Positions 1 through 64,000 of a DNA stretch of 64,000 bases are shown one piece after another. The stretch covers positions 310,001 through 374,000 of the forward strand of contig NZ_FNVS01000001.1 of assembly GCF_900108035.1 (NCBI RefSeq), read 5' to 3'. The notes under the pieces were generated by a model that saw only the letters and a program-made list of their open reading frames with translations, made no database searches and was not told the DNA's origin. Made by a program: the position numbers and the translations under genes. How positions within the stretch are numbered: the first letter of the stretch is position 1; every line of letters starts with the position of its first letter. The stretch comes from Parabacteroides chinchillae (lineage in GTDB: Bacteria; Bacteroidota; Bacteroidia; Bacteroidales; Tannerellaceae).

Positions 1-1062
1 TACAGACGTCCCGCTATCTATATAGATGTAGAAGGAGATGATTGGGAAGAATCCATCGACCGCAACGAAACGTTGGTTAAGGATTGCAAACTATCATCTA
101 AAGAAATCGTAGATAAAATAGCTGCTGCCGGAGTCGTAGGCTTGGGAGGGGCTACCTTCCCTACTCAGGTAAAGCTTACTCCGCCTCCGGGCAATAAGGC
201 AGAAATTGTTATTATCAATGCTGTTGAATGCGAACCTTACCTTACATCCGACCATTCGTTGATGATGGAAAAAGGAGAACAGATCCTGGTAGGCGTTACC
301 CTGCTAATGAAAGCTGTCAATGTGAGCAAAGCTATTATAGGCATCGAAAACAATAAACCGGATGCAATCGCTCACCTACAAAAGTTAGCAGCCAATTTCA
401 ACGGGATCGAAATCATGCCTTTGAAAGTTCAATATCCGCAAGGAGGAGAAAAACAACTGATCGACGCCGTTATCCGCCGTCAGGTGAAAAGCGGTGCACT
501 TCCTATCTCTGCCGGAGCAGTGGTACAGAATGTAGGAACAGCTTATGCCGTTTATGAAGCAGTACAAAAGAACAAACCGTTGTTTGAACGCGTAGTTACC
601 GTTACAGGTAAAGGCGTAGCCAATCCTTCCAACTTGTTGGTTCGCATCGGCACTCCTATCCAGGAATTGATCAATGCGGCCGGCGGTATTCCTGAAAACA
701 CAGGCAAGATTATCGGTGGCGGCCCGATGATGGGAAAAGCTTTAATCAGCGCAGAAGTACCGGTAACAAAAGGCAGCTCCGGTGTGCTGATTATGAATAA
801 GGAAGAATCCGTACGTAAACCTATGCGCGACTGCATCCGCTGTGCCAAATGTGTCAGTGTATGTCCAATGGGTTTAAATCCAACTCTATTGATGAACTCT
901 ACCGAATTCACAAATTGGGAACTCGCAGAAAAGAATTATATAACAGACTGTATTGAATGCGGCTCATGTAGCTATACATGTCCGGCCAATCGTCCGTTAC
1001 TGGACTATATCCGTTTGGGTAAAGGTAAAGTAATGGGAATTATCAGGGCAAGAAAGTCATAA
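1..1062 (+). CDS. rnfC: RnfC, electron transport complex subunit C (5' truncated by window edge)
   Basis: Peripheral Fe-S/flavin subunit of the Rnf complex, which passes electrons between ferredoxin and NAD while moving Na+ or H+ across the inner membrane. The frame is open from base 1, so the TTG at 73 is not the start; about 90 N-terminal residues are probably missing compared with the usual length of roughly 440. Two CxxCxxCxxxCP ferredoxin motifs are visible, with Cys codons at 832-864 and 949-981. The N-terminal part carries the glycine-rich GVVGLGGATFPTQVK flavin/NAD-type loop typical of RnfC. It is followed after 11 nt by rnfD and heads the visible rnfCDGEA series. RnfB should lie just outside the left edge. 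Confidence 0.95.
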   Translation, partial: YRRPAIYIDVEGDDWEESIDRNETLVKDCKLSSKEIVDKIAAAGVVGLGGATFPTQVKLTPPPGNKAEIVIINAVECEPYLTSDHSLMMEKGEQILVGVTLLMKAVNVSKAIIGIENNKPDAIAHLQKLAANFNGIEIMPLKVQYPQGGEKQLIDAVIRRQVKSGALPISAGAVVQNVGTAYAVYEAVQKNKPLFERVVTVTGKGVANPSNLLVRIGTPIQELINAAGGIPENTGKIIGGGPMMGKALISAEVPVTKGSSGVLIMNKEESVRKPMRDCIRCAKCVSVCPMGLNPTLLMNSTEFTNWELAEKNYITDCIECGSCSYTCPANRPLLDYIRLGKGKVMGIIRARKS

Positions 1063-1073
1063 AAAAGAGCAAT

Positions 1074-2033
1074 ATGGAAAACAAATTATACGTATCGCCT
1101 TCGCCTCACATTCACGGTGGCGACAGCATAAGCAAAAATATGTACGGTGTACTGATTGCCCTTATTCCGGCTTTTCTGGTATCGCTTTACTTTTTCGGAC
1201 TGGGAGCGCTCATTGTTACTGTAACATCTGTTGTCTCCTGCCTGGTATTCGAATATCTGATCCAAAAATTCCTGATGAAAAAGGAAGCAACACTATATGA
1301 CGGGTCAGCTATATTAACCGGCGTTTTACTGGCATTTAATCTGCCGTCCAACCTTCCGGTCTGGATCATCGTAATCGGAGCTTTAGCAGCTATCGGTATT
1401 GGAAAAATGTCATTCGGAGGTTTGGGCAACAATATATTTAACCCGGCATTGGTAGGACGTGTATTCCTGCTGATTTCCTTCCCCGCACAAATGACTACAT
1501 GGCCGGTTACCGGCGAACTGCCTATGACCTATACGGATGCTCAAACCGGAGCAACCGTATTATCATTAATGAACGAAGGAATAACCCAATTACCTTCCTA
1601 CGGTAATATGTTATTGGGAAATATGGGCGGTAGTTTAGGCGAAGTCAGTGCTGTTGCATTAATACTGGGACTTATCTATATGTTATGGAAAAAAATCATT
1701 ACCTGGCATATCCCGGTTTCAATACTGGCAACTGTATTTGTATTCACCGGTATTATGTATCTGGTAAATCCGCTGCAGTATGCAAATCCGTTTGTACACT
1801 TACTATCAGGAGGTTTATTATTAGGTTCCATATTCATGGCAACAGATTATGTAACATCCCCTATGAGTAAGAACGGAATGCTGGTTTACGGTGTAGGAAT
1901 CGGTATTTTAACTACGGTTATCCGTTTGTTTGGTTCCTATCCGGAAGGCATGTCATTTGCCATTCTCATTATGAATGCATTTACTCCGTTGATTAACAGT
2001 TATATCAAACCTAAACATTTCGGAGGGAAGTAA
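1074..2033 (+). CDS. rnfD: RnfD, membrane subunit with covalent FMN
   Basis: Integral membrane subunit of the Rnf complex, 319 aa, close to the family norm. Many hydrophobic helices are visible (for example around residues 25-65, 80-110, 125-140 and 180-300). The motif TGAT at residues 158-161 matches the (S/T)GAT site where FMN is attached through a phosphoester to the last Thr, so T161 is the expected flavin-bearing residue. The early HGGDS stretch and the NIFNPALVGRVF segment are typical of RnfD/NqrB. It sits between rnfC and rnfG, with 2 nt before the rnfG start, in one operon. Confidence 0.95.
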   Translation: MENKLYVSPSPHIHGGDSISKNMYGVLIALIPAFLVSLYFFGLGALIVTVTSVVSCLVFEYLIQKFLMKKEATLYDGSAILTGVLLAFNLPSNLPVWIIVIGALAAIGIGKMSFGGLGNNIFNPALVGRVFLLISFPAQMTTWPVTGELPMTYTDAQTGATVLSLMNEGITQLPSYGNMLLGNMGGSLGEVSAVALILGLIYMLWKKIITWHIPVSILATVFVFTGIMYLVNPLQYANPFVHLLSGGLLLGSIFMATDYVTSPMSKNGMLVYGVGIGILTTVIRLFGSYPEGMSFAILIMNAFTPLINSYIKPKHFGGK

Positions 2034-2035
2034 GC

Positions 2036-2671
2036 ATGAAAAAATTAAAATCGACATTACCCAATATGCTCTTATCCCTGACAATTATCTGTCTGGTAGC
2101 CGGAGCAATATTAGCAGGCGTAAATATGTACACTCTGGAACCAATTGCAGCCTCAAAAGCTGCAGCTTTGCAAAACGCAATACAGCAGGTTGTTCTGGAA
2201 TTTGATAACAACCCGACTGAACAGGCTTATAAAGCTGTCACTTCCGAAGGCGATTCTTTAATCATCTATCCGGCAACGAAAAATGGTAAATTTGTAGGAG
2301 CCGCTGTAGAAAGTAACACAAAGAAAGGCTTTGGTGGTGAAATTAAAGTAATAGTAGGCTTCGATCCGGAAGGTAAGTTGCTGAATTATTCAGTACTGCA
2401 ACATACAGAAACCCCGGGATTGGGTTCTAAAATGCAGGAATGGTTTCGCACGGACAAAAACAAGCAAAGCATAATTGGCCGTTCTATGACAAATGGAAAT
2501 TTGTCTGTAACAAAAGACGGCGGAGATGTAGATGCCATTACGGCAGCCACTATTTCAAGCCGGGCATTTCTGGATGCAGTAAACCGCGCTTATAGTGCAT
2601 ACAAAGGCGGAGCCGACGGAACAAGTGGAGCTACAAGTAAAACACAAACAGAAGAAGGAGGTGAGAAATGA
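2036..2671 (+). CDS. rnfG: RnfG, FMN-binding periplasmic subunit
   Basis: 211 aa subunit with one N-terminal membrane anchor (about residues 9-30) and a periplasmic FMN-binding domain. The flavin site is TAATIS at residues 169-174, a variant of (S/T)GAT in which T172 should carry FMN. The ETPGLGSK segment near residue 125 is also characteristic of RnfG/NqrC. The start is supported by a strong GGAGG about 10 nt upstream, inside the end of rnfD. A literal SGAT near the C-terminus (residues 197-200) lies in a low-complexity tail and is unlikely to be a second flavin site. Its stop overlaps the rnfE start as ATGA. Confidence 0.94.
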   Translation: MKKLKSTLPNMLLSLTIICLVAGAILAGVNMYTLEPIAASKAAALQNAIQQVVLEFDNNPTEQAYKAVTSEGDSLIIYPATKNGKFVGAAVESNTKKGFGGEIKVIVGFDPEGKLLNYSVLQHTETPGLGSKMQEWFRTDKNKQSIIGRSMTNGNLSVTKDGGDVDAITAATISSRAFLDAVNRAYSAYKGGADGTSGATSKTQTEEGGEK

Positions 2672-3252
2672 GCAACTTTAAGATATTGATGAACGGTATC
2701 ATCAGAGAAAACCCGACTTTCGTCTTATTGCTGGGTATGTGTCCCACATTGGGTACAACCTCCTCTGCCTTGAACGGTATGAGTATGGGGTTGGCTACCA
2801 TGTTCGTATTGATCTGTTCAAACATTGTAATTTCAGCGTTGAAGAACCTGATTCCTGACATGGTGCGTATACCGGCATACATTGTGGTAATCGCCACTTT
2901 CGTAACTGTCGTACAGATGTGTATGGAAGCTTTTATTCCTGCGTTATATGCCAGCCTGGGACTCTTTATCCCTTTGATTGTAGTAAACTGTATCGTACTA
3001 GGGCGTGCCGAAGCATTTGCTGCAAAGAACGGCATTATTCCTTCTGCCTTTGACGGTTTAGGTATCGGATTAGGATTCACGATGGCTTTAACTCTATTGG
3101 GAGCTATCCGCGAAATGTTGGGAACCGGTAAATTCTTCGGCTTCTCTTTCATGCCGGAAGAATACGGTTCATTGATCTTTGTATTGGCTCCGGGTGCTTT
3201 TATTGCATTAGGCTATCTGATCGCAATTGTAAATAAACTCCGTAAAGCCTGA
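2668..3252 (+). CDS. rnfE: RnfE, membrane subunit
   Basis: 194 aa integral membrane protein of the Rnf complex, RnfE/NqrD type. Hydrophobic helices span nearly the whole length, and the early segment NPTFVLLLGMCPTLGTT holds the conserved CP motif whose Cys is thought to help coordinate an intramembrane iron centre with RnfA. It overlaps rnfG by 4 nt (ATGA), indicating translational coupling, and a GGAGGTGAG Shine-Dalgarno lies directly before it, stronger than is usual here. It is homologous to rnfA, the next gene, but shares little direct sequence with it beyond the motifs. Confidence 0.95.
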   Translation: MSNFKILMNGIIRENPTFVLLLGMCPTLGTTSSALNGMSMGLATMFVLICSNIVISALKNLIPDMVRIPAYIVVIATFVTVVQMCMEAFIPALYASLGLFIPLIVVNCIVLGRAEAFAAKNGIIPSAFDGLGIGLGFTMALTLLGAIREMLGTGKFFGFSFMPEEYGSLIFVLAPGAFIALGYLIAIVNKLRKA

Positions 3253-3270
3253 TTATAAAAAACGAACGAT

Positions 3271-3843
3271 ATGGAATATATACTTATATTTATTGCCGCT
3301 GTATTCGTCAACAACGTAGTACTGGCACAGTTTTTAGGCATTTGTCCGTTTCTTGGAGTTTCCAAGAAAGTAGAAACCGCCGCAGGCATGGGAGCTGCCG
3401 TTACATTCGTGCTTACCATTGCAACGATCGTGACCTTCCTGGTCCAGAAATATGTTCTGGACGTCTTTGGATTAGGATTCATGCAGACAATCAGCTTTAT
3501 CCTTATTATTGCCGCTCTCGTGCAAATGGTGGAAATTATATTAAAGAAAGTATCTCCGGCGCTTTATCAGGCGTTGGGAGTATTTCTGCCTTTGATCACA
3601 ACAAACTGCTGTATCCTGGGTGTTGCCATTCTGGTAATACAAAAAGAATATAATTTATTACAATCCGTAGTATATGCAATATCAACAGCTATTGGATTTG
3701 CGCTAGCTTTGGTTATCTTTGCAGGGATTCGGGAACAACTGGCTATGACCCATGTTCCTGAAGGCATGAAAGGCACTCCTATCGCATTGATTACTGCAGG
3801 TCTGTTAGCTATGGCTTTCATGGGATTTTCTGGTATTGTATAA
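3271..3843 (+). CDS. rnfA: RnfA, membrane subunit
   Basis: 190 aa integral membrane protein, RnfA/NqrE type, the topologically inverted partner of RnfE. The early segment [18 protein letters not shown] contains the conserved Cys, and a second Cys-containing stretch (TTNCCILG) occurs near residue 112. Six hydrophobic helices can be traced. It starts 18 nt after rnfE and is the last rnf gene. galE follows after only 23 nt with no terminator between, so galE may be read from the same transcript. Confidence 0.95.
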
Positions 3844-3866
3844 TTACGAATCTAAATAACACTAGA

Positions 3867-4907
3867 ATGAAACAGAAGATTTTAGTAGCAGGCGGTACAG
3901 GCTATATTGGTTCACATACCACAGTGGAATTACAAAATGCCGGTTATGAAGTTGTCATCATTGACAACTTGTCTAATTCCAATATCGAAGTACTGGACGG
4001 TATAGAAAAGATCACAGGCATACGCCCTGAGTTTATCAAATTAGACCTGAAAGACAAAGAAGGAACCCGCGAAGCACTGAAAGCCCACCCGGGAATAAAA
4101 GGCATCATTCTTTTTGCAGCAAGCAAGGCTGTTGGCGAATCGGTTCAACAACCACTTAAATACTACCGTAATAATATTGTCACGTTGGTTAACTTGCTTG
4201 AGTTGATGCCTGAATTCGGAATTGAAGGCATTGTATTTTCTTCTTCATGCACGGTCTACGGACAACCGGATCCGAAAAACCTGCCTGTAACAGAAAATGC
4301 CCCTATCATGCCGGCCACCTCTCCTTATGGCAATACAAAGCAGATCAACGAAGAGATTATCCGCGATACAATCCATGCAGGTGCTCCTTTCAAAAGCATT
4401 ATTCTCCGTTACTTTAATCCGATCGGAGCACATCCAAGTGCAGAAATCGGAGAATTACCCAACGGAGTTCCTCAGAACCTGATTCCATACCTGACGCAAA
4501 CAGCAATAGGAATCCGCAAAGAATTAAGCGTTTTTGGAAATGACTACAATACCCCTGACGGTTCTTGTATCCGTGATTATATAAATGTGGTAGACCTGGC
4601 AAAAGCACACGTTATTGCCATGGACCGCATGCTGGGCAATAAAACAGAAGAGAATGTTGAAATATTCAACCTCGGAACAGGAAAAGGTGTAACCGTACTG
4701 GAATTGATCAATACATTTGAGCAAGCTACCGGTGTAAAAGTTCCTCACAAAATCGTAGGCCGCCGCGAAGGTGATATTGAAAAAGTATGGGCCAATCCGG
4801 AACGTGCCAATAAAGTTTTAGGTTGGAAATCGGAAGAGACGTTGGCCGACACACTGGCCTCCGCATGGAAATGGCAACAAAGGCTGCGCGAACGCGGTAT
4901 CATGTAA
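3867..4907 (+). CDS. galE: UDP-glucose 4-epimerase
   Basis: 346 aa NAD-dependent short-chain dehydrogenase/reductase that interconverts UDP-glucose and UDP-galactose for galactose use and surface glycan synthesis. Visible signatures are the Rossmann glycine motif GGTGYIGSH (residues 9-17), the catalytic Ser around 125-127, and the YxxxK pair at Y154/K158 in SPYGNTK. Length matches the family. It follows the rnf operon by 23 nt without an obvious promoter, so it may depend on readthrough, and it ends at a strong hairpin terminator. UDP-GalNAc epimerase activity cannot be excluded from sequence alone. Confidence 0.93.
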   Translation: MKQKILVAGGTGYIGSHTTVELQNAGYEVVIIDNLSNSNIEVLDGIEKITGIRPEFIKLDLKDKEGTREALKAHPGIKGIILFAASKAVGESVQQPLKYYRNNIVTLVNLLELMPEFGIEGIVFSSSCTVYGQPDPKNLPVTENAPIMPATSPYGNTKQINEEIIRDTIHAGAPFKSIILRYFNPIGAHPSAEIGELPNGVPQNLIPYLTQTAIGIRKELSVFGNDYNTPDGSCIRDYINVVDLAKAHVIAMDRMLGNKTEENVEIFNLGTGKGVTVLELINTFEQATGVKVPHKIVGRREGDIEKVWANPERANKVLGWKSEETLADTLASAWKWQQRLRERGIM

Positions 4908-4931
4908 CAAACATAAAAATCCTATATATTG

Positions 4932-4970
4932 AAAGAGGATGTCCCAAATTGAAGTGGCATCCTCTTTTTA
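4932..4970. terminator. Bidirectional intrinsic terminator between galE and the histidine kinase
   Basis: The arms AAAGAGGATG and CATCCTCTTT form a perfect 10-bp stem (4932-4941 with 4958-4967), followed by T residues on the plus strand and preceded by A residues that read as T on the minus strand. It lies between convergent genes and can serve both. Confidence 0.8.
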
Positions 4971-4972
4971 TA

Positions 4973-6175
4973 TTATGATTCGGATAAAGGCAATGTAAAC
5001 CAAAAAACAGAACCTTTTCCCTCATCCGACGCAACTCCTATTTGCCCCCCCAGAAACTTGATAATCATTTTACAGATAGCCAAACCAAGTCCTGTACCTT
5101 GCTGGAAACTATCCAACTTTACAAAACGATTAAACACAATCCGGCAATCTTCGGCAGAAATACCTATCCCGGTATCGGCAACAGAGACATAAACGTCATC
5201 TATCCTTTTCTTATAGGAAATAGTAATAGAACCTTTTTTAGTAAACTTAATAGCATTCGAAAGGAAATTAAAAAGCACCTGCATAATCCGTTGTTCATCG
5301 GTATACAATACCAATGAAGGATGTTCAAAATTAAAAATAAGCTCCACTCCCGGATTCACCCGCACAACATGTACATTATATGCATCCATACATATTCCTT
5401 TCAAATCCGCATCGGCAAAATTATAATCCATTTTGCCGGATTCGATTTTCGAAAAGTCCAAAATATCATCAACAAGCTGCAGTAGCAAAGCATTATTCTT
5501 ATTGATTACTTCCATATACGAATCGCGCTCTTCATGATCGTCCGCTTCGGCCAATAAACTTGAAAAACCTACGATTGCATTTAACGGAGTACGTATTTCA
5601 TGGCTCATATTTGCCAGGAAAGCCGATTTCAGCCTATCGGCCTCGCGTGCTTCCACCAAAGCCATTTCACTTTCATATTCTTTGGTTATATCAGACAGGT
5701 AATAAACAACACAACTAGGTGTTCCGTCGGCATTATACCTGTAAGGTTGTACATTCGCTTCCACCCAAAGTACCTGTCCTTCAAATATTCTACGATACTT
5801 TATACTATAACTTTTTATTTCACCCCGGATCAGGCGTTCAAAATGATCATAAAACACATTTTGCCTGTCATCGGGATGAATAGCATTCAAAAAATCTTCT
5901 TTATTCCTGAAAGGCTTTATTCGTAAACGCGAGAATTTAGTATGTTCGTTTAAGTCATAATCAACGTGAATCAGATCATGCTGTACGTCATATTCCCAGA
6001 TCAAAGAATCACCAATATTAACAGCAGCTTTTAAAATAGCAATCTTCTCCTGGTCTCGTTCCGCTCCTATGGACTCAGGCATTGTATGCATCTGTATATT
6101 CCGGTTTTTTTCTTCTAATGATACTAGATTACCGGTCAAATTTTTCTTTGACTCGTCTTGATGTTTATTCAGCAT
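4973..6175 (-). CDS. PAS-domain sensor histidine kinase (orphan, cytoplasmic)
   Basis: A two-component sensor kinase of about 400 aa. An N-terminal coiled segment is followed by a PAS/PAC region (about residues 45-170, ending VVYYLSDITKEYE). Next come a HisKA domain with the phosphorylated His in NMSHEIRTPLN (H192), and a HATPase domain with N box NFLSNAIKF, G1 box DTGIG and G2 box GTGLGLA. The frame stays open upstream to 6331, but residues there look like untranslated leader and overlap a terminator. The ATG at 6175 is therefore preferred: it has a GAGGGTG upstream and a promoter-like TAnnTTTG about 27 nt away. No membrane segment or partner response regulator is visible nearby, so signal and target are unknown. 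Confidence 0.85.
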   Translation of the reverse strand: MLNKHQDESKKNLTGNLVSLEEKNRNIQMHTMPESIGAERDQEKIAILKAAVNIGDSLIWEYDVQHDLIHVDYDLNEHTKFSRLRIKPFRNKEDFLNAIHPDDRQNVFYDHFERLIRGEIKSYSIKYRRIFEGQVLWVEANVQPYRYNADGTPSCVVYYLSDITKEYESEMALVEAREADRLKSAFLANMSHEIRTPLNAIVGFSSLLAEADDHEERDSYMEVINKNNALLLQLVDDILDFSKIESGKMDYNFADADLKGICMDAYNVHVVRVNPGVELIFNFEHPSLVLYTDEQRIMQVLFNFLSNAIKFTKKGSITISYKKRIDDVYVSVADTGIGISAEDCRIVFNRFVKLDSFQQGTGLGLAICKMIIKFLGGQIGVASDEGKGSVFWFTLPLSES

Positions 6176-6201
6176 ACATTTCACCCTCTTATTATTGGGC
6201 A

Positions 6202-6209
6202 CAAAAATA
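6202..6209 (-). promoter_or_regulatory. Candidate -7 element for the histidine kinase
   Basis: On the minus strand this reads TATTTTTG, a match to the Bacteroidota -7 consensus TAnnTTTG. It sits about 27 nt before the preferred ATG. No clear -33 TTTG was found. Confidence 0.4.
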
Positions 6210-6283
6210 AATAAATATTTGAATGCACAGCTATTATAAATCATCAATATGCAATAAAAATCAACACTTTTCACAAATACAAG

Positions 6284-6315
6284 ATAAAATAAAAAAGCGA
6301 ACCCGTCAGGTTCGC
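6284..6315 (-). terminator. Intrinsic terminator of the serine operon
   Basis: Perfect 7-bp GC-rich stem GCGAACC/GGTTCGC (6297-6303 with 6309-6315) with a 5-nt loop. On the minus strand it is followed by a T-rich run (TTTTTTATTTT). It lies just downstream of the DUF1015 gene. Confidence 0.8.
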
Positions 6316-6338
6316 CTTTCCTATATCTCATTCTCTTG

Positions 6339-7586
6339 TCAAGACAATTTATGAATTACAAGACCTGATCGTAGCTTCGGTTCAAACCACGTAGTTTTCG
6401 GAGGCATAATGTTTCCGGTATCTGCTATATCCATTAATTGTTTCATCGTAACAGGATATAAAGCTAAAGCCACTTTCATCTCTCCGCTGTCTACCCGGCG
6501 TTTTAATTCTCCCAAACCGCGGATACCGCCTACAAAGTCGATACGTTTGTCGGAACGGAGGTCTTTGATACCCAGAATCTCATTCAATATCAGATCAGAA
6601 GATATAGTTACATCCAACACCCCTATCGGATCATTATCGTTGTATGTTCCCTGTTTTGCAGTTAAAGAATACCACTTTCCGTCCAGATAAAGGGAAAAGT
6701 TATGTAAAGCATTCGGTTTATAAATATCCGTACCCTTTTCTTCCACTATGAAATTACCGGATAGTTTTTCAAGGAACTGAGCCTCTGTCAGACCATTCAA
6801 ATCTTTTACTACACGATTATAGTCTATAATGGTAAGCTGGTTGGCAGGAAAACAAACTGCCATAAAATAATTGTATTCTTCATCACCACAGTGGTTCGGA
6901 TTCTGTTTTGCCTTATCCGCTCCCACTAAAGCGGCAGCAGCGGAGCGATGATGGCCATCTGCAATATAAAGAGCCGGCATAGCCGAAAACAGCTCGGTAA
7001 TACGGGCTATATCGGCCTCATCGTCTATAATCCAGAATGTATGTCCGAAACCATCCAACTGGGTAACAAAATCATATTCAGGCTGTCTGGCTGTATATTT
7101 CTTTACAATAATATCCAGCTCTGCATTATCAGGATATGCAAAGAATACAGGTTCAATATTGGCATTATTCACACGGACATGCTTCATACGGTCTTCTTCC
7201 TTATCGCGGCGTGTCAATTCATGTTTCTTGATGATACCGTTCATATAGTCGGGAACATAAGCACCAACAACCAAACCGTATTGCGTCTTGCCGTTCATTG
7301 TCTGTGCATACACATAATAGCATTCTTTCTCATCCTGAACCAACCATCCTTTATCCTGAAATTTCCGGAAATTCTCGGCTGCCTTTTCATATACAGCAGG
7401 ATCATGTTCGTCTGTACCGACAGGAAAATCTATCTCCGGTTTTATAATATGATATAAAGATTTCTCATTACCTTTCGCCTCTTCTCTCGCTTCCTCCGAA
7501 TTTAAAACATCATAAGGACGAGAAGCTACTTGTCCGATCAAATCTTTGGGCGGACGAATACCTTTAAAAGGTTTAATTTTTGCCAT
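6339..7586 (-). CDS. DUF1015 family protein of the serine operon
   Basis: 415 aa soluble protein of the DUF1015 family, whose function is not established. Visible conserved features are the N-terminal block KIKPFKGIRPPKDL, a basic/acidic KHELTRRDKEEDR segment (121-133) and a His-rich ADGHHRSAAA motif (209-218), all typical of the family. It is the last gene of serC-serA-DUF1015, 51 nt after serA, and is closed by a terminator. The constant link with serine genes suggests a role in serine or phosphoserine metabolism; no phosphoserine phosphatase gene (serB) is seen in the window. That link is inference. No signal peptide or membrane segment is seen. Confidence 0.85.
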   Translation of the reverse strand: MAKIKPFKGIRPPKDLIGQVASRPYDVLNSEEAREEAKGNEKSLYHIIKPEIDFPVGTDEHDPAVYEKAAENFRKFQDKGWLVQDEKECYYVYAQTMNGKTQYGLVVGAYVPDYMNGIIKKHELTRRDKEEDRMKHVRVNNANIEPVFFAYPDNAELDIIVKKYTARQPEYDFVTQLDGFGHTFWIIDDEADIARITELFSAMPALYIADGHHRSAAAALVGADKAKQNPNHCGDEEYNYFMAVCFPANQLTIIDYNRVVKDLNGLTEAQFLEKLSGNFIVEEKGTDIYKPNALHNFSLYLDGKWYSLTAKQGTYNDNDPIGVLDVTISSDLILNEILGIKDLRSDKRIDFVGGIRGLGELKRRVDSGEMKVALALYPVTMKQLMDIADTGNIMPPKTTWFEPKLRSGLVIHKLS

Positions 7587-7637
7587 AATTCACGGTGTTT
7601 TTAATGAATATAGAAATCCGGCTTTTCATATTATGAA

Positions 7638-8558
7638 TTAATTCACTCTGAATTTCTGATTACCTGTACAAAGGAAATCTTCTATTTGTCTTGCAGCAGC
7701 AATACCGGCATTTATATTTGCCTCGGCAGTCTGTGCCCCCATCTTTTTGGGAGTTCCGAAATAACGTTCGGGATACTTGGCAGCCAATTCTGCATCGATA
7801 GCCGGTTTAATATCTGTCATATATTTGAAATCAGGACGTTCTTCAAACATTTTAGCCAAGCCTGCCTCATCTATCACCTCCTTACGGGCCGTATTTACAA
7901 TAATAGCTCCTTTGGGCATCGAGTTCATCAATTCAAAGTTGATAGAATTCTTTGTTTCGGCAGTTGCCGGAATATGTAATGATACAATCTGGCATTCCTT
8001 GAAAAGATCGGCAGTAGATGCAACAGCCCTTATACCGTCATTCTCTATTACCTGAGCATGACAATGGGCATCATATGCACAAATATCCATACCGAAGCCT
8101 TTAGCTATACGGCCTACATTACGTCCCACATTGCCATAAGCCAAAATACCCAGCTTCTTCCCTTTCAACTCCGTACCGGAAGCTCCGTTATAGAAATTGC
8201 GCACGGCATATACCAACATACCGAATACCAGTTCAGCTACAGCATTCGAATTCTGCCCCGGCGTATTCATCACACAAACCTTATGGGCTGTTGCAGCAGC
8301 CAGGTCTATATTATCATAACCAGCACCTGCACGGACTACTATTTTCAGTTTTTTTGCTGCATCAAACACTTCGGCATCTATAATATCACTACGGACAATC
8401 ATAGCCTCCACATCCTTCACAGCATCCAATAACTGTTGCTTTTCCGTATACTTTTCCAGCAGGACTAATTCGTCGCCTGCTCCTTCTACTACTTCACGAA
8501 TACCTTTCACAGCTACCGCTGCGAAAGGTTTGTCTGTTGCCACTAATACTTTTGCCAT
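7638..8558 (-). CDS. serA: D-3-phosphoglycerate dehydrogenase, short lysine-type form
   Basis: 306 aa NAD-dependent enzyme oxidising 3-phosphoglycerate to 3-phosphohydroxypyruvate, first step of serine synthesis. The NAD-binding loop is AYGNVGRNVG (about 140-149), with NTARKEVIDE near 222-231. It lacks the C-terminal ACT regulatory domain of longer forms. Where most PGDHs have TPHxG with a catalytic His, this protein has TPKKMG, so Lys replaces His, as described for the Bacteroides/Entamoeba type of PGDH. The ATG at 8558, 2 nt after the serC stop, is preferred over an upstream TTG (8564) that overlaps that stop. Serine feedback is unlikely to act through an ACT domain here. Confidence 0.93.
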   Translation of the reverse strand: MAKVLVATDKPFAAVAVKGIREVVEGAGDELVLLEKYTEKQQLLDAVKDVEAMIVRSDIIDAEVFDAAKKLKIVVRAGAGYDNIDLAAATAHKVCVMNTPGQNSNAVAELVFGMLVYAVRNFYNGASGTELKGKKLGILAYGNVGRNVGRIAKGFGMDICAYDAHCHAQVIENDGIRAVASTADLFKECQIVSLHIPATAETKNSINFELMNSMPKGAIIVNTARKEVIDEAGLAKMFEERPDFKYMTDIKPAIDAELAAKYPERYFGTPKKMGAQTAEANINAGIAAARQIEDFLCTGNQKFRVN

Positions 8559-8560
8559 AA

Positions 8561-9628
8561 TCAATGTGTTCTTTCAAATTCTTTCATGCAAGCAATCAAA
8601 GCCTCAACGCTGCTCTTAGGCATAGCGTTATACAAAGAAGCGCGGAATCCGCCTACCGAACGGTGTCCCTTAATACCTACCATACCGGCAGCAGAAGCAA
8701 ACTTGCTGAATTCGTCTTCCAAGTCTTTGTATTCATCGTTCATTATGAAACAAACATTCATAATAGAACGGTCTTCTACAGCAACGGTACCTTTAAACAA
8801 CTTGTTACGGTCTATTTCATCATACAATATAGCTGCATTTTCTTTGTCTTTCTTTTCCATAACAGCCACACCGCCCTGCTCCTTATACCATTTCAATGTT
8901 TGCAATGCTGAATAAATCGGCAACACTGGAGGGGTGTTAAACATAGAATCTTTATCAACGTGTGTCTTATACTTCAACATGGTAGGGATAGGACGGTCTA
9001 CATGTTCCAAAGCGTCTACACGGACGATAGCCAACGTTACACCTGCAGGAGCCAGGTTTTTCTGTGCGCCGGCATAGATAACGTCATATTTGGATATGTC
9101 AATCGGACGTGAGAATATATCGGAAGACATATCTGCAACCAAACGAACCTTCATATCCGGATCGTAACGCATTTCTGTTCCGTAAATCGTGTTGTTCGAA
9201 GTAAAGTGGAAATAATCGGAATCTTCGGCTACCTTATAATTTTTAGGAATATAAGTATAGTTAGCATCCTTTGAAGAAGCTACTACATCTACTTCACCAA
9301 ACAGTTTTGCTTCTTTAATGGCCTTGGAAGCCCATGTACCGGTATCCAGATAAGAAGCTTTCTTGTTCAACAAATTATATGGTACCATACAGAACTGCAT
9401 GCTTGCTCCGCCACCCATAAATACAACTTCATAACCGGCAGGAACATCCAGTAATTCTTTAATTAATGCACGCGCTTCGTCATTGACTGCTACAAATTCC
9501 TTTCCTCTGTGGGAAACTTCAAGAATTGACAACCCCGTACCTGCAAAGTTCTCAACCGCAGCAGCGGTATTTTTAATTGTGTATTCACTCAGGATAGAGG
9601 GACCTGCAGAAAAATTGTGCTTCTTCAT
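8561..9628 (-). CDS. serC: Phosphoserine aminotransferase
   Basis: 355 aa PLP enzyme of aminotransferase class V that converts 3-phosphohydroxypyruvate plus glutamate to phosphoserine; it can also act in pyridoxal phosphate synthesis. The N-terminus [14 protein letters not shown] is the family hallmark, and the PLP-binding lysine lies in [11 protein letters not shown] (K190). The frame is open further upstream, but translation from the ATG at 9628 gives the canonical N-terminus, so earlier codons are treated as leader. It heads the operon with serA and DUF1015, with serA starting 2 nt after its stop. Confidence 0.95.
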
Positions 9629-9749
9629 ACCAATGTCTTTTTTGAATGTTATAATAATTTTAGTAACGTGTTTTTCAAAACAGGCGGCTAATGTACGCAT
9701 TTAATTGATAATTGAAAACCAAAATCCGAAAATTATAATCAAAACGATA

Positions 9750-9757
9750 CAAATATA
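9750..9757 (-). promoter_or_regulatory. Candidate -7 element for the serCA operon
   Basis: Reads TATATTTG on the minus strand, a perfect TAnnTTTG match about 120 nt before the serC ATG. The -33 element is not clear. The distance implies a long leader for serC. Confidence 0.4.
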
Positions 9758-9859
9758 CACCCATACACTAACGTTTCTCCCTAATTCTCAACATTCTTCC
9801 CGTCATTTAGCCATTATCTTTTTATTTAGTTTCAACTTTCAATTATCCGTTTCCGGTTA

Positions 9860-11134
9860 TTAAAACCTATCTCCCCAAAGCCTCTTCATCTGCTCCACCA
9901 ACTTACTTTCGGCAGGATTCTCCTGCCCTATCCACAAACGTTCGTTCCGGACTTCCTTCGGCAGATACTCCTGTTTGACAAAATGGCCGGCATAGTCGTG
10001 TGCATACTTGTATTCTTTTCCATAATCAAGTTCAGCCATTAGTTTAGTCGGTGCATTCCTTAAATGCAAAGGTACCGGCAAATTTCCGGTTCGTTCCACC
10101 AGGTCAAGAGCAGCATTGATCGCCATATACGAAGAATTGCTTTTGGGGCTGCAAGCCAGATAAACCGTAGTTTCGGCAAGGATAATACGGCCTTCGGGCC
10201 AGCCTATCTTTTTTAAGGCGTCAAAGCAGGCATTTGCCAGTAACAAAGCATTGGGATTTGCCAGTCCTATATCTTCGGAAGCCGATATAAGCAACCTGCG
10301 TGCTATAAACTCAGGGTCTTCCCCTCCTGCCACCATACGTGCCAGCCAGTAGATAGCTCCATCCGGATCACTCCCGCGGATAGATTTGATAAAGGCCGAT
10401 ATAATATCGTAGTGCATTTCGCCTCCTTTATCATACGCCGCCGGATTCTCCTGCAAACGCTCCACAACCTTAGCATCCGTTATTTCTATATCCTTTTCGC
10501 TTTCCTCGGCCGAAACCACCAATTCCAGAATGTTTAGCAGTTTGCGCGCATCCCCTCCGGAATATCGCAGCATAGCATCCGTCCCGGTAAGCGTAATGTT
10601 CTTTTCTTTCAGCACGATGTCTTCCGTTACCGCTTTATTAAGCAAGGTCAGCAGATCGTTTTTATCCAGCGATTTCAGCACATACACCTGACAGCGCGAA
10701 AGCAGTGGGCGTATCACCTCAAACGAAGGGTTTTCCGTCGTAGCGCCAATCAGCGTAACCACTCCCGTTTCAACCGCATTCAGCAACGAGTCTTGTTGTG
10801 CTTTGCTGAAACGATGTATTTCGTCTATAAACATGATAGGCGATACGGCATTGAAAAAGCGGTTATTCTTAGCCTGGTCTATCACCTCGCGTACATCCTT
10901 CACGCCCGAGCTAATCGCACTCAGCGTATAAAACGGCGCTTCGAGCTTGTTCGCTATAATCTGCGCCAACGTTGTCTTTCCCACACCCGGAGGTCCCCAA
11001 AGGATAAACGAAGGTACGCGCCCTGCATCTATCATCTTTCTGAGCACAGCCCCTTGTCCTACCAAATGTTTCTGTCCGATATAATCGTCCAGTGTCTTCG
11101 GACGCAATCTTTCTGCTAACGGTTGATTCATCAT
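9860..11134 (-). CDS. rarA: Replication-associated recombination protein A (RarA/MgsA-type AAA+ ATPase)
   Basis: 424 aa AAA+ ATPase related to clamp-loader and RuvB proteins, acting at stalled replication forks. Visible are the Walker A GPPGVGKTTLAQ (about 47-58), Walker B FIDEIHRFSKAQQD (about 100-113), sensor 1 GATTENPSFE and the C-terminal tetramerisation region with NAPTKLMAELDYGKEYKY. Length is normal. Translation begins at one of two adjacent ATGs (11134 or 11131). The gene stands alone between the serine operon and the HU-like remnant. Confidence 0.94.
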   Translation of the reverse strand: MMNQPLAERLRPKTLDDYIGQKHLVGQGAVLRKMIDAGRVPSFILWGPPGVGKTTLAQIIANKLEAPFYTLSAISSGVKDVREVIDQAKNNRFFNAVSPIMFIDEIHRFSKAQQDSLLNAVETGVVTLIGATTENPSFEVIRPLLSRCQVYVLKSLDKNDLLTLLNKAVTEDIVLKEKNITLTGTDAMLRYSGGDARKLLNILELVVSAEESEKDIEITDAKVVERLQENPAAYDKGGEMHYDIISAFIKSIRGSDPDGAIYWLARMVAGGEDPEFIARRLLISASEDIGLANPNALLLANACFDALKKIGWPEGRIILAETTVYLACSPKSNSSYMAINAALDLVERTGNLPVPLHLRNAPTKLMAELDYGKEYKYAHDYAGHFVKQEYLPKEVRNERLWIGQENPAESKLVEQMKRLWGDRF

Positions 11135-11226
11135 GTTGGCAAAAGTCGCATATTTTATTCATTTATCAAAGGGGAAGGAAAGAAATTTACAGTTCAAAAC
11201 AGATGTTAAACAGCAGCATTTACTAT

Positions 11227-11280
11227 CAAAAAGTAAGCATATACCCCAACAACACACCATATACGGAGATATATGCTTAC
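11227..11280 (-). terminator. Intrinsic terminator downstream of the HU-like remnant
   Basis: Perfect 11-bp inverted repeat GTAAGCATATA/TATATGCTTAC (11233-11243 with 11270-11280). On the minus strand the stem is followed directly by TTTTTG, as expected for an intrinsic terminator 23 nt after the HU-like stop codon. Confidence 0.65.
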
Positions 11281-11302
11281 TATATGTTTGTTTATTTATG
11301 AT

Positions 11303-11560
11303 TTATTTTACATTCACCTTTTCCAGCAAATCCGTCCCCGCCCTAAATTTTACACTTCGCCGCGGCCGTACTGTTACCAGAGTTCCTGTCTGTGGATTGC
11401 GCCCCGGCCGCTCCGTTTGGTTTCAAAGGGTAAAGGCGCCGAATCCCTGAAAGCAAACCTTCTCACCTTTGCTTACCTCGTTGCCCACAATATCTATCAA
11501 GATATTCAGAAGCAACAGGTAAAACAAAGTTTCCGCTCTTCCATATCTTATTTGTACCAT
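11303..11560 (-). pseudogene. HU/IHF-family DNA-binding protein remnant with in-frame TGA
   Basis: Translating the minus strand gives a recognisable HU-like protein. A helical N-terminal part (ETLFYLLLNILIDIVGN) leads to KGEKVCFQGFGAFTL, then a TGA stop (11423-11425, codon 46), then in the same frame NQTERPGRNPQTGTLVTV, followed by RRSVKFRAG and a normal TAA. GFGxF and the GRNPQTG arm are HU signatures. The N-terminus is about 7 residues shorter than usual HU up to GFG and does not match the normal start, so an upstream frameshift or deletion is also likely. A terminator remains intact downstream. A sequencing error at the TGA cannot be excluded. Confidence 0.75.
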
Positions 11561-11651
11561 CTATCCTATTAGTAGTATTTGCCTCAGCCACAATAAAAAC
11601 AAATTCTGCTTCTGCGAAAACACAACAGACTGAAAACTCGAAGCTTTTTAG

Positions 11652-11659
11652 TACATTTG
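11652..11659 (+). promoter_or_regulatory. Candidate -7 element for the ABC-F gene
   Basis: TACATTTG matches TAnnTTTG. If used, it gives the ABC-F gene a leader of about 180 nt that contains the repeats and hairpin at 11730-11778. No good -33 was seen. Confidence 0.35.
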
Positions 11660-11729
11660 CGCCTTCTTTAATACATTACGCGAACCGGCAGGAGTTAAAG
11701 GAGAAGAGAAGTTAAAAAAACAAGGGGTC

Positions 11730-11778
11730 AAGTAGACAAGTAGTTAAGTAGAAATAGCCTGTTATTCTTAACTACTTG
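11730..11778 (+). repeat. AAGTAG triplet repeat and 12-bp inverted repeat in the ABC-F leader
   Basis: Three 8-nt units ending in AAGTAG (TCAAGTAG, ACAAGTAG, TTAAGTAG) are followed by an inverted repeat CAAGTAGTTAAG/CTTAACTACTTG (11737-11748 with 11767-11778, loop 18 nt). No T-tract follows on the plus strand, so a regulatory hairpin is as plausible as a terminator. Confidence 0.5.
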
Positions 11779-11842
11779 ACTTCTAACAAATAAAACGAGA
11801 GATAACTACTGCTGATTCGCATACATTAATATATAATAGAGA

Positions 11843-13480
11843 ATGATTTCAGTAGACGGACTAACAGTTGAATTTGGCGGAAGCGCCCTATTTTCGGATG
11901 TATCTTTTGTGATAAATGAAAAAGACCGTATTGCCCTGATGGGTAAGAACGGGGCAGGTAAATCGACGTTGTTGAAGATACTTGCCGGTGTACGCGAGCC
12001 AACCCGTGGAAAAGTTTCCGCCCCTAAAGATACAGTCATAGCCTATCTCCCTCAGCATCTGATGACGGAAGACGGACGCACCGTTTTTGAAGAAACAGCC
12101 CAGGCTTTTGCCCATTTGCACGAAATGGAAGCTGAAATTAATGCTATCAACAAAGAGCTGGAAACACGCACAGACTATGAGTCGGACAGTTACATGGAAC
12201 TGATCGAACGTGTGTCAGCTCTCAGCGAAAAGTTTTATTCGATTGAAGAGATCAACTACGATGCCGACATAGAAAAGACGTTACTGGGCTTAGGTTTCAA
12301 GCGCGAAGATTTTACCCGGCAAACCAGCGAATTCAGTGGTGGATGGCGGATGCGTATCGAACTGGCTAAGCTACTGCTTCAGAAACCGGATGTGTTGTTG
12401 TTGGACGAGCCAACCAACCACCTCGACATTGAATCTATACAATGGCTTGAAGATTTTTTGATCGATAACGGACAGGCAGTTGTGGTAATCAGCCACGACC
12501 GCGCTTTTGTAGACCGTATCACCACACGCACTATTGAAGTGACAATGGGACGCATCTACGATTATAAAGTAAACTACAGCCAATATCTTCAACTGCGTAA
12601 GGAACGCCGCGAGCAGCAACAAAAGGCTTTTGACGAACAACAGAAATTTATTGCCGATACCAGAGAATTTATCGAACGCTTCAAAGGTACTTATTCTAAA
12701 ACCCTGCAGGTACAAAGCCGTGTAAAGATGCTTGAAAAACTGGATATACTGGAAGTAGACGAAGAAGATACCTCGGCCTTACGCCTTAAGTTTCCACCTT
12801 CTCCCCGCTCCGGCTCTTACCCGGTGATGATAGAAGGTGTAACAAAAAGCTACGGGGATCATACCGTATTCCGTAATGCAAACCTGACGATAGAACGCGG
12901 CGACAAGATTGCTTTCGTTGGAAAAAACGGAGAAGGTAAATCTACATTGGTGAAGTGCATCATGAAAGAAATAGAGCACGATGGCACACTAACAATCGGC
13001 CATAATGTAATGATCGGTTATTTTGCACAGAACCAGGCATCCATGCTGGATGAAAACCTGACGGTATTCCAGACCATCGACGACGTAGCACAAGGCGATA
13101 TCCGCAACAAGATAAAAGACTTGCTGGGTGCATTCATGTTCGGAGGTGAAAATTCGGCCAAGAAAGTAAAGGTGCTTTCAGGAGGAGAACGTACGCGACT
13201 GGCAATGATAAAGCTGCTACTGGAACCTGTAAACCTGCTGATTCTGGATGAGCCGACCAACCACCTGGACATGAAGACAAAAGACATCCTGAAACAAGCA
13301 CTGCTCGATTTTGACGGGACATTGATTGTTGTATCACACGACCGAGACTTCCTGGATGGCCTTGTAACAAAGGTATATGAGTTCGGCAACCAAAAAGTGA
13401 CCGAACATCTGGAAGGTATTTACGAATTCATGCAACGTAAGAAAATGGAAAACCTCCGCGAGTTGGAACGGAAAAGCTAA
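11843..13480 (+). CDS. ABC-F family ATPase
   Basis: 545 aa soluble protein with two ABC nucleotide-binding domains and no membrane segments, as in ABC-F translation factors (EttA/Uup/YbiT) and ribosome-protection proteins. First domain: Walker A GKNGAGKST (34-42), signature FSGGWRMRIELAKLLL and Walker B LLLDEPTNHLD. A charged linker (RKERREQQQKAFDEQQKF) follows. Second domain: Walker A GKNGEGKST near 360, signature LSGGERTRLA and a second DEPTNHLD. It probably acts on the ribosome E-site. A short acidic/basic C-terminus lacks the long coiled coil of Uup. Whether it gives antibiotic resistance cannot be told from sequence. Confidence 0.92.
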   Translation: MISVDGLTVEFGGSALFSDVSFVINEKDRIALMGKNGAGKSTLLKILAGVREPTRGKVSAPKDTVIAYLPQHLMTEDGRTVFEETAQAFAHLHEMEAEINAINKELETRTDYESDSYMELIERVSALSEKFYSIEEINYDADIEKTLLGLGFKREDFTRQTSEFSGGWRMRIELAKLLLQKPDVLLLDEPTNHLDIESIQWLEDFLIDNGQAVVVISHDRAFVDRITTRTIEVTMGRIYDYKVNYSQYLQLRKERREQQQKAFDEQQKFIADTREFIERFKGTYSKTLQVQSRVKMLEKLDILEVDEEDTSALRLKFPPSPRSGSYPVMIEGVTKSYGDHTVFRNANLTIERGDKIAFVGKNGEGKSTLVKCIMKEIEHDGTLTIGHNVMIGYFAQNQASMLDENLTVFQTIDDVAQGDIRNKIKDLLGAFMFGGENSAKKVKVLSGGERTRLAMIKLLLEPVNLLILDEPTNHLDMKTKDILKQALLDFDGTLIVVSHDRDFLDGLVTKVYEFGNQKVTEHLEGIYEFMQRKKMENLRELERKS

Positions 13481-13486
13481 ATATAT

Positions 13487-13554
13487 AAATCATCCCAATG
13501 TTTTTGGAAAATCATCCCGATCATTTTATAAAAACATCAGGATGATTTTCCAAA
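13487..13554. repeat. 22-nt ATCATCCC repeat element with long hairpin, at a convergent gene junction
   Basis: Two units starting ATCATCCC (13489 and 13511, 22 nt apart) are followed by an inverted copy, making a perfect 15-bp stem TTTGGAAAATCATCC/GGATGATTTTCCAAA (13503-13517 with 13540-13554). It lies between the convergent ABC-F and DUF3943 genes and may act as a terminator for both, although no long T-tract follows. The first 34 nt match 27484-27517 inside sbcC at 32 of 34 positions. Confidence 0.75.
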
Positions 13555-13560
13555 GCATGT

Positions 13561-15036
13561 TTATATCCGGACGCCCACACTCAGCATGACATCGTAAGTG
13601 GAGCTTTCAATATCATCATAATATTTATAATGTGTACGGCGGGAAAAATAGCGGTTGCTTAAAATAATACTCCATCTGTTTTTTATCAGATAGAACAGTT
13701 TTGCAGAAAATACCGTTAAACGCGCATGACCGGTATCGCCTTGCACATTCAGCGTTGTAGGATCGATCTCATTCCAATTTATATCCGGGTCATATCCTTT
13801 CCAGGTAAAAAGATGATAGTTTTCAATATCCAGCAGAAGCCCCCATCTTTTATTGTAACTCAGACCCGTATAAGCCTTCACACTATAACCGCTACCCAGA
13901 TTGTAATCGCGTTCAGCCAATTTCAGGTAATCGGATACGCTGGCGCCAAGAGCAACCCCGGTAGCATAAAATTCGGTAAATACATCCACCTTGTCATCCG
14001 GAGTAGATTCTTTATAATAGATAAGACCTCCCCCTATTGCCGCAGCTTCCGATATACGATAAGGTGCCACTTCTTTATCACTATTCGAGCGGAGTTCGGA
14101 ATCGTAGTAGTCAAAATGCTGGAAAACACCAACCGTCAATGCACGAGGTCCTTTATTCCATACTCTTTTCCCCCATAAAGCTCCTACAGCATTTACCTGG
14201 CTGATGACTGGTTGGGCGGAAAACAGATCCATTCCGAAACGAAACTGGAACCATTCGTATGGAGAATAAAATTCGTCATAAAAAGGATCGCCATAATCCA
14301 AACGGAAATTTATATTCAGACTCGTAGTACCATTCTTTGAATTCTCTTGCTCTGCCAGGAAGCGGGGTCCCATACTCACGATAAAATTTATCGGTACGGA
14401 AGAATAGGTACGCCCTTTAGAAGGGCTACGGCGCCAAGCCTCTCCCGTTATAATACGGTTAAGTGCACGGACGGGGGATAACACACCTGTCAATACTTCG
14501 CGCCCGACACGCTCCATACCCGAAGTACGGTTATCGATAAACAAATCCGATAAACGATAAGTGATTTCACCCAACTCTACCCCACCGAAGGTGGTAGCCA
14601 ACATGTCGTTAATAGAGGGAGGCTCATTTTCCATAAAAAACTCCCACATCAAACTGCCTCCCGCTGAAAAAGGAATTGATTGCCAAAAGTTCAGCCCATT
14701 GCTACGTGCAGCATTAAAATACAGGGAACCGTGATACGGATGAGAGAAAAGATTAGTTGAAAACTTGTCTGTATCCCATACCGGACCTTTTCTAAAATTA
14801 CTTTTGATCGTATTCCAGTTTATATGGGCAAAATCTTCATTCATTGCATAGCGGTCGAAAGCCCATACAGCCATATTAAGTCCGAAGACTTCTCCGGCTG
14901 CCCTCCAAGGATGACGGGGAACAAAAAGGGCTGAATCACTGACATAATTACGACTTTTCATTCTGGGAAAATGTTGTCCCCATAACCACTGAACCGAAAT
15001 AAAAAATAATAACCCTGATAACAAATATCTTTTCAT
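13561..15036 (-). CDS. DUF3943 family outer-membrane protein
   Basis: 491 aa protein with a clear signal peptide (MKRYLLSGLLFFISVQWLWG, cleavage near 20). The body resembles the DUF3943 family, with an N-terminal helical part (HPWRAAGEVFGLNMAVWAFD, WNTIKSNFRKGPVWDTDKF, then HPYHGSLYF) followed by alternating aromatic strands that end in MLSVGVRI. That ending is consistent with an outer-membrane beta-barrel. Function of the family is not established. It is transcribed alone, divergent from the TRIC gene and convergent with ABC-F. Confidence 0.8.
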   Translation of the reverse strand: MKRYLLSGLLFFISVQWLWGQHFPRMKSRNYVSDSALFVPRHPWRAAGEVFGLNMAVWAFDRYAMNEDFAHINWNTIKSNFRKGPVWDTDKFSTNLFSHPYHGSLYFNAARSNGLNFWQSIPFSAGGSLMWEFFMENEPPSINDMLATTFGGVELGEITYRLSDLFIDNRTSGMERVGREVLTGVLSPVRALNRIITGEAWRRSPSKGRTYSSVPINFIVSMGPRFLAEQENSKNGTTSLNINFRLDYGDPFYDEFYSPYEWFQFRFGMDLFSAQPVISQVNAVGALWGKRVWNKGPRALTVGVFQHFDYYDSELRSNSDKEVAPYRISEAAAIGGGLIYYKESTPDDKVDVFTEFYATGVALGASVSDYLKLAERDYNLGSGYSVKAYTGLSYNKRWGLLLDIENYHLFTWKGYDPDINWNEIDPTTLNVQGDTGHARLTVFSAKLFYLIKNRWSIILSNRYFSRRTHYKYYDDIESSTYDVMLSVGVRI

Positions 15037-15076
15037 TCGTATACTCTTTACACCTTCACTACTATCATTTTACCCG

Positions 15077-15084
15077 CAAACTTA
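15077..15084 (-). promoter_or_regulatory. Candidate -7 element for the DUF3943 gene
   Basis: Reads TAAGTTTG on the minus strand, matching TAnnTTTG, about 41 nt before the ATG. No clear -33. Confidence 0.35.
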
Positions 15085-15169
15085 TGTATTATAAACAGTA
15101 CTATATTCGTTTGGTTTAAATTATTGTTAGGTATTCTTAATATAAAGAGCGATATTCCAAACTATTCCA

Positions 15170-15177
15170 TATTTTTG
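15170..15177 (+). promoter_or_regulatory. Candidate -7 element for the TRIC-type channel
   Basis: TATTTTTG matches TAnnTTTG and is followed by GCAG, as is common at Bacteroidota promoters. It ends 13 nt before the ATG, so the transcript would have a very short leader. Confidence 0.4.
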
Positions 15178-15190
15178 CAGAAAAAACATA

Positions 15191-15802
15191 ATGATAGATT
15201 TTATCACATTCTGCGACTATACGGGCACGTTTGCATTCGCAATAAGCGGCATAAGGTTAGCCTCTGCCAAGCAATTTGATTGGTTCGGTGCATACGTTAT
15301 CGGGGTAGTAACAGCCGTAGGAGGTGGAACAATACGCGATATATTACTAAATGCAACCCCTTTCTGGATGGAGCAGGCCTCCTATCTTACAATATCGGCT
15401 GTGGCGCTGTTATTTGTAATCATATTCAGGAAATATGTAATCAGCCTGAACAATACGTTCTTTATATTCGATGCTATCGGGTTGGGATTATTCGGCGTCG
15501 TAGGTATAGAAAAAGCTCTGTCATTCGGTTTCCCGATGTGGGTAGCTATCGTAATGGGGACAATAACAGGGGCATTCGGAGGTATGATACGCGACATACT
15601 GATAAACGAGGTGCCTTTGATATTCCGTAAAGATATTTATGCATTGGCCTGCGTGCTGGGAGGAGTTGTATATTATATATGTATGCTGTTGTCGTTTAGT
15701 CCCCCTCTCACTCAGCTTATTGCAGCTGCCAGTATATTTATCTCCCGTATATTGGCTGTAAAGTATCATATAAGTGTACCTGTATTAAGAGGAGAAGAAT
15801 AA
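15191..15802 (+). CDS. TRIC / UPF0126 family membrane channel (YadS-like)
   Basis: 203 aa integral membrane protein with about seven helices arranged as an internal duplication. Each half carries the same glycine-rich turn: VTAVGGGTIRDILL (about 37-50) and TGAFGGMIRDILI (about 124-136). This is the pattern of the trimeric intracellular cation channel family, whose bacterial members conduct monovalent cations; some relatives are annotated as glycine transporters. The asparaginase gene starts 23 nt downstream and may be cotranscribed. Confidence 0.88.
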   Translation: MIDFITFCDYTGTFAFAISGIRLASAKQFDWFGAYVIGVVTAVGGGTIRDILLNATPFWMEQASYLTISAVALLFVIIFRKYVISLNNTFFIFDAIGLGLFGVVGIEKALSFGFPMWVAIVMGTITGAFGGMIRDILINEVPLIFRKDIYALACVLGGVVYYICMLLSFSPPLTQLIAAASIFISRILAVKYHISVPVLRGEE

Positions 15803-15810
15803 TAATTTAT

Positions 15811-15818
15811 TACCTTTG
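15811..15818 (+). promoter_or_regulatory. Candidate -7 element for ansA
   Basis: TACCTTTG matches TAnnTTTG just before the asparaginase gene. If used, the first ATG at 15826 would be nearly leaderless, and the ATG at 15838 would be a better start. Confidence 0.35.
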
Positions 15819-15825
15819 TGTCCCA

Positions 15826-16896
15826 ATGACAGCTAATATGAATAACGAACAGGGAAAAGCCTCTATCCTGCTGATATATACAGGCGGAACTATCGGAATG
15901 ATGGAAAACTCGGAAACGGGTGTACTGGAATCTTTCAACTTCCAGCATCTTAAAGACAATATGCCTGAACTGAAAAAACTCGGTTATTCCGTTTCTACCA
16001 TACAATTCGATCCTCCTATGGATTCTTCGGAGATGGGGCCGGAATCCTGGATGAAGATTGTAAAAATCATTGCCGACAATTACCAGCAATATGACGGATT
16101 TGTCGTATTGCACGGTACGGACACAATGTCTTTTACGGCCTCAGCCCTGAGCTTCATGCTCGAAAATCTTAGTAAACCGGTTATCCTGACAGGTTCGCAA
16201 CTACCTATCGGAATGTTAAGGACAGATGGAAAGGAAAACCTGATCACAGCCATCGAAATAGCTGCTGCAAAAGAAAACGGAATGCCTATCGTCCCGGAGG
16301 TATGTGTTTTCTTTGAAAATGATTTGCTGCGCGGAAACCGGACAAGTAAGATCAATGCAGATAACTTTAATGCATTCCGTTCATATAACTACCCGGCATT
16401 GGCGCATGCCGGTATATATATCAAATACGATACCGGACAAATATATCATCCGGTATCGCGTAAACCGCTTAAACCGCATTATCTGCTGGACCGGAATATC
16501 GCCATATTAAAACTGTTTCCGGGTATTTCTCCACAAGTGATAGAAAGTATCCTAAATATCCCCGGACTGAAAGGTGTAGTAATGGAGACATTCGGTAGCG
16601 GAAATGCACCGTCGCAGGAATGGTTCCTGAAGATGTTGAAAGAGGCGGTAGACCGTGGCATTGTAATTGTAAATGTTACTCAATGTAGCGGGGGAAGCGT
16701 TGAAATGCACCGCTATGAAACAGGGCACAAATTATTGGAAGCCGGTGTAATAAGCGGCTTTGACAGTACAACAGAAAGTGCAGTAACAAAACTTATGTTC
16801 CTTTTCGGCCACGGGTTAAGCCCCGAGGAAGTAAAGGATCACATGAATTGCTCACTCATCGGGGAAGTAACAATCCCCGAATCATTCCGTCCCTGA
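15826..16896 (+). CDS. ansA: Type I L-asparaginase
   Basis: Up to 356 aa cytoplasmic amidohydrolase converting asparagine to aspartate and ammonia. The N-terminal YTGGTIGM (18-25) holds the nucleophilic Thr, and HGTDTMSFTASALSFM (around 97-112) carries the second catalytic Thr-Asp pair. There is no signal peptide, which fits type I rather than periplasmic type II. The start may be 15838 instead of 15826, removing four residues without affecting the active site. It is followed by the WalJ-like hydrolase after 58 nt. Confidence 0.92.
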   Translation: MTANMNNEQGKASILLIYTGGTIGMMENSETGVLESFNFQHLKDNMPELKKLGYSVSTIQFDPPMDSSEMGPESWMKIVKIIADNYQQYDGFVVLHGTDTMSFTASALSFMLENLSKPVILTGSQLPIGMLRTDGKENLITAIEIAAAKENGMPIVPEVCVFFENDLLRGNRTSKINADNFNAFRSYNYPALAHAGIYIKYDTGQIYHPVSRKPLKPHYLLDRNIAILKLFPGISPQVIESILNIPGLKGVVMETFGSGNAPSQEWFLKMLKEAVDRGIVIVNVTQCSGGSVEMHRYETGHKLLEAGVISGFDSTTESAVTKLMFLFGHGLSPEEVKDHMNCSLIGEVTIPESFRP

Positions 16897-16910
16897 ACAA
16901 ATGGACGGAA
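16885..16910 (+). other. Hairpin spanning the ansA stop codon
   Basis: Perfect 8-bp inverted repeat TTCCGTCC/GGACGGAA (16885-16892 with 16903-16910) encloses the TGA stop. No T-tract follows, so it may protect the mRNA 3' end or weakly terminate transcription. Confidence 0.45.
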
Positions 16911-16954
16911 AACACTATGTAGAACACAAAAGCAGTGATGCGGAATAAAAGATC

Positions 16955-17758
16955 ATGAAACTATCATTTCTTAGTTTAGCAAGCGGAAGCAGTGGAAACT
17001 GTTATTATCTGGGAACCCCTGAATTCGGGGTACTGATTGATGCAGGTATCGGTATCCGCACTATAAAAAAAGTGTTGAAAGACAAAGCGATTAACTTCTC
17101 AAAAATCGTAGCGGTCTTAATTACCCACGACCATGCAGATCATATAAAAACGGTTGGCTATTTAGGCGAAAAGCTTTGTATTCCCGTTTACAGTACGGAA
17201 GGGGTACACGAAGGCATCGAGAAAAGCCGCTACGTTGAAGAAACATTAATTGGTTCACGCAAGATTATAGAAAAAGAAGTTCCTTTTATGATACGGGATT
17301 TCAAGATTACCGCTTTTGAGGTTCCCCATGACAGCACAGACAATGTCGGTTATCATATCGAATATGAAAACCATAAATTCACTTTTGCTACCGATGTCGG
17401 ACATATCACCGATACCGTAAGCAAATATATGTGTCTGGCTACAGATCTGATCATAGAGGCCAATTATGACGAAGAAATGTTGAAATTCGGTACTTACCCG
17501 GCATTCCTAAAAGAACGCGTTGCAAGTCCGACCGGCCATCTGAGCAACAGGGAAGCTGCCGAATTTATTGCGACACACTATGATCCGAAACTGAAAAACA
17601 TCTGGTTATGCCACCTCAGCCGTGATAATAACCATCCGGAGCTGGCTTACAAAACAATCGACATACGCCTTTTTGAAGAAGGTATACGGGTTGGGAAAGA
17701 TGTCGCCCTTGTTGCTTTAAAGCGCACCACTCCTTCTGATATATTCGAATTTGAATAG
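16955..17758 (+). CDS. MBL-fold metallo-hydrolase, WalJ/YycJ-like
   Basis: 267 aa soluble protein of the metallo-beta-lactamase fold. The opening LSLASGSSGNCYYLG and the metal-binding motif THDHADHI (about 59-66) are typical of the WalJ/YycJ group, thought to act as a DNA nuclease/exonuclease linked to cell-wall and replication functions. Further ligands are likely the His in PHDSTDNVGYH, the Asp in FATDVGHITD and the His in LCHLSRDNNHP. Length is normal. It lies between ansA and tRNA-Lys on the same strand. Confidence 0.88.
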   Translation: MKLSFLSLASGSSGNCYYLGTPEFGVLIDAGIGIRTIKKVLKDKAINFSKIVAVLITHDHADHIKTVGYLGEKLCIPVYSTEGVHEGIEKSRYVEETLIGSRKIIEKEVPFMIRDFKITAFEVPHDSTDNVGYHIEYENHKFTFATDVGHITDTVSKYMCLATDLIIEANYDEEMLKFGTYPAFLKERVASPTGHLSNREAAEFIATHYDPKLKNIWLCHLSRDNNHPELAYKTIDIRLFEEGIRVGKDVALVALKRTTPSDIFEFE

Positions 17759-17785
17759 ATATACATTAAAAAAGACAATGAAAAG

Positions 17786-17816
17786 TTTGCAGGGAAAAAT
17801 TAAAACAATATCTTTG
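17786..17816 (+). promoter_or_regulatory. Consensus promoter of tRNA-Lys
   Basis: TTTG (17786-17789), 19 nt, then TATCTTTG (17809-17816): a complete match to the Bacteroidota housekeeping consensus TTTG-N19-21-TAnnTTTG, placed about 35 nt before the tRNA. Confidence 0.75.
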
Positions 17817-17850
17817 CACCCGCAATCGAGAAACAAACGATAGCAAGAAT

Positions 17851-17923
17851 GACTTGGTAGCTCAGTTGGTAGAGCAAATGACTCTTAATCATTGGGTCGA
17901 GAGTTCGAGCCTCTCCCAGGTCA
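17851..17923 (+). tRNA. tRNA-Lys (anticodon CUU)
   Basis: 73 nt that fold as a cloverleaf: acceptor GACTTGG/CCAGGTC with one T-G wobble, D arm TAGCTCAGTTGGTAGAGCA, and anticodon stem AATGA/TCATT with loop CTCTTAA (anticodon CTT at 17884-17886). The T arm contains GTTCGAG, and the discriminator base is A. CCA is not encoded. A promoter and a terminator flank it. No integrase or attachment-site duplication is visible nearby. Confidence 0.95.
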
Positions 17924-17930
17924 CATCAAC

Positions 17931-17976
17931 AAACAGCATTTTTACAGGATCAATTGTAAAGTGCTGTTTTTGTTTT
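17931..17976 (+). terminator. Intrinsic terminator of tRNA-Lys
   Basis: Nested inverted repeat: outer AAACAGCA/TGCTGTTT (17931-17938 with 17962-17969) and inner TTTACA/TGTAAA, followed by a T-rich tract (TTTTTGTTTTT). Confidence 0.8.
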
Positions 17977-18266
17977 TAAACACTTCTGTCCGATTCATAA
18001 ATCGGGAGATATCCTTGATATATGTATCCCCTTTTTTATTTTAAGTTATATTTTCTATTTGACGACTTGTAAATATTGAATCCCATATCTCCAATAAGTT
18101 GTATTTTTCGCTCATTTTCAGCCTGTTTTATAGCTGAATTATTAAGGTGGCATTTTTAATACTAACAATCATTAAAGATGTGTTTATTTCTGTTTATTAT
18201 TTATATTTTTGAAACATCAATCAATAGTGATAGGGTAATAAATAATTAATTAAAAAATAATATCAT
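17977..18266. other. AT-rich intergenic region before the sigma factor
   Basis: No gene is seen. There is a small 6-bp hairpin (CCGATT/AATCGG, 17990-18005) and a TATTTTTG -7 candidate at 18204-18211, about 55 nt before the sigma-factor ATG. The rest is AT-rich sequence without recognisable structure. Confidence 0.5.
18204..18211 (+). promoter_or_regulatory. Candidate -7 element for the ECF sigma factor gene
   Basis: TATTTTTG matches TAnnTTTG; no clear -33 TTTG is present at the right distance. Confidence 0.35.
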
Positions 18267-18776
18267 ATGAACGCCTTACTATTTCAGAAAAAATTATTGA
18301 GCATGCAAGAAAATATGATGAATTTTGCATTAATGCTCACAGCAAACAGAGACGATGCTCAGGATTTGATGCAAGACACAACGCTGAAGGTATTGGATAA
18401 TCAGGAAAAATTCGTTGATAATATCAATTTCAAGGGTTGGGTTTTGACCGTTATGCGTAATATTTTCATAAACAATTATCATAAAATTGTAAGAACACAA
18501 ACGGTTGTAGACCAAGGAGTGGATCTGTACAATTTGGATGTTGTGAATGATTCGGGATTCGATACGCCGGACGGCGCTTACCAGATTCAGGAAATTACGA
18601 AAGCTATTAATAGTTTGAATAATGAATTGAAGATACCATTTTCTATGTTTCTGAGTGGTTATAAATATAATGAGATCGCAGATAAACTGAATGTACCTCT
18701 GGGAACAGTGAAGAGCCGTATTTTCTTTGCCCGTCAGGAACTGCAGAAAATTTTAAAAGATTTCAGGCATGGTTAA
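18267..18776 (+). CDS. ECF-type RNA polymerase sigma factor
   Basis: 169 aa sigma-70 family protein with only regions 2 and 4, the ECF layout. Region 2 covers about 10-75, with DAQDLMQDTTLKV and the DNA-melting segment FKGWVLTVMRNIFINNY. Region 4 covers about 108-165, with FSMFLSGYKYNEIADKLNVP, then GTVKSRIFFARQEL, a clear helix-turn-helix. No anti-sigma factor or membrane partner is adjacent, so its control is unknown. It is monocistronic, ending at a hairpin. The next gene is the small T9SS-domain protein, a possible but unproven target. Confidence 0.93.
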   Translation: MNALLFQKKLLSMQENMMNFALMLTANRDDAQDLMQDTTLKVLDNQEKFVDNINFKGWVLTVMRNIFINNYHKIVRTQTVVDQGVDLYNLDVVNDSGFDTPDGAYQIQEITKAINSLNNELKIPFSMFLSGYKYNEIADKLNVPLGTVKSRIFFARQELQKILKDFRHG

Positions 18777-18796
18777 ATAATTACACAACATAATTT

Positions 18797-18832
18797 AAGC
18801 CGCCTTACTGACTGCAGCAAGACGGCTTTTGA
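18797..18832 (+). terminator. Intrinsic terminator of the sigma-factor gene
   Basis: Stem AGCCGCCTT/AAGACGGCT with one mismatch, followed by TTTT, 20 nt after the stop codon. Confidence 0.65.
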
Positions 18833-18846
18833 ATAATAAAACCATC

Positions 18847-18854
18847 TACTTTTG
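18847..18854 (+). promoter_or_regulatory. Candidate -7 element for the T9SS-domain mini-gene
   Basis: TACTTTTG matches TAnnTTTG, 14 nt before the ATG at 18869. A Shine-Dalgarno-like AAAGGAA lies between them. Confidence 0.5.
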
Positions 18855-18868
18855 CGTAATCAAAAGGA

Positions 18869-19111
18869 ATGGGAAATGACCTTAACATATCCATCATCTC
18901 TGATGCGGACGGCAATATATTCATAAGTTCACCTAATCATATCCAAGAAGTAATTTTATATGATATAAACGGCCACTTATTAAATAAACAACTTACAGGA
19001 AGCAATCAAACTGTTTCCATTTCGTATAAAGAATACCCTGCTGGTATTTACATTATTCATATATACACATCCAAAGGTAAAAGTAGTCATAAGTTTATAA
19101 AGAACCGATAA
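18869..19111 (+). CDS. Free-standing T9SS-type C-terminal sorting domain protein
   Basis: 80 aa protein that consists almost entirely of a Por/type IX secretion sorting-domain-like fold. The pattern is DGNIFISSP, EVILYDINGHLLNKQL, then VSISYKEYPAGIYIIHIY and a basic C-terminus ending KFIKNR. Such domains normally sit at the C-terminus of large secreted proteins. Here there is no signal peptide and no carrier, yet the gene has its own -7 element, a Shine-Dalgarno-like AAAGGAA and a strong terminator. It could be the surviving 3' end of a lost cargo gene or a genuine small protein. Expression and function are unknown. Confidence 0.65.
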   Translation: MGNDLNISIISDADGNIFISSPNHIQEVILYDINGHLLNKQLTGSNQTVSISYKEYPAGIYIIHIYTSKGKSSHKFIKNR

Positions 19112-19118
19112 ACAAAAC

Positions 19119-19160
19119 AAAGGCCTAAGTAGAAAATTACTTAGGCCTCTTGGCTTGTTT
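19119..19160 (+). terminator. Intrinsic terminator of the T9SS-domain gene
   Basis: Perfect 11-bp stem AGGCCTAAGTA/TACTTAGGCCT (19121-19131 with 19138-19148) with a 6-nt loop; a T-containing stretch follows (CTTGGCTTGTTT). Confidence 0.65.
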
Positions 19161-19222
19161 ATAAGCGGGTTCTACCAACTTTTTTCTTGATACATTGTTT
19201 ATAATAAAACAACAAATGAAAG

Positions 19223-20083
19223 ATGAAAAATAGAATTACTTTAAAACGAGTAGCTGCTATCCACGATTTATCAGGTTTTGGCAAATGTTCGTTAACAGTA
19301 GCGCTTCCCATCCTATCCGCAGCAGGCATAGAGGCCAGTGTCCTGCCAACAGCCGTTTTATCTACCCATACAGGAGGTTTTGACGGATATACTTACAGAG
19401 ATCTTACTGATGACATGCGCCCTATCATTAAACATTGGAAGTCATTAGATATTCAATTTGATGCTATATACACAGGCTTTCTAGGCTCGTTCGAACAACT
19501 GGATATTGTAAAAGAATTCATTCGGGAATTCAAGACAAACAACAACCTGGTTCTTATTGACCCGGTAATGGCGGACAATGGAGAATTATATAAAATATTC
19601 ACTCCTGATTTTGCCAAAGGTATGAGATCTCTGTGTGAAAAAGCTGATATTATCGTACCAAACCTTACCGAAGCAGCGTTGCTTCTGGATGAACCTTACA
19701 AAGCAGGACCTTATTCGCAAGCCTATATTGAAAGTATATTAAGGAAGTTAAGCAAATTAGGCCCTCAAAAAGTTGTATTGACCGGCGTATATTTCAAAGA
19801 AGACGAATTAGGAGCGGCTACTTATGAAAAAGTTTCCAACACAACAGGATACTTCTTCATAAAAAGAATACCGGGTTACTATCATGGCACCGGAGATGTT
19901 TTTGCCAGTGCTTTACTATCTGCCTTACTTAATAATTTTAGTTTAGTAGAATCTGCAGCCATCGCAGTACGTTTTACAGCAAGTAGCATATTAAAAACAT
20001 ACAAGGCAAAAACAGATTACCGGTTCGGGGTCAATTTCGAACAAAGCATTCCCGAATTTTTAAAAGAACTAAAACTAGTATAA
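19223..20083 (+). CDS. Pyridoxal/pyridoxamine kinase
   Basis: 286 aa ribokinase-fold kinase that phosphorylates B6 vitamers in the PLP salvage pathway. The N-terminal AAIHDLSGFGKCSLTVALP and STHTGGFDGYTYRDL are the signatures of this group. LIDPVMADNGELY carries the ATP/Mg site, and GYYHGTGDVFASALLSALL has the anion hole and catalytic Asp (GTGD). Length is normal. It follows a terminator. The next gene, a ketopantoate-reductase family protein, starts 50 nt downstream. Confidence 0.88.
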   Translation: MKNRITLKRVAAIHDLSGFGKCSLTVALPILSAAGIEASVLPTAVLSTHTGGFDGYTYRDLTDDMRPIIKHWKSLDIQFDAIYTGFLGSFEQLDIVKEFIREFKTNNNLVLIDPVMADNGELYKIFTPDFAKGMRSLCEKADIIVPNLTEAALLLDEPYKAGPYSQAYIESILRKLSKLGPQKVVLTGVYFKEDELGAATYEKVSNTTGYFFIKRIPGYYHGTGDVFASALLSALLNNFSLVESAAIAVRFTASSILKTYKAKTDYRFGVNFEQSIPEFLKELKLV

Positions 20084-20133
20084 GATAGTTCCAATTTTAT
20101 TTTCCATCTTTGCATAATACAAGTTAGATAATT

Positions 20134-21069
20134 ATGAGTAAATTAAGAATTGCATTTTCCGGAATCGGAGCCGTAGGCGGTTACTACGGAGGTATGCTGG
20201 CCACCCGGTATAAAGACAAAGAAATTGCAGATTTTTTCTTTATATCCCGGGGTGAAAACTTGCGTGCTATTAAAGAACACGGACTACATATAAAAACCGG
20301 CATACGCACTCTTGTAGCGGTTCCTACTCTTGCAACCGATAATCCGGCTGAAATAGGACCGGTAGATTACATATTCTGCTGCACAAAAAGTTATGACCTG
20401 AAAGAAAACATCGAGCAACTAAAGCCTTTATTAGGGCCTGAAACCGTCATTATTCCATTACTTAACGGCGTTAATATAACAGAACAGATACAGGAACTAT
20501 TACCGGGGCAATCCGTATGGAAAGGTTGTACCTATATAGGAGCACGATTAATAAAACCGGGATATATAGATAAATTCAGTGGTAAAGAAAAAATTTTCTT
20601 CGGATCAAAAGACGGAGACAAAGCAAAACAAGAAGCATTGCTCCAACTTTTAACTTACTCACGGATTAATGCTTACAACCCCGACGATATAGATTTAAGG
20701 TTATGGAAAAAGTTTCTGATGATTTCTACTGCTGCAACTATTACAACCTTTTTCAACCAGAATATAAGAGATGTTATCGAACAACATTATGATATGTTCA
20801 TCGCATTAGGTAATGAATTGAAAAGTGTAGCGGAAGCAAAAGGCATTCACTTACCTGCCGATATCGTATATGCTTCTATCGAAGCACAAAAAATGATGCC
20901 CGCCGGTGCTACAACATCCATGCATGCAGATTTTTTGGCCGGTAAACCTACAGAACTGGAAACGTTAACAGGTTATGTAGTCCATACTGCAGATAAATTG
21001 GGTATTGATGTCCCAACCTATCGCTTTATGTATAACGGAATTATAAAAATGCCATATCCATGGGTTTAA
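20134..21069 (+). CDS. Ketopantoate reductase family protein (2-dehydropantoate 2-reductase-like)
   Basis: 311 aa NADP-dependent reductase of the ApbA/PanE family. The Rossmann motif GIGAVGGYYGGMLA is at about 10-23. CCTKSYDLKENI and LLNGVNITEQI are typical of the family, as is the C-terminal catalytic-domain block KKFLMISTAATITTFF, which holds the conserved Lys. In coenzyme A synthesis PanE reduces ketopantoate to pantoate, but the family also holds paralogues with other substrates, so the exact reaction is not assured. A weak -7-like CATCTTTG lies upstream. Confidence 0.82.
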   Translation: MSKLRIAFSGIGAVGGYYGGMLATRYKDKEIADFFFISRGENLRAIKEHGLHIKTGIRTLVAVPTLATDNPAEIGPVDYIFCCTKSYDLKENIEQLKPLLGPETVIIPLLNGVNITEQIQELLPGQSVWKGCTYIGARLIKPGYIDKFSGKEKIFFGSKDGDKAKQEALLQLLTYSRINAYNPDDIDLRLWKKFLMISTAATITTFFNQNIRDVIEQHYDMFIALGNELKSVAEAKGIHLPADIVYASIEAQKMMPAGATTSMHADFLAGKPTELETLTGYVVHTADKLGIDVPTYRFMYNGIIKMPYPWV

Positions 21070-21083
21070 GCAAAATACAAGTC

Positions 21084-21125
21084 AAAAAGGGGAGCTGATT
21101 TAATATCAACTCCCCTTTTCTTTAC
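21084..21125. terminator. Bidirectional intrinsic terminator
   Basis: Stem AAAAGGGGAG/CTCCCCTTTT (21085-21094 with 21110-21119), with T residues following on both strands. It separates the convergent ketopantoate-reductase and mannose-6-phosphate isomerase genes. Confidence 0.8.
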
Positions 21126-21132
21126 TATGATA

Positions 21133-22107
21133 TTACTCTATATAAGTTTCCATTAACTTAGCACCCGGCGCCGGAGATATTGTAACAACTTCCGTATCAG
21201 CAGGGATCAATACGGTTTGTCCCTGATGAACATAAATTTCATTGCCTTTACCATCTCTAATTGAGGCCTTACCTCCCATACAAATATAAACAACAAAAGA
21301 ATCAAGTTCGGAAAAGTCACGAACCATGATCGTATCCAAATCAAGTAAATTTGTTGTAAAATATTTGCAAGTTGCCAACTCTACCGTTGCATTTGTATGC
21401 GCTTTGTAATGCGTACGATAATCAGGGGATAATGTATAATCGATAGCATCCTTCGCTAATTCCGTATGCAACTCACGACCGTTGCCATTTGCATCCTTAC
21501 GATTATAATCATATATACGATAAGTTATGTTACTGGTCTGTTGTATCTCTGCAATAAAGCAACCGGCTCCGATAGCATGGACACGTCCCGCCGGCAAGAA
21601 AAACACATCACCCGGGCTTACCTCATAACGCTGTAACACATCCATTATAGTGTTATTTTCAACCCGTTTCACATATTCCTCTGCATCTATTTGCTTAGAA
21701 AAACCTGAATATAAAGCAGCATCTTTAGCCGCATTAATAACATACCACATTTCTGTTTTTCCGAAAGAGTTATGACGTTTTTTGGCCAACTCATCATCCG
21801 GATGAACTTGTATGGATAAGTTATCGCGGGCATCTATAAACTTAATCAACAAAGGGAAAGTAGTACCAAATCGTTCCAGAACTTTTTCTCCCAACAATTG
21901 TTTGCCATATCTACGGATCAATTCGTCCAGCGAAAAACCTTTTAATTTACCATTGGCAACAATAGAATAATTACCTTCAACATGAGAAAGTTCCCAACTT
22001 TCCCCGATACCATCCTGTATCGGTGTAATACCCTTAAACGGGCAGATATCAGAACCACCCCAAATAATCTTTTTAAGGATTGGTTCGAACGTAAGCGGAT
22101 ACAACAT
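21133..22107 (-). CDS. manA: Mannose-6-phosphate isomerase, class I
   Basis: 324 aa zinc-dependent cupin enzyme interconverting mannose-6-phosphate and fructose-6-phosphate, feeding GDP-mannose and glycan synthesis. Metal ligands are visible in LSIQVHPDDE (Gln and His), GKTEMWYV (Glu) and FFLPAGRVHAIGAG (His). The opening FEPILKKIIWGG is typical of short bacterial class I enzymes. It starts 13 nt after glgB on the same strand, so the two are likely one operon linking storage-polysaccharide and sugar-phosphate metabolism. Confidence 0.92.
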   Translation of the reverse strand: MLYPLTFEPILKKIIWGGSDICPFKGITPIQDGIGESWELSHVEGNYSIVANGKLKGFSLDELIRRYGKQLLGEKVLERFGTTFPLLIKFIDARDNLSIQVHPDDELAKKRHNSFGKTEMWYVINAAKDAALYSGFSKQIDAEEYVKRVENNTIMDVLQRYEVSPGDVFFLPAGRVHAIGAGCFIAEIQQTSNITYRIYDYNRKDANGNGRELHTELAKDAIDYTLSPDYRTHYKAHTNATVELATCKYFTTNLLDLDTIMVRDFSELDSFVVYICMGGKASIRDGKGNEIYVHQGQTVLIPADTEVVTISPAPGAKLMETYIE

Positions 22108-22120
22108 AAAATACGTGTTT

Positions 22121-24181
22121 TTATTTTTTAGTTTTACTATTTATTGTTTTAGCTTTAGCTGTCGTAGCCTTCGCCTTCACTTTCCTTAAAACCACTGCCG
22201 AGCGAGCGGGAATATATATTTTAAGCCACTCTTTTTTCTCTCCTTTATACAAAGGATCAAACTGTGTAAAATGGCGTATGCTATCATCTGATAAACCAAA
22301 ACCTCCAAAACGTGTAGCATCAGTATTCAATACAACCTCATATTCTCCTTTCGGAACTAAAAAGCCGTAATCTGTAAATGATTTTGTAGGGTTATAGTTA
22401 AAGACAAAGACAAGATCTTTACGCATATAAGCTAAAATCTGATCGCCATCATTATCCCAAACTTTTTGTATCGGAGTATCCTGAAAATTCTTCACACTAC
22501 TGATCAAAGCCAGCATCTCCTCATCGAAGTTACCCAAAAAATGATATTTTAAATCCGGATTATCAACTAAACCCCATTGACGGCGAGCGTACTTATATGA
22601 CCACCCGTTTCCCTCACGAGGAAAGTCAATCCATTCCGGATGGCCAAATTCATTCCCCATAAAATTAAGATAGCCACCATTAATAGTTGAGGCTGTAGAT
22701 AAACGAATCATTTTATGAAGAGCAATTCCTCTTTCTACTATAAAGTTATGGTCGTCTTTCTGCATGTGCCAATACATTTCGGCATCAATCAAACGGAAAA
22801 TAATAGTCTTATCCCCTACAAGGGCCTGATCATGGCTTTCGGCATAACTAATTGTCTTTTCATCCGCACGACGATTTGTCGTCTCCCACCAGATTGAAGA
22901 CGGATGCCAATCTTCGTCTTTCTTCTCTTTAATAGTCTTGATCCAGTAATCCGGAATATTCATTGCCATACGATAATCGAAACCATAGCCACCATCTTCG
23001 TATTTAACGGCCAGCCCCGGCATGCCACTTACTTCTTCTGCTATGGTAATAGCATTTTTATTTACTTCATGAATCAACTTATTTGCCAACGTAAGATAAG
23101 CAATAGCGTCTCCATCCTGATGACCGTTAAAATAATCTCCATAATTGCAAAATGCCTCTCCTAACCCATGACTGTAGTACAACATTGAAGTTACACCATC
23201 AAAACGGAATCCATCAAATTTATATTCTTCCAACCAGAATTTACAGTTTGATAATAAAAAATGAAGGACTTCATTTTTACCATAGTCAAAGCAAAGAGAA
23301 TCCCAAGCCGGGTGTTCACGACGCTCGCCACTCAAAAAATATTGATTATAAGAGCCGTCAAAACGCCCCAATCCTTCTATTTCATTCTTTACAGCATGAC
23401 TGTGAACAATATCCATAATAACAGCAATTCCCATACTATGGGCTTCGTCAATCAATTCTTTAAGTTCTTCCGGAGTTCCAAAGCGAGAAGATGCAGCGAA
23501 GAAACTACTTACATGATAGCCAAACGAACCATAATACGGATGTTCCTGAATAGCCATTATCTGGATAGCATTATATCCGTCTTTCAGTACACGGGGCAAT
23601 ACATTTTTACGAAATTCACTATATGTACCAACTTTTTCTTCACTTGACCCCATACCTATATGGCACTCATAAATCAGCAATGGAGCAGTGTTTGGTTTAA
23701 ATTTTTTAATCTTAAAATTATACGGATTCTCAGGAGCCCATACTTGTGCACTAAAAATCTTTGTTTGTTCATCTTGTACAACCCGGCGAATCCAGGCAGG
23801 AATACGTTCTCCACTGCCGCCATCCCACTCTACCAATAATTTGAAAAGATCTTCGTGGTGAAGCAAACCTTCCTCCAAAACAATTTCCCAAACACCATTA
23901 TCCTGACGGTTCATTTTATACCTGTCATCTTTCTGCCATCCGTTAAAAGTTCCAATCAGATAAATAGCCTTTGCGTTAGGAGCCCATTCACGAAATATCC
24001 ATCCTTTGGAAACTTTATGTAATCCAAAATAAAGGTAACCGGAAGCAAGTTCGGACAAAGTTTGTCTACCGTTATTTGTTAGACTCTTCTCTTTATCAAC
24101 AACATATTGATATCGTCCTTCTATGGCTGCCTTGTAAGGTGCCAGCCATGGATCATTTTTTATCAGATTTAGTGACTCCAT
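22121..24181 (-). CDS. glgB: 1,4-alpha-glucan branching enzyme (eukaryotic-type GH13)
   Basis: 686 aa enzyme that makes alpha-1,6 branches in glycogen. An N-terminal CBM48 domain (about 55-150, FREWAPNAKAIYLIGTFNGW) precedes the GH13 barrel. Catalytic residues are D328 in DGFRFDGV, E382 in TIAEEVSG and the transition-state Asp D451 in ESHDQA. The segment SFFAASSRFGTPEELKELID and the DIVHSHA motif resemble the branching-enzyme group shared with eukaryotes (GH13_8) more than E. coli GlgB. The C-terminus ends in an Ala/Lys/Thr-rich low-complexity tail. It is followed by manA. Confidence 0.92.
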   Translation of the reverse strand: MESLNLIKNDPWLAPYKAAIEGRYQYVVDKEKSLTNNGRQTLSELASGYLYFGLHKVSKGWIFREWAPNAKAIYLIGTFNGWQKDDRYKMNRQDNGVWEIVLEEGLLHHEDLFKLLVEWDGGSGERIPAWIRRVVQDEQTKIFSAQVWAPENPYNFKIKKFKPNTAPLLIYECHIGMGSSEEKVGTYSEFRKNVLPRVLKDGYNAIQIMAIQEHPYYGSFGYHVSSFFAASSRFGTPEELKELIDEAHSMGIAVIMDIVHSHAVKNEIEGLGRFDGSYNQYFLSGERREHPAWDSLCFDYGKNEVLHFLLSNCKFWLEEYKFDGFRFDGVTSMLYYSHGLGEAFCNYGDYFNGHQDGDAIAYLTLANKLIHEVNKNAITIAEEVSGMPGLAVKYEDGGYGFDYRMAMNIPDYWIKTIKEKKDEDWHPSSIWWETTNRRADEKTISYAESHDQALVGDKTIIFRLIDAEMYWHMQKDDHNFIVERGIALHKMIRLSTASTINGGYLNFMGNEFGHPEWIDFPREGNGWSYKYARRQWGLVDNPDLKYHFLGNFDEEMLALISSVKNFQDTPIQKVWDNDGDQILAYMRKDLVFVFNYNPTKSFTDYGFLVPKGEYEVVLNTDATRFGGFGLSDDSIRHFTQFDPLYKGEKKEWLKIYIPARSAVVLRKVKAKATTAKAKTINSKTKK

Positions 24182-24204
24182 GATTTAATTGATTGGTTAT
24201 TGGA

Positions 24205-24212
24205 CAAAGATA
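24205..24212 (-). promoter_or_regulatory. Candidate -7 element for glgB-manA
   Basis: Reads TATCTTTG on the minus strand, a perfect -7 match ending 24 nt before the glgB ATG. The -33 is unclear. It lies back to back with the antiporter promoter. Confidence 0.45.
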
Positions 24213-24230
24213 AAAGAAAAAAACATACTA

Positions 24231-24263
24231 TTTGAGATAATATAAGGATATTTCTTATATTTG
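24231..24263 (+). promoter_or_regulatory. Consensus promoter of the antiporter gene
   Basis: TTTG (24231-24234), 21 nt, then TATATTTG (24256-24263). This is a full consensus match. It overlaps an in-frame TTG at 24261, which rules out that codon as the start. Confidence 0.7.
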
Positions 24264-24281
24264 CAGCAAACCGTATGGCTG

Positions 24282-26570
24282 ATGAGTAAAGGGACGAAGA
24301 GCATAGCATTCTACTTACTGATGATTCTTATTTTCGGTTCGTTAATGTACTTAGTTGCAAAGGAAGGAGAAAGCCAGCAACTGGAAAGTGCAATCACTTC
24401 AGCATACGATGCCCCCAGAAACCTACAAGAAGGCTTTTCTCTATTTTCCACATTATTAGTTCATCATATAGAAACTCCTATTGGAATCTTACTTCTTCAA
24501 ATTATCACGATTTTGCTTACATGCCGGCTATTCGGTTGGCTATTTTTGAAATTAGGCCAACCTACGGTTATCGGCGAGATTGTTGCAGGTATCGTTCTTG
24601 GCCCGTCTATATTAGGACATTTATTGCCAGATGTTTCCAATTTCCTGTTCCCCCTGGATTCCCTTGCCAATATCAACATATTAAGCCAATTCGGATTAAT
24701 ACTATTTATGTTTGCTATCGGTATGGAATTGGATATAACCGAAGTAAGAAAAAAACTGAAAGAAACAATTCTTATCAGCCATACAAGCACAATAACACCT
24801 TTTTTCTTTGGAATGCTTACTGCATATTATGTATATGGCTCCTATGCAAACAAAGACACCCCATTCCTGTCCTTTGCTTTATTCATAGGAATTGCAATGA
24901 GTATCACAGCATTCCCTGTACTGGCCCGTATTATCCAGGAAAAAGGTCTTACAAAAACACATTTGGGAACCATTTCACTGGCTAGTGCTGCCAACGGAGA
25001 TATCACAGCCTGGTGTCTTCTGGCGGTTGTTGTAGCTATTGCCCAGGCAGGAACAATGTTAAGTGCCATTTACAACATTGGTTTTTCTATTATTTATATC
25101 GCATTCATGTTTTTCGCCGTACGCCCCTTCTTACGTATGGTAGGACATATATATCATAATAAAGAAGTCATAGACAAGGGGTTGGTAGCCTTCATGTTCT
25201 TATTGCTCATTATATCATCTTATCTGACAGAAATACTAGGGTTGCATGCATTATTCGGCGCATTCATTGCAGGGGTAGTAATGCCAAGCAATATAAAATT
25301 CCGCAAAATTATGACGGAGAAAGTAGAAGATGTTTCCCTTGCTTTATTCCTTCCGTTATTTTTTGTTTCAACAGGGCTACGTACGGAAATAGGTTTATTA
25401 AACAGCCCGGACCTATGGCGCATGTGCGGTATATTTATATTAGTAGCAATTGCCGGCAAATTCGGAGGAGCTTTCTTCTCAGCCCGTTTCGTAGGCGAAA
25501 GCACGAAAGATAGTCTTTATATAGGAGCTTTAATGAATACCCGCGGGTTAATGGAACTGGTAGTACTTACGATCGGTTATGAAATGAAGATACTTCCGCC
25601 TCCTATTTTCGTAATGTTGGTACTCATGACTCTGGTGACCACGTTCATGACGACTCCGTTAATTTCATTTATCAAATTCTGCTATAAAACGCGAGACAAG
25701 ATTATCGAACATAAACATGTTGAAGCTGTAGCAGGAATTTTTAAAGTATTACTTTCGTTCGGGCGTGCAAGCAATGGCCAGATTATGCTGGATGTTGCCC
25801 ACCAAATGTTTTCTCACGGAAAAAACAAATTAGAAATTACAGCACTTCATTTAACTGTTGGTTCTGATATAAACCCCTTACATACCGATAATTTCGAAGA
25901 AGTTAGTTTTGGGCCAATCCTATACGGAGCACAAAAATTGGGTATTCCTATCCAGACCCGGTATGAAGTATCTACAAACGCCAGCCAGGATATTTGCGAC
26001 ATTGTGAATAATGAAGGCTACGATTTCTTATTGGTAGGTGCCGGTATCTCAATGAGTGATTTACCCACGGATATTGATGCCAATCGTTATCGTACCTCTT
26101 TCTACAATCGTTTCTTCAAACGATTCAAAGCGCCTGAATCATGGTTTTATCCCGGAGCTTTATTAAAAGATAAAACTAAAATGTTTATCGAACAAAGCGA
26201 TTGTCCTGTAGGAGTATTCATTAACAGAGGCTTTGTAAAAGCAACAAACATAATTATTATCATTAATTCGGCTGATGATCTGTTCTTGCTTGACTATGCC
26301 CGGACATTACTAAAAACAACTCATGGTTCGGTTAATATCGTTAACCAGGCAAGCAGTACAACTCCAGGTATAGAAACTATCAACCAGAAGCTTAATGAAT
26401 TTACAGAAACTATTAAACAGGCTACATTATTACCCAATAAAGATTTAACCCCTGAGATTTTCAATGGGCACAATTTCATGCTGGTAAGCTATGCCACATG
26501 GAATGATATATCCGAACATCGTAAAAAAGCGCTTCAAAAAATGCCTTCAACATTAATTTTAAGTAAATAA
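24282..26570 (+). CDS. Monovalent cation:proton antiporter (CPA2) with C-terminal Usp-like domain
   Basis: 762 aa protein. After an N-terminal membrane segment, residues about 70-470 form a Na+/H+ exchanger domain of the CPA2 type with some 12 helices (for example LGQPTVIGEIVAGIVLGPSI, FALFIGIAMSITAFPVLARI and LGLHALFGAFIAGVVMP). The remaining C-terminal 270 residues are soluble and resemble tandem universal-stress-protein regions, with FLLVGAGIS and DCPVGVFINRGF, which may sense nucleotides or regulate transport. The ATG at 24282 is chosen because the upstream TTG lies within the promoter. It is convergent with sbcC. Confidence 0.88.
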   Translation: MSKGTKSIAFYLLMILIFGSLMYLVAKEGESQQLESAITSAYDAPRNLQEGFSLFSTLLVHHIETPIGILLLQIITILLTCRLFGWLFLKLGQPTVIGEIVAGIVLGPSILGHLLPDVSNFLFPLDSLANINILSQFGLILFMFAIGMELDITEVRKKLKETILISHTSTITPFFFGMLTAYYVYGSYANKDTPFLSFALFIGIAMSITAFPVLARIIQEKGLTKTHLGTISLASAANGDITAWCLLAVVVAIAQAGTMLSAIYNIGFSIIYIAFMFFAVRPFLRMVGHIYHNKEVIDKGLVAFMFLLLIISSYLTEILGLHALFGAFIAGVVMPSNIKFRKIMTEKVEDVSLALFLPLFFVSTGLRTEIGLLNSPDLWRMCGIFILVAIAGKFGGAFFSARFVGESTKDSLYIGALMNTRGLMELVVLTIGYEMKILPPPIFVMLVLMTLVTTFMTTPLISFIKFCYKTRDKIIEHKHVEAVAGIFKVLLSFGRASNGQIMLDVAHQMFSHGKNKLEITALHLTVGSDINPLHTDNFEEVSFGPILYGAQKLGIPIQTRYEVSTNASQDICDIVNNEGYDFLLVGAGISMSDLPTDIDANRYRTSFYNRFFKRFKAPESWFYPGALLKDKTKMFIEQSDCPVGVFINRGFVKATNIIIIINSADDLFLLDYARTLLKTTHGSVNIVNQASSTTPGIETINQKLNEFTETIKQATLLPNKDLTPEIFNGHNFMLVSYATWNDISEHRKKALQKMPSTLILSK

Positions 26571-26582
26571 TCCGCCATAGAA

Positions 26583-29564
26583 CTACATTATTTTCAAAGA
26601 GCTTCGTCCGTTTCCACTCCGTTGTACCCGAATCTGGGTAGGAATACGTTCCGTCATTTCCTGCACATGAGAAATAACCCCAATCTTCCGGCCTTGCGTA
26701 TGAAGACTCTCCAAGGCATCCATGGCAACGCGCAAAGTTTCGGAGTCCAGAGAACCAAAACCTTCATCAATAAACAAACTTTCAACATTCATTCTATTTG
26801 AAGAAAGAGAAGATAAACCAAGAGCTAAAGCCAAGGAGACTAAAAATGACTCGCCACCAGACAAACTATGGACAGATCTAACCTCATCGCACATATCCTG
26901 ATCTATCACCTGCAAAGCCAACGTGCCAGGCACCCTCTCTAAACGGTAGCGTTTGGTAAGCCCTCTTAATTGAACATTTGCATAATTCAGTAAAACATCC
27001 AAAGTATAGCCCTGAGCTATCCGGCGAAATTTAGCACCATCCGAAGAACCGGCCAGATCATTTAATTTAGCCCAGCGCTCACTAATAACAGAGCGCTTAT
27101 CCAGTTCATCTTTCAGACCTGCTACTTTCTGTAAATTCTCAGCATGTGTACGTAAACGGAATGAACATTCTGCTTTTTCTTTTGATGCCTGAGTCAAAGC
27201 ATCCTCTAAAGAAATACCTCCGGATAATTCATTATATTGATTAATCCAAACCTCCAATGCCGCTTTTTTCTCCGATAGCATAACAGAAGTATCTGCTAAA
27301 TCTTTTGTAATCTGTTCCGTGACACCTTTATATTGTTCAACAATCCCTGACTGTTCAACCTGCATAGATTGTAGTTTTTTCAAATTCTCTTTCAATTCCT
27401 CCATGTTGCGCACATATTCTTGCTCCACTTCATCAGCAGATCGTCCCGATAATAAACGGTTACGATCATCCCGATGATTTTTTAAATCATCCCGATGTTT
27501 TTGAAAAATCATCCCGAACTCTTTCCACTGTGCTATTTGCTTGGGTAGAAAAGTGCTATGCGACTCACATTCGGCCTTTAATATTCCTTGTTGCCGTTCC
27601 AACTGCTGCAAACATTCTTCATTATTACGCCACTGACGGGAAAAATCTGTCAATGTTTTACGGAATGCTTCCGGATTCTGTTGCCAGGCATGCTGCCATG
27701 AATCACTACCAAAAACCTGATTAGCAGCAAGTAATGAACGACTCTGCACTTCCTGATGTTCAACGGATAGAGCTTCCTCATGAGATATTTGAGTATTAAC
27801 TAATTTCTGCTGATTCAGTATGCCAATTCGTACATTTTCGCTCTCCGTTATCTGTTTATGTAACTGAAGTTGGCGCTGTTGTAATAAAGCTTGCCGCTTC
27901 TGGTTGGCAGTATAAGTTTCCAATTGCTTAACCAGCTGCTGAATTTGTATTGTAATATCCGAAATTCCCTTGGCTAAAGCCAGTAATTTTTCTCCAGTCT
28001 CGTGGGATGCATAAGGATGCTCCTTGCTTCCACAAACCGGACACGGAGTTCCATCAGAAAGTTTATCCCGTAATGCTTTAATATCACCGGTAGTAACAAA
28101 CTGAGCCTGTTCTACCAATAAACGTTCACGTTCGGAACGAGCTTCATCTATTGATTTATCAAGGCTTGTCGTATCTATTTGTTTCAGTAAAATATCAATC
28201 TGATTCAATTCAGTTTCCACTTTCAGCAAATCCGAGCGATGTTGTCCTATAGAAACATTCAATGTTGTTAATTCTATATCCAGCCGGTCTATCTGTTGTT
28301 TAAAGACTAAAATAGATTGCGCTGATTTCTCGAAAGACTGACGAGCACTAAAAGCTGCATCCAAATGCAAAAGTAAAGCGGGAAGCTGTTCGGCAATTCC
28401 GGCTTTTCCCTTATATTTCTCCCGCCAAGCTTTCAGTTTTTCTATTTCTTCTTGTCCTTGTCTCTCTTTCTTTTGCAAATCAAAAAGTTTATTTTCCGCT
28501 TCTTTTTTACTTTGGGCTGCTTCTTTCAAACGTTGCTCCGCTTCTGAAAAAGAACGCAAAACAGTTTCTATCTGTACATCTAATTTACGGGCCTGCTGCA
28601 ACTCCGGTTGAAGACTTTTATAAAGAAACTCTGCTTTTTGTTGTTTTTCCAAGGCTATTTCATAGTCTTTACGGGATTTTTCCAATAGTTCAATCGATCG
28701 AGTCAATTTATCAGAAATATCTTTTTGCTGTATCTGTTTCCCTGCAATCTGCTGTTCGGCCGACTTTACTGCATCTTGTAAGTGTTGCCGTTCCACCTTA
28801 GCGCTTTCAAGGCGCAATAGCAAAGGTTCAACTTCAGAAAGACGCTTTTCAAAAGCCTGTACCTCTTCCTCTGCCAGTATTTCTACACTTTGCATCTGAA
28901 CCCATATTTTTTCATAAGTTTCCCTGGCTTCCGCATTCTTCGTAAAAATCAAACGTGAAATAGCAGAAAATTGCTCTGTACCTGTCAATTTTTCCAGTAA
29001 TGAAGCTTTTTCTCCCTGTTCCGCTTTTAAAAATGTGGAAAAATCATTCTGCGCCAATAAAACGGAACGGGTAAACTGCTCAAATGTCAGACCTATCAGT
29101 TCGACAATTCGTATTTGAAGATCTGAACGGGTTCCTTGTTCTTCCGTCTCTTTATCCAGATTAAAAAGTGTCGTTTTGGGATTTTGTAAACGTCCGCTCT
29201 CTTTATCACGGGCACGGGCAACCGACCAGCGTGCACGATAGCGAAAGCCGTTCAATGCAACAAAATCTACTTCCGCATACCCAAAGGCTGTTCCTCTCCG
29301 TAGTATAAAACGAGGATCTCCCTGAGGCAGAACATCTTCATTTACATCTCTCAATCTCACATTATTTTCTTTTGCCTGATCCGTACGGGGAGTACGGGAG
29401 AAAAGAGCCAGGCACATAGCATCCAACAATGTAGATTTACCTGCTCCAGTCGGACCGGAGATAGCAAATATACCGGCTGACAGTAAAGGTTCCACCGTAA
29501 AATCTATAGAAAACTCACCCTCAAGCGAAGCCAGATTACGCCCGCGTATCGCTAATATCTTCAT
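26583..29564 (-). CDS. sbcC: SbcC, ATPase subunit of the SbcCD nuclease
   Basis: 993 aa SMC-like ATPase (Rad50 type) that works with SbcD to open hairpins and process DNA ends. It has Walker A GPTGAGKSTLLDAM near residue 37, long coiled coils, and a zinc hook TPCPVCGSKEHPY near residue 505. The C-terminal lobe contains the signature HSLSGGESFLVSLALALGLS and Walker B LFIDEGFGSLD. Residues about 683-700 (KHRDDLKNHRDD) are encoded by a 22-nt-period repeat element that also occurs at 13487. The frame is kept and the insertion lies in the second coiled coil. Its ATG overlaps the sbcD stop as ATGA. Confidence 0.93.
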   Translation of the reverse strand: MKILAIRGRNLASLEGEFSIDFTVEPLLSAGIFAISGPTGAGKSTLLDAMCLALFSRTPRTDQAKENNVRLRDVNEDVLPQGDPRFILRRGTAFGYAEVDFVALNGFRYRARWSVARARDKESGRLQNPKTTLFNLDKETEEQGTRSDLQIRIVELIGLTFEQFTRSVLLAQNDFSTFLKAEQGEKASLLEKLTGTEQFSAISRLIFTKNAEARETYEKIWVQMQSVEILAEEEVQAFEKRLSEVEPLLLRLESAKVERQHLQDAVKSAEQQIAGKQIQQKDISDKLTRSIELLEKSRKDYEIALEKQQKAEFLYKSLQPELQQARKLDVQIETVLRSFSEAEQRLKEAAQSKKEAENKLFDLQKKERQGQEEIEKLKAWREKYKGKAGIAEQLPALLLHLDAAFSARQSFEKSAQSILVFKQQIDRLDIELTTLNVSIGQHRSDLLKVETELNQIDILLKQIDTTSLDKSIDEARSERERLLVEQAQFVTTGDIKALRDKLSDGTPCPVCGSKEHPYASHETGEKLLALAKGISDITIQIQQLVKQLETYTANQKRQALLQQRQLQLHKQITESENVRIGILNQQKLVNTQISHEEALSVEHQEVQSRSLLAANQVFGSDSWQHAWQQNPEAFRKTLTDFSRQWRNNEECLQQLERQQGILKAECESHSTFLPKQIAQWKEFGMIFQKHRDDLKNHRDDRNRLLSGRSADEVEQEYVRNMEELKENLKKLQSMQVEQSGIVEQYKGVTEQITKDLADTSVMLSEKKAALEVWINQYNELSGGISLEDALTQASKEKAECSFRLRTHAENLQKVAGLKDELDKRSVISERWAKLNDLAGSSDGAKFRRIAQGYTLDVLLNYANVQLRGLTKRYRLERVPGTLALQVIDQDMCDEVRSVHSLSGGESFLVSLALALGLSSLSSNRMNVESLFIDEGFGSLDSETLRVAMDALESLHTQGRKIGVISHVQEMTERIPTQIRVQRSGNGRSSLKIM
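27465..27517 (-). repeat. Three ATCATCCC 21-22-nt repeat units inside sbcC
   Basis: On the plus strand, units starting ATCATCCCGA occur at 27465, 27486 and 27508. The segment 27484-27517 matches 13487-13520 at 32 of 34 positions. The repeat is translated in frame in SbcC as two HRDD units. Confidence 0.75.
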
Positions 29565-30802
29565 AAAGCAACCTCCCGCATTACCTCCTTAAATAATTGT
29601 TCCATATCTTCAGGTAAGTCGCCGCCATACTTAGCAGTAAAAGCATGTTTCAACATATCCGTCGGATCAATTTTCTGCAAATCATTATAAGAAAGAGCAC
29701 GGAAATCGTCTTCGCCTTCACTTTCCGGATAAGAAGGAACGATAGAGGTTAAACGAACCGCTTTTCCTTCAAGCACCTCTTCTACCCGATGACGAAAACC
29801 CGGATCCGGTTCAGTAAGCAAAACACGTACTTCCAGAAAAGGATTTGTATTATTGTCCTTATTCTCCGCATCGGGCAATTCTGTTAACATCGCTAACACA
29901 ACATCGGGAGAAGCAGCAGAAGGCGGTATTCTTAACAACTCGGTCACTACAGGCACAGCCAAAGGTTCTATAAACAGAGTTTTTCCACGTTCAATAGTAA
30001 CGGAAACGACCTGATGCCGATAGTTCGTTTCCGAAAACGACATAGGCAACGGACTTCCCGCATAACGTACAGAATCGCGACTACCTATTTTTTGGGCTTT
30101 ATGAATATGTCCTAAAGCCGTATAAGCTAAACCTGTATTAAAAGTATTGACCGAAACAGATTCCAACCCTCCCATAATAATACGTTCACTTCTGTCATCA
30201 TCCGACAACTCGGCTCCGGTTGCATGCAAATGTCCCATAGCAATAATTGCTTCCCCCGGAAGCCGTATAGACTCCGCATACAAATAAAGCCGGTTATACA
30301 TCCTGTCTATTCCGGCCACATAATTATCTTGCCCTTCTTCTGACGAAGGATAATCGCCTTGTCTGAGAAATGGTACAGCCAGGCACAATGCTTGCCGTTC
30401 TCCTTTCCGGTTGTATAATGGTATAATCAATGAATCTAAGTCAATTTCACCATCTTCTTTCCGCTTAATAATTCCAATAACAGTAGTCCTTAATTCTTCC
30501 AATAAAGGAACCGGAGCTTCAAGACGAGCTGCCGAATCATGATTTCCGGCAGTAATAACAATTTGTAATTCCGGATTACGATGATTTGCCTCTTTCAAAA
30601 AACGGAAAAAACGGCGTTGTGCCATTGCCGAAGGATTAGCAACATCAAATACATCTCCCGAAATCAGAAGAACATCCGTTTGCTGATCATCTAATGTATC
30701 AACGAGCCATGAAAGAAAAGCATCATGTTCATTATCACGATCATAACCAAAGAAGGTTTGTCCTAAATGCCAGTCGGCCGTATGTATCAACTTCAATGCC
30801 AT
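29561..30802 (-). CDS. sbcD: SbcD, nuclease subunit of SbcCD
   Basis: 413 aa Mn2+-dependent calcineurin-like phosphoesterase (Mre11 type) that supplies the endo/exonuclease activity of SbcCD. Metal-binding motifs are visible: HTADWHLGQ (7-15), LISGDVFDV, TAGNHDS and the late MGHLHATG and GHIHKAQ. Length is normal. It is the first gene of the sbcDC pair and overlaps sbcC by 4 nt, giving coupled expression of the two subunits. Confidence 0.94.
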   Translation of the reverse strand: MALKLIHTADWHLGQTFFGYDRDNEHDAFLSWLVDTLDDQQTDVLLISGDVFDVANPSAMAQRRFFRFLKEANHRNPELQIVITAGNHDSAARLEAPVPLLEELRTTVIGIIKRKEDGEIDLDSLIIPLYNRKGERQALCLAVPFLRQGDYPSSEEGQDNYVAGIDRMYNRLYLYAESIRLPGEAIIAMGHLHATGAELSDDDRSERIIMGGLESVSVNTFNTGLAYTALGHIHKAQKIGSRDSVRYAGSPLPMSFSETNYRHQVVSVTIERGKTLFIEPLAVPVVTELLRIPPSAASPDVVLAMLTELPDAENKDNNTNPFLEVRVLLTEPDPGFRHRVEEVLEGKAVRLTSIVPSYPESEGEDDFRALSYNDLQKIDPTDMLKHAFTAKYGGDLPEDMEQLFKEVMREVAL

Positions 30803-30843
30803 ATCCTGTCCGTTTTTACAGTATAAAATCTTTTCTGAGTTTA

Positions 30844-30851
30844 CAAAGTTA
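30844..30851 (-). promoter_or_regulatory. Candidate -7 element for sbcDC
   Basis: Reads TAACTTTG on the minus strand, matching TAnnTTTG, about 42 nt before the sbcD ATG. Confidence 0.35.
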
Positions 30852-30884
30852 ATGACAAATCGGCAATTATCCAGAAAACTCGCC

Positions 30885-30892
30885 TATCTTTG
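30885..30892 (+). promoter_or_regulatory. Candidate -7 element for the AspT-family transporter
   Basis: TATCTTTG followed by GC, 25 nt before the ATG. No clear -33 TTTG. Confidence 0.5.
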
Positions 30893-30917
30893 CGGCCATC
30901 AATAACACAGAACAGGA

Positions 30918-32588
30918 ATGAATTGGTTGATTGAAGATTTTTTAGCACCGACAATGATTCAGGCGATCATAATAATCTCCCTTGTTGCTGCCGTTGGTCT
31001 GTATTTGGGAAGACAAAAGATTTTCGGAATATCTCTGGGGATAACTTTCGTATTCTTTGCAGGAATTATGGCCGGACACTTCGGTATCGTGGTAAATAAG
31101 GACATGTTGATGTTCGCCCAGAATTTCGGATTAATTATTTTCGTATACACACTTGGATTACAGGTTGGCCCCGGTTTCTTTTCTTCCCTGAAAAAAGGAG
31201 GAGTGGAACTCAATATGATGGGAATAGCCGTTATCTTCCTGGGAATATTATTGACTCTTGCATTACATTGGGTAACCGGTATATCTTTATCAAATATGGT
31301 TGGTCTACTATCCGGTGCTGTGACCAACACCCCCGCATTGGGTGCAGCCCAACAAGCTCTATTGCAAATTGATCCCTCCAATTCAAAAAGCGTTACCGAT
31401 ATGGCATTAGCATGCGCTGTAGCTTATCCGTTAGGAGTCATCGGCGTTATACTGGCAATTATCATATTACGAAAAATGTTTGCCAACCAATCGGACAACA
31501 TACATAAAGAAACAAAAGATACCACTACTTATGTAGCCGAATTTCAAGTCTGCAATCCTTCCATATACAACAAAAGCATTCTGGAAGTAATGAAGCTAAC
31601 GGGAAAACACTTTGTTATTTCCCGCGTATGGAGAAATGGAAAAGTAAGTATCCCCACTTCCGATTTCCAATTAAAAGAACACGATCATTTACTGATCATC
31701 TCTGTAAAATCAGACGTAGAAACAATCAAAACGTTATTTGGAGAACAGGAAAATGTAGACTGGAACAAAGAGGATATTGATTGGAATGCTATAGACAGTC
31801 AGCTTATTTCACGCCGTATTTTAGTAACCCGAAACCGGGTAAACGGAGTTAAGCTCGGTTCTTTACGGTTGCGCAATTTATATGGAATTAATATAACCCG
31901 TGTCAATCGTGCAGGTATAGATTTGCTAGCCTCTTCTAATTTGCGCCTTCAAATTGGTGATAAACTAACCATCGTGGGCGAAGCCAACGCTGTAAATACA
32001 GTAGGGAAAATATTAGGTGATGAGGTTAAGCGCTTGGATAATCCAAACCTTATTGCCGTATTTGTTGGAATCTTCCTCGGTGTATTACTTGGTTCCCTTC
32101 CTATTTCCATACCGGGAATAAGCACGCCTGTAAAGCTAGGCATTGCAGGAGGACCAATTATAGTAGGTATACTTATGGGCGCTTTCGGTCCCAGATTCCA
32201 TTTAACCACTTATACAACCCAGAGTGCCAACTTAATGATGCGGCAATTCGGTATCGTCATTTATCTGGCGGGGCTAGGTATTGATGCCGGAGCACATTTC
32301 TTTGAAACAGTGTTCCGGGCAGAAGGATTGCTCTGGATAGGAATAGGTTTTATGCTCACAATTGTACCTGTTTTAATAGTAGGTTTCATTGCATCCCAAT
32401 TTTTTAAAGTAGATTACGCCAATAATATAGGTATGCTTTGCGGAAGCATGGCTAACCCTATGGCATTGAGTTATGCTAATACGACAGTGGAAGGAGACGA
32501 ACCATCTGTTTCGTACGCTACCGTATATCCGCTGTCCATGTTTATACGGGTTATATCAGCACAACTTATCATCATGTTATTTACGTAG
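30918..32588 (+). CDS. AspT/YidE-family putative transporter with RCK_C domains
   Basis: 556 aa membrane protein of the aspartate:alanine exchanger type. Two clusters of about five to six helices flank a soluble middle (about 195-375) that holds two TrkA-C/RCK_C-like domains (LLIISVKSDVETIKTLFG and LTIVGEANAVNTVGKILG). Repeated motifs NTPALGAAQQAL and NPMALSYANT mark the two halves of the transporter fold. The substrate is not known: relatives exchange amino acids or dicarboxylates. It is transcribed alone and divergently from sbcDC. Confidence 0.85.
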   Translation: MNWLIEDFLAPTMIQAIIIISLVAAVGLYLGRQKIFGISLGITFVFFAGIMAGHFGIVVNKDMLMFAQNFGLIIFVYTLGLQVGPGFFSSLKKGGVELNMMGIAVIFLGILLTLALHWVTGISLSNMVGLLSGAVTNTPALGAAQQALLQIDPSNSKSVTDMALACAVAYPLGVIGVILAIIILRKMFANQSDNIHKETKDTTTYVAEFQVCNPSIYNKSILEVMKLTGKHFVISRVWRNGKVSIPTSDFQLKEHDHLLIISVKSDVETIKTLFGEQENVDWNKEDIDWNAIDSQLISRRILVTRNRVNGVKLGSLRLRNLYGINITRVNRAGIDLLASSNLRLQIGDKLTIVGEANAVNTVGKILGDEVKRLDNPNLIAVFVGIFLGVLLGSLPISIPGISTPVKLGIAGGPIIVGILMGAFGPRFHLTTYTTQSANLMMRQFGIVIYLAGLGIDAGAHFFETVFRAEGLLWIGIGFMLTIVPVLIVGFIASQFFKVDYANNIGMLCGSMANPMALSYANTTVEGDEPSVSYATVYPLSMFIRVISAQLIIMLFT

Positions 32589-32668
32589 CGGTAGTAATCT
32601 GGATCTTTGACATTCATCTTTTATTAAAAATATATCAGGATTATTGGCAATATTTCTTACATATCATC

Positions 32669-32676
32669 TATATTTG
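32669..32676 (+). promoter_or_regulatory. Candidate -7 element for the ABCG-like exporter
   Basis: TATATTTG followed by GC, 37 nt before the ATG. A TTG lies 22 nt upstream as a weak -33. Confidence 0.5.
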
Positions 32677-32713
32677 CACATGCTTTTGAAATAAAATGAC
32701 AGTATTTACCTAA

Positions 32714-35638
32714 ATGAATGAGACAATACTGAACGGACTACTAAATCTGTTTGCCATTTTTGCATCGTTGGCAAGAATTGGGACGGAACAAGCACGCCAA
32801 GCTGTACACACTTATCTTTCCAGCCATTTCGGAATCCGTTCACACAAAGAATATATCGAATTATACGACGAGTTGCAAAGTGTATATAATGATCCTGATT
32901 TTGATATCGATAAGGAAAATGTAATTATTAATGTATGCACGCAACTAAAACCTAAGTTAATGGCAGAAGAACAAATATTGCTGTTACTCAGGTTTATGGA
33001 ATTTGCCCATAGTAACAGCGAAGGATTCGCCGATAATCTATCCGTTTTCAGAAAGATCTCCTCGATATTCAACATCAGTTCAGAAGAATATGATACGCTA
33101 CTCGCATTCGTAACCGGTAGTTACTCACCCTATATACTGACAATTAGCAATGACCCGCTTTCTAACAATGACAATCACATACAGCGTAAAGGGTTGGAAG
33201 GTGAAATACGCGTATTGCAGTTATCCGGTTTCGACAGACTGATTTTCACCTATTATGGAAACAGCCAGGTATTTATGAATGACATACCTGCCACTGCCGG
33301 CATATTCTACAGTTGGCAACGAAGCAGTGTCATCAAAAGTCCGTTATTTCTTCCGGTTTATTATAGCGACGTACAAGAAGCATTCAACCGAAACGAACAT
33401 AACGAACATATCGTGCTGGCCGGACGCGATATTGATTTCCATTTTAAAAACAGCGAAAACGGATTGCATAATTTCTCATTCAACCTCGAATCCGGACAAT
33501 TAGTGGCCATTATGGGAGGAAGTGGGGTTGGTAAATCCACCCTGCTCAGTATCCTTAACGGGAACATCATTCCTCAGCAAGGTTCTATCTGTTTGAACGG
33601 ACATCCTTTGAGTGATGAGAATTGTAAGCGACTGATAGGTTTTGTGCCTCAGGATGATTTATTGATTGAAGAATTAACCGTATTCCAAAATCTCTGGTAC
33701 ACGGCAAAGCTATGTTTTGCCAATCTGAATGACAAAAAGATAGAAGAAAAAGTAAACTCTATTCTCAATGATTTGGATTTATTGAAAATCAAATCATTGG
33801 AAGTAGGCTCTCCTATACGGAAAACAATCAGCGGAGGACAACGGAAACGATTAAACATCGCATTGGAGTTAATACGTGAACCGGCAATCTTATATTTAGA
33901 TGAACCCACATCCGGGCTTTCGTCTTCCGATTCGGAAAAAGTGATGATGCTTTTAAAAGAACAGACACACCGGGGGAGATTAGTTGTTGTGAACATCCAT
34001 CAGCCATCGTCAGAGATATATAAATTGTTTGACCGTCTATGGTTGCTCGACACAGGAGGTTATCCTATTTACGATGGAAACCCGATTGAAGCCATCACAT
34101 ACTTTAAACGAGTTGCCAATTACACAGACCAGGACATCAGTGTCTGCAGTACATGCGGTAACGTAAATCCCGAATTGATTCTGAACATTATAGATGCCAA
34201 AAAGATCGACGACACGGGTAATCAAACAAATATCCGCAAACTGACAGCAAAAGAATGGCACGAACTCTATTTAGCATCCAGACCGGAATTCAACAGTCCC
34301 CAGGTTCTGCCTTTACCTCCAAACAGACAGCAAAAGCCGTCCGCCTGGAAGCAATTTCTCATTTTCCTGGAAAGAAATATTAAAACCAAACTGACAAACA
34401 AGCAATACTTATGCATTGCTTTGCTGGAAGCTCCGTTGCTTGCCGTAATTGTGGCTTTGCTCACCCGCTACGAGACAGATGAAGGCTACACTTTGCTTAC
34501 CAATAAAAACTTGGTAACTTACCTGTTCATGTCTGTTATTGTTGCCACATTTATCGGAATGAGTATTAGTGCGGAAGAAATAATAAAAGACAAGACATTG
34601 TTGAAAAGGGAACGCTTCTTACGGTTAAGCCGTCCAAGCTATCTCATTTCCAAGATGTTTTTCCTGTTCTGTATATCTGCCATACAAAGTCTCTTGTTTA
34701 TTTTGGTAGGAAATACACTGATTGGGATCGGATGGGAAATGTTTTTTATCTGGTGGATCATCCTGTGGGCAACCTCTTTCCTTGCGAACCTGACAGGATT
34801 AATCTTATCACAAACACTAAACACAATTGTAGCCATATACATTACGATCCCGCTTCTGCTTATCCCGCAAATATTGTTATGCGGGCTAGTCGTTAAGTTC
34901 GATGATTTAAGTAAACAGGCTGCCAACCGCAACATCGTGCCGCTTATCGGAGAAATCATACCTTCCCGCTGGGCATTTGAAGCATTGGCTGTTGAGCAAT
35001 TCTGCGACAATGCGTATAATCAATCCTTATTCTATATTGAAAAAGAGAAATTTATCTCACAGTATTATCAGAACATCCATTTACCGGAAGTAAGAAATTT
35101 AGTACAACAAACAGAGTTATCCGATAGTGGAAAAAAAGACAAGATAAAAACCATTGAAAACGAATTGTTAGTTCTAGGGCGAGCAGCCAGAATAGAACCA
35201 TATTCATCAAAAGACAGCTACAATGCCTATTTAAATAAAGCAGAAAAAGCATTGAAAACAAGATCAGACAATTTCACCGCTTTATTAGGTAAAGTTCAAA
35301 GAGAAATTATTAATGAGAAAGGAGCCGACTGGTTCGCCAACCTTAAAAAGGAGCATCACAATGAAGCATTGGAAGAGCTGGTACTGAATACAACAAGCAA
35401 CCGGCTTTACAAAGAAGCCCATCATAGAATTTATCCGAAAATAGGACAAATATACATGGAACCTGACAATAATTGGGGACGCGCACCATTCTACAGCTAT
35501 GAGAAAAAAGTAGCCGGAATCCTGTTTTCTACTTTTTCGTTTAATTTATTAATGTTAGTAATCTTTGGTTTATTGGTAATTATATCTATCTTCGCAGAGT
35601 TTCCAGGCAAGTATTTAAACAAGAACAACGACTATTAA
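32714..35638 (+). CDS. ABCG-like ABC transporter (TerB-like N-terminus, ATPase and ABC-2 permease in one chain)
   Basis: 974 aa. Residues about 1-140 form an acidic helical domain resembling TerB. A linker follows, then an ABC ATPase with Walker A MGGSGVGKSTLLS near 267, signature TISGGQRKRLNIAL near 372 and Walker B ILYLDEPTSGLSS. The C-terminal half is a permease with helices around 570-770 and one more near 945-970, separated by a long hydrophilic loop. ATPase before permease in one chain, with the signature ISGGQRKR, is the ABCG (White) half-transporter layout. The substrate is unknown. A lipoprotein gene follows after 33 nt and may be a functional partner. Confidence 0.85.
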   Translation: MNETILNGLLNLFAIFASLARIGTEQARQAVHTYLSSHFGIRSHKEYIELYDELQSVYNDPDFDIDKENVIINVCTQLKPKLMAEEQILLLLRFMEFAHSNSEGFADNLSVFRKISSIFNISSEEYDTLLAFVTGSYSPYILTISNDPLSNNDNHIQRKGLEGEIRVLQLSGFDRLIFTYYGNSQVFMNDIPATAGIFYSWQRSSVIKSPLFLPVYYSDVQEAFNRNEHNEHIVLAGRDIDFHFKNSENGLHNFSFNLESGQLVAIMGGSGVGKSTLLSILNGNIIPQQGSICLNGHPLSDENCKRLIGFVPQDDLLIEELTVFQNLWYTAKLCFANLNDKKIEEKVNSILNDLDLLKIKSLEVGSPIRKTISGGQRKRLNIALELIREPAILYLDEPTSGLSSSDSEKVMMLLKEQTHRGRLVVVNIHQPSSEIYKLFDRLWLLDTGGYPIYDGNPIEAITYFKRVANYTDQDISVCSTCGNVNPELILNIIDAKKIDDTGNQTNIRKLTAKEWHELYLASRPEFNSPQVLPLPPNRQQKPSAWKQFLIFLERNIKTKLTNKQYLCIALLEAPLLAVIVALLTRYETDEGYTLLTNKNLVTYLFMSVIVATFIGMSISAEEIIKDKTLLKRERFLRLSRPSYLISKMFFLFCISAIQSLLFILVGNTLIGIGWEMFFIWWIILWATSFLANLTGLILSQTLNTIVAIYITIPLLLIPQILLCGLVVKFDDLSKQAANRNIVPLIGEIIPSRWAFEALAVEQFCDNAYNQSLFYIEKEKFISQYYQNIHLPEVRNLVQQTELSDSGKKDKIKTIENELLVLGRAARIEPYSSKDSYNAYLNKAEKALKTRSDNFTALLGKVQREIINEKGADWFANLKKEHHNEALEELVLNTTSNRLYKEAHHRIYPKIGQIYMEPDNNWGRAPFYSYEKKVAGILFSTFSFNLLMLVIFGLLVIISIFAEFPGKYLNKNNDY

Positions 35639-35671
35639 AGACATATATAAAATTATTAAATTGATATCATT

Positions 35672-36502
35672 ATGAAGAAGAGTTTTGTAAGTCTGCTAAC
35701 CGTGGCAGCATTTTTATTCGGAATGGCTTCTTGTAATAGCAGTGCAAAGAAAGCTGAAGCCGAAGCTCAGACAGAACAAGAGGCTGTTATAGCCGGAGAA
35801 GTCTCAAAAAACCTGCTTACCGAAGAACTTAAAGTAGAAGTTTCCCAGTTTCTTAAAGACATGCCCGAATCTGATTTAGCTTACAAACTGGCAACCGGAG
35901 AAGTAACGGTATCTGTTGCCAATACAGATTTTATGTTGCCCGTAAGCAAAGCTTCAGAACTGACAACACAGGCTCAGAAAGCGCGCGCATGCGGTATGTA
36001 CTTTGCAGATCTGAATATTCTGAAAGCAATGAAAAAGCCGACGACTGACGTTGAAAACGTTTTAGTAAAGCTGACTACAGACCTGAATATTCCATTCGTT
36101 ATCGATATCATGAAAGAATCTGCTCCTGCCAATGCAAGCAAGGAAGAAGTTAATGCTTTTATGAAGGCTCAGGAAGATAAACTGATCGATGCTATGATGG
36201 AAAACGACAAAGCAGACATCGAAATCGAACTATTAGGCGGAATGTCGGTTGAATATGCTTATTTATTAGCTAATCCGGGCTTAGTTGTAAAGGGCGACGC
36301 TATCTCTGCAGGTTTAAGCGACAATATGATCAAACGTCTGGATACACTACAGCAGATTGTAGGCGATTTATCTAAGTATTATCCTGATTTGAGCCAACTG
36401 GGTGAAACTATTGCTCCGCTGAAAGAAATGGTAGTTTCTGTAAATGCTGCTCGTGCCGCTCAAAAAGACATCGAAGCTATGCGTACCAACTTATTGAAGT
36501 AA
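35672..36502 (+). CDS. Putative lipoprotein downstream of the ABCG-like exporter
   Basis: 276 aa with a lipoprotein signal peptide; the lipobox FGMASC puts the acylated Cys at 21. A short Ala/Glu-rich segment (AKKAEAEAQTEQE) precedes a mostly helical, acidic body with no known domain that I recognise. The Met content is noticeable (GGMSVEYAYLL, DAMMENDKAD). It lies 33 nt after the ABC transporter and ends at a terminator, so the two probably form one operon. The role is unknown; a periplasm-facing accessory part of the exporter is one possibility. Confidence 0.8.
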   Translation: MKKSFVSLLTVAAFLFGMASCNSSAKKAEAEAQTEQEAVIAGEVSKNLLTEELKVEVSQFLKDMPESDLAYKLATGEVTVSVANTDFMLPVSKASELTTQAQKARACGMYFADLNILKAMKKPTTDVENVLVKLTTDLNIPFVIDIMKESAPANASKEEVNAFMKAQEDKLIDAMMENDKADIEIELLGGMSVEYAYLLANPGLVVKGDAISAGLSDNMIKRLDTLQQIVGDLSKYYPDLSQLGETIAPLKEMVVSVNAARAAQKDIEAMRTNLLK

Positions 36503-36528
36503 GTCTATAGCTAATTACACAATATCAG

Positions 36529-36565
36529 GGAAGCCGGTTGAGATTCAGCCGGCTTTCTTTATTTA
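36529..36565. terminator. Terminator between convergent genes
   Basis: Stem AAGCCGG/CCGGCTT (36531-36537 with 36549-36555), followed by TTCTTTATTT on the plus strand. It overlaps the last codons of the minus-strand methyltransferase gene. Confidence 0.7.
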
Positions 36566-37743
36566 CGGCACTTTACCAACACCTTCACGCCGTCCGCCAG
36601 CGTAGTGGCAAAAAGATAGACCTCACCGCCATCGGCTATTTTTGTCCGCATACGGAGTTCGGCTACGGATAGAGGGAAATTGCGCACTGTGATATTGGCT
36701 TGCGGGATCGTTTTAGACAGCGCCTTACATTGTTTATTACTGAACGGTATCACCTCATCCACCACAAAACGGCGGCCGGGGAAATCGTCCCTAAGGTTAT
36801 CCGACGTATATAAATGGCTACTTGCATGCAGCTTCTCCAGTCCAAAGCGGAAAGCTGTCATCCGGAACGCACCAGCTTTCAGTATCGAGGCATTCGGTTC
36901 ATATAAATAGTGCTTTACCCGATCCGCCTGATACAGGTTCACACCCCGCTCGTCATGCCACGCATATGAGAACAATTCTTTCCGTCCGCTACCTGCAAAA
37001 TTTACACAAACGATCTGCGGACTATCCTTTTTATTTTCTCTCTCCACTACAAAAAGCAACTCTTTGCATTCATTCTTTACTGAAATAACATGCACTTCTG
37101 TAGTTCCGGGAAGCAAATCCAACGTAAACTGAATATCCGCCATAGGAGACAGTTTGGCAATCACCTTCGGAGCACGTTCAAGCAAGGACGGCAACAACTT
37201 TGGCAAATCAGGCTCGCAATCGGGCAAGGCAAACACCCGCTTATTACTCTCTCCACGCCGGGCAGGGTCGATATAAAAGACATCCGCCGGAGGCAATTGC
37301 AATAAATATTCGGCAATGTCGGCATTAATAACCTCTATATTATCGGCTCCCAATACTTCAAAGTTATGCTTTGCCACCTCACAGTAGGCGGCAAAACGTT
37401 CTATATAGGTAAGTTTCTTCACCTTCCGGGAGAAGAAATAACTATCTATTCCTAATCCACCTGTTAAATCGCACAAACATTCACTTGCTTCTACCAGCTC
37501 TTGTTTATACGAAGCCGTAAGCTCGGACGAACATTGTTCGACAGCTATCCGAGCAGGAAATAGCAATTCATCATTCTCATACCACGAAGGCAACTTTTCA
37601 CGTATCTGTCTGCGTGCTGCTATTTGTTCTATCAAAAAGGGAACATTCTGCGCGGAATACTTAGACGCAGACAACAACAAGCGCGACAGATCATCTGCCG
37701 CATGCTCCCGGATAAATTGTTTCTGTTTTTCATTCAACTTCAT
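36559..37743 (-). CDS. THUMP-like domain SAM-dependent methyltransferase
   Basis: 394 aa protein of a Bacteroidota group of class I methyltransferases with a C-terminal THUMP-like domain. The SAM site is CDLTGGLGIDSYF (about 88-100) with YIERFAAYCEVA as the acidic loop, and a DPAR motif (FYIDPARRG) occupies the catalytic position where N6-adenine or RNA methylases have (N/D)PPY. The C-terminus (residues about 280-394) carries the THUMP-like region, ending LFATTLADGVKVLVKC. It probably modifies RNA, but the target is not known. Its ATG overlaps the upstream Sel1 gene stop by 4 nt, so it is the last gene of a three-gene operon. Confidence 0.8.
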   Translation of the reverse strand: MKLNEKQKQFIREHAADDLSRLLLSASKYSAQNVPFLIEQIAARRQIREKLPSWYENDELLFPARIAVEQCSSELTASYKQELVEASECLCDLTGGLGIDSYFFSRKVKKLTYIERFAAYCEVAKHNFEVLGADNIEVINADIAEYLLQLPPADVFYIDPARRGESNKRVFALPDCEPDLPKLLPSLLERAPKVIAKLSPMADIQFTLDLLPGTTEVHVISVKNECKELLFVVERENKKDSPQIVCVNFAGSGRKELFSYAWHDERGVNLYQADRVKHYLYEPNASILKAGAFRMTAFRFGLEKLHASSHLYTSDNLRDDFPGRRFVVDEVIPFSNKQCKALSKTIPQANITVRNFPLSVAELRMRTKIADGGEVYLFATTLADGVKVLVKCRK

Positions 37744-38963
37744 TGTGCAACCTCTCCTTCCAGACGTTTCAGTGCATTCTGTGCAAATTCATATCCATCC
37801 GCCGCCGATAATTTATATAAACGTATGGCTTCGTCCATATCTTTCTCCACTCCTTTTCCAAATTCGTACATATCCGCCAGATTGCCCATAGCCCACGTAT
37901 CACCCTGAACTGCAGACAAACTATACAAACGGAAAGCTTCGTTCATATCCGCAGCAACACCCCGCCCATATTCATACATAACTCCCAGAACAGACTGAGC
38001 ACGCTTGTCACCCTGCATAGCTGCCTTTTTATACCATTTAGCTGCCAGGATATAGTTTTGAGCAACTTCTTTCCCTGCATCGTATGTCAATCCTAATTCA
38101 TATTGGGCATCCATGTCTCCGGTGTTGGCCTTATACATCAATTCCTGCAACCCGGCAGAAATCGCACCGCAGGTAAGAACCTGAACATTCATAGTACATG
38201 GATTAGTGCCGCCGTATTCCAACTCCCGAATGCATTTTCTTGCGAGAAGATCAACATCCAGTTCCTTTGCGAAGCAAGACAAACGACATGTATCTTCGCA
38301 CACTCTTCCACCGCCGCAACTATTATATATAGGACTTACACAAACATAGTAGTCTCCTCCCTGCCGGATGGACTTTATAAGACACGTCAACTGAGACAAA
38401 TCTATCTCTTCTATGTCCAGAATATTTGAAAACAGATGAAGGCTTGTCTGTCTTTCGGGGAAGTCTTCTTTGCATAAATCTTCTATATATTTACAAACCG
38501 TCCGAACCTCTGCATCCGGGAAAAAGAGACGTGCATGCAAAGCTGCCCGCTTCAAAGAAAGTTCCGATGGTTCTATCAAAGTTATTGAAGTAACGTTTGC
38601 CGCAAGCCCATTCAATTGCAAGTAATCGGCATAAGCCATTACTTCCAGTCCCTGTCCGCATCCCCAAGCTACAATATCCACCTTATTTTCCCAGAATATG
38701 GGAGGTAGCTGATCAAAGGCGTAGTTCAGTTTTGCCAGATGCATCTTTCCATACGAATAAAGATAATAGGCAAGAAGTATTTCCGAGCCGAGCATATCTC
38801 GTCCGTTCCCCAGACGTCTGTAAAGATCAGCCTTATCTTCTTCGCTCAGTTTGCCTACAAAATCCACCACCAACTGGCGAACCTTGTCAAAAGTAGGTCT
38901 GCCTATCGTTCGCAGCATATAGGCATAAACCGTATTCTCTTCCAATAGCAATTGTGCATCCAT
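37740..38963 (-). CDS. Methyltransferase-like protein with C-terminal Sel1 repeats
   Basis: About 407 aa with two parts. Residues about 80-270 look like a Rossmann methyltransferase, with VAWGCGQGLEVMAYADYL as a probable SAM loop and TLIEPSELSLKRAALHA as the acidic strand. The C-terminal 140 residues hold about four Sel1-type repeats (GDMDAQYELGLTYDAGKEV, GDKRAQSVLGVMYEYGRGV, GDTWAMGNLADMYEFGKGV). A Cys-rich CGGGRVCEDTCRLSC lies between. The ATG at 38963, just after the DUF1848 stop and preceded by AGAGGGAC, is preferred; a farther in-frame start (39026) would overlap DUF1848 by 46 nt. The combination is unusual and its substrate unknown. Confidence 0.72.
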   Translation of the reverse strand: MDAQLLLEENTVYAYMLRTIGRPTFDKVRQLVVDFVGKLSEEDKADLYRRLGNGRDMLGSEILLAYYLYSYGKMHLAKLNYAFDQLPPIFWENKVDIVAWGCGQGLEVMAYADYLQLNGLAANVTSITLIEPSELSLKRAALHARLFFPDAEVRTVCKYIEDLCKEDFPERQTSLHLFSNILDIEEIDLSQLTCLIKSIRQGGDYYVCVSPIYNSCGGGRVCEDTCRLSCFAKELDVDLLARKCIRELEYGGTNPCTMNVQVLTCGAISAGLQELMYKANTGDMDAQYELGLTYDAGKEVAQNYILAAKWYKKAAMQGDKRAQSVLGVMYEYGRGVAADMNEAFRLYSLSAVQGDTWAMGNLADMYEFGKGVEKDMDEAIRLYKLSAADGYEFAQNALKRLEGEVAQ

Positions 38964-38980
38964 GTCCCTCTCATTTGCGT

Positions 38981-40003
38981 TTAACGTCCGGTAATCGTTT
39001 CCGAATACGGATTTTGCTGATGACAACGCCAGTTTGCCAGCGCCTTCTCCTTCGAACTGTTAGCATAGCAGTAGGCACAAAGATGCGGACAGGTATTATA
39101 CTCTCCGATATCTTTACTGGTAATACACCCGCAATGCAGGCGTTGTCCTTTATCTTTATTGTCTCTTGTTTTTCGTATTATATCCTCCGGATGAAACAGA
39201 TCGCCCGGAATACACTCCACCCCCAAATGCTCCATCAACACTTTATCCTCCGAGAAGTAGCGAATCATCAGATCATCGTCTACACACTTATTCTGATATA
39301 TATCATAATCTTCTTCCAAAGATATTTCTTCTGCACAGGTAGCCACATCATAGTTCCACTTTTCATTCAGAAGATGAACGCCTTTGGCAAAACAAAGCAT
39401 ATCCGCTTCGGTAAATTCGCGGTAGAGAAAGCCCTCACGATCCAGATTGGCCGCGACTTTCCGGTAGACCGAAATATCGGCATAACTAAACACCAGCTTG
39501 TCAGTATATCCATGCAATTGGTTGCCAACCACGCGTACACGCTCCAACAAATCATCTACATCCATCCGGTCGGATAAAACCAATGGATCAAAACGCCAGA
39601 TCACTTTTCCTTTTCCCAGCACATCCGTCAAACTGCGAAACGTGGCAATACGTTCTTCCAGTGAAGGCAAATGAGGTTCCAGGCCGCTTCCTTCATAATT
39701 ATTTAAGGTGAACTGTATGTAACAATGTATGCCTCTCCGTCTTAATTCCTCCAGATACGGCAACAACGGAGCCGGGTTCTTCGACCAGAAAACAATTACC
39801 CGCACGTCCCGGTAAGACACGTACGACCGTACGCCATTGAATGGATTCATCCAGGCGGAATATCCCTTTTGCAAACGACTGAAGAACCAATCCGTGTAAA
39901 AAGCCGGAATATCTGTCGCCCGGCTGGCAGACACGATTACGGGAGCCAGCGCATCCGCCGTTTCCCCATTCTCCAATCTTATTTTCACCTTATTCCATGC
40001 CAT
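38981..40003 (-). CDS. DUF1848 family putative Fe-S protein
   Basis: 340 aa protein of the DUF1848 family. N-terminal VSASRATDIPAFYTDWF and the middle VIVFWSKNPAPLLPYL, IQFTLNNYEGSGLEP and WRFDPLVLSDRM are family blocks. The C-terminus has a Cys cluster, LHCGCITSKDIGEYNTCPHL followed closely by CAYCYANSS, resembling the CxxCxYC arrangement of Fe-S or radical-SAM-like proteins although the order differs. The function is not established. It heads the operon with the two methyltransferase-like genes. A promoter-like palindrome lies 30-58 nt upstream. Confidence 0.82.
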   Translation of the reverse strand: MAWNKVKIRLENGETADALAPVIVSASRATDIPAFYTDWFFSRLQKGYSAWMNPFNGVRSYVSYRDVRVIVFWSKNPAPLLPYLEELRRRGIHCYIQFTLNNYEGSGLEPHLPSLEERIATFRSLTDVLGKGKVIWRFDPLVLSDRMDVDDLLERVRVVGNQLHGYTDKLVFSYADISVYRKVAANLDREGFLYREFTEADMLCFAKGVHLLNEKWNYDVATCAEEISLEEDYDIYQNKCVDDDLMIRYFSEDKVLMEHLGVECIPGDLFHPEDIIRKTRDNKDKGQRLHCGCITSKDIGEYNTCPHLCAYCYANSSKEKALANWRCHQQNPYSETITGR

Positions 40004-40033
40004 CCTATCCTGGTCATTACAACAGTTGTAAAT

Positions 40034-40061
40034 ACAAAAGTAATCTTTTTATTACTTTTGT
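40034..40061. promoter_or_regulatory. Palindrome with divergent -7 elements, upstream of DUF1848
   Basis: Perfect 11-bp inverted repeat ACAAAAGTAAT/ATTACTTTTGT (40034-40044 with 40051-40061). Each arm contains TACTTTTG, a -7 match, facing opposite ways. The minus-facing copy lies about 32 nt before the DUF1848 ATG and is the likely promoter; the palindrome could also be an operator or a terminator. Confidence 0.5.
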
Positions 40062-40135
40062 ACGCTATTTATTTGCCTTCAAGTTAGTAAAGCCGTATAT
40101 CTTTTTCATTCCCCCAGATATGTTTTCCCCGGACA

Positions 40136-40187
40136 AAACTTTTGTTTCATCAGGGAGAAACTTTTGTTTCGTCCTAATAAAACTTTT
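40136..40187 (+). repeat. Three AAACTTTT repeats at 22-nt spacing
   Basis: AAACTTTTGTTTC occurs at 40136-40148 and 40158-40170, and a shortened AAACTTTT at 40180-40187: exact 22-nt spacing. The block is also framed by GGAC and GTCC. Confidence 0.6.
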
Positions 40188-40224
40188 AAGACATTTAATA
40201 AACCAGGAAGAGAGTTGACTGACC

Positions 40225-40276
40225 AAGCAAGACATTCCCGTACTTCAAAGAACGATACGGCAAATCATTTCTGATA
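40225..40276 (+). repeat. 52-bp direct repeat, left copy (hepT 3'-end fragment)
   Basis: Identical over 52 nt to 40971-41022, the 3' end of the intact hepT gene. In the matching frame it reads KQDIPVLQRTIRQIISD and then diverges, running to a TAA at 40297-40299. An in-frame TGA (40216-40218) just upstream prevents expression as a larger protein. Confidence 0.9.
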
Positions 40277-40306
40277 TAACCATAGAACCTATCGAATAAG
40301 AACCTG

Positions 40307-40336
40307 AACTATTTGGTAATTCCAAAAATAGTTTGG
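40307..40336 (+). promoter_or_regulatory. Candidate operator before the MntA-HepT pair
   Basis: Near-palindromic AACTATTTGG/CCAAAAATAGTT, overlapping a second symmetric core CCAAAAATAGTTTGG, 34 nt before the mntA ATG. Toxin-antitoxin operons often autoregulate from such sites; binding here is inference. Confidence 0.35.
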
Positions 40337-40369
40337 ATATTTGTATCTGTACATCAGCTTATTTTGAAG

Positions 40370-40669
40370 ATGAAAACGACAGCCGAATATATATCCATCC
40401 TGAAAGAATACATGCAGCAAAATGCAGGCAAGTACGGCATTTCGCACATGGGAATATTTGGATCCGTAGCACGAGGAGAACAAAAAGAAGGGAGCGATGT
40501 AGATATTTATTACCAGGCAGATAATACTCCTACTCTATCAATTATAGGTCAAATCCAAAATGACTTGGAAAGACTGCTGGAACGCCCTGTAGATCTTGTA
40601 CGCATCAGAGATAAGATGAATAAATTATTGCTAAAAGAAATACAAGATGAAGGAATTGCAATACAATAA
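40370..40669 (+). CDS. mntA: MntA-type nucleotidyltransferase antitoxin
   Basis: 99 aa minimal nucleotidyltransferase. The active-site motif GSVARGE (31-37) followed by SDVD (42-45) is the classic GSxAR...DxD pattern of MNT proteins, which AMPylate and silence their partner HEPN toxin in type VII toxin-antitoxin systems. The ATG at 40370 is chosen over an earlier ATG (40313) because the extra N-terminal residues do not fit the family and overlap the candidate operator. It overlaps hepT by 23 nt, and the pair lies within a 52-bp direct repeat. Confidence 0.88.
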   Translation: MKTTAEYISILKEYMQQNAGKYGISHMGIFGSVARGEQKEGSDVDIYYQADNTPTLSIIGQIQNDLERLLERPVDLVRIRDKMNKLLLKEIQDEGIAIQ

Positions 40670-41042
40670 AGAATGGGTTATCGATACATTGAATAACATC
40701 GATATATCCATCAATCATGTTCTAAGACGTACATCTTCCCTCAGCTCTGTTAACGACTTTCTGGAAACACCTTCAGGTATAGATTTACTGGACAGCGTTT
40801 GCATGCGCCTTCAGGTTATAGGTGAAATGGTTAAGAACCTCGATAAAATAACCGAACAGAAATTATTAATACAATATCCTGAAATAAACTGGAAAAGCAT
40901 TATGAGAATGAGAGACATCATTTCTCACCACTATTTTGAAATTGATGCCGAAGTTATTTTCGAGAGCATTAAGCAAGACATTCCCGTACTTCAAAGAACG
41001 ATACGGCAAATCATTTCTGATAATTCTACTGCAAATATCTAA
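40647..41042 (+). CDS. hepT: HepT-like HEPN ribonuclease toxin (DUF86)
   Basis: 131 aa all-helical HEPN protein. The catalytic R-x4-H-x-Y motif is present as RDIISHHY (R89, H94, Y96), so it appears active. HepT toxins cleave RNA and are neutralised when MntA adds AMP to the tyrosine. It overlaps mntA by 23 nt. Its last 17 codons lie in the 52-bp direct repeat, whose other copy sits upstream of mntA. The C-terminal tail SDNSTANI differs from the tail of the remnant. Confidence 0.9.
   Translation: MKELQYNKEWVIDTLNNIDISINHVLRRTSSLSSVNDFLETPSGIDLLDSVCMRLQVIGEMVKNLDKITEQKLLIQYPEINWKSIMRMRDIISHHYFEIDAEVIFESIKQDIPVLQRTIRQIISDNSTANI
40971..41022 (+). repeat. 52-bp direct repeat, right copy (inside hepT)
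   Basis: Identical to 40225-40276, with start points 746 nt apart. The two copies bracket the mntA gene and most of hepT. Confidence 0.9.
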
Positions 41043-41053
41043 ATATAATATTG

Positions 41054-41085
41054 TATATTTGTCCTTTGGTTTACGACCGGTAAAC
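41054..41085 (+). promoter_or_regulatory. Promoter with a small palindrome at the start site
   Basis: TATATTTG (41054-41061) matches the -7 consensus. Directly after it lies GTTTAC-GACCG-GTAAAC (41069-41085), covering the expected transcription start. This may be an operator for the polyamine-type dehydrogenase gene. Confidence 0.45.
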
Positions 41086-41126
41086 TGTATATATATTAAC
41101 AATCAAGTTTAATTCTATTTAAGTAA

Positions 41127-42323
41127 ATGGGAAGAGTATTAGTTATTGGTGCTGGAGGCGTAAGTACCGTTGCTGTTAAGAAAATAGCGATGAATGCAGA
41201 TGTCTTTACCGACATTATGGTAGCAAGCCGTACGAAAAGTAAATGCGACAAGATTGCTGCAGATATTAAAAATGTAAAGGTACAGACAGCACAAGTGGAT
41301 GCAGACAACGTGGAAGAACTCGTTGCCCTGTTCAACTCCTTCAAACCTGATTTGGTTGTAAACCTGGCGCTGCCTTACCAAGACCTCTCCATCATGGATG
41401 CTTGTCTGGCTTACGGCGTCAGCTACCTCGACACGGCCAACTACGAACCGCTGGATGAGGCTAAATATGAATACAGCTGGCAATGGGCTTATAAGAAACG
41501 CTTTGAAGAAGCTGGCCTGACCGCTATTCTGGGATGCGGTTTCGATCCGGGCGTGACAGGCGTATATACAGCTTACGCAGCCAAGCATCATTTCAAAGAA
41601 ATGCAATATCTGGATATAGTAGACTGCAATGCCGGAGATCATCACAAGGCATTTGCCACTAACTTCAATCCGGAGATCAATATCCGCGAAATTACCCAGC
41701 GTGGTAAGTTCTACGAAAACGGAGAATGGAAAGAAACAGATCCGTTATCCGTGCATAAGGCATTAAACTATCCGGAAGTAGGACCCAAGGAATCATACCT
41801 GATGTATCACGAAGAACTGGAAAGTCTGGTTAAGAACTTCCCTACTATCAAACGCGCCCGCTTCTGGATGACCTTCGGACAGGAATATCTTACCCACCTG
41901 CGCGTGATACAGAATATCGGCATGGATAGTATAAAACCAATCTTGTATAACGGTGTGGAGATCGTTCCTATTCAGTTCCTGAAAGCCGTATTGCCTAATC
42001 CTGGAGATTTGGGAGAAAATTATACAGGACAGACTTCTATCGGTTGCCGTATTCGCGGTATCGGTAAAGACGGCAACGAGATTACCTACTACGTATATAA
42101 TAACTGCAGCCACGAAGCCGCCTACAAAGAAACAGGCGCACAAGGCGTAAGCTACACTACCGGCGTACCGGCTATGATCGGAGCCAAATTGTTTATGCAA
42201 GGCCTGTGGAAAAAGCCGGGCGTATGGAACGTAGAAGAATTCAATCCGGATCCATTCATGAAGGAACTGAATGAGCAAGGATTACCTTGGCACGAACAAT
42301 TCAATATTGATCTGGAACTATAA
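41127..42323 (+). CDS. Carboxynorspermidine/saccharopine dehydrogenase family protein
   Basis: 398 aa NAD(P)-dependent enzyme of the Lys1-like family; its closest remembered relatives are carboxynorspermidine/carboxyspermidine dehydrogenases of Bacteroidota, which condense aspartate semialdehyde with a diamine in spermidine synthesis. The Rossmann motif IGAGGVSTVAVKK is at 7-19. LGCGFDPGVTGVYTAYAAKH and YNNCSHEAAYKETGAQGVS are typical of this group. The matching decarboxylase gene is not in the window. A methyltransferase gene follows after 2 nt. Confidence 0.85.
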   Translation: MGRVLVIGAGGVSTVAVKKIAMNADVFTDIMVASRTKSKCDKIAADIKNVKVQTAQVDADNVEELVALFNSFKPDLVVNLALPYQDLSIMDACLAYGVSYLDTANYEPLDEAKYEYSWQWAYKKRFEEAGLTAILGCGFDPGVTGVYTAYAAKHHFKEMQYLDIVDCNAGDHHKAFATNFNPEINIREITQRGKFYENGEWKETDPLSVHKALNYPEVGPKESYLMYHEELESLVKNFPTIKRARFWMTFGQEYLTHLRVIQNIGMDSIKPILYNGVEIVPIQFLKAVLPNPGDLGENYTGQTSIGCRIRGIGKDGNEITYYVYNNCSHEAAYKETGAQGVSYTTGVPAMIGAKLFMQGLWKKPGVWNVEEFNPDPFMKELNEQGLPWHEQFNIDLEL

Positions 42324-42325
42324 GA

Positions 42326-43165
42326 ATGAGTGTTCTAAGAAAACTATATTATTCGTTCACACCATCCATGCGTCTGACGGCACGGCGTATCTATTACTAT
42401 CCGGTGGATTTATGCGATACTATTTTGCGTAAACGGGAAGATATGATACCCCCAAAAGGCATGGTGTTTATCGGATCGGGCGACTTTAAAAAGCAAGGCC
42501 TCCATTTGATGGATCTGCTGATTAAATACGCAAGATTGAAACCGGACGGACAAGTGCTCGACATTGGTTGCGGCATAGGGCGCCTGGCCGTACCTCTTAC
42601 CGGCTATCTGAATAAAAAAGGGTCATACGAGGGATTTGACATTGTAAAAAAAGGAATAGATTGGTGTAATAAACATATTTCATCCCGTTTCCCTAACTTC
42701 AGATTCCTGCATATCGACCTGAAGAATGATTTATATAACCTGCAAACAGACAATGAGGCGAAGCACTTTGTCTTTCCATACAGGGACAAGCTGTTCGATT
42801 GTATTGTACTGACTTCTGTATTCACGCATATGATACCGGAAGATGTAGACAATTACTTAGGGCAGATAGCTAGGGTAATGAAACCGGAGGGAAAATGCCT
42901 GGTAACTTTCTTCCTGCTGAATCCGGCCATCGAAAAGCAGATGCAGGAAGGAAAGGCTAAATTTGACTTCTGCCACCGGCATAAAGGTTACAGCCTGATG
43001 GATAAAAAGGTGAAAGAAGCGAATATAGCGTTTGACGAATCGTATCTGTCCGCAATGCTGGACAAAAACGGACTGAAAGCCGAAGCAATCCATTACGGAG
43101 GCTGGTCGGGGGTGGAACCGAACCCGCTGGACTTTCAGGATGTTATTATATTAACCGTAAAATAA
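42326..43165 (+). CDS. Class I SAM-dependent methyltransferase
   Basis: 279 aa. The SAM-binding loop is VLDIGCGIGRLAVPL (about 76-90), with YEGFDIVKKGIDWC as the next acidic strand and DCIVLTSVFTHMIPEDV as motif III/IV. No extra domain is seen. The substrate is unknown. It starts 2 nt after the polyamine-type dehydrogenase, and the peroxidase gene follows after 8 nt, so it belongs to a compact operon that may run to recA. Confidence 0.82.
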   Translation: MSVLRKLYYSFTPSMRLTARRIYYYPVDLCDTILRKREDMIPPKGMVFIGSGDFKKQGLHLMDLLIKYARLKPDGQVLDIGCGIGRLAVPLTGYLNKKGSYEGFDIVKKGIDWCNKHISSRFPNFRFLHIDLKNDLYNLQTDNEAKHFVFPYRDKLFDCIVLTSVFTHMIPEDVDNYLGQIARVMKPEGKCLVTFFLLNPAIEKQMQEGKAKFDFCHRHKGYSLMDKKVKEANIAFDESYLSAMLDKNGLKAEAIHYGGWSGVEPNPLDFQDVIILTVK

Positions 43166-43173
43166 TATAAAAC

Positions 43174-43635
43174 ATGGCTATACAGATAGGAGACAAAGCC
43201 CCCGAAATACTGGGCAAAGATCAGAATGGAAAAGAACTAAAACTAAGCGATTTCAAAGGAAAGAAGCTGGCACTCTATTTCTATCCGAAAGATAACACAT
43301 CCGGTTGCACTGCCGAAGCATGCAGCCTGAGAGACGGTTATAAAGATTTACAAGCTGCCGGATACGAAGTAATCGGTGTAAGTAAAGACAGTGCAAAATC
43401 GCATCAGGGATTTATAGAAAAGCAGGACTTGCCTTTCAGCCTGATAGCCGATACCGACACCACATTGCAAGAACAGTTCGGTGTATGGGCAGAAAAGAAA
43501 ATGTACGGACGTTCATACATGGGAACACTGCGTACTACCTTCATTATCGACGAAAACGGAGTGGTGACAAATATCATCGGACCGAAGGAGGTGCAAACAA
43601 AAGACCATGCAAATCAAATCCTTAAACTTAAATAA
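43174..43635 (+). CDS. bcp: Thiol peroxidase, PrxQ/Bcp type
   Basis: 153 aa thioredoxin-dependent peroxiredoxin that reduces hydrogen peroxide and alkyl hydroperoxides. The peroxidatic Cys is C45 and the resolving Cys C50 in NTSGCTAEACSLRD, the atypical two-Cys arrangement of PrxQ. The preceding FYPKDNT is the conserved active-site strand. Length is normal. It lies directly upstream of recA (3 nt gap). Confidence 0.94.
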   Translation: MAIQIGDKAPEILGKDQNGKELKLSDFKGKKLALYFYPKDNTSGCTAEACSLRDGYKDLQAAGYEVIGVSKDSAKSHQGFIEKQDLPFSLIADTDTTLQEQFGVWAEKKMYGRSYMGTLRTTFIIDENGVVTNIIGPKEVQTKDHANQILKLK

Positions 43636-43638
43636 GGG

Positions 43639-44712
43639 ATGGCAAAAGAAGAACAAGACAAAGAAAAGGAAACTCAGATTGATTTTGAGAAGAAACAGAA
43701 TGCTGCCGGAAAAGCGGCTCCTAATGCAGACAAGTTAAAAGCGCTTCGTGCAGCAATGGATAAGATTGAAAAGAACTTTGGTAAAGGTTCTATCATGAAG
43801 TTAGGCGAAGAAAGTATTGAAAACGTAGAAGTAATACCAACCGGTTCTATTGCTTTAGATGCAGCCCTGGGCGTAGGTGGTTATCCGAAAGGACGTGTTA
43901 TTGAAATATATGGCCCGGAATCTTCTGGTAAAACCACTTTAGCAATCCACGCCATTGCCGAAGCACAAAAAGCAGGCGGTATTGCTGCGTTTATTGATGC
44001 CGAACATGCTTTCGATCGTTTTTATGCTGAGAAATTAGGGGTTGATGTAGAAAATCTCTGGATTTCTCAACCGGACAATGGAGAGCAGGCATTGGAAATT
44101 GCCGAACAACTGATTCGTTCGTCTGCCGTAGATATTGTAGTAATAGACTCTGTTGCCGCTCTTACACCTAAAGCAGAGCTGGAAGGCGATATGGGTGACA
44201 GCAAGATGGGATTGCAGGCACGTTTGATGTCTCAGGCTTTGCGTAAGCTAACCGGAGCTATCAGCAAAACAAATACGACATGTATCTTCATTAACCAGTT
44301 GCGTGATAAGATAGGCGTTATGTTTGGTAACCCGGAAACAACTACAGGTGGTAACGCATTAAAGTTCTACGCATCCGTACGTCTGGATATCCGGAGCATT
44401 GGCAAATTAAAAGACGGTGATGAAGTAAAAGGTAACCAGGTTCGTGTAAAAGTAGTAAAAAACAAAGTTGCGCCTCCATTCCGCAAAGCAGAGTTCGACA
44501 TCATGTTCGGTGAGGGAATCTCACGTTCTGGCGAAATCATTGATTTGGGCGCAGAACTGAACATCATTAAGAAAAGCGGTGCATGGTATAGTTACGGAGA
44601 CACCAAGTTGGGACAAGGACGCGATGCTGCCAAGCAATGCGTTTCCGATAATCCAGAATTGGCGGAAGAACTGTCCGGTTTGATATTTAATGCGTTAAAG
44701 GATAAAAACTAA
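43639..44712 (+). CDS. recA: RecA recombinase
   Basis: 357 aa recombinase that coats single-stranded DNA, drives strand exchange and activates the LexA-type response. Walker [13 protein letters not shown] (about 92-103), Walker [13 protein letters not shown] and the L2-adjacent [27 protein letters not shown] (given here only as a landmark spanning loop 2) are all intact. The N-terminal 30 residues are a charged lead typical of Bacteroidota RecA. No LexA box was identified upstream; the gene is spaced by 3 nt from bcp. Confidence 0.96.
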
Positions 44713-44718
44713 TAACAG

Positions 44719-45678
44719 GTGACGAATAAAGACAAATACCGTCTGCTCTGTACCACAGAGAAAAACATCCCCATCTTTTCACGGGATTGGTGGCTGGATG
44801 CTGTCTGTGGAGAAGCAAACTGGGATGTCTTATTAATAGAACAAAAGGGGCGGATGCAGGCAGCACTGCCCCTTTATATTCCTCATCGTGGCATCATTTC
44901 CATGCCTCCCTATACACAAACAATGGGACCCTGGTTTGCTAAGGCATCCGAAGATACCAAATACACAACCGAGTTAGGGAGACGCCAAACTCTATGCAAA
45001 ACATTTACAGAAGCACTGAAGGCTTATCCTCATTTTCTTCAGAATTTTAATTATGAAATAACTGACTGGCTTCCTTTTTATTGGGATGGTTATAAACAAA
45101 CAACAAGATACACCTATCTCCTATCTGATCTGGCCGATTTAGATAAGATATGGGATAACATGAGTGCAAACACCCGGAGGAATATCCAGAAAGCAAAGGA
45201 TAAACACCAAATTACCGTCAAAAAAGGAATACCGGCCGAAGAGTTTCTGAAGGTACAGGATATGACATTTCAACGGCAGCAAACCTCAAATCCGGTAGAT
45301 AAAGAAGTCTTGATGGATTTAATTTCCGTTTGCAGAGAAAGAGAACAAGGAGATATCTGGGGCGGATACGACGAAAGCGGTCAACTGCATGCAGCAGCCT
45401 TTGTTGTATGGCAGAATAATTCAGCTTACTACATTGCCGGAGGAGGTAATCCTGACTTACGGGAATCAGGCGCCCACAGTCTGATACTCTGGGAATGTAT
45501 ACGTTATACATCATTATACAGCACAAGGTTTGACTTTGAAGGTTCTATGCTACCCGGTGTAGAACGTTTCTTCCGGGAATTTGGTGCCATTCAAATGCCA
45601 TTCTTCACAATAACCAAGGGAAAATTAAGTTTATTATATAGAGCCTGGCTAAAGCTGGGACGGATAATAAAACGGTAA
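44719..45678 (+). CDS. FemAB/GNAT-like acyltransferase
   Basis: 319 aa soluble protein resembling the FemAB/GNAT fold group that transfers amino acids or acyl groups to cell-wall or glycan precursors. WDNMSANTRRNIQKAKDK (about 153-170) and GALIL-like SGAHSLILWECIRY with DFEGSMLPGVERFFREFGA are characteristic of this group. The start is GTG at 44719, 6 nt after the recA stop, preceded by AACAG. It opens a plus-strand glycan cluster (deacetylase, two glycosyltransferases, methyltransferase), which points to a role in surface-glycan decoration. Confidence 0.72.
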   Translation: MTNKDKYRLLCTTEKNIPIFSRDWWLDAVCGEANWDVLLIEQKGRMQAALPLYIPHRGIISMPPYTQTMGPWFAKASEDTKYTTELGRRQTLCKTFTEALKAYPHFLQNFNYEITDWLPFYWDGYKQTTRYTYLLSDLADLDKIWDNMSANTRRNIQKAKDKHQITVKKGIPAEEFLKVQDMTFQRQQTSNPVDKEVLMDLISVCREREQGDIWGGYDESGQLHAAAFVVWQNNSAYYIAGGGNPDLRESGAHSLILWECIRYTSLYSTRFDFEGSMLPGVERFFREFGAIQMPFFTITKGKLSLLYRAWLKLGRIIKR

Positions 45679-45681
45679 GCC

Positions 45682-47001
45682 ATGGTTAAAAGTCCGGAGA
45701 TAGAATATATAATCAGCTTTATGATCGGTGGTAACCAAGCGGAAACGTTTGGTAGCCTGGTAGGTTATACCTCCGATCGCAATAAGTTCCATCATTATAA
45801 GGTTGTAATTATTCCTTCGCCGTTTTTCAATGAAGACGTTTACGGAACCCAGGCATCTATGCCATCCTTTCCGTTACAAGAAATAGAAGGAGTTCCTTTA
45901 CTTTTCGGATCATCCAAAACGGAATGGTATGGCGAAACATGGGTTGTTCATGCAGATATTGTAGCCAGCGCCTATTTTCTTCTTACGCGTTATGAAGAAA
46001 TAAGGAAAAGAAATATACGGGATGCTCACGGGCGTTTTCCCGGTAAGGAATCAATTCCCTGCAAAGCAGGTTTTATTCATCGTCCTATTGTGGATGAATA
46101 CGGAAAGCTCCTCCGTCAATGGTTACGCCAGACCTACATCAAAGTGCCGGAACCGGAAGCCTGTATCAATAAAATATGGCTTACGCATGACGTGGATGTC
46201 CCATTTTTCTGCCGCACATTACACAGCTTTATGCGTGAAACCATAAAAGGTGACGGATTTTTGAAAGCATGCAAATACGTACATGCACCTTTAACATCCG
46301 ATCCGTATTATACTTTCCCCTGGCTACTGGAAAGGGATGCAAGCGTACAAGACAGCGTTGGAAAAACACAATGTGAATCCGTTTACTTCTTCAAAGCCGG
46401 AGGAAAAACAATATATGATAAGCCCAACTATTGTCTTTTCTCGAAGGATATAAAAGAATTATTTAAATTATGTCAAGCCAAAGAAGCCCAAATAGGCTTA
46501 CACAGCAGCTATGAAGCCGGCATAAAACCTTCACTTATCCGGCGGGAGCAAGAACTATTAAAGAGAGCTACAGGTGAGGCTATTTTCTACAACAGGCATC
46601 ACTTTCTTAATGCACGAGAACCGGAAGACCTGGACTGGTTGGAAAGAACCGGAATAACGGACGACTTTACCATAGGCTATGCAGATGTAGCCGGTTTCCG
46701 TTTAGGGACCTGCCGTCCGGTATCATGGATCAATCCGATCAATAAGCGCATATCTTCGCTCACGCTTCATCCGCTAAGTATTATGGATTGCAGCTTGAGT
46801 GAACCGCAATATATGGGGATGAGCTATGAAGAGGCATTGGCCTATTGCCTGCAAATCATAGAACAAGTCCGGCAGGCTAACGGAGAACTGGTATTGCTCT
46901 GGCACAATGATACCATTTCAACCCATCAGAAAAAACCAGTGACGGTAAACTGGCAAAAAGAACTTTATCATACGCTTACAGAAGAATTAAAAAGAATATG
47001 A
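45682..47001 (+). CDS. Polysaccharide deacetylase family protein
   Basis: 439 aa. The middle contains KIWLTHDVDVPFF (about 165-177), the His-Asp metal motif of the NodB-type deacetylase fold, followed by IGLHSSYEAG and a late VLLWHNDT, which supply further ligands. The N-terminal 160 residues form a separate domain found in related proteins of surface-polysaccharide clusters. It probably removes acetyl groups from a sugar in the polymer made by this cluster. Its stop overlaps the next gene by 4 nt (ATGA). There is no signal peptide, so a cytoplasmic precursor is the likely substrate. Confidence 0.78.
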   Translation: MVKSPEIEYIISFMIGGNQAETFGSLVGYTSDRNKFHHYKVVIIPSPFFNEDVYGTQASMPSFPLQEIEGVPLLFGSSKTEWYGETWVVHADIVASAYFLLTRYEEIRKRNIRDAHGRFPGKESIPCKAGFIHRPIVDEYGKLLRQWLRQTYIKVPEPEACINKIWLTHDVDVPFFCRTLHSFMRETIKGDGFLKACKYVHAPLTSDPYYTFPWLLERDASVQDSVGKTQCESVYFFKAGGKTIYDKPNYCLFSKDIKELFKLCQAKEAQIGLHSSYEAGIKPSLIRREQELLKRATGEAIFYNRHHFLNAREPEDLDWLERTGITDDFTIGYADVAGFRLGTCRPVSWINPINKRISSLTLHPLSIMDCSLSEPQYMGMSYEEALAYCLQIIEQVRQANGELVLLWHNDTISTHQKKPVTVNWQKELYHTLTEELKRI

Positions 47002-48236
47002 AAATATTAATATTCTGTGATATGTTTCCTCCGGCCTTTGCACCCAGGATGGGTTATTTATGCAAATACATGAAACGCAATGGTTGGGAACCGGTTGTAA
47101 TAACTGAATATATTCCGGATAATACATTTGAATTTCTGGCAGGAAATACGGAGGTTACTTATGTCCGTTATTATCATGCAAGTAATAAATTAATTAAGCA
47201 ACTAGAATGGTTATTTATTTTTATCATGGATGTTTGTTTCCATTATAAAGAACGCAAAATGATAAAAGTAGCCCGCGAATTACTCAGCAAAGATAAATAT
47301 GACGGAGTATTATGCAGCGCATACCGCACATTTCCTCTGCCGGCTGCTCAAAAAGTGGCAAGCCTGTATAATATTCCTTTTATAGCAGACACGCGAGACA
47401 TCATAGAACAGTATGCCTCAAACGAATACATATCCCGCTCTTTTCACACATTTAACTGGCTGGATAAACAAATAACCCGTCTCTATCGCTGGCATCTGTT
47501 AAAAAGAAGAAACATAGCCCTCCATGCAGCGGATTATATCACAACAGTTTCACCCTGGCATGTAGAGAGAATGAAGCAATTCAACAAAAATGTCAAGCTT
47601 ATATATAATGGATATGATCCGGAGATATTCTTTCCCAAACAAGTACACACAACACAGTTTCGTATCACTTATACCGGGCGTTTACTCAGTTTAGCAATAC
47701 GCAACCCCCAATTATTATTTGAAGCTATTAATAAATTATCCCGGGAAAATACAATATGTCCGGAAACATTCCGTGTTTCCTGGTATATTGATAAGTCTTC
47801 TCAAAATATTATCGAAGAGGAAGCGAAAAAACATGATGTAATTCAATACATGGATTATCATGGCTACGTTCCGGCTTCGGAAATTCCGGACATACTAAAC
47901 AACAGCTCCGTATTATTGCAATTAGCCAACAAAACATCGGCCAAAGGGCCAAAAGGCATTATGACAACAAAGCTTTTCGAAGCATTTGCCGTAGAAAAAC
48001 CCGTTTTATGCGTCCGTAGCGATGAAAGCTATCTGGAAGAAACCATCAACAAAGTACATGCCGGTATTGCAGCAAAAACATCTGAAGAAGTATATGCATT
48101 TCTACAATACCATTATGACGAATGGAAAAAGAAAGGTTATACGACTTCTCTCATAAACAGAGAAGCACTATCGGTTTTTTCCCGTTGCAAACAAGCTGAA
48201 CAGTTTATGGAATTGTTTAAGCAAATTAAAAGATAA
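46998..48236 (+). CDS. Glycosyltransferase family 4 protein
   Basis: 412 aa GT-B fold glycosyltransferase. The N-terminal ILIFCDMFPPAFAPRMGYL is the usual acceptor-domain start, and TTVSPWHVERMKQ plus LIYNGYDPEIFFPK mark the domain junction. FRITYTGRLL opens the donor-binding domain, and KGIMTTKLFEAFAVEKPVLC carries the Ex7E-like donor site. It overlaps the deacetylase by 4 nt. Donor and acceptor sugars are unknown. Confidence 0.85.
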   Translation: MKILIFCDMFPPAFAPRMGYLCKYMKRNGWEPVVITEYIPDNTFEFLAGNTEVTYVRYYHASNKLIKQLEWLFIFIMDVCFHYKERKMIKVARELLSKDKYDGVLCSAYRTFPLPAAQKVASLYNIPFIADTRDIIEQYASNEYISRSFHTFNWLDKQITRLYRWHLLKRRNIALHAADYITTVSPWHVERMKQFNKNVKLIYNGYDPEIFFPKQVHTTQFRITYTGRLLSLAIRNPQLLFEAINKLSRENTICPETFRVSWYIDKSSQNIIEEEAKKHDVIQYMDYHGYVPASEIPDILNNSSVLLQLANKTSAKGPKGIMTTKLFEAFAVEKPVLCVRSDESYLEETINKVHAGIAAKTSEEVYAFLQYHYDEWKKKGYTTSLINREALSVFSRCKQAEQFMELFKQIKR

Positions 48237-48241
48237 ATGAA

Positions 48242-49369
48242 ATGGATAAGCATCTCAACATAATTGCCTTCAACATTCCCTGGCCGGCCAATTACGGTGG
48301 GGTGATTGATGTATATTACAAGTTGAAAGCTCTGTATGAATGCGGAGTAAATATTATCCTGCATTGCTTCGAATATGAACGGCCGCAAGCAAAAGAACTG
48401 GAATCTGTCTGCGAAAAAGTGTACTACTATAAACGGCATACCGGTATCATAGCCAATATAACTTTATTGCCTTACAACGTATATAGCCGGAAAGACCCGT
48501 CTTTGCTCGCCAACTTATTAAAAAACAACTACCCGATCTTGTTTGAAGGGCTGCATTCTTGTTACTATATGGACAACCCCCTACTGAAAAACAGAAAGAA
48601 AATATTCAGGGAGTGTAATATAGAACACGACTACTATTATCATCTGGCAAAGTCGGAACGCCAATTCATCAAGAAATGCTTTTTCCGGATCGAGGCGTGG
48701 AGGTTCAGAAATTATCAAAAAGTGGTATCACATGCCGATTTAATTATCTCGGTATCTACAACCGATACAGATTATCTAAAAAAAGAATTCCCGGCAAACC
48801 GCATTGAGTTCATACCTTGTTTTCACGCAAACGAACAGATAACAACCCAGCCGGGAAAGTCCGGTTTCATTCTTTATCATGGTAAATTATCGGTCGTAGA
48901 AAACGAAAAAGCGGCCTTGTACCTGATTCACCATGTATTCGGCAAACTGGATTATCCCTGCATACTGGCAGGTATGAATCCGCCACGTTCGTTACGGGAT
49001 GCCGCCTCGCTCTATTCCAACGTCACGATAGAAGCCAATCCTACTGAAGAAAGGATGAACTTCCTGATCCGCGAAGCACAGATCAATATGCTGATCACTT
49101 TTCAGGATACCGGCTTAAAACTTAAACTGCTCAACAGCCTGTTTGCCGGCCGTCATACGGTAGTGAACCATTTAATGCTGGCCGGAAGCGGATTGGATTC
49201 ACTCTGCCATATAGCAGACACGCCGGAAGATATGATTCGCGAATGCACTAAGTTGATTAATGTCCCTATAGACGAAAAGTCCATTACAAAAAGAAAGGAA
49301 TTACTAGAACCCTCGTTTTCTAATAAATATCAGGGAGCACGTTTGTATAAAATGATCTATGAAGAATAA
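48242..49369 (+). CDS. Glycosyltransferase (GT-B-like)
   Basis: 375 aa. The opening LNIIAFNIPWPANYGGVIDV resembles GT-B enzymes with a glycine-rich acceptor loop. SHADLIISVSTTDTDYLKKE and FILYHGKLSVVENEKAALY resemble the interdomain region and donor-domain start. The family signature is weaker than in the preceding gene. It starts 5 nt after that gene and overlaps the next one by 11 nt, so the cluster is tightly coupled. The sugar specificity is unknown. Confidence 0.72.
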   Translation: MDKHLNIIAFNIPWPANYGGVIDVYYKLKALYECGVNIILHCFEYERPQAKELESVCEKVYYYKRHTGIIANITLLPYNVYSRKDPSLLANLLKNNYPILFEGLHSCYYMDNPLLKNRKKIFRECNIEHDYYYHLAKSERQFIKKCFFRIEAWRFRNYQKVVSHADLIISVSTTDTDYLKKEFPANRIEFIPCFHANEQITTQPGKSGFILYHGKLSVVENEKAALYLIHHVFGKLDYPCILAGMNPPRSLRDAASLYSNVTIEANPTEERMNFLIREAQINMLITFQDTGLKLKLLNSLFAGRHTVVNHLMLAGSGLDSLCHIADTPEDMIRECTKLINVPIDEKSITKRKELLEPSFSNKYQGARLYKMIYEE

Positions 49370-50354
49370 CCTGAAACATATTGCTTCTGTTCTTGCAGCA
49401 CGCCTGCAAAAGATCGATTACGAAAGATTGCCCATCAGCGACTACAACAAGAGGTATATCCGCAATCTGAAACCGGCAATAGGATATTTCATGCAAATAT
49501 ATACGGAGTGTCTTTTCAAAGGCATTACTGCAACAGGGCTGAATCCTTCGGATATTACCTGTATCGACTATGGAGGAGGTAGCGGCTTCCTGAGCATACT
49601 GGCCAAAGAGGCTGGCATAGGGCAGGTTATTTACATTGATCTGAATCCTGATTCTGTGGTAACCGTACAACTGCTGAAACAAATAACCGGATCAGGTCCC
49701 GATATTATATTACGTGGCAGTTCCGATACCCTGTCCGAATGGTGTTCCACACAACACACCAAACCGCATTTGCTGATTGCAACCGATTTGATAGAACATA
49801 TCTACAACCTCGAAACCTTCTTCTCCGACCTGATAAGTATCAACAGTTCGATGCAGATGATTTTTACCACCGCCTCCACCCCTTATAACCCTTATGTGAA
49901 GTGGAAACTGCACCGGGCAATGAGGGGTTGTGAAACAGGCACCCTGGAATCGCCCAACTATTACACCAAGCGATACCAGTACATAAAAGAAAAGTTCCCC
50001 GCATTTTCTGAAAAAGAAGTTTCGCAATGGAGCAACCGAACCAGAGGCTTAGTCTATCCGGATATAGAGAAAGCCATCCTCGGAAATACGATACCAACCC
50101 TAACCGACCGCTATAATACCTGTGATCCGGAAACCGGGAACTGGACAGAACGTATTCTGCCCATAGTAAACTACCAGGCTCTTTTATCGCAGTTCCATTA
50201 TCAATTAAAAGTTGAAAAAGGATTTTATAATACGGAACGAAAAAGTTTTATCCTGTCCGCCATTTTCAAAAACATAAATCACATCATACGCAACAGCGGC
50301 AAACCGGGCTTTCTGCTCTCTCCCTTTATCATCCTACATTGCAGCAAGAAGTGA
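49359..50354 (+). CDS. Class I SAM-dependent methyltransferase in the glycan cluster
   Basis: 331 aa. CIDYGGGSGFLSILAKEAG (about 67-85) is the SAM loop and VIYIDLNPDSV the acidic strand; LLIATDLIEHIYNLETFF is motif IV-like. It is the last plus-strand gene of the recA-downstream glycan cluster and overlaps the preceding glycosyltransferase by 11 nt. Its 3' end overlaps the convergent folK gene by 21 nt. Methylation of a sugar or a small carrier-linked glycan is plausible but not shown. Confidence 0.78.
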   Translation: MKNNLKHIASVLAARLQKIDYERLPISDYNKRYIRNLKPAIGYFMQIYTECLFKGITATGLNPSDITCIDYGGGSGFLSILAKEAGIGQVIYIDLNPDSVVTVQLLKQITGSGPDIILRGSSDTLSEWCSTQHTKPHLLIATDLIEHIYNLETFFSDLISINSSMQMIFTTASTPYNPYVKWKLHRAMRGCETGTLESPNYYTKRYQYIKEKFPAFSEKEVSQWSNRTRGLVYPDIEKAILGNTIPTLTDRYNTCDPETGNWTERILPIVNYQALLSQFHYQLKVEKGFYNTERKSFILSAIFKNINHIIRNSGKPGFLLSPFIILHCSKK

Positions 50355-50702
50355 AATGACATACTCACGCTGCATATCTTCCGGTTTCAGTACCCTGTCA
50401 TTCCATTGGAGCAGATCGATATCGATCGGGACAATTCCCTGTTTTTTATCATCCGGTTTGCGTCCGATTGTTACTTCGATCTGCTTAAACACTAATTTTA
50501 GATCGTCTGCAGAAAGCGGCGTATCAACCAATGCCATCCGGTTCAGAAAAGAGGACGAAAGCGGACAGGCTACCGGTTCGGTATAAACCGCCTCAGAAAA
50601 ACAGATAGATGGAAAATACTGCAACAGCAACTCTGTTGCACGCCTTATATTCATCTCCCTGTCTTTATTTGACCCAAGACTTATGATAGCTCTGTTCAAC
50701 AT
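50334..50702 (-). CDS. folK: HPPK, 6-hydroxymethyl-7,8-dihydropterin pyrophosphokinase
   Basis: 122 aa folate-pathway kinase that pyrophosphorylates 6-hydroxymethyl-dihydropterin. The N-terminal AIISLGSNKDREMNI and the signature IGRKPDDKKQGIVPIDIDLL are present. It is shorter than the usual 150-170 aa because the C-terminal region is reduced. The ATG at 50702 gives the canonical LNRAIISLGSN start; upstream in-frame codons look like leader. The 3' end overlaps the convergent methyltransferase gene by 21 nt. A -7 element lies about 22 nt upstream. Confidence 0.88.
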   Translation of the reverse strand: MLNRAIISLGSNKDREMNIRRATELLLQYFPSICFSEAVYTEPVACPLSSSFLNRMALVDTPLSADDLKLVFKQIEVTIGRKPDDKKQGIVPIDIDLLQWNDRVLKPEDMQREYVISLLAAM

Positions 50703-50723
50703 ATATTTCCTATAATTATACGG

Positions 50724-50731
50724 CAAAGTTA
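50724..50731 (-). promoter_or_regulatory. Candidate -7 element for folK
   Basis: Reads TAACTTTG on the minus strand, about 22 nt before the folK ATG. Confidence 0.4.
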
Positions 50732-50938
50732 CGAAAAATGATGCGTGATTATAAAACAGTCTTAGTAAATGAGACCTTCAAAATTTCATAGTTATAATTT
50801 TATTGGATCATAGTTATGACTTAAAAAAATCATAATAATGATTTTTTTTTTGCAGGAATTAATCTAATCACGCTTAAAAAAACGTATTCAATGAATGCAC
50901 CGTCAACAAAGGAGCTGAGCAAGGGCCAGTGTCCAAAA

Positions 50939-50985
50939 ATACCTACATCTAGGTATAAAACATATTGAGTTTTGCCGTACCTTTG
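50939..50985 (+). promoter_or_regulatory. feoAB promoter with adjacent 7-4-7 palindrome
   Basis: TACCTTTG (50978-50985) matches the -7 consensus 18 nt before the feoAB ATG. Upstream, ATACCTA-CATC-TAGGTAT (50939-50956) is a perfect 7-4-7 palindrome covering the expected -33 region. It is a good candidate for a metal-responsive operator; the regulator is not identified. Confidence 0.5.
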
Positions 50986-51003
50986 CAAAAGATATAGCAA
51001 ACT

Positions 51004-53487
51004 ATGAGACTATCAGAACTTCGTACAGGCGAAAAAGGGATTATCGTTAAGGTGATGGGACGCGGAGCCTTCCGCAAACGCATCATCGAAATGGGATTCA
51101 TCCGGGGGAAAGAGGTAGATGTTATTCAAAACGCACCTTTAAAAGACCCTATCCATTATCGGGTAATGGGCTACGATGTATCTCTACGAAGAAATGACGC
51201 GGCATTAATCGAAGTAGTAAGCACGGCCGAATTCCTGTCGAAGCAAATTAACAACGAAACAGACCCCCGTCCGGCGAACTCCTATATAACTTCTTTGAGC
51301 GAAGACTTGCGTGCCATAGCTTTGCATAAAGGAAAAACCATTAACGTAGCCCTGGTTGGAAACCCCAATTGCGGAAAAACGTCTTTATTCAACTTCGCAT
51401 CAGGAGCACATGAACATGTGGGGAATTATAGCGGCGTAACCGTTGATGCAAAAGAAGGGACATTCCAGCAAAACGGTTACACGTTCAGGATAGTAGACCT
51501 GCCGGGTACGTATTCATTGTCTGCCTACACACCGGAAGAGCTTTATGTAAGAAGCCACCTGAATGAAGCGCAGCCCGATGTGGTGATTAATGTCGTAGAC
51601 GCCTCCAATCTGGAACGCAACTTATACCTCACCTGCCAGCTTATCGACATGGATGTGCGTATGGTAATCGCCCTCAACATGTATGACGACCTGGAGCGGA
51701 AAGGAAACAAATTCGACCATGAATCGCTATCGCGCATGATCGGAGCGCCTATTGTACCAACCATCAGCAAGACAGGTTTTGGCATTGAAGATCTTTTCAA
51801 CCGGGTTATCAAAGTATATGAAGAAGAAGATCCTGTCTTACGACACATTCATATCAACTACGGCGAGGTCCTGGAAAAAGGCATCACAAACGTAAGAAAG
51901 GCACTCAAAGCAAATGGGAATGTGCCCAAAAGTATTTCTAAAAGATATTTGTCTATCAAACTACTTGAAGGCGATCACGAGATAGAAGCATTTGTAAAAG
52001 CCTTGCCCGGTTCGGAAATCATATTACAAGACAGAGACCGCAACATAGCCCAAATAGAAAATCTATTACAGGAAGACTGCGAAACGGCATTCACAAATGC
52101 CCGTTACGGCTTTATCTCCGGAGCTTTGCGCGAAACATTCGAGCAGAATAAGATAAAGGAAGCCAGCAGTACGCAGATTATAGACCTCTTTGTCACCCAC
52201 AAGGTGCTAGGCTTTCCCATCTTTATATTATTTATGTGGATTATGTTCGAAGCTACTTTCCGCCTGGGCGAATACCCGATGCAATGGATCGAATCGCTTG
52301 TTGGTCTTATCGGGAACTTCGTACGCAACTATATGGAAGAAGGACCGCTGAAAGACCTTTTGGTAGATGGTATCATTGGTGGTGTGGGAGGTGTTATCGT
52401 ATTCCTCCCGAATATTCTTATTCTGTACCTGTTTATTTCATTTATGGAAGATTCCGGTTATATGGCACGTGCCGCCTTCATCATGGATAAAATCATGCAC
52501 AAGATGGGATTACACGGCAAGTCGTTCATACCGCTTGTCATGGGTTTTGGCTGTAACGTTCCGGCCATTATGGCATCGCGTACGATTGAAAGCCGCAACA
52601 GCCGCATGATTACCATGCTGGTAAACCCACTGATGAGTTGCAGTGCACGGCTGCCGGTATATGTACTATTAACAGGAGCATTTTTTCCTAATAACGCAAG
52701 TGTCATATTATTGGCATTATATGTAACAGGTATTCTGTTGGCTGTCGTTATGGCACGCTTATTCAAACGTTTCCTTTTTAATGAAGAAGATGTGCCTTTT
52801 GTTATGGAGCTTCCTCCCTACCGCATGCCTACAGGAAAATCGATCATGATCCACATGTGGGAAAAAGCAAAACAATATCTGCACAAGATGGGAGGAGTCA
52901 TTTTATTCGCATCTATTATTATTTGGTTCTTAGGTTATTTTCCGCGTCACACGGAAAGTACGGATGCAATCAACCGGCAGATAGCAGAAGTTGAAAATGC
53001 AGAACTGGATTCTCAAGAAAAAGAAAAGACCATCGCTGAATTAGAACGCCTAAAAGCGATAGAACACCAGCAGAATTCATATATAGGACATATTGGCCAA
53101 GCTATTCAGCCGGCACTTCAGCCCTTGGGATTTGATTGGAAGATAAGTGTCAGCCTGCTTACCGGTATGGCGGCAAAAGAAGTTGTCGTTAGCACATTAA
53201 GCGTATTATACACCGGAGAAGCGGATGACAGCCAAATCTTATCGGAAAGGCTAAAGCAAGACCGCAATGCCGAAGGAAAATTAGTTTTTACACCTTTAGT
53301 GGCTATTAGCTTAATGTTATTTGTACTGATATATTTTCCATGTATAGCAACAATATCTGCAATAGTAAACGAATCGCGTTCCTGGAAATGGGGCGCATTT
53401 GTAATTGTCTACACATGTGTTCTGGCCTGGATCGTATCATTTACTGTATACCAAACAGGGCATTTCTTCATGGGGTTATTCAATTAA
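51004..53487 (+). CDS. feoB: FeoA-FeoB fusion, ferrous iron transporter
   Basis: 827 aa. Residues 1-75 are a FeoA SH3-like domain (LSELRTGEKGIIVKVMGRG). Next comes the FeoB G-domain with G1 GNPNCGKTSLF (119-129), switch region GNYSGVTVDAKEG, G3 DLPGTYSL and G4-like NMYDDLE. After a helical linker the membrane part has Gate motifs with conserved Cys (PLVMGFGCNVPAIMASRTIE and LVNPLMSCSARLPVY). It imports Fe2+ driven or gated by nucleotide hydrolysis. Fusion of FeoA to FeoB is typical of Bacteroidota. A small Cys-rich partner gene follows after 60 nt. Confidence 0.95.
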   Translation: MRLSELRTGEKGIIVKVMGRGAFRKRIIEMGFIRGKEVDVIQNAPLKDPIHYRVMGYDVSLRRNDAALIEVVSTAEFLSKQINNETDPRPANSYITSLSEDLRAIALHKGKTINVALVGNPNCGKTSLFNFASGAHEHVGNYSGVTVDAKEGTFQQNGYTFRIVDLPGTYSLSAYTPEELYVRSHLNEAQPDVVINVVDASNLERNLYLTCQLIDMDVRMVIALNMYDDLERKGNKFDHESLSRMIGAPIVPTISKTGFGIEDLFNRVIKVYEEEDPVLRHIHINYGEVLEKGITNVRKALKANGNVPKSISKRYLSIKLLEGDHEIEAFVKALPGSEIILQDRDRNIAQIENLLQEDCETAFTNARYGFISGALRETFEQNKIKEASSTQIIDLFVTHKVLGFPIFILFMWIMFEATFRLGEYPMQWIESLVGLIGNFVRNYMEEGPLKDLLVDGIIGGVGGVIVFLPNILILYLFISFMEDSGYMARAAFIMDKIMHKMGLHGKSFIPLVMGFGCNVPAIMASRTIESRNSRMITMLVNPLMSCSARLPVYVLLTGAFFPNNASVILLALYVTGILLAVVMARLFKRFLFNEEDVPFVMELPPYRMPTGKSIMIHMWEKAKQYLHKMGGVILFASIIIWFLGYFPRHTESTDAINRQIAEVENAELDSQEKEKTIAELERLKAIEHQQNSYIGHIGQAIQPALQPLGFDWKISVSLLTGMAAKEVVVSTLSVLYTGEADDSQILSERLKQDRNAEGKLVFTPLVAISLMLFVLIYFPCIATISAIVNESRSWKWGAFVIVYTCVLAWIVSFTVYQTGHFFMGLFN

Positions 53488-53547
53488 CACTCAATATGAG
53501 AACCGCAGATGTTCTCTTTTGTTATTATAAAAAGAAATCTGGAGATT

Positions 53548-53727
53548 ATGTGGCAAGAAATCGCAATTATTTTAATAGGGATAATAACTATTGCATACGT
53601 TGGTATGAAGTTCTATAAATCTCTCACCACCAAACGAAATCCGGAAAACCCTTGTTGCGGATGCAAAGGATGTAGTCTGAAGGAAGAAATAATGAAGAAA
53701 AGCATGAACGGAACCTGCAAAAAATAG
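53548..53727 (+). CDS. FeoB-associated Cys-rich membrane protein
   Basis: 59 aa. One N-terminal membrane helix (about residues 5-22, IAIILIGIITIAYVGM) precedes a short Cys-rich tail, NPCCGCKGCSLKEEI, with a further Cys near the C-terminus. This layout matches the small protein family found next to FeoB and thought to help iron handling, with the role not proven. The ATG at 53548 is preceded by CTGGAG and is preferred over an earlier ATG (53509). It is cotranscribed with feoAB. Confidence 0.85.
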   Translation: MWQEIAIILIGIITIAYVGMKFYKSLTTKRNPENPCCGCKGCSLKEEIMKKSMNGTCKK

Positions 53728-53732
53728 ATATG

Positions 53733-54464
53733 TCAGCGACCTTTACATTCTCCATAAACCAACCGTGGCAATAATTTGATAAAATTCCAATAACGGGGTA
53801 CATTCTTTTGAGGTTCTTCAAAAGCTCTATACAACCATTCCAACCGCAAATTCCTCATCCACTGAGGTGCACGCTTTACCGGCCCTGTTTTTGCCATAAA
53901 ATTAAATGCTGCACCAACGCCAAACATCACTCCTCTGTTTATCCGGGGAGATAGGTTAGCCATAAAAAACTCTTGTTTAGGTGCTCCTAGGGATACCCAT
54001 ATTATATCAGGTGCATATTTATTTATGTCTTCCGCTATTTCACTATAGTTAAAATCTTCAACTCTCCGAAACGGCAAGCTTTTAAAAGGCATATTTGCTA
54101 TATCAGAATCTATCAACGAAAGTTCTTGTCGCAATTTAGCGAGTATTTCATCCGTATTCCCTATAAAATATTGTTTATATTGCCTCTGATTAAGAAAATA
54201 GCAAAATAGGTCATTCCCAATGTACGAACAGAAATCCCTCTTATGTATTTTGCCCAATAACCACGCAATGTTAGATCCGTCGCAAACGTTTACTAACGCT
54301 CCATTTACAACTTTATTAAAAGCTTTATCTTTATTCGCTACAGCAAGATTATTACTTTCTATTGCACAAACATATCCTTTCTTATGCTCCTCTATCGTAT
54401 TCTTAATAATATGATGTACTTTATCTTTATCAAACTCCAGCAAAACATTAAAAAACTTCTCCAT
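53733..54464 (-). CDS. WecG/TagA/CpsF family glycosyltransferase
   Basis: 243 aa GT26 glycosyltransferase that adds ManNAc(A)-like sugars to a lipid-linked intermediate. The central IIWVSLGAPKQEFFMANL and VGAAFNFMAKTGPVKRAPQW are the family signatures, and WLYRAFEEPQKNVPRYWNF the usual C-terminus. It is the last gene of the right-hand capsule locus. Its stop lies only 5 nt from the end of the convergent Cys-rich protein gene, with no terminator between them. Confidence 0.9.
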   Translation of the reverse strand: MEKFFNVLLEFDKDKVHHIIKNTIEEHKKGYVCAIESNNLAVANKDKAFNKVVNGALVNVCDGSNIAWLLGKIHKRDFCSYIGNDLFCYFLNQRQYKQYFIGNTDEILAKLRQELSLIDSDIANMPFKSLPFRRVEDFNYSEIAEDINKYAPDIIWVSLGAPKQEFFMANLSPRINRGVMFGVGAAFNFMAKTGPVKRAPQWMRNLRLEWLYRAFEEPQKNVPRYWNFIKLLPRLVYGECKGR

Positions 54465-54476
54465 GCCAATAACCTT

Positions 54477-55706
54477 TTAAACTTTTTCTTTTTGTTCGGC
54501 TAGCAATTCTTGACATTGAGTTTTTTGAGCACTCAACAATAGTCCCAGAAACATCATAATAAAAAGACCTCTGTTACTAGTAAATGAAGCATCTGCAACA
54601 TTTTCTATAAATAAGAATCCAGCCGATAATATAAATATTACAAAATACTGTATGTTAGTTGTCTTGAACAAAAACGAAAATGTTTTCCGAAAAAGATAAA
54701 TCCAAAACAGAATAAATAAACAAACACCCACTATTCCGAATTGTGCCAGAGAGGGATAATAAGTATCGGCAACAAAGTACCAACCGCCTTGGGTCAATCC
54801 CCATACCCCGTCAATCCCATACTTAGTGTAAATATCAGAATAATACAACCCCGAAGCATGGGTAGCAAAGCTTGCCAGTCCTGATCCAAACGGGAAATAA
54901 TCTGTAAAAATATCGATTGATGTAGAATATAACACAAAACGGGCCAACAAATCTTTTTCATCACCTGTTAATGTCTGAATAAAATAAAGTTCCAGCTTTT
55001 CCTTTGCAACCCAGCATACGCCAACCAGAATCAAAACAGAAATTGTAATCGTTTTAAAATTCAATTTTATTTTGCTTACATCATTAAAATAAAAAACGAA
55101 GCATGCAGCCAATACAAAAAAGCCATAAAACTTAGAACGTCCGGAAAATAAGCCGATAGAAAGCATTAATACAAACACCAGTTTATCTTTAATTGTGTAT
55201 TTACTACAAAACAGATACACCAAAGACAGACAAACAGCAGATGCGGCATAGTTTGTTGGATGCTCCATTATTGTTTTAAAAATAAGAGGATCTACCAAAC
55301 TGTAAATTCCTATCGGAACTAACAGTATCCAGACAGCCAGACAAAATAGTTTTAATAATTCCTTTTGTTTCTCAGAAAACTTCGGCATCATTTGATAAGC
55401 AGCAAAAAATGCCAGATAAGGCTTCATCTGAATAATTAAATCAGTAAAAATACCTGCAGCAGTATTACTTTTGATATAAAAAGAATATCCCGTATAAAAG
55501 ACAAAACATCCAAGTGTAATAAAGAAAGCTTTATTAAACGGCCAAGTCTTGCACCGGCTAACAAAGAAAATATAAAAAACAAGAAGTACTAAGCCTAACA
55601 GTTCATCAGCACTCTTAAAACCAATTACGTTATATAATAAAACGCAAAAAATAAGAGATGCGACAAAGAAGTTATAAAAATGTTTATTTACAAAATCCTG
55701 AATCAT
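54477..55706 (-). CDS. O-antigen/capsule polymerase-like protein (Wzy/ligase type)
   Basis: 409 aa polytopic membrane protein with about 10-12 helices along the whole chain and one large periplasmic loop around residues 245-310 (YFPFGSGLASFATHASGLYY, WGLTQGGWYF). That loop and topology are typical of Wzy polymerases and O-antigen ligases, which share little sequence. In a Wzx-containing locus with a chain-length regulator, a polymerase role is the more likely reading. It lies 23 nt after the unknown gene at 55730 and 12 nt before WecG/TagA. Confidence 0.8.
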   Translation of the reverse strand: MIQDFVNKHFYNFFVASLIFCVLLYNVIGFKSADELLGLVLLVFYIFFVSRCKTWPFNKAFFITLGCFVFYTGYSFYIKSNTAAGIFTDLIIQMKPYLAFFAAYQMMPKFSEKQKELLKLFCLAVWILLVPIGIYSLVDPLIFKTIMEHPTNYAASAVCLSLVYLFCSKYTIKDKLVFVLMLSIGLFSGRSKFYGFFVLAACFVFYFNDVSKIKLNFKTITISVLILVGVCWVAKEKLELYFIQTLTGDEKDLLARFVLYSTSIDIFTDYFPFGSGLASFATHASGLYYSDIYTKYGIDGVWGLTQGGWYFVADTYYPSLAQFGIVGVCLFILFWIYLFRKTFSFLFKTTNIQYFVIFILSAGFLFIENVADASFTSNRGLFIMMFLGLLLSAQKTQCQELLAEQKEKV

Positions 55707-55729
55707 ATTTATTCTTTAATCTCCATTAT

Positions 55730-56770
55730 TTATTCACATTTACCGATAGCCTGAATTAGTGCATTAAGCACAAGCTTATCCGGCCTGAGATATTCATTAT
55801 AGTACTTCTTATTTTCCTGTTGCATTGTATACACAGCCTCCGGATGTTCCATTAAATAAGTAACATGCTGAATGCATTCGTCCACCGTATCAAACGATAA
55901 ATAATTTTTACCGTCTTCAAATGGACCGACAACATCATAGTGAAACTTTTCATTTACAATAGCCCTGCTGGCTGCTACATATTCTCCGGTTTTCCATCCG
56001 ATAGACTCATGAAGCCCCATAGAGCCAATGCAAATATCTGACAATTTCATCAATTTCAAATAATTATTCCGAATAGTATACCTACGGGGCATAATCAAAT
56101 CTTTACAGCATTTTTTCGCCAAATCGGAAAATTGTATTCCTCCTGTAAAATTACGGGGATATAATTTCTTCAACTCCCGGATTATTTGAATACGCATATC
56201 ATTAATATACTCTATTTCCTTATTAAATTCAGCACTTTGCTTTTCGTTGACTTCCCATAGCCTTGTAAAAAAGAGAACTTTCAGATTATCTTTTTTATAT
56301 TCAGGAGAGGCCTCAAAGACAGAAGGCACAAAATAAGTCGAAGGCTTTACACCCAATAAACGTTTTAAACAATCTTTTAAGGAATAATTATCGGAAGAAT
56401 CTATCGGATTCTTCCGATATGTTACATGATAATTAAATCCCAGCGGATTTAATTTATATCGATTTTTATCTGAAATCATCTGGTTTTTTTCTTTAGAAAA
56501 ACTACGTTTAAAGTAAAAATCCACATTATCCAAATAAGCTTCCACTTTTTTTATATCCCAATTATATCCATCCAGCAAATCAAATGCTATCACTTTATCA
56601 GAAACTCTGATCTCTACAATATGAGAATGAGGATAAAAAGATACTCGGTCGTAGCATAAATTCACAGACAAATCGATTACCCCTTCATTTTCCAACAATA
56701 ACAAGCCTGTTATAATAGCACTTGTATGCGGACTTTTGGATATTATATTTAAATCAACATGCTCTTTCAT
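55730..56770 (-). CDS. Capsule-locus protein of unknown function
   Basis: 346 aa soluble protein without a signature that I recognise. The first residues MKEHVDLNIISKSPHTSAII are followed by a mixed alpha/beta body. The segment SDICIGSMGLHESIGWKTGE with SRAIVNEKFHYDVVGPFEDG resembles the nucleotide-sugar-binding half of a GT-B enzyme but lacks clear motifs, so a divergent glycosyltransferase is possible. It lies 20 nt after a GT4 gene and 23 nt before the polymerase within the capsule operon. Confidence 0.65.
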   Translation of the reverse strand: MKEHVDLNIISKSPHTSAIITGLLLLENEGVIDLSVNLCYDRVSFYPHSHIVEIRVSDKVIAFDLLDGYNWDIKKVEAYLDNVDFYFKRSFSKEKNQMISDKNRYKLNPLGFNYHVTYRKNPIDSSDNYSLKDCLKRLLGVKPSTYFVPSVFEASPEYKKDNLKVLFFTRLWEVNEKQSAEFNKEIEYINDMRIQIIRELKKLYPRNFTGGIQFSDLAKKCCKDLIMPRRYTIRNNYLKLMKLSDICIGSMGLHESIGWKTGEYVAASRAIVNEKFHYDVVGPFEDGKNYLSFDTVDECIQHVTYLMEHPEAVYTMQQENKKYYNEYLRPDKLVLNALIQAIGKCE

Positions 56771-56790
56771 TCAGATATACTCTCCTAGCA

Positions 56791-57870
56791 TTATTTTTTT
56801 AATCTCATATAAAGATCGTTCATCTTCTTTAAATAGGAATCTAATGAATACGATTGATCTATTGTTTCTTTTGCCGCAACCGACAGTTTACGTAATAATG
56901 TCCTGTCTTTTATCAGCTTCAATAAAGTCTCTGTAATATCAGATGTTGAAGTAACCAAAAATCCATTTTCTCCCGATTTTACAACATCTGGCATAGAGCC
57001 GACAGGAGTAACAACCGGTACTACCAAGTTATTCATACTTTCTAACAAAGCCATTGGCAAACCTTCAAAATAAGAAGGTAATAAAAACACTTGGGAACGT
57101 TTTAAGATTTCCAGTTTTTCATTCCCATAAACTAGTCCTCTATCTATAAATTTATCTCCGATTCGTTTCCGGCATTCTTCAACAAACCAATCCCGATCGC
57201 TGCCTACTCCACATAAATTAAACTCAAAATCTTCACCTAAAGTATTTAGTTCAGTCAAAGATTCTAATATTTCAAGTAAACCTTTGTTTTTATCGATTCG
57301 CCCAAGATATAAAATTGAAGATTTTGCCTCGTATGCTTTATCTGAAAAAGAAATCGTTGAAGGCATTACCGCATTTGACAAAATATCAATACAACCTTGC
57401 TGCACATTATATAAATCAGAAAGAGACTTTCTCTCTAATTCACTCAGAACAAGAATCTGGTTAGCATGTCTAAGTAAATAATCAATAATCAATTTTAATA
57501 GTTTATTAGCAGGTTTTGTTTTAACAAAACGTCCTCCATGAATATGCAATATGACAGGATAAGATTTTACTATCAGCAAATAATAGATTATCATATCACG
57601 GAATAACGAAAACGGTTCAAAACCAATGTTAAAATGAACAATATCAATTGAATTATCAGACAAGCATTTCAACAAACGAAACGGCGTCATCATCTGTTTC
57701 AGCAACCATCCCAAATTCCTGTTTTCCGTATCTTTTTTTCCTTGCAGGAAAGGTATATAATTAATTTCCTTATTGTACTCCAACAACAAACGTGTAACCG
57801 AAGATATTCCACTAATATTATCTTCCGGATTCAGAGACGGCGTTATAATCAAAACATTTTTTTTGTTCAT
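56791..57870 (-). CDS. Glycosyltransferase family 4 protein
   Basis: 359 aa GT-B glycosyltransferase. NKKNVLIITPSLNPEDNISG begins the acceptor domain, and SSILYLGRIDKNKGLLEIL opens the donor domain. VFLLPSYFEGLPMALLESM carries the E-x7-E donor site, followed by GVITVVGS-like VTPVGSMPDVV. It overlaps the upstream flippase by 4 nt (ATGA). The sugars are unknown. Confidence 0.88.
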   Translation of the reverse strand: MNKKNVLIITPSLNPEDNISGISSVTRLLLEYNKEINYIPFLQGKKDTENRNLGWLLKQMMTPFRLLKCLSDNSIDIVHFNIGFEPFSLFRDMIIYYLLIVKSYPVILHIHGGRFVKTKPANKLLKLIIDYLLRHANQILVLSELERKSLSDLYNVQQGCIDILSNAVMPSTISFSDKAYEAKSSILYLGRIDKNKGLLEILESLTELNTLGEDFEFNLCGVGSDRDWFVEECRKRIGDKFIDRGLVYGNEKLEILKRSQVFLLPSYFEGLPMALLESMNNLVVPVVTPVGSMPDVVKSGENGFLVTSTSDITETLLKLIKDRTLLRKLSVAAKETIDQSYSLDSYLKKMNDLYMRLKK

Positions 57871-59405
57871 AGACTTTCCTTCCTCATACCAAAAATAAAT
57901 AACAATGACTTTTCCAACAAGGGGAAAGTACTAAAATAACGGACTATATCTTTCTGTACAACCAACTTGAAGATACGCACAAAAACAACATATATAACCA
58001 ATAAAACGACCGGATATAATACTATATCTACAACAGAAAATGGAAGTAGCATCCTGATACAGCCTCCGGCAATCAACAAAGTAACAAATAACAGAAACAT
58101 TTTAATATAAAAAAAATATTCGCTTTGAAGTTCTGATAAGATATATTTTCTCAAATAAAAATCAGATAACAAATATGAGCAAAAATAAGCAATACTATTT
58201 GATATAAGTATTGTATATAAACCACATGTGTTATATAAACAGAAAAAGACCAATACATTCACAACCACATTTGTACATTGTATCCATACGGTTTTTCCTG
58301 CTAATGATTTTGTATATAAATATTGATATATCGGATATGTTGGAGGTACCAGCAACAAAAAGCCGCCACATAAAACAGCTACAAACAAAGATAAATCCTC
58401 CAAGTTGTCATCACCCATCCACAGATATATCAACACTTTTGATATAAATATAAAAATCAAAGAAAAAGGAATAACCACCAAATGTATTTTTTTAGTCATA
58501 TCTGCTACCACTTCGTATAAGTGTCTGGTGTTTTTTGAATTTGCAATATACGGACCCAAAGGATAGATAGCCTTACTAAATAAGCTGGCAATTTGCCCGC
58601 GTATTCGTAACGCCACATCAAACAAAGCCACAGCATTTAATCCTATAAATTTTGATATCAGTATTTTAGAGAGAGGCTCAAAAAACAAATTCAACACACT
58701 TGCCGAAAATATCTTTGAACTATAAACTATCTGTTTATAAAATATACGTTTCCATTGTTTTCTTATACCATTAATACGGTAAGTTCCCCATAGTTTAAAA
58801 GCGACACCTACAGTCATTACAAACCACAATAAAGAAGCTATGACTGATATTACCCCGATTCCTGTTAGGCCATAACCTTTTATGGCTACAAATAGCAACC
58901 CCAACCAATATATTATACTATATATTAACCGCGTAAAACTATTTATATATACTTTTTGCAAAGAATCCAATACAGAGGCAAAAGACATTCCCAATATCAT
59001 AAACGCATTAGAAAACAATACGCAACGGAAAAAAACAACCGCCTCATCATAATAATAAATCGGAATATTCAGAACACTTAGCAAAACTGTTCTCTCTATA
59101 CTTAACAGAACAGCTATTAAAACGCAAAGTAATGTAAGCTTAATACTCAACGCAACAAAAATATCAAAATTAGATTCTTGTGTTTTTCCCTGATTCGATA
59201 AATATACGATCAAAGCTCTATCCATCCCCAGGTCGGCCAATGTCCCTAAATTAGAAACAACAGATAAAACGGCAAAAACGCCATATACCTCCAAGCCCAA
59301 TTTTGATATTAAAACGGGCACACAGAGGAAAGTCAATACAGCTGTTATAAACAATTGTAGAACTCCACTCAAAGAATTCCTTATCAAAAGTTTTTTATCA
59401 TTCAT
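57867..59405 (-). CDS. Lipid-linked oligosaccharide flippase (Wzx type)
   Basis: 512 aa membrane protein with about 12-14 helices along the chain, of the MATE/MOP exporter superfamily, as in Wzx and RfbX. The N-terminal KLLIRNSLSGVLQLFITAVL and LADLGMDRALIVYLSNQGK resemble the usual start of capsule flippases. It would turn lipid-linked repeat units to the periplasmic face for polymerisation. It overlaps the FrhB-like gene at its 5' end and the GT4 gene at its 3' end, each by 4 nt. Confidence 0.88.
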   Translation of the reverse strand: MNDKKLLIRNSLSGVLQLFITAVLTFLCVPVLISKLGLEVYGVFAVLSVVSNLGTLADLGMDRALIVYLSNQGKTQESNFDIFVALSIKLTLLCVLIAVLLSIERTVLLSVLNIPIYYYDEAVVFFRCVLFSNAFMILGMSFASVLDSLQKVYINSFTRLIYSIIYWLGLLFVAIKGYGLTGIGVISVIASLLWFVMTVGVAFKLWGTYRINGIRKQWKRIFYKQIVYSSKIFSASVLNLFFEPLSKILISKFIGLNAVALFDVALRIRGQIASLFSKAIYPLGPYIANSKNTRHLYEVVADMTKKIHLVVIPFSLIFIFISKVLIYLWMGDDNLEDLSLFVAVLCGGFLLLVPPTYPIYQYLYTKSLAGKTVWIQCTNVVVNVLVFFCLYNTCGLYTILISNSIAYFCSYLLSDFYLRKYILSELQSEYFFYIKMFLLFVTLLIAGGCIRMLLPFSVVDIVLYPVVLLVIYVVFVRIFKLVVQKDIVRYFSTFPLLEKSLLFIFGMRKESL

Positions 59406-60607
59406 TTGATATGTCTAATATTCTTCAAATAATAATAAGCTTTCATTCCACGACGTCCCATAATCATACTTAAACGTTTTCTAAACGAAATTTTATTATA
59501 TTTTTTTGCGACTTTATCCATTTCCAATAATTTTATATCAGATAAAAGACATTCGCGTTGAATACTCTTATTTTTTACTGGCTGAATTAAATGTACATTA
59601 CCCCGAATCGCTTCTTCGATCTTACGAGGTTCAAACTTTAACAGATATTTTGCCGATTCAAATAAAAATTTTCCTTTGGTATTATTACATAAAGCCAATG
59701 AAATTCCTTTTTCTTTATCCATAAAAGAAAAACAAGCCGACTCCCCTATTTTCCAAAAATCACCCATTGTTATATCGGCTAAACGAGGAAGTTTCGCATA
59801 TTTACACCCATAACAAGAAGGCCGTAAATTTATTCCACTATAAAAAGAACCCATAAAGTTATTTTCCAATGCCCTGTAATAGCGGACTTTTCCATTTGAA
59901 AAGCAATATTGAGTAGTAGGAATTGTCCAACAAATAGATTTCGATCTGAAATTAATACTGGATATACTAGCTCCAACTTTTGCTTCCAGATCTTCATTTT
60001 GCTTTCGAAAATGAAGATCTGAAGGTATGCCATGGCATATCACTTCGCATGTAAATAATGTCGGATAAGAATCTTTTAAGAAAGAATATAAAGCAGCTAT
60101 CTGGCAAGGGGTACCGGAAAACAACACAAATTCTCCGTTTTGTAGTCTTTCTTTTATGGAAGTCAGCACTGACGTAATATCACTTTGCAAATATTTAGAG
60201 CCTCTTATTAAAGATAATTCTTCCATAAAAGAAACACCTATATGTTTCACAGTCAAATCTTTCTGCAAAGAAGCACCATATACAGTAACCTTTCCTTGGT
60301 ATAAATTGAACAATGCCTCGCACAAAGCAGAAAAAAAGCCTCCGGAAGAACTGTTTTTCAATATTTCTTTATCTATATGCTGGCAAGCATATACGCTTAT
60401 TTCTTCTTTATCATAATTGTCTGATTTTCCATCTTGTAAAACCGGACAATAACGTTCACATTTATTACATTTGATACATAAATCTTCCTCAGACTTTATT
60501 TGCCGAAAGCCTTCTGCGTTTTCAAAAAAAGACAAACAATTAGTTGGACAAACCTCCAAACAAATACCACAACCTATACATTCTGTCTGATTCGGAAGTC
60601 TTTTCAT
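59402..60607 (-). CDS. FrhB-like Fe-S protein of the polysaccharide locus
   Basis: 401 aa. The N-terminus has two ferredoxin motifs, CIGCGICLEVCP (about 10-21) and CIKCNKCERYCP (about 43-54). The remainder resembles the coenzyme F420 hydrogenase/dehydrogenase beta-subunit family (SSSGGFFSALCEALF, FSGTPCQIAALYSFL, CYGCKYAKLPRLADITMGDF). Such proteins are common beside polysaccharide pyruvyl transferases in capsule loci, including here, where it overlaps the pyruvyl transferase gene by 4 nt. The redox job in glycan synthesis is not known. Confidence 0.88.
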   Translation of the reverse strand: MKRLPNQTECIGCGICLEVCPTNCLSFFENAEGFRQIKSEEDLCIKCNKCERYCPVLQDGKSDNYDKEEISVYACQHIDKEILKNSSSGGFFSALCEALFNLYQGKVTVYGASLQKDLTVKHIGVSFMEELSLIRGSKYLQSDITSVLTSIKERLQNGEFVLFSGTPCQIAALYSFLKDSYPTLFTCEVICHGIPSDLHFRKQNEDLEAKVGASISSINFRSKSICWTIPTTQYCFSNGKVRYYRALENNFMGSFYSGINLRPSCYGCKYAKLPRLADITMGDFWKIGESACFSFMDKEKGISLALCNNTKGKFLFESAKYLLKFEPRKIEEAIRGNVHLIQPVKNKSIQRECLLSDIKLLEMDKVAKKYNKISFRKRLSMIMGRRGMKAYYYLKNIRHIK

Positions 60608-61728
60608 TTCAAAATCCGGTTTAAAAAGTCTATCGATTGACGCCTTTCATTATTCAAATAAACATTTACTTTTTCATAATCTATATCAGGTTCTTCTTCA
60701 AACACGTCGAACTTCAACCTGCTTTCCAAAGAAAACTCCTTTAATAAAGTTGGGATCCGGCTATTGTCTCCTTTATTTATATCTCCGTCACGTTTACAGA
60801 AACTATAGAAATTACGGCCATAATTAATCGAAAATATTGTTCCGTGAAAAGAATCTGTGCAAATATACGAAGCATGTCTTATTAAAGAAATAAAATCACA
60901 GGGGCCTATACCAAACAAATGATTTTCTTCTTGTATATCCAAATAGTTAGAAACTATGTAATAAACTTTCATATTATGAGTTTCGCCCAATTTCCGGGCA
61001 AAATTTCGAATACTCTTCTTATATCCTAAACAATAGCATAAAATATAAGGTTCGTCTATAATTCTTGGCGATTCTATATTTTGCCAATCATCCGGAGTCA
61101 ATAATAAAGTAGGGTCCAACACGTGCTCAATCTTTCTGTTTAAAACTCCTGAAAGTATTTCACAGCCATAACTTTCACGACAAGAAATATGATTAAAAGA
61201 TTGCAAATAATTAGCATATATACCTTTCACTTCATCTGTCAGCAAAGCAACTCCCAGACTTGAAGCATACGAATTTTTATCAGCATCTTCTGCTGCAAAT
61301 GTCAAAAAATAAGCACCATTATCTTTTAGGAATGTAGGATTCCAAGTTTGATCGCTTCCTACTATATAAATATCATACAAAGGAGGATTTTCTTTCAATT
61401 CAGCCAACGATGAATATAAAACAGAAGAGGTCTTTATGCAACCTGAATAAAAGCAATCAAATTTGTCTTTTATAGTCGAAAATTGCTGTTTATAAAGAAA
61501 ATTATATAGTAACGGTCTAATACCCGAATTAAGTTTATCTTTTATTTTTTTCAGTTTAACTCGAAACGAAGCTTCTTTAAAAGGTTTTCCATCCACATAA
61601 TTGATATATTCCACCGCATCATACCCCATTTTCTCAATACAGAACTGGAGAGCATAAGCTTGTAGCATTGTACCATAATTATGACCTGAATGATAAGATA
61701 TTAAACCTATTTTCTTATTTTGTTTCAT
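60604..61728 (-). CDS. Polysaccharide pyruvyl transferase family protein
   Basis: About 374 aa protein of the CsaB/GumL-type family that places ketal-linked pyruvate on sugars. The N-terminal IGLISYHSGHNYGTMLQAYA and YIVGSDQTWNPTFL are family blocks, and the C-terminal FISLIRHASYICTDSFHGTI carries the DSFH motif. The first possible start is a GTG at 61740 overlapping the upstream stop as GTGA; an ATG at 61728 is preferred here, though the difference of four residues is not decisive. It overlaps the FrhB-like gene, with which it probably works. Confidence 0.87.
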   Translation of the reverse strand: MKQNKKIGLISYHSGHNYGTMLQAYALQFCIEKMGYDAVEYINYVDGKPFKEASFRVKLKKIKDKLNSGIRPLLYNFLYKQQFSTIKDKFDCFYSGCIKTSSVLYSSLAELKENPPLYDIYIVGSDQTWNPTFLKDNGAYFLTFAAEDADKNSYASSLGVALLTDEVKGIYANYLQSFNHISCRESYGCEILSGVLNRKIEHVLDPTLLLTPDDWQNIESPRIIDEPYILCYCLGYKKSIRNFARKLGETHNMKVYYIVSNYLDIQEENHLFGIGPCDFISLIRHASYICTDSFHGTIFSINYGRNFYSFCKRDGDINKGDNSRIPTLLKEFSLESRLKFDVFEEEPDIDYEKVNVYLNNERRQSIDFLNRILK

Positions 61729-61736
61729 TACCTGTT

Positions 61737-62792
61737 TCACTTTGCTTTATCACTTGTCATCGATTCATACAAATTCTGATAAGCACATACTGTTGCTTGT
61801 ATTGAATACTGATTTCCGGCATATACAGAAGCCTTATATACGAAATTGTCCAAACCCGCATAATCCTGTATAATACAGTCTATCTTTTTTGCACACTCTT
61901 CGGCATTTTCTTTTTCGAAACAATATCCATATTTTCCCTGCCCAACAACTTCTGTAGGCCCATCACCGGAAACTAAAACAGGAATCCCTGCAATCATTGC
62001 TTCTACAACTGTTAAGCCAAACCCCTCGTAAATAGAAGGTTGAACAAACAAATCATATTCATGCAAATGTGTATAAATATAATTTCTGTCTCTCAAACCC
62101 AGAAAATTCACATTAGCTTGCAATTTATATTTTTCAACTAAAGATCGCAAATATTTTTCAGATTTACCTTCACCTACAAAATCTAAAGACACCGGTCTTT
62201 TATACTTGTTAACCAATAAGTCAAGAGCTTTCAATAAAACATGTTGTCCTTTTACTAAATGATCCAATCGACTTACCATTATTAATCGAAAAGGAGAAGA
62301 TACCTCCAAAGATTTTCTTTTTTTGATCCGGTCAATATGTATACCATTCCATATTATTTCCGGACAAAATAAAGTACGCTTCGTTATATCTTGTTTTACA
62401 GAATCTGAAATTGCAACAATTTTCTCGAAACGAAAAAAATACTTATCACTGACCCCAACTGTATGGACTGTCAAACACAATTTTTTTTTGAAAACAGGAA
62501 GTAACATGCCTCCTATTACACAGTCATGACAATGTAAGATATCTGCATGCAACCTGAATAGTATTATATTCAAATATAAAAACAAGAATGGGTTACGGCT
62601 ACCTGGTTTTCTGCCTATTCGCACAACCTGTACCTTTTTATCCAACGATCGTAATAAACGCTCTTCAACCAAATCATTTATTACAATTAAGGTAACACGA
62701 TGCCCTTCAGCAACCTGCCGGTTTACAATATCCACCAGCATTGTTTCTGCCCCACCCGTTGTAAATGAACAAATTAAATGAGTAACAAACAT
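61737..62792 (-). CDS. Glycosyltransferase family 4 protein
   Basis: 351 aa GT-B enzyme. The N-terminal THLICSFTTGGAETMLVDIV is a glycine-rich acceptor-domain start, and FRLIMVSRLDHLVKGQHVLL opens the donor domain. LFVQPSIYEGFGLTVVEAM carries the donor-binding E-x7-E, followed by GIPVLVSGDGPTEVV. Its ATG shares 1 nt with the stop of the Wzz gene (TAATG), and its stop overlaps the first possible start of the pyruvyl transferase. Confidence 0.9.
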   Translation of the reverse strand: MFVTHLICSFTTGGAETMLVDIVNRQVAEGHRVTLIVINDLVEERLLRSLDKKVQVVRIGRKPGSRNPFLFLYLNIILFRLHADILHCHDCVIGGMLLPVFKKKLCLTVHTVGVSDKYFFRFEKIVAISDSVKQDITKRTLFCPEIIWNGIHIDRIKKRKSLEVSSPFRLIMVSRLDHLVKGQHVLLKALDLLVNKYKRPVSLDFVGEGKSEKYLRSLVEKYKLQANVNFLGLRDRNYIYTHLHEYDLFVQPSIYEGFGLTVVEAMIAGIPVLVSGDGPTEVVGQGKYGYCFEKENAEECAKKIDCIIQDYAGLDNFVYKASVYAGNQYSIQATVCAYQNLYESMTSDKAK

Positions 62793-64000
62793 TAAACCGA
62801 TTGTTTATAAGCACCTATCAATTCTTTTAAACGATCACGTAAGAACAATACTCCTACAGGAATAGCCAATGTAAATACAATGATAAACAATCCCGCATAC
62901 AATTTTCTCGGACCAACCGGATATTGTTTAACAAACGCCGTATCTATCAATTTCGCTTTCGTTTGATCGAGTCCTATTGACAAAGCCAATTCTTCTCTTT
63001 TTTGCAATAGCAAAAGATATACAGCCTGTGTTATTTCCTGCTGCCTTTTAAAATCAACATAAACACGTTCCTGCATAGGTACCGAGCCTATCCTACCTAA
63101 CAACTGCTGTTCTTTATTTCTTAAATCCGTCAAAGTAGAAATCATTCCATTACGGGCATTAGCTATAGTTAAATAGACATTCTCCCTCAACCGGTCCAAC
63201 TTCTCATTCATTTGCAAAATCAACGGGTTATCCGAGCTTGAGTTCTGTAACATCTTATTCCTTTCCAGCAAAGCATCATTATAAGCAACCAACGGGCTTC
63301 CTTCTGCATCTTGAGATAGCATTAAAGGAACCAGATTATATTTATTATCCGGATTCTTTACATAAGCATCCATTAAATTAACAACCTGAGACTGTGCTTC
63401 CATCTCTATAATTTTAGACTGAAGCTCTTTCATCTGCTCCGAATACATTTGAACATCATATTCTATCGCAGTCATTTTATTCTTCAACTTATATTCTTCA
63501 ATAGCTCTTTCTGTCTTATTCAGATCTTCAACAACAGTGGCAATACGAGTGTCTAAAAATGCAATTGTTTTCTTTGACTCTGTCTTGTTATAACTATCAG
63601 ATTGCTCATTATATATTCTAACCAGTGTATTCAAAATATCTATTCCTCTTTGCTTTTCATGATCATCACAGGTAAATTCCAACATATTTGAAAGTTTAGA
63701 CACCTCTTCTATTGAAAAGCCATTAATCATATCCTCGGCAACCCAACGTACAGGTTGTATCAGAATATCCAGATCAAACGAATTCTTAGGTCCATTTCTA
63801 AAATCTATGGTAAACTCTCCCTGAGGCAACTCCAGTTTTGCAGGCAAAGAAGAAAATATTTCTTTCCCTTTAGAAGATTTAACCGTTATATTTCCTTTGG
63901 CATCCACAGAGACCTTTAATGCCACCCTATCACTCAACGACATCATTGTTAAAGAATCGGCTGTAACTACCAATGGAGAATTTGTATACAATTTATGCCA
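62792..64000 (-). CDS. Wzz-family polysaccharide chain-length/export protein (5' truncated)
   Basis: About 402 residues visible, open to the right edge, so the N-terminus lies outside and the TTG near 63991 is not the start. A beta-rich N-terminal part precedes a long coiled coil (about residues 160-330, EDLNKTERAIEEYKLKNKM and the following Glu/Lys-rich stretch). The C-terminus has the family GPRKLYAG motif and a membrane helix (LFIIVFTLAIPVGVLFL) before a short basic tail. It is of the polysaccharide co-polymerase type that sets chain length. It does not include a kinase domain. Confidence 0.88.
   Translation of the reverse strand, partial: WHKLYTNSPLVVTADSLTMMSLSDRVALKVSVDAKGNITVKSSKGKEIFSSLPAKLELPQGEFTIDFRNGPKNSFDLDILIQPVRWVAEDMINGFSIEEVSKLSNMLEFTCDDHEKQRGIDILNTLVRIYNEQSDSYNKTESKKTIAFLDTRIATVVEDLNKTERAIEEYKLKNKMTAIEYDVQMYSEQMKELQSKIIEMEAQSQVVNLMDAYVKNPDNKYNLVPLMLSQDAEGSPLVAYNDALLERNKMLQNSSSDNPLILQMNEKLDRLRENVYLTIANARNGMISTLTDLRNKEQQLLGRIGSVPMQERVYVDFKRQQEITQAVYLLLLQKREELALSIGLDQTKAKLIDTAFVKQYPVGPRKLYAGLFIIVFTLAIPVGVLFLRDRLKELIGAYKQSV

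Follow-up and report, generated by a model that had tools for sequence, protein, structure and literature searches.

A recurring DUF1848 and methyltransferase-like gene pair beside a core gene in Parabacteroides, and its possible role in conflict

The locus and its question

Three genes follow one another closely on the minus strand of a gut Parabacteroides genome, in a window of 64,000 nt (the whole stretch of DNA analyzed), and raise the question of which of them belong together and what they may do. A sequence-only reading had treated them as one operon-like unit and had suggested that their products, a possible Fe-S protein and two methyltransferases, act in a three-part pathway of RNA or small-molecule modification. 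The coordinates given there are correct: genes 1 and 2 are spaced by 17 nt (38964-38980) and genes 2 and 3 overlap by 4 nt (37740-37743). The features of the locus are as follows.

38981..40003, minus strand: gene 1, encoding the DUF1848 protein, a candidate permuted radical-SAM enzyme (340 aa; PF08902, E 1.1e-87; predicted model; VIA-align)
39068..39091, minus strand: codons for CPHLCAYC, residues 305-312, the CX3CX2C motif (read off the sequence; cysteines invariant in 40 sequences)
37740..38963, minus strand: gene 2, methyltransferase-like domain and Sel1 repeats (407 aa, start codon ATG at 38963; Sel1, E 7.9e-22)
38166..38963, minus strand: predicted METTL17/Rsm22-like methyltransferase domain of gene 2, about residues 1-266 (matches of the structural model)
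37743..38111, minus strand: Sel1 repeats of gene 2, about residues 285-407, the portion swapped among relatives (Pfam; loci of relatives)
36559..37743, minus strand: gene 3, PG_1098-type methyltransferase, 394 aa, a core neighbor outside the pair (PF22013, PF18096, PDB 3ll7; distribution)
37744..41126, no strand: segment in place of which genome G257 has a 178-nt gap (flank comparison)

Promoter-like sites (11, versus 11.2 in shuffles) and terminator-like sites (6, versus 4.0) were about as numerous as in shuffled sequence.

Gene 3 is a core neighbor

Gene 3 matches the Pfam families PF22013 (78.4 bits, E 3.6e-22, cut-off 27) and PF18096 (71.8 bits, E 4.2e-20, cut-off 26) and contains a DPAR motif, in agreement with its earlier description as a THUMP-like methyltransferase. 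Of 38 Parabacteroides genomes, 37 carry it, 20 carry DUF1848, and eight carry the gene-2 domain; gene 3 is next to DUF1848 in just two of them, that of the window and G012 (P. bouchesdurhonensis). At the same site in G257 the flanks of gene 3 are unchanged, and genes 1 and 2 are missing together with an NTase/HepT pair. Across the order sample of 198 genomes, strong matches to gene 3 were found in 44 and DUF1848 in 36, and the overlap of 10 genomes is close to the 8 expected (p 0.25). Gene 3 is thus a core, ordinary neighbor that is not tied to the pair formed by genes 1 and 2.

A recurring pair: genes 1 and 2

The gene-2 loci studied are the best 80 of 294 relatives of the methyltransferase domain, a set that includes near-copies (L209 and L211) and genomes shared with other samples (L169 = G012, L202 = G067, L230 = G182, L243 = G077, and L246 = G222). 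At 60 of these best 80 loci DUF1848 either lies no more than 6 kb upstream in the same orientation (at <100 nt in 41 and at 100-6000 nt in 16) or is fused to gene 2 (three proteins, L209, L211, and L237, the first two being the near-copies), and at 25 of the 80 the gap from gene 1 to gene 2 is -4 or +1 nt. The remainder of the best 80 comprise 15 loci with no DUF1848 and at least 1.2 kb visible (of which L202 and L230 are contig breaks), four with another arrangement and one at a contig end. In the order sample the gene-2 domain was found in nine genomes, all of which also carry DUF1848 (p 9e-8); in eight of the nine the two genes share a contig and lie at most about 4 kb apart, and in the ninth, G067, they are on two contigs that have a common 141-nt end.

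The association is weak in the whole family sample (12/21, p 0.025), and DUF1848 is missing from nine of the 11 Tannerella-group genomes that carry the gene-2 domain. At 39 of the 62 DUF1848 loci read, which are those taken from two samples rather than all matches, none of the listed partners lay within 6 kb in the same orientation; two of the 39 (L105 and L107) encode a helicase fused to a methyltransferase, and some are near contig ends. Judging by the Tannerella relatives and these DUF1848 loci, the two genes are not obligately paired, and they are best described as a recurring pair. On a tree of 59 DUF1848 proteins (four of the 62 loci, at <290 aa, were left out, and L053 was scored as paired via an abutting contig) the presence of a gene-2 partner is clustered, with 10 changes versus a shuffled mean of 14.3 and none of 500 shuffles as low. 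The presence of the second methyltransferase type is not clustered (6 changes versus a mean of 5.8).

Gene 1 as a candidate permuted radical-SAM protein

Gene 1 matches PF08902 over the full length of that model (positions 1-262 of 262; 294.6 bits, cut-off 30.5), the Pfam entry of which remarks on radical-SAM-like cysteines. The cysteine cluster noted in the sequence-only reading is borne out, as seven cysteines are invariant across 40 sequences: C305, C309, and C312 of the CX3CX2C motif and four others at 223, 240, 291, and 293. The earlier suggestion of a possible Fe-S protein is supported, DUF1848 being a likely Fe-S enzyme. DUF1848 is found in Bacteroidota and also in viral, cyanobacterial-plasmid, and archaeal-plasmid records; among openly licensed PMC articles we found no paper on the family and no function for it.

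The predicted model of gene 1 (pLDDT 94.5) gave 25 VIA-align rows with Z of at least 8, and all 25 are radical-SAM entries, with Z values (8.1-9.4) slightly in excess of the tool's stated background of 7-8. These identities were taken from entry titles, except for 5wgg and 5why, which we take to be radical-SAM entries. The best matches include the RiPP maturases SuiB and SkfB. Foldseek alone found no match to the model at E 0.001. In radical-SAM proteins the motif is usually N-terminal, after the first barrel strand, whereas in the gene 1 model it lies (at 305-312) downstream of the barrel strands, which run from 23-26 to 275-278.

This placement suggests a circular permutation. Judged by the usual place of the CX3CX2C motif in solved radical-SAM chains, the VIA-align rows start beyond the chain's own motif for PFL-activating enzyme (from chain position 57 or 60), NifB (from 73), and 5v1s, and at or before it for Elp3, spore photoproduct lyase, viperin, and 5v1t. 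Because of the latter four, the aligned ranges alone are no proof of permutation, which they make slightly less likely. DUF1848 sequences were also rotated, with the C-terminal part placed first, and scanned with profiles. Pfam Radical_SAM (PF04055, cut-off 29.5) scored gene 1 below its cut-off both in native order (14.2 bits) and rotated (16.4 bits), and the DUF1848 protein of L133 at 14.3 and 14.6 bits, respectively. Both forms of DUF1848 gave no more than weak radical-SAM rows in NCBIfam, and the PDB profile search gave no row for native and two unrelated rows for rotated DUF1848. The permutation is therefore not confirmed by rotated-sequence profiles and rests on the motif position and the model. 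On balance, we consider it rather probable that the DUF1848 barrel is a circular permutation of the radical-SAM barrel, and we propose gene 1 as a permuted relative that works alike, without filing it as a member of the superfamily. No paper on a permuted radical-SAM protein with this motif was found among openly licensed PMC articles.

Gene 2 combines a predicted methyltransferase fold with an exchangeable tail

The description of gene 2 as a methyltransferase-like protein with Sel1 repeats also stands, the repeats by their Pfam match and the remainder by its predicted fold. The top non-Sel1 matches of the gene 2 model are entries of mitoribosomal small-subunit assembly (Z 17.9, 17.1, and 15.8, over 222-233 residues), and the best row spans model residues 19-281, which comprise a methyltransferase fold including a helical N-terminal part. 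Chains of METTL17/Rsm22 are presumably present in 8csr, 8d8l, and 6sgb. Small-molecule methyltransferases (EgtD, for example) reach similar Z values. We take the matched chains to be METTL17/Rsm22 on the basis of the entries and PMC9892005. By sequence, residues 1-270 matched no Pfam family at E 0.1, and gene 2 matched no METTL17 chain at E 10. The four cluster-binding cysteines of METTL17 appear not to be conserved in gene-2 relatives, as cysteine positions differ among 23 sequences; gene 2 of the window has CEDTCRLSC, and several cassette relatives have other sets of cysteines nearer the C-terminus. A class I, METTL17/Rsm22-like methyltransferase fold is predicted for this domain. The C-terminal tail is swapped, being Sel1 in the window and LRR_5, a DEAD helicase (both by Pfam), or an SF1 helicase (by BLAST) in relatives.

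Additional partners and a possible conflict role

Some relatives of the module add a superfamily-1 helicase and an ADP-ribosyltransferase/glycohydrolase, and others a YhcG nuclease. 2CompART scored above the cut-off in 3/123, 4/198, and 3/395 genomes of three samples; all ten are beside an SF1 helicase and nine are beside or near DUF1848, and in G330 the helicase and ART occur with DUF1848 absent. A profile search of the window's genome gave no match to PF22546, and among the matches listed for 2CompART in openly licensed PMC articles none was on the subject. In a second cassette type (L061, L064, L111, and L121) the labels "ARTb/ARTc" denote position only, and we do not claim the protein in this position as an ART because it has no Pfam 2CompART match and profile comparison was weak (6% probability). 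The helicases of both cassette types are homologous (99.9% by profile comparison), and the two methyltransferase types are probably related, judging by a profile match of 87.6% (E 3.5e-6).

Gene 1 matches the PADLOC model RTasDUF1848 (E 9.8e-38); inspection by eye of the genes adjoining gene 1 recognized no reverse transcriptase gene. Neighbors matched 180 PADLOC families versus 43 in the control set, as counts of families, not proteins, from 90 of 290 and 90 of 141 neighbors of 120-900 aa, respectively. The top family, PDC-S02 (four members), probably corresponds to the four YhcG genes of the set. The pair or cassette is also found on viral contigs. The swapped parts, the patchy spread, and these neighbors point toward conflict with phages or with mobile elements of other kinds.

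Alternative explanations

A single pathway of all three genes for modifying RNA or a small molecule, in which gene 3 supplies an indispensable third enzyme, would fit the close spacing and overlap in the window and the same three genes in G012. It is nonetheless highly improbable and we reject it, because of the distribution of the genes (37/38 for gene 3 versus 20/38 for DUF1848, co-occurring at chance level in the order sample) and because in G257 the same flanks are present but neither gene 1 nor gene 2 is. What survives of the sequence-only reading is DUF1848 as a likely Fe-S enzyme and the unit of genes 1 and 2, not the third part. Neighborhood conservation, named there as a check, likewise holds for genes 1 and 2, which recur together, but not for gene 3, adjacent to DUF1848 in just two of the 38 Parabacteroides genomes. 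It could also be argued that even genes 1 and 2 do not act jointly, DUF1848 being an independent enzyme that travels with many gene sets and gene 2 another passenger. The DUF1848 loci without listed partners (39/62, the majority of those read), the Tannerella-group gene-2-like proteins without DUF1848, and near DUF1848 relatives on the tree both with and without partner genes all accord with this, but the three fused proteins (two of them near-copies), the -4 or +1 nt gaps at 25 of the best 80 (of 294) loci, and the 9/9 co-occurrence in the order sample make it unlikely.

If the two genes do act together, they may instead modify a peptide or small molecule in metabolism or housekeeping, RiPP maturation being one example, with the repeats binding substrate and no conflict role. 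SuiB and SkfB among the structural matches of gene 1, the similar Z of METTL17-like and small-molecule (EgtD) methyltransferases for gene 2, and again the DUF1848 loci without listed partners would be in keeping with such a role. The helicases, ADP-ribosyltransferase/glycohydrolase, and YhcG nuclease of the cassettes and the defense-model matches among the neighbors argue against it, and we regard it, too, as improbable.

Proposed working of the module

Our preferred reading, to which we give an even chance, is that a two-gene module beside core gene 3, consisting of a permuted radical-SAM-like protein and gene 2, acts on RNA or the ribosome, probably in conflict. It builds on the pairing, the fusions, the swapping of tails, the relative with no module at the same site, and the predicted folds, and from these we infer the chemistry, the target, and the defense role of the pair. 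Genes 1 and 2 would be a single module in a variable site next to gene 3. Gene 1 would most likely work as a radical-SAM enzyme with a circularly permuted barrel, and its cluster-binding CX3CX2C would therefore be at the C-terminus. Gene 2 may dock onto RNA or the ribosome, while its C-terminal part, here the Sel1 repeats, would sense or select, probably by picking the target or trigger. Gene 1 could then perform radical chemistry on the docked target, with methylation by gene 2 being optional.

More broadly, and only tentatively, these cassettes may represent an undescribed bacterial conflict system in which a permuted radical-SAM DUF1848 protein and a METTL17/Rsm22-like methyltransferase target RNA or ribosomes; the recognition tails would be interchangeable, and a helicase, an ADP-ribosyltransferase/glycohydrolase, or a nuclease could be added as further modules. 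If DUF1848 is a permuted radical-SAM enzyme that acts with an Rsm22-like protein, this family of unknown function would acquire a partner and a chemistry open to testing. It would also mean that the radical-SAM barrel tolerates its cluster motif at the opposite end, and that a mobile, swappable bacterial system involves a relative of METTL17, the mitoribosome checkpoint.

Comparison with known systems

Gene 3 is a plain relative of the PG_1098 family (PDB 3ll7, E 2.3e-85), with no difference noted. Gene 1 matches the model of PADLOC RTasDUF1848 (DRT), but its partner here is a methyltransferase-like protein instead. 2CompART and 2CompARG (PF22546 and PF22545) occur with DUF1848 and the methyltransferase in four-gene cassettes of relatives, whereas the version in the window is without helicase and ADP-ribosyltransferase. 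With the radical-SAM superfamily (PF04055; Elp3, spore photoproduct lyase, SuiB, and PFL-activating enzyme) gene 1 shares the top Z rows and an invariant CX3CX2C, and it differs in having the motif after the barrel, four extra invariant cysteines, and no significant sequence match. Similarly, METTL17/Rsm22, the mitoribosomal small-subunit assembly factors, provide the best non-Sel1 structural matches of gene 2, which differs from them in its lack of a significant sequence match, in the apparent lack of conservation of the four cluster-binding cysteines, in its fused, exchangeable tails, and in its DUF1848 partner.

Gene Layout and the Position of Gene 3

The three genes lie on the minus strand of the window as the sequence-only reading had described, with a 17-nt gap between genes 1 and 2 and a 4-nt overlap between genes 2 and 3:

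38981-40003, minus strand: gene 1, DUF1848 protein
37740-38963, minus strand: gene 2, methyltransferase domain with Sel1 repeats
36559-37743, minus strand: gene 3, PG_1098-type methyltransferase

That reading had also suggested that the three products form a single modification pathway, which is contradicted by the distribution of gene 3, a neighbour of genes 1 and 2 and not a third pathway part. Gene 3 was found in 37 of the 38 Parabacteroides genomes (26 of 26 among those of good quality) and, at E < 1e-25, in 44 of the 198 order-sample genomes, where its overlap with DUF1848 (36 genomes) is at chance level (10 genomes with both observed, 8 expected). Among the Parabacteroides genomes, the window's and that of P. 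bouchesdurhonensis are the only two in which gene 3 adjoins DUF1848 by position; at a locus in a different genus (L123, genome G225) the two are ~4 kb apart. Genome G257 carries gene 3 and has no match to DUF1848 or the gene-2 domain. There the homologue of 41127-42323 is separated from gene 3 by a gap of 178 nt, and gene 3 is followed by homologues of 35672-36502 and then 32714-35638; where G257 has the gap, the window holds genes 1 and 2 and two further genes. The latter, directly upstream of gene 1 (40370-41042, plus strand), are likely a MntA/HepT toxin-antitoxin pair: one product matches PF18765 (nucleotidyltransferase, E 1.7e-14), the other PF01934 (HepT-like ribonuclease, E 8e-20). Their homologues occupy the same position in P. 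bouchesdurhonensis, and none is present in the G257 gap.

Genes 1 and 2 as a Recurring Pair

Genes 1 and 2 form a real, recurring and modular pair. DUF1848 was present in all nine order-sample genomes carrying the gene-2 domain (p 9e-8); in eight of these both are on one contig within ~4 kb, and in the ninth they are on separate contigs with a common 141-nt end. The family sample (123 genomes) had the gene-2 domain in 21 genomes, DUF1848 in 44 and both in 12 (p 0.025). Scanning named genomes yielded 294 gene-2 relatives, and the 80 best were read. Among these 80, DUF1848 lies upstream in the same orientation at ≤100 nt in 41 and at 100-6000 nt in 16, is fused to the gene-2 domain in three and is otherwise arranged in four; one lies at a contig end, and 15 have no DUF1848, with at least 1.2 kb visible. 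The most frequent gaps were -4 nt (15 loci) and +1 nt (10 loci). We consider it probable that the two products act together. No literature on the pair was found among CC-licensed PMC papers.

The pairing is not obligate. Thirty-nine of 62 DUF1848 loci lacked every listed partner within 6 kb on their own strand; some of the 39 are close to contig ends, and in two (L105 and L107) a NERD-helicase protein ends in a match to a methyltransferase model. When 59 DUF1848 proteins were placed on a tree, the gene-2 label was clustered, with frequent changes, and the second-methyltransferase label was unclustered. Within the Tannerella group (g164), a DUF1848 match is missing in 9 of the 11 genomes with the gene-2 domain.

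Several individual loci illustrate other neighbourhoods. Two Parabacteroides genomes (L105, L107) have a ~1630-aa protein directly after DUF1848; that of L105, which was scanned, has NERD, an SF1 helicase and a C-terminal match to a PADLOC methyltransferase model. Four Tannerella-group loci (L150-L153), with no DUF1848 nearby, carry the gene-2 domain in a protein of 1281-1297 aa; its gene is followed by one encoding 242-352 aa and by a large, conserved one. On Parabacteroides chromosomes (L118, L119) and a plasmid (L303) there are DUF1848 genes, closely related to one another, that lack the listed partners; all three have a common 337-aa protein as neighbour, for which the L303 annotation is DNA/RNA non-specific endonuclease. 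Close DUF1848 genes in L047 (G197) and L057 (G093) share a peptidase-like gene downstream, with a gene-2 partner upstream in one and other genes in the other, a pattern that an exchange of partners would leave.

Exchanged Tails and Additional Modules

The tail behind the gene-2 domain is exchanged among relatives. It consists of Sel1 repeats in the window and others, a BspA-type LRR_5 tail in L052 and L177, a DEAD helicase in L094, L100, L103 and L227 (proteins of 1378-1725 aa) and, by BLAST, an SF1-type helicase in L048; L049 has hardly any tail. In L190 (4083-11651), a 2523-aa protein with an N-terminal gene-2 domain had no Pfam match at E 1.

Additional genes may separate DUF1848 from the methyltransferase. 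A YhcG nuclease does so in L048 (Pfam) and in L178, L180, L184, L195 and L234 (BLAST); in L045, L046, L050, L051, L055, L099 (helicase frame split into two pieces) and L102 the intervening genes encode an SF1 helicase and a 2CompART/2CompARG protein. Pfam 2CompART was above cut-off in 3/123, 4/198 and 3/395 genomes of the family, order and further samples. All ten of these loci are beside the helicase and nine are beside or near DUF1848, of which two (G029, G182) have only a DUF1848 end at the contig edge; in G330, which has helicase and 2CompART, the 18 kb that were read contained no DUF1848. A second cassette (L061, L064, L111, L112, L121, L128) combines DUF1848 with another methyltransferase, a homologous helicase and a 656-735-aa protein that is split in two in L128.

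A Possible Conflict Role and Mobile Elements

Gene 1 matches the PADLOC model RTasDUF1848 (E 9.8e-38). At E 1e-10, 90 pair neighbours matched 180 PADLOC families, versus 43 for 90 solitary-DUF1848 neighbours; AbiLi, PD-T4-4_A and NsnB were each matched by three of the pair neighbours, which may be identical in all cases. Some viral contigs carry the pair or a cassette (L250/L271, a single contig; L272; L252; L253), another (L249) has DUF1848 and the helicase, and further viral contigs have DUF1848 without these partners. DUF1848 also occurs in eight phage and six plasmid records. These observations are suggestive of a conflict role, not proof, and we give that role an even chance.

Two plasmids bear related genes. 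On a Moraxella osloensis plasmid (L301, 6881-7723), a 280-aa protein related to the gene-2 domain is encoded ~3 kb away from a gene whose annotation is viperin-family antiviral radical-SAM protein. On a Planktothrix plasmid (L302, 5980-7847), DUF1848 is convergent with a 292-aa protein weakly resembling the second methyltransferase type (E 4e-4).

Predicted Folds and Relation to Known Systems

The gene 1 model (pLDDT 94.5, pTM 0.91) had weak matches by Foldseek alone, with nothing at E 0.001, and Elp3 chains had Foldseek probabilities of 0.97-0.99. VIA-align, run on 989 of Foldseek's top chains, placed Elp3, SuiB, spore photoproduct lyase, Mmp10, NifB, viperin, SkfB and PFL-activating enzyme at the top (Z 8.1-9.4), the first non-radical-SAM barrel being LeuA (Z 7.8). 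Since the tool cautions that models lacking any clear match often reach a best Z of 7-8, the telling point is that a single superfamily fills the top. Gene 1 is likely a radical-SAM-like enzyme. Its CX3CX2C motif (residues 305-312) lies past the barrel strands. In the PFL-activating enzyme and NifB rows, model residues up to 222 are paired with chain residues past what we take to be the chain's own motif, and this pattern, together with the late motif, is the one that a circular permutation gives. Other rows start ahead of their chain's motif, and profile tests with rotated gene 1 sequences did not confirm a permutation; on balance we lean towards a circularly permuted gene 1. The seven Cys invariant across 40 DUF1848 sequences would be enough for a second cluster.

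For gene 2 (model pLDDT 89.9), the best structural matches, Sel1 rows left out, were mitoribosomal small-subunit assembly entries: 6sgb_F1 (Z 17.9, 233 residues), 8csr_7 (Z 17.1) and 8d8l_0 (Z 15.8), followed by EgtD (Z 15.0). The related factors of these particles named in PMC9892005 are METTL17, Rsm22 and, in 6SGB, SAF1, and we infer that the matched chains are these factors. RNA or the ribosome is a possible target of the pair, which we propose only tentatively. METTL17 is described in PMC11046306 as a [4Fe-4S] cluster carrier linked to small-subunit rRNA. The glycine-rich motif GCGQG is common among gene-2 relatives; in yeast METTL17/Rsm22 the glycine-rich motif is disrupted, according to the same paper.
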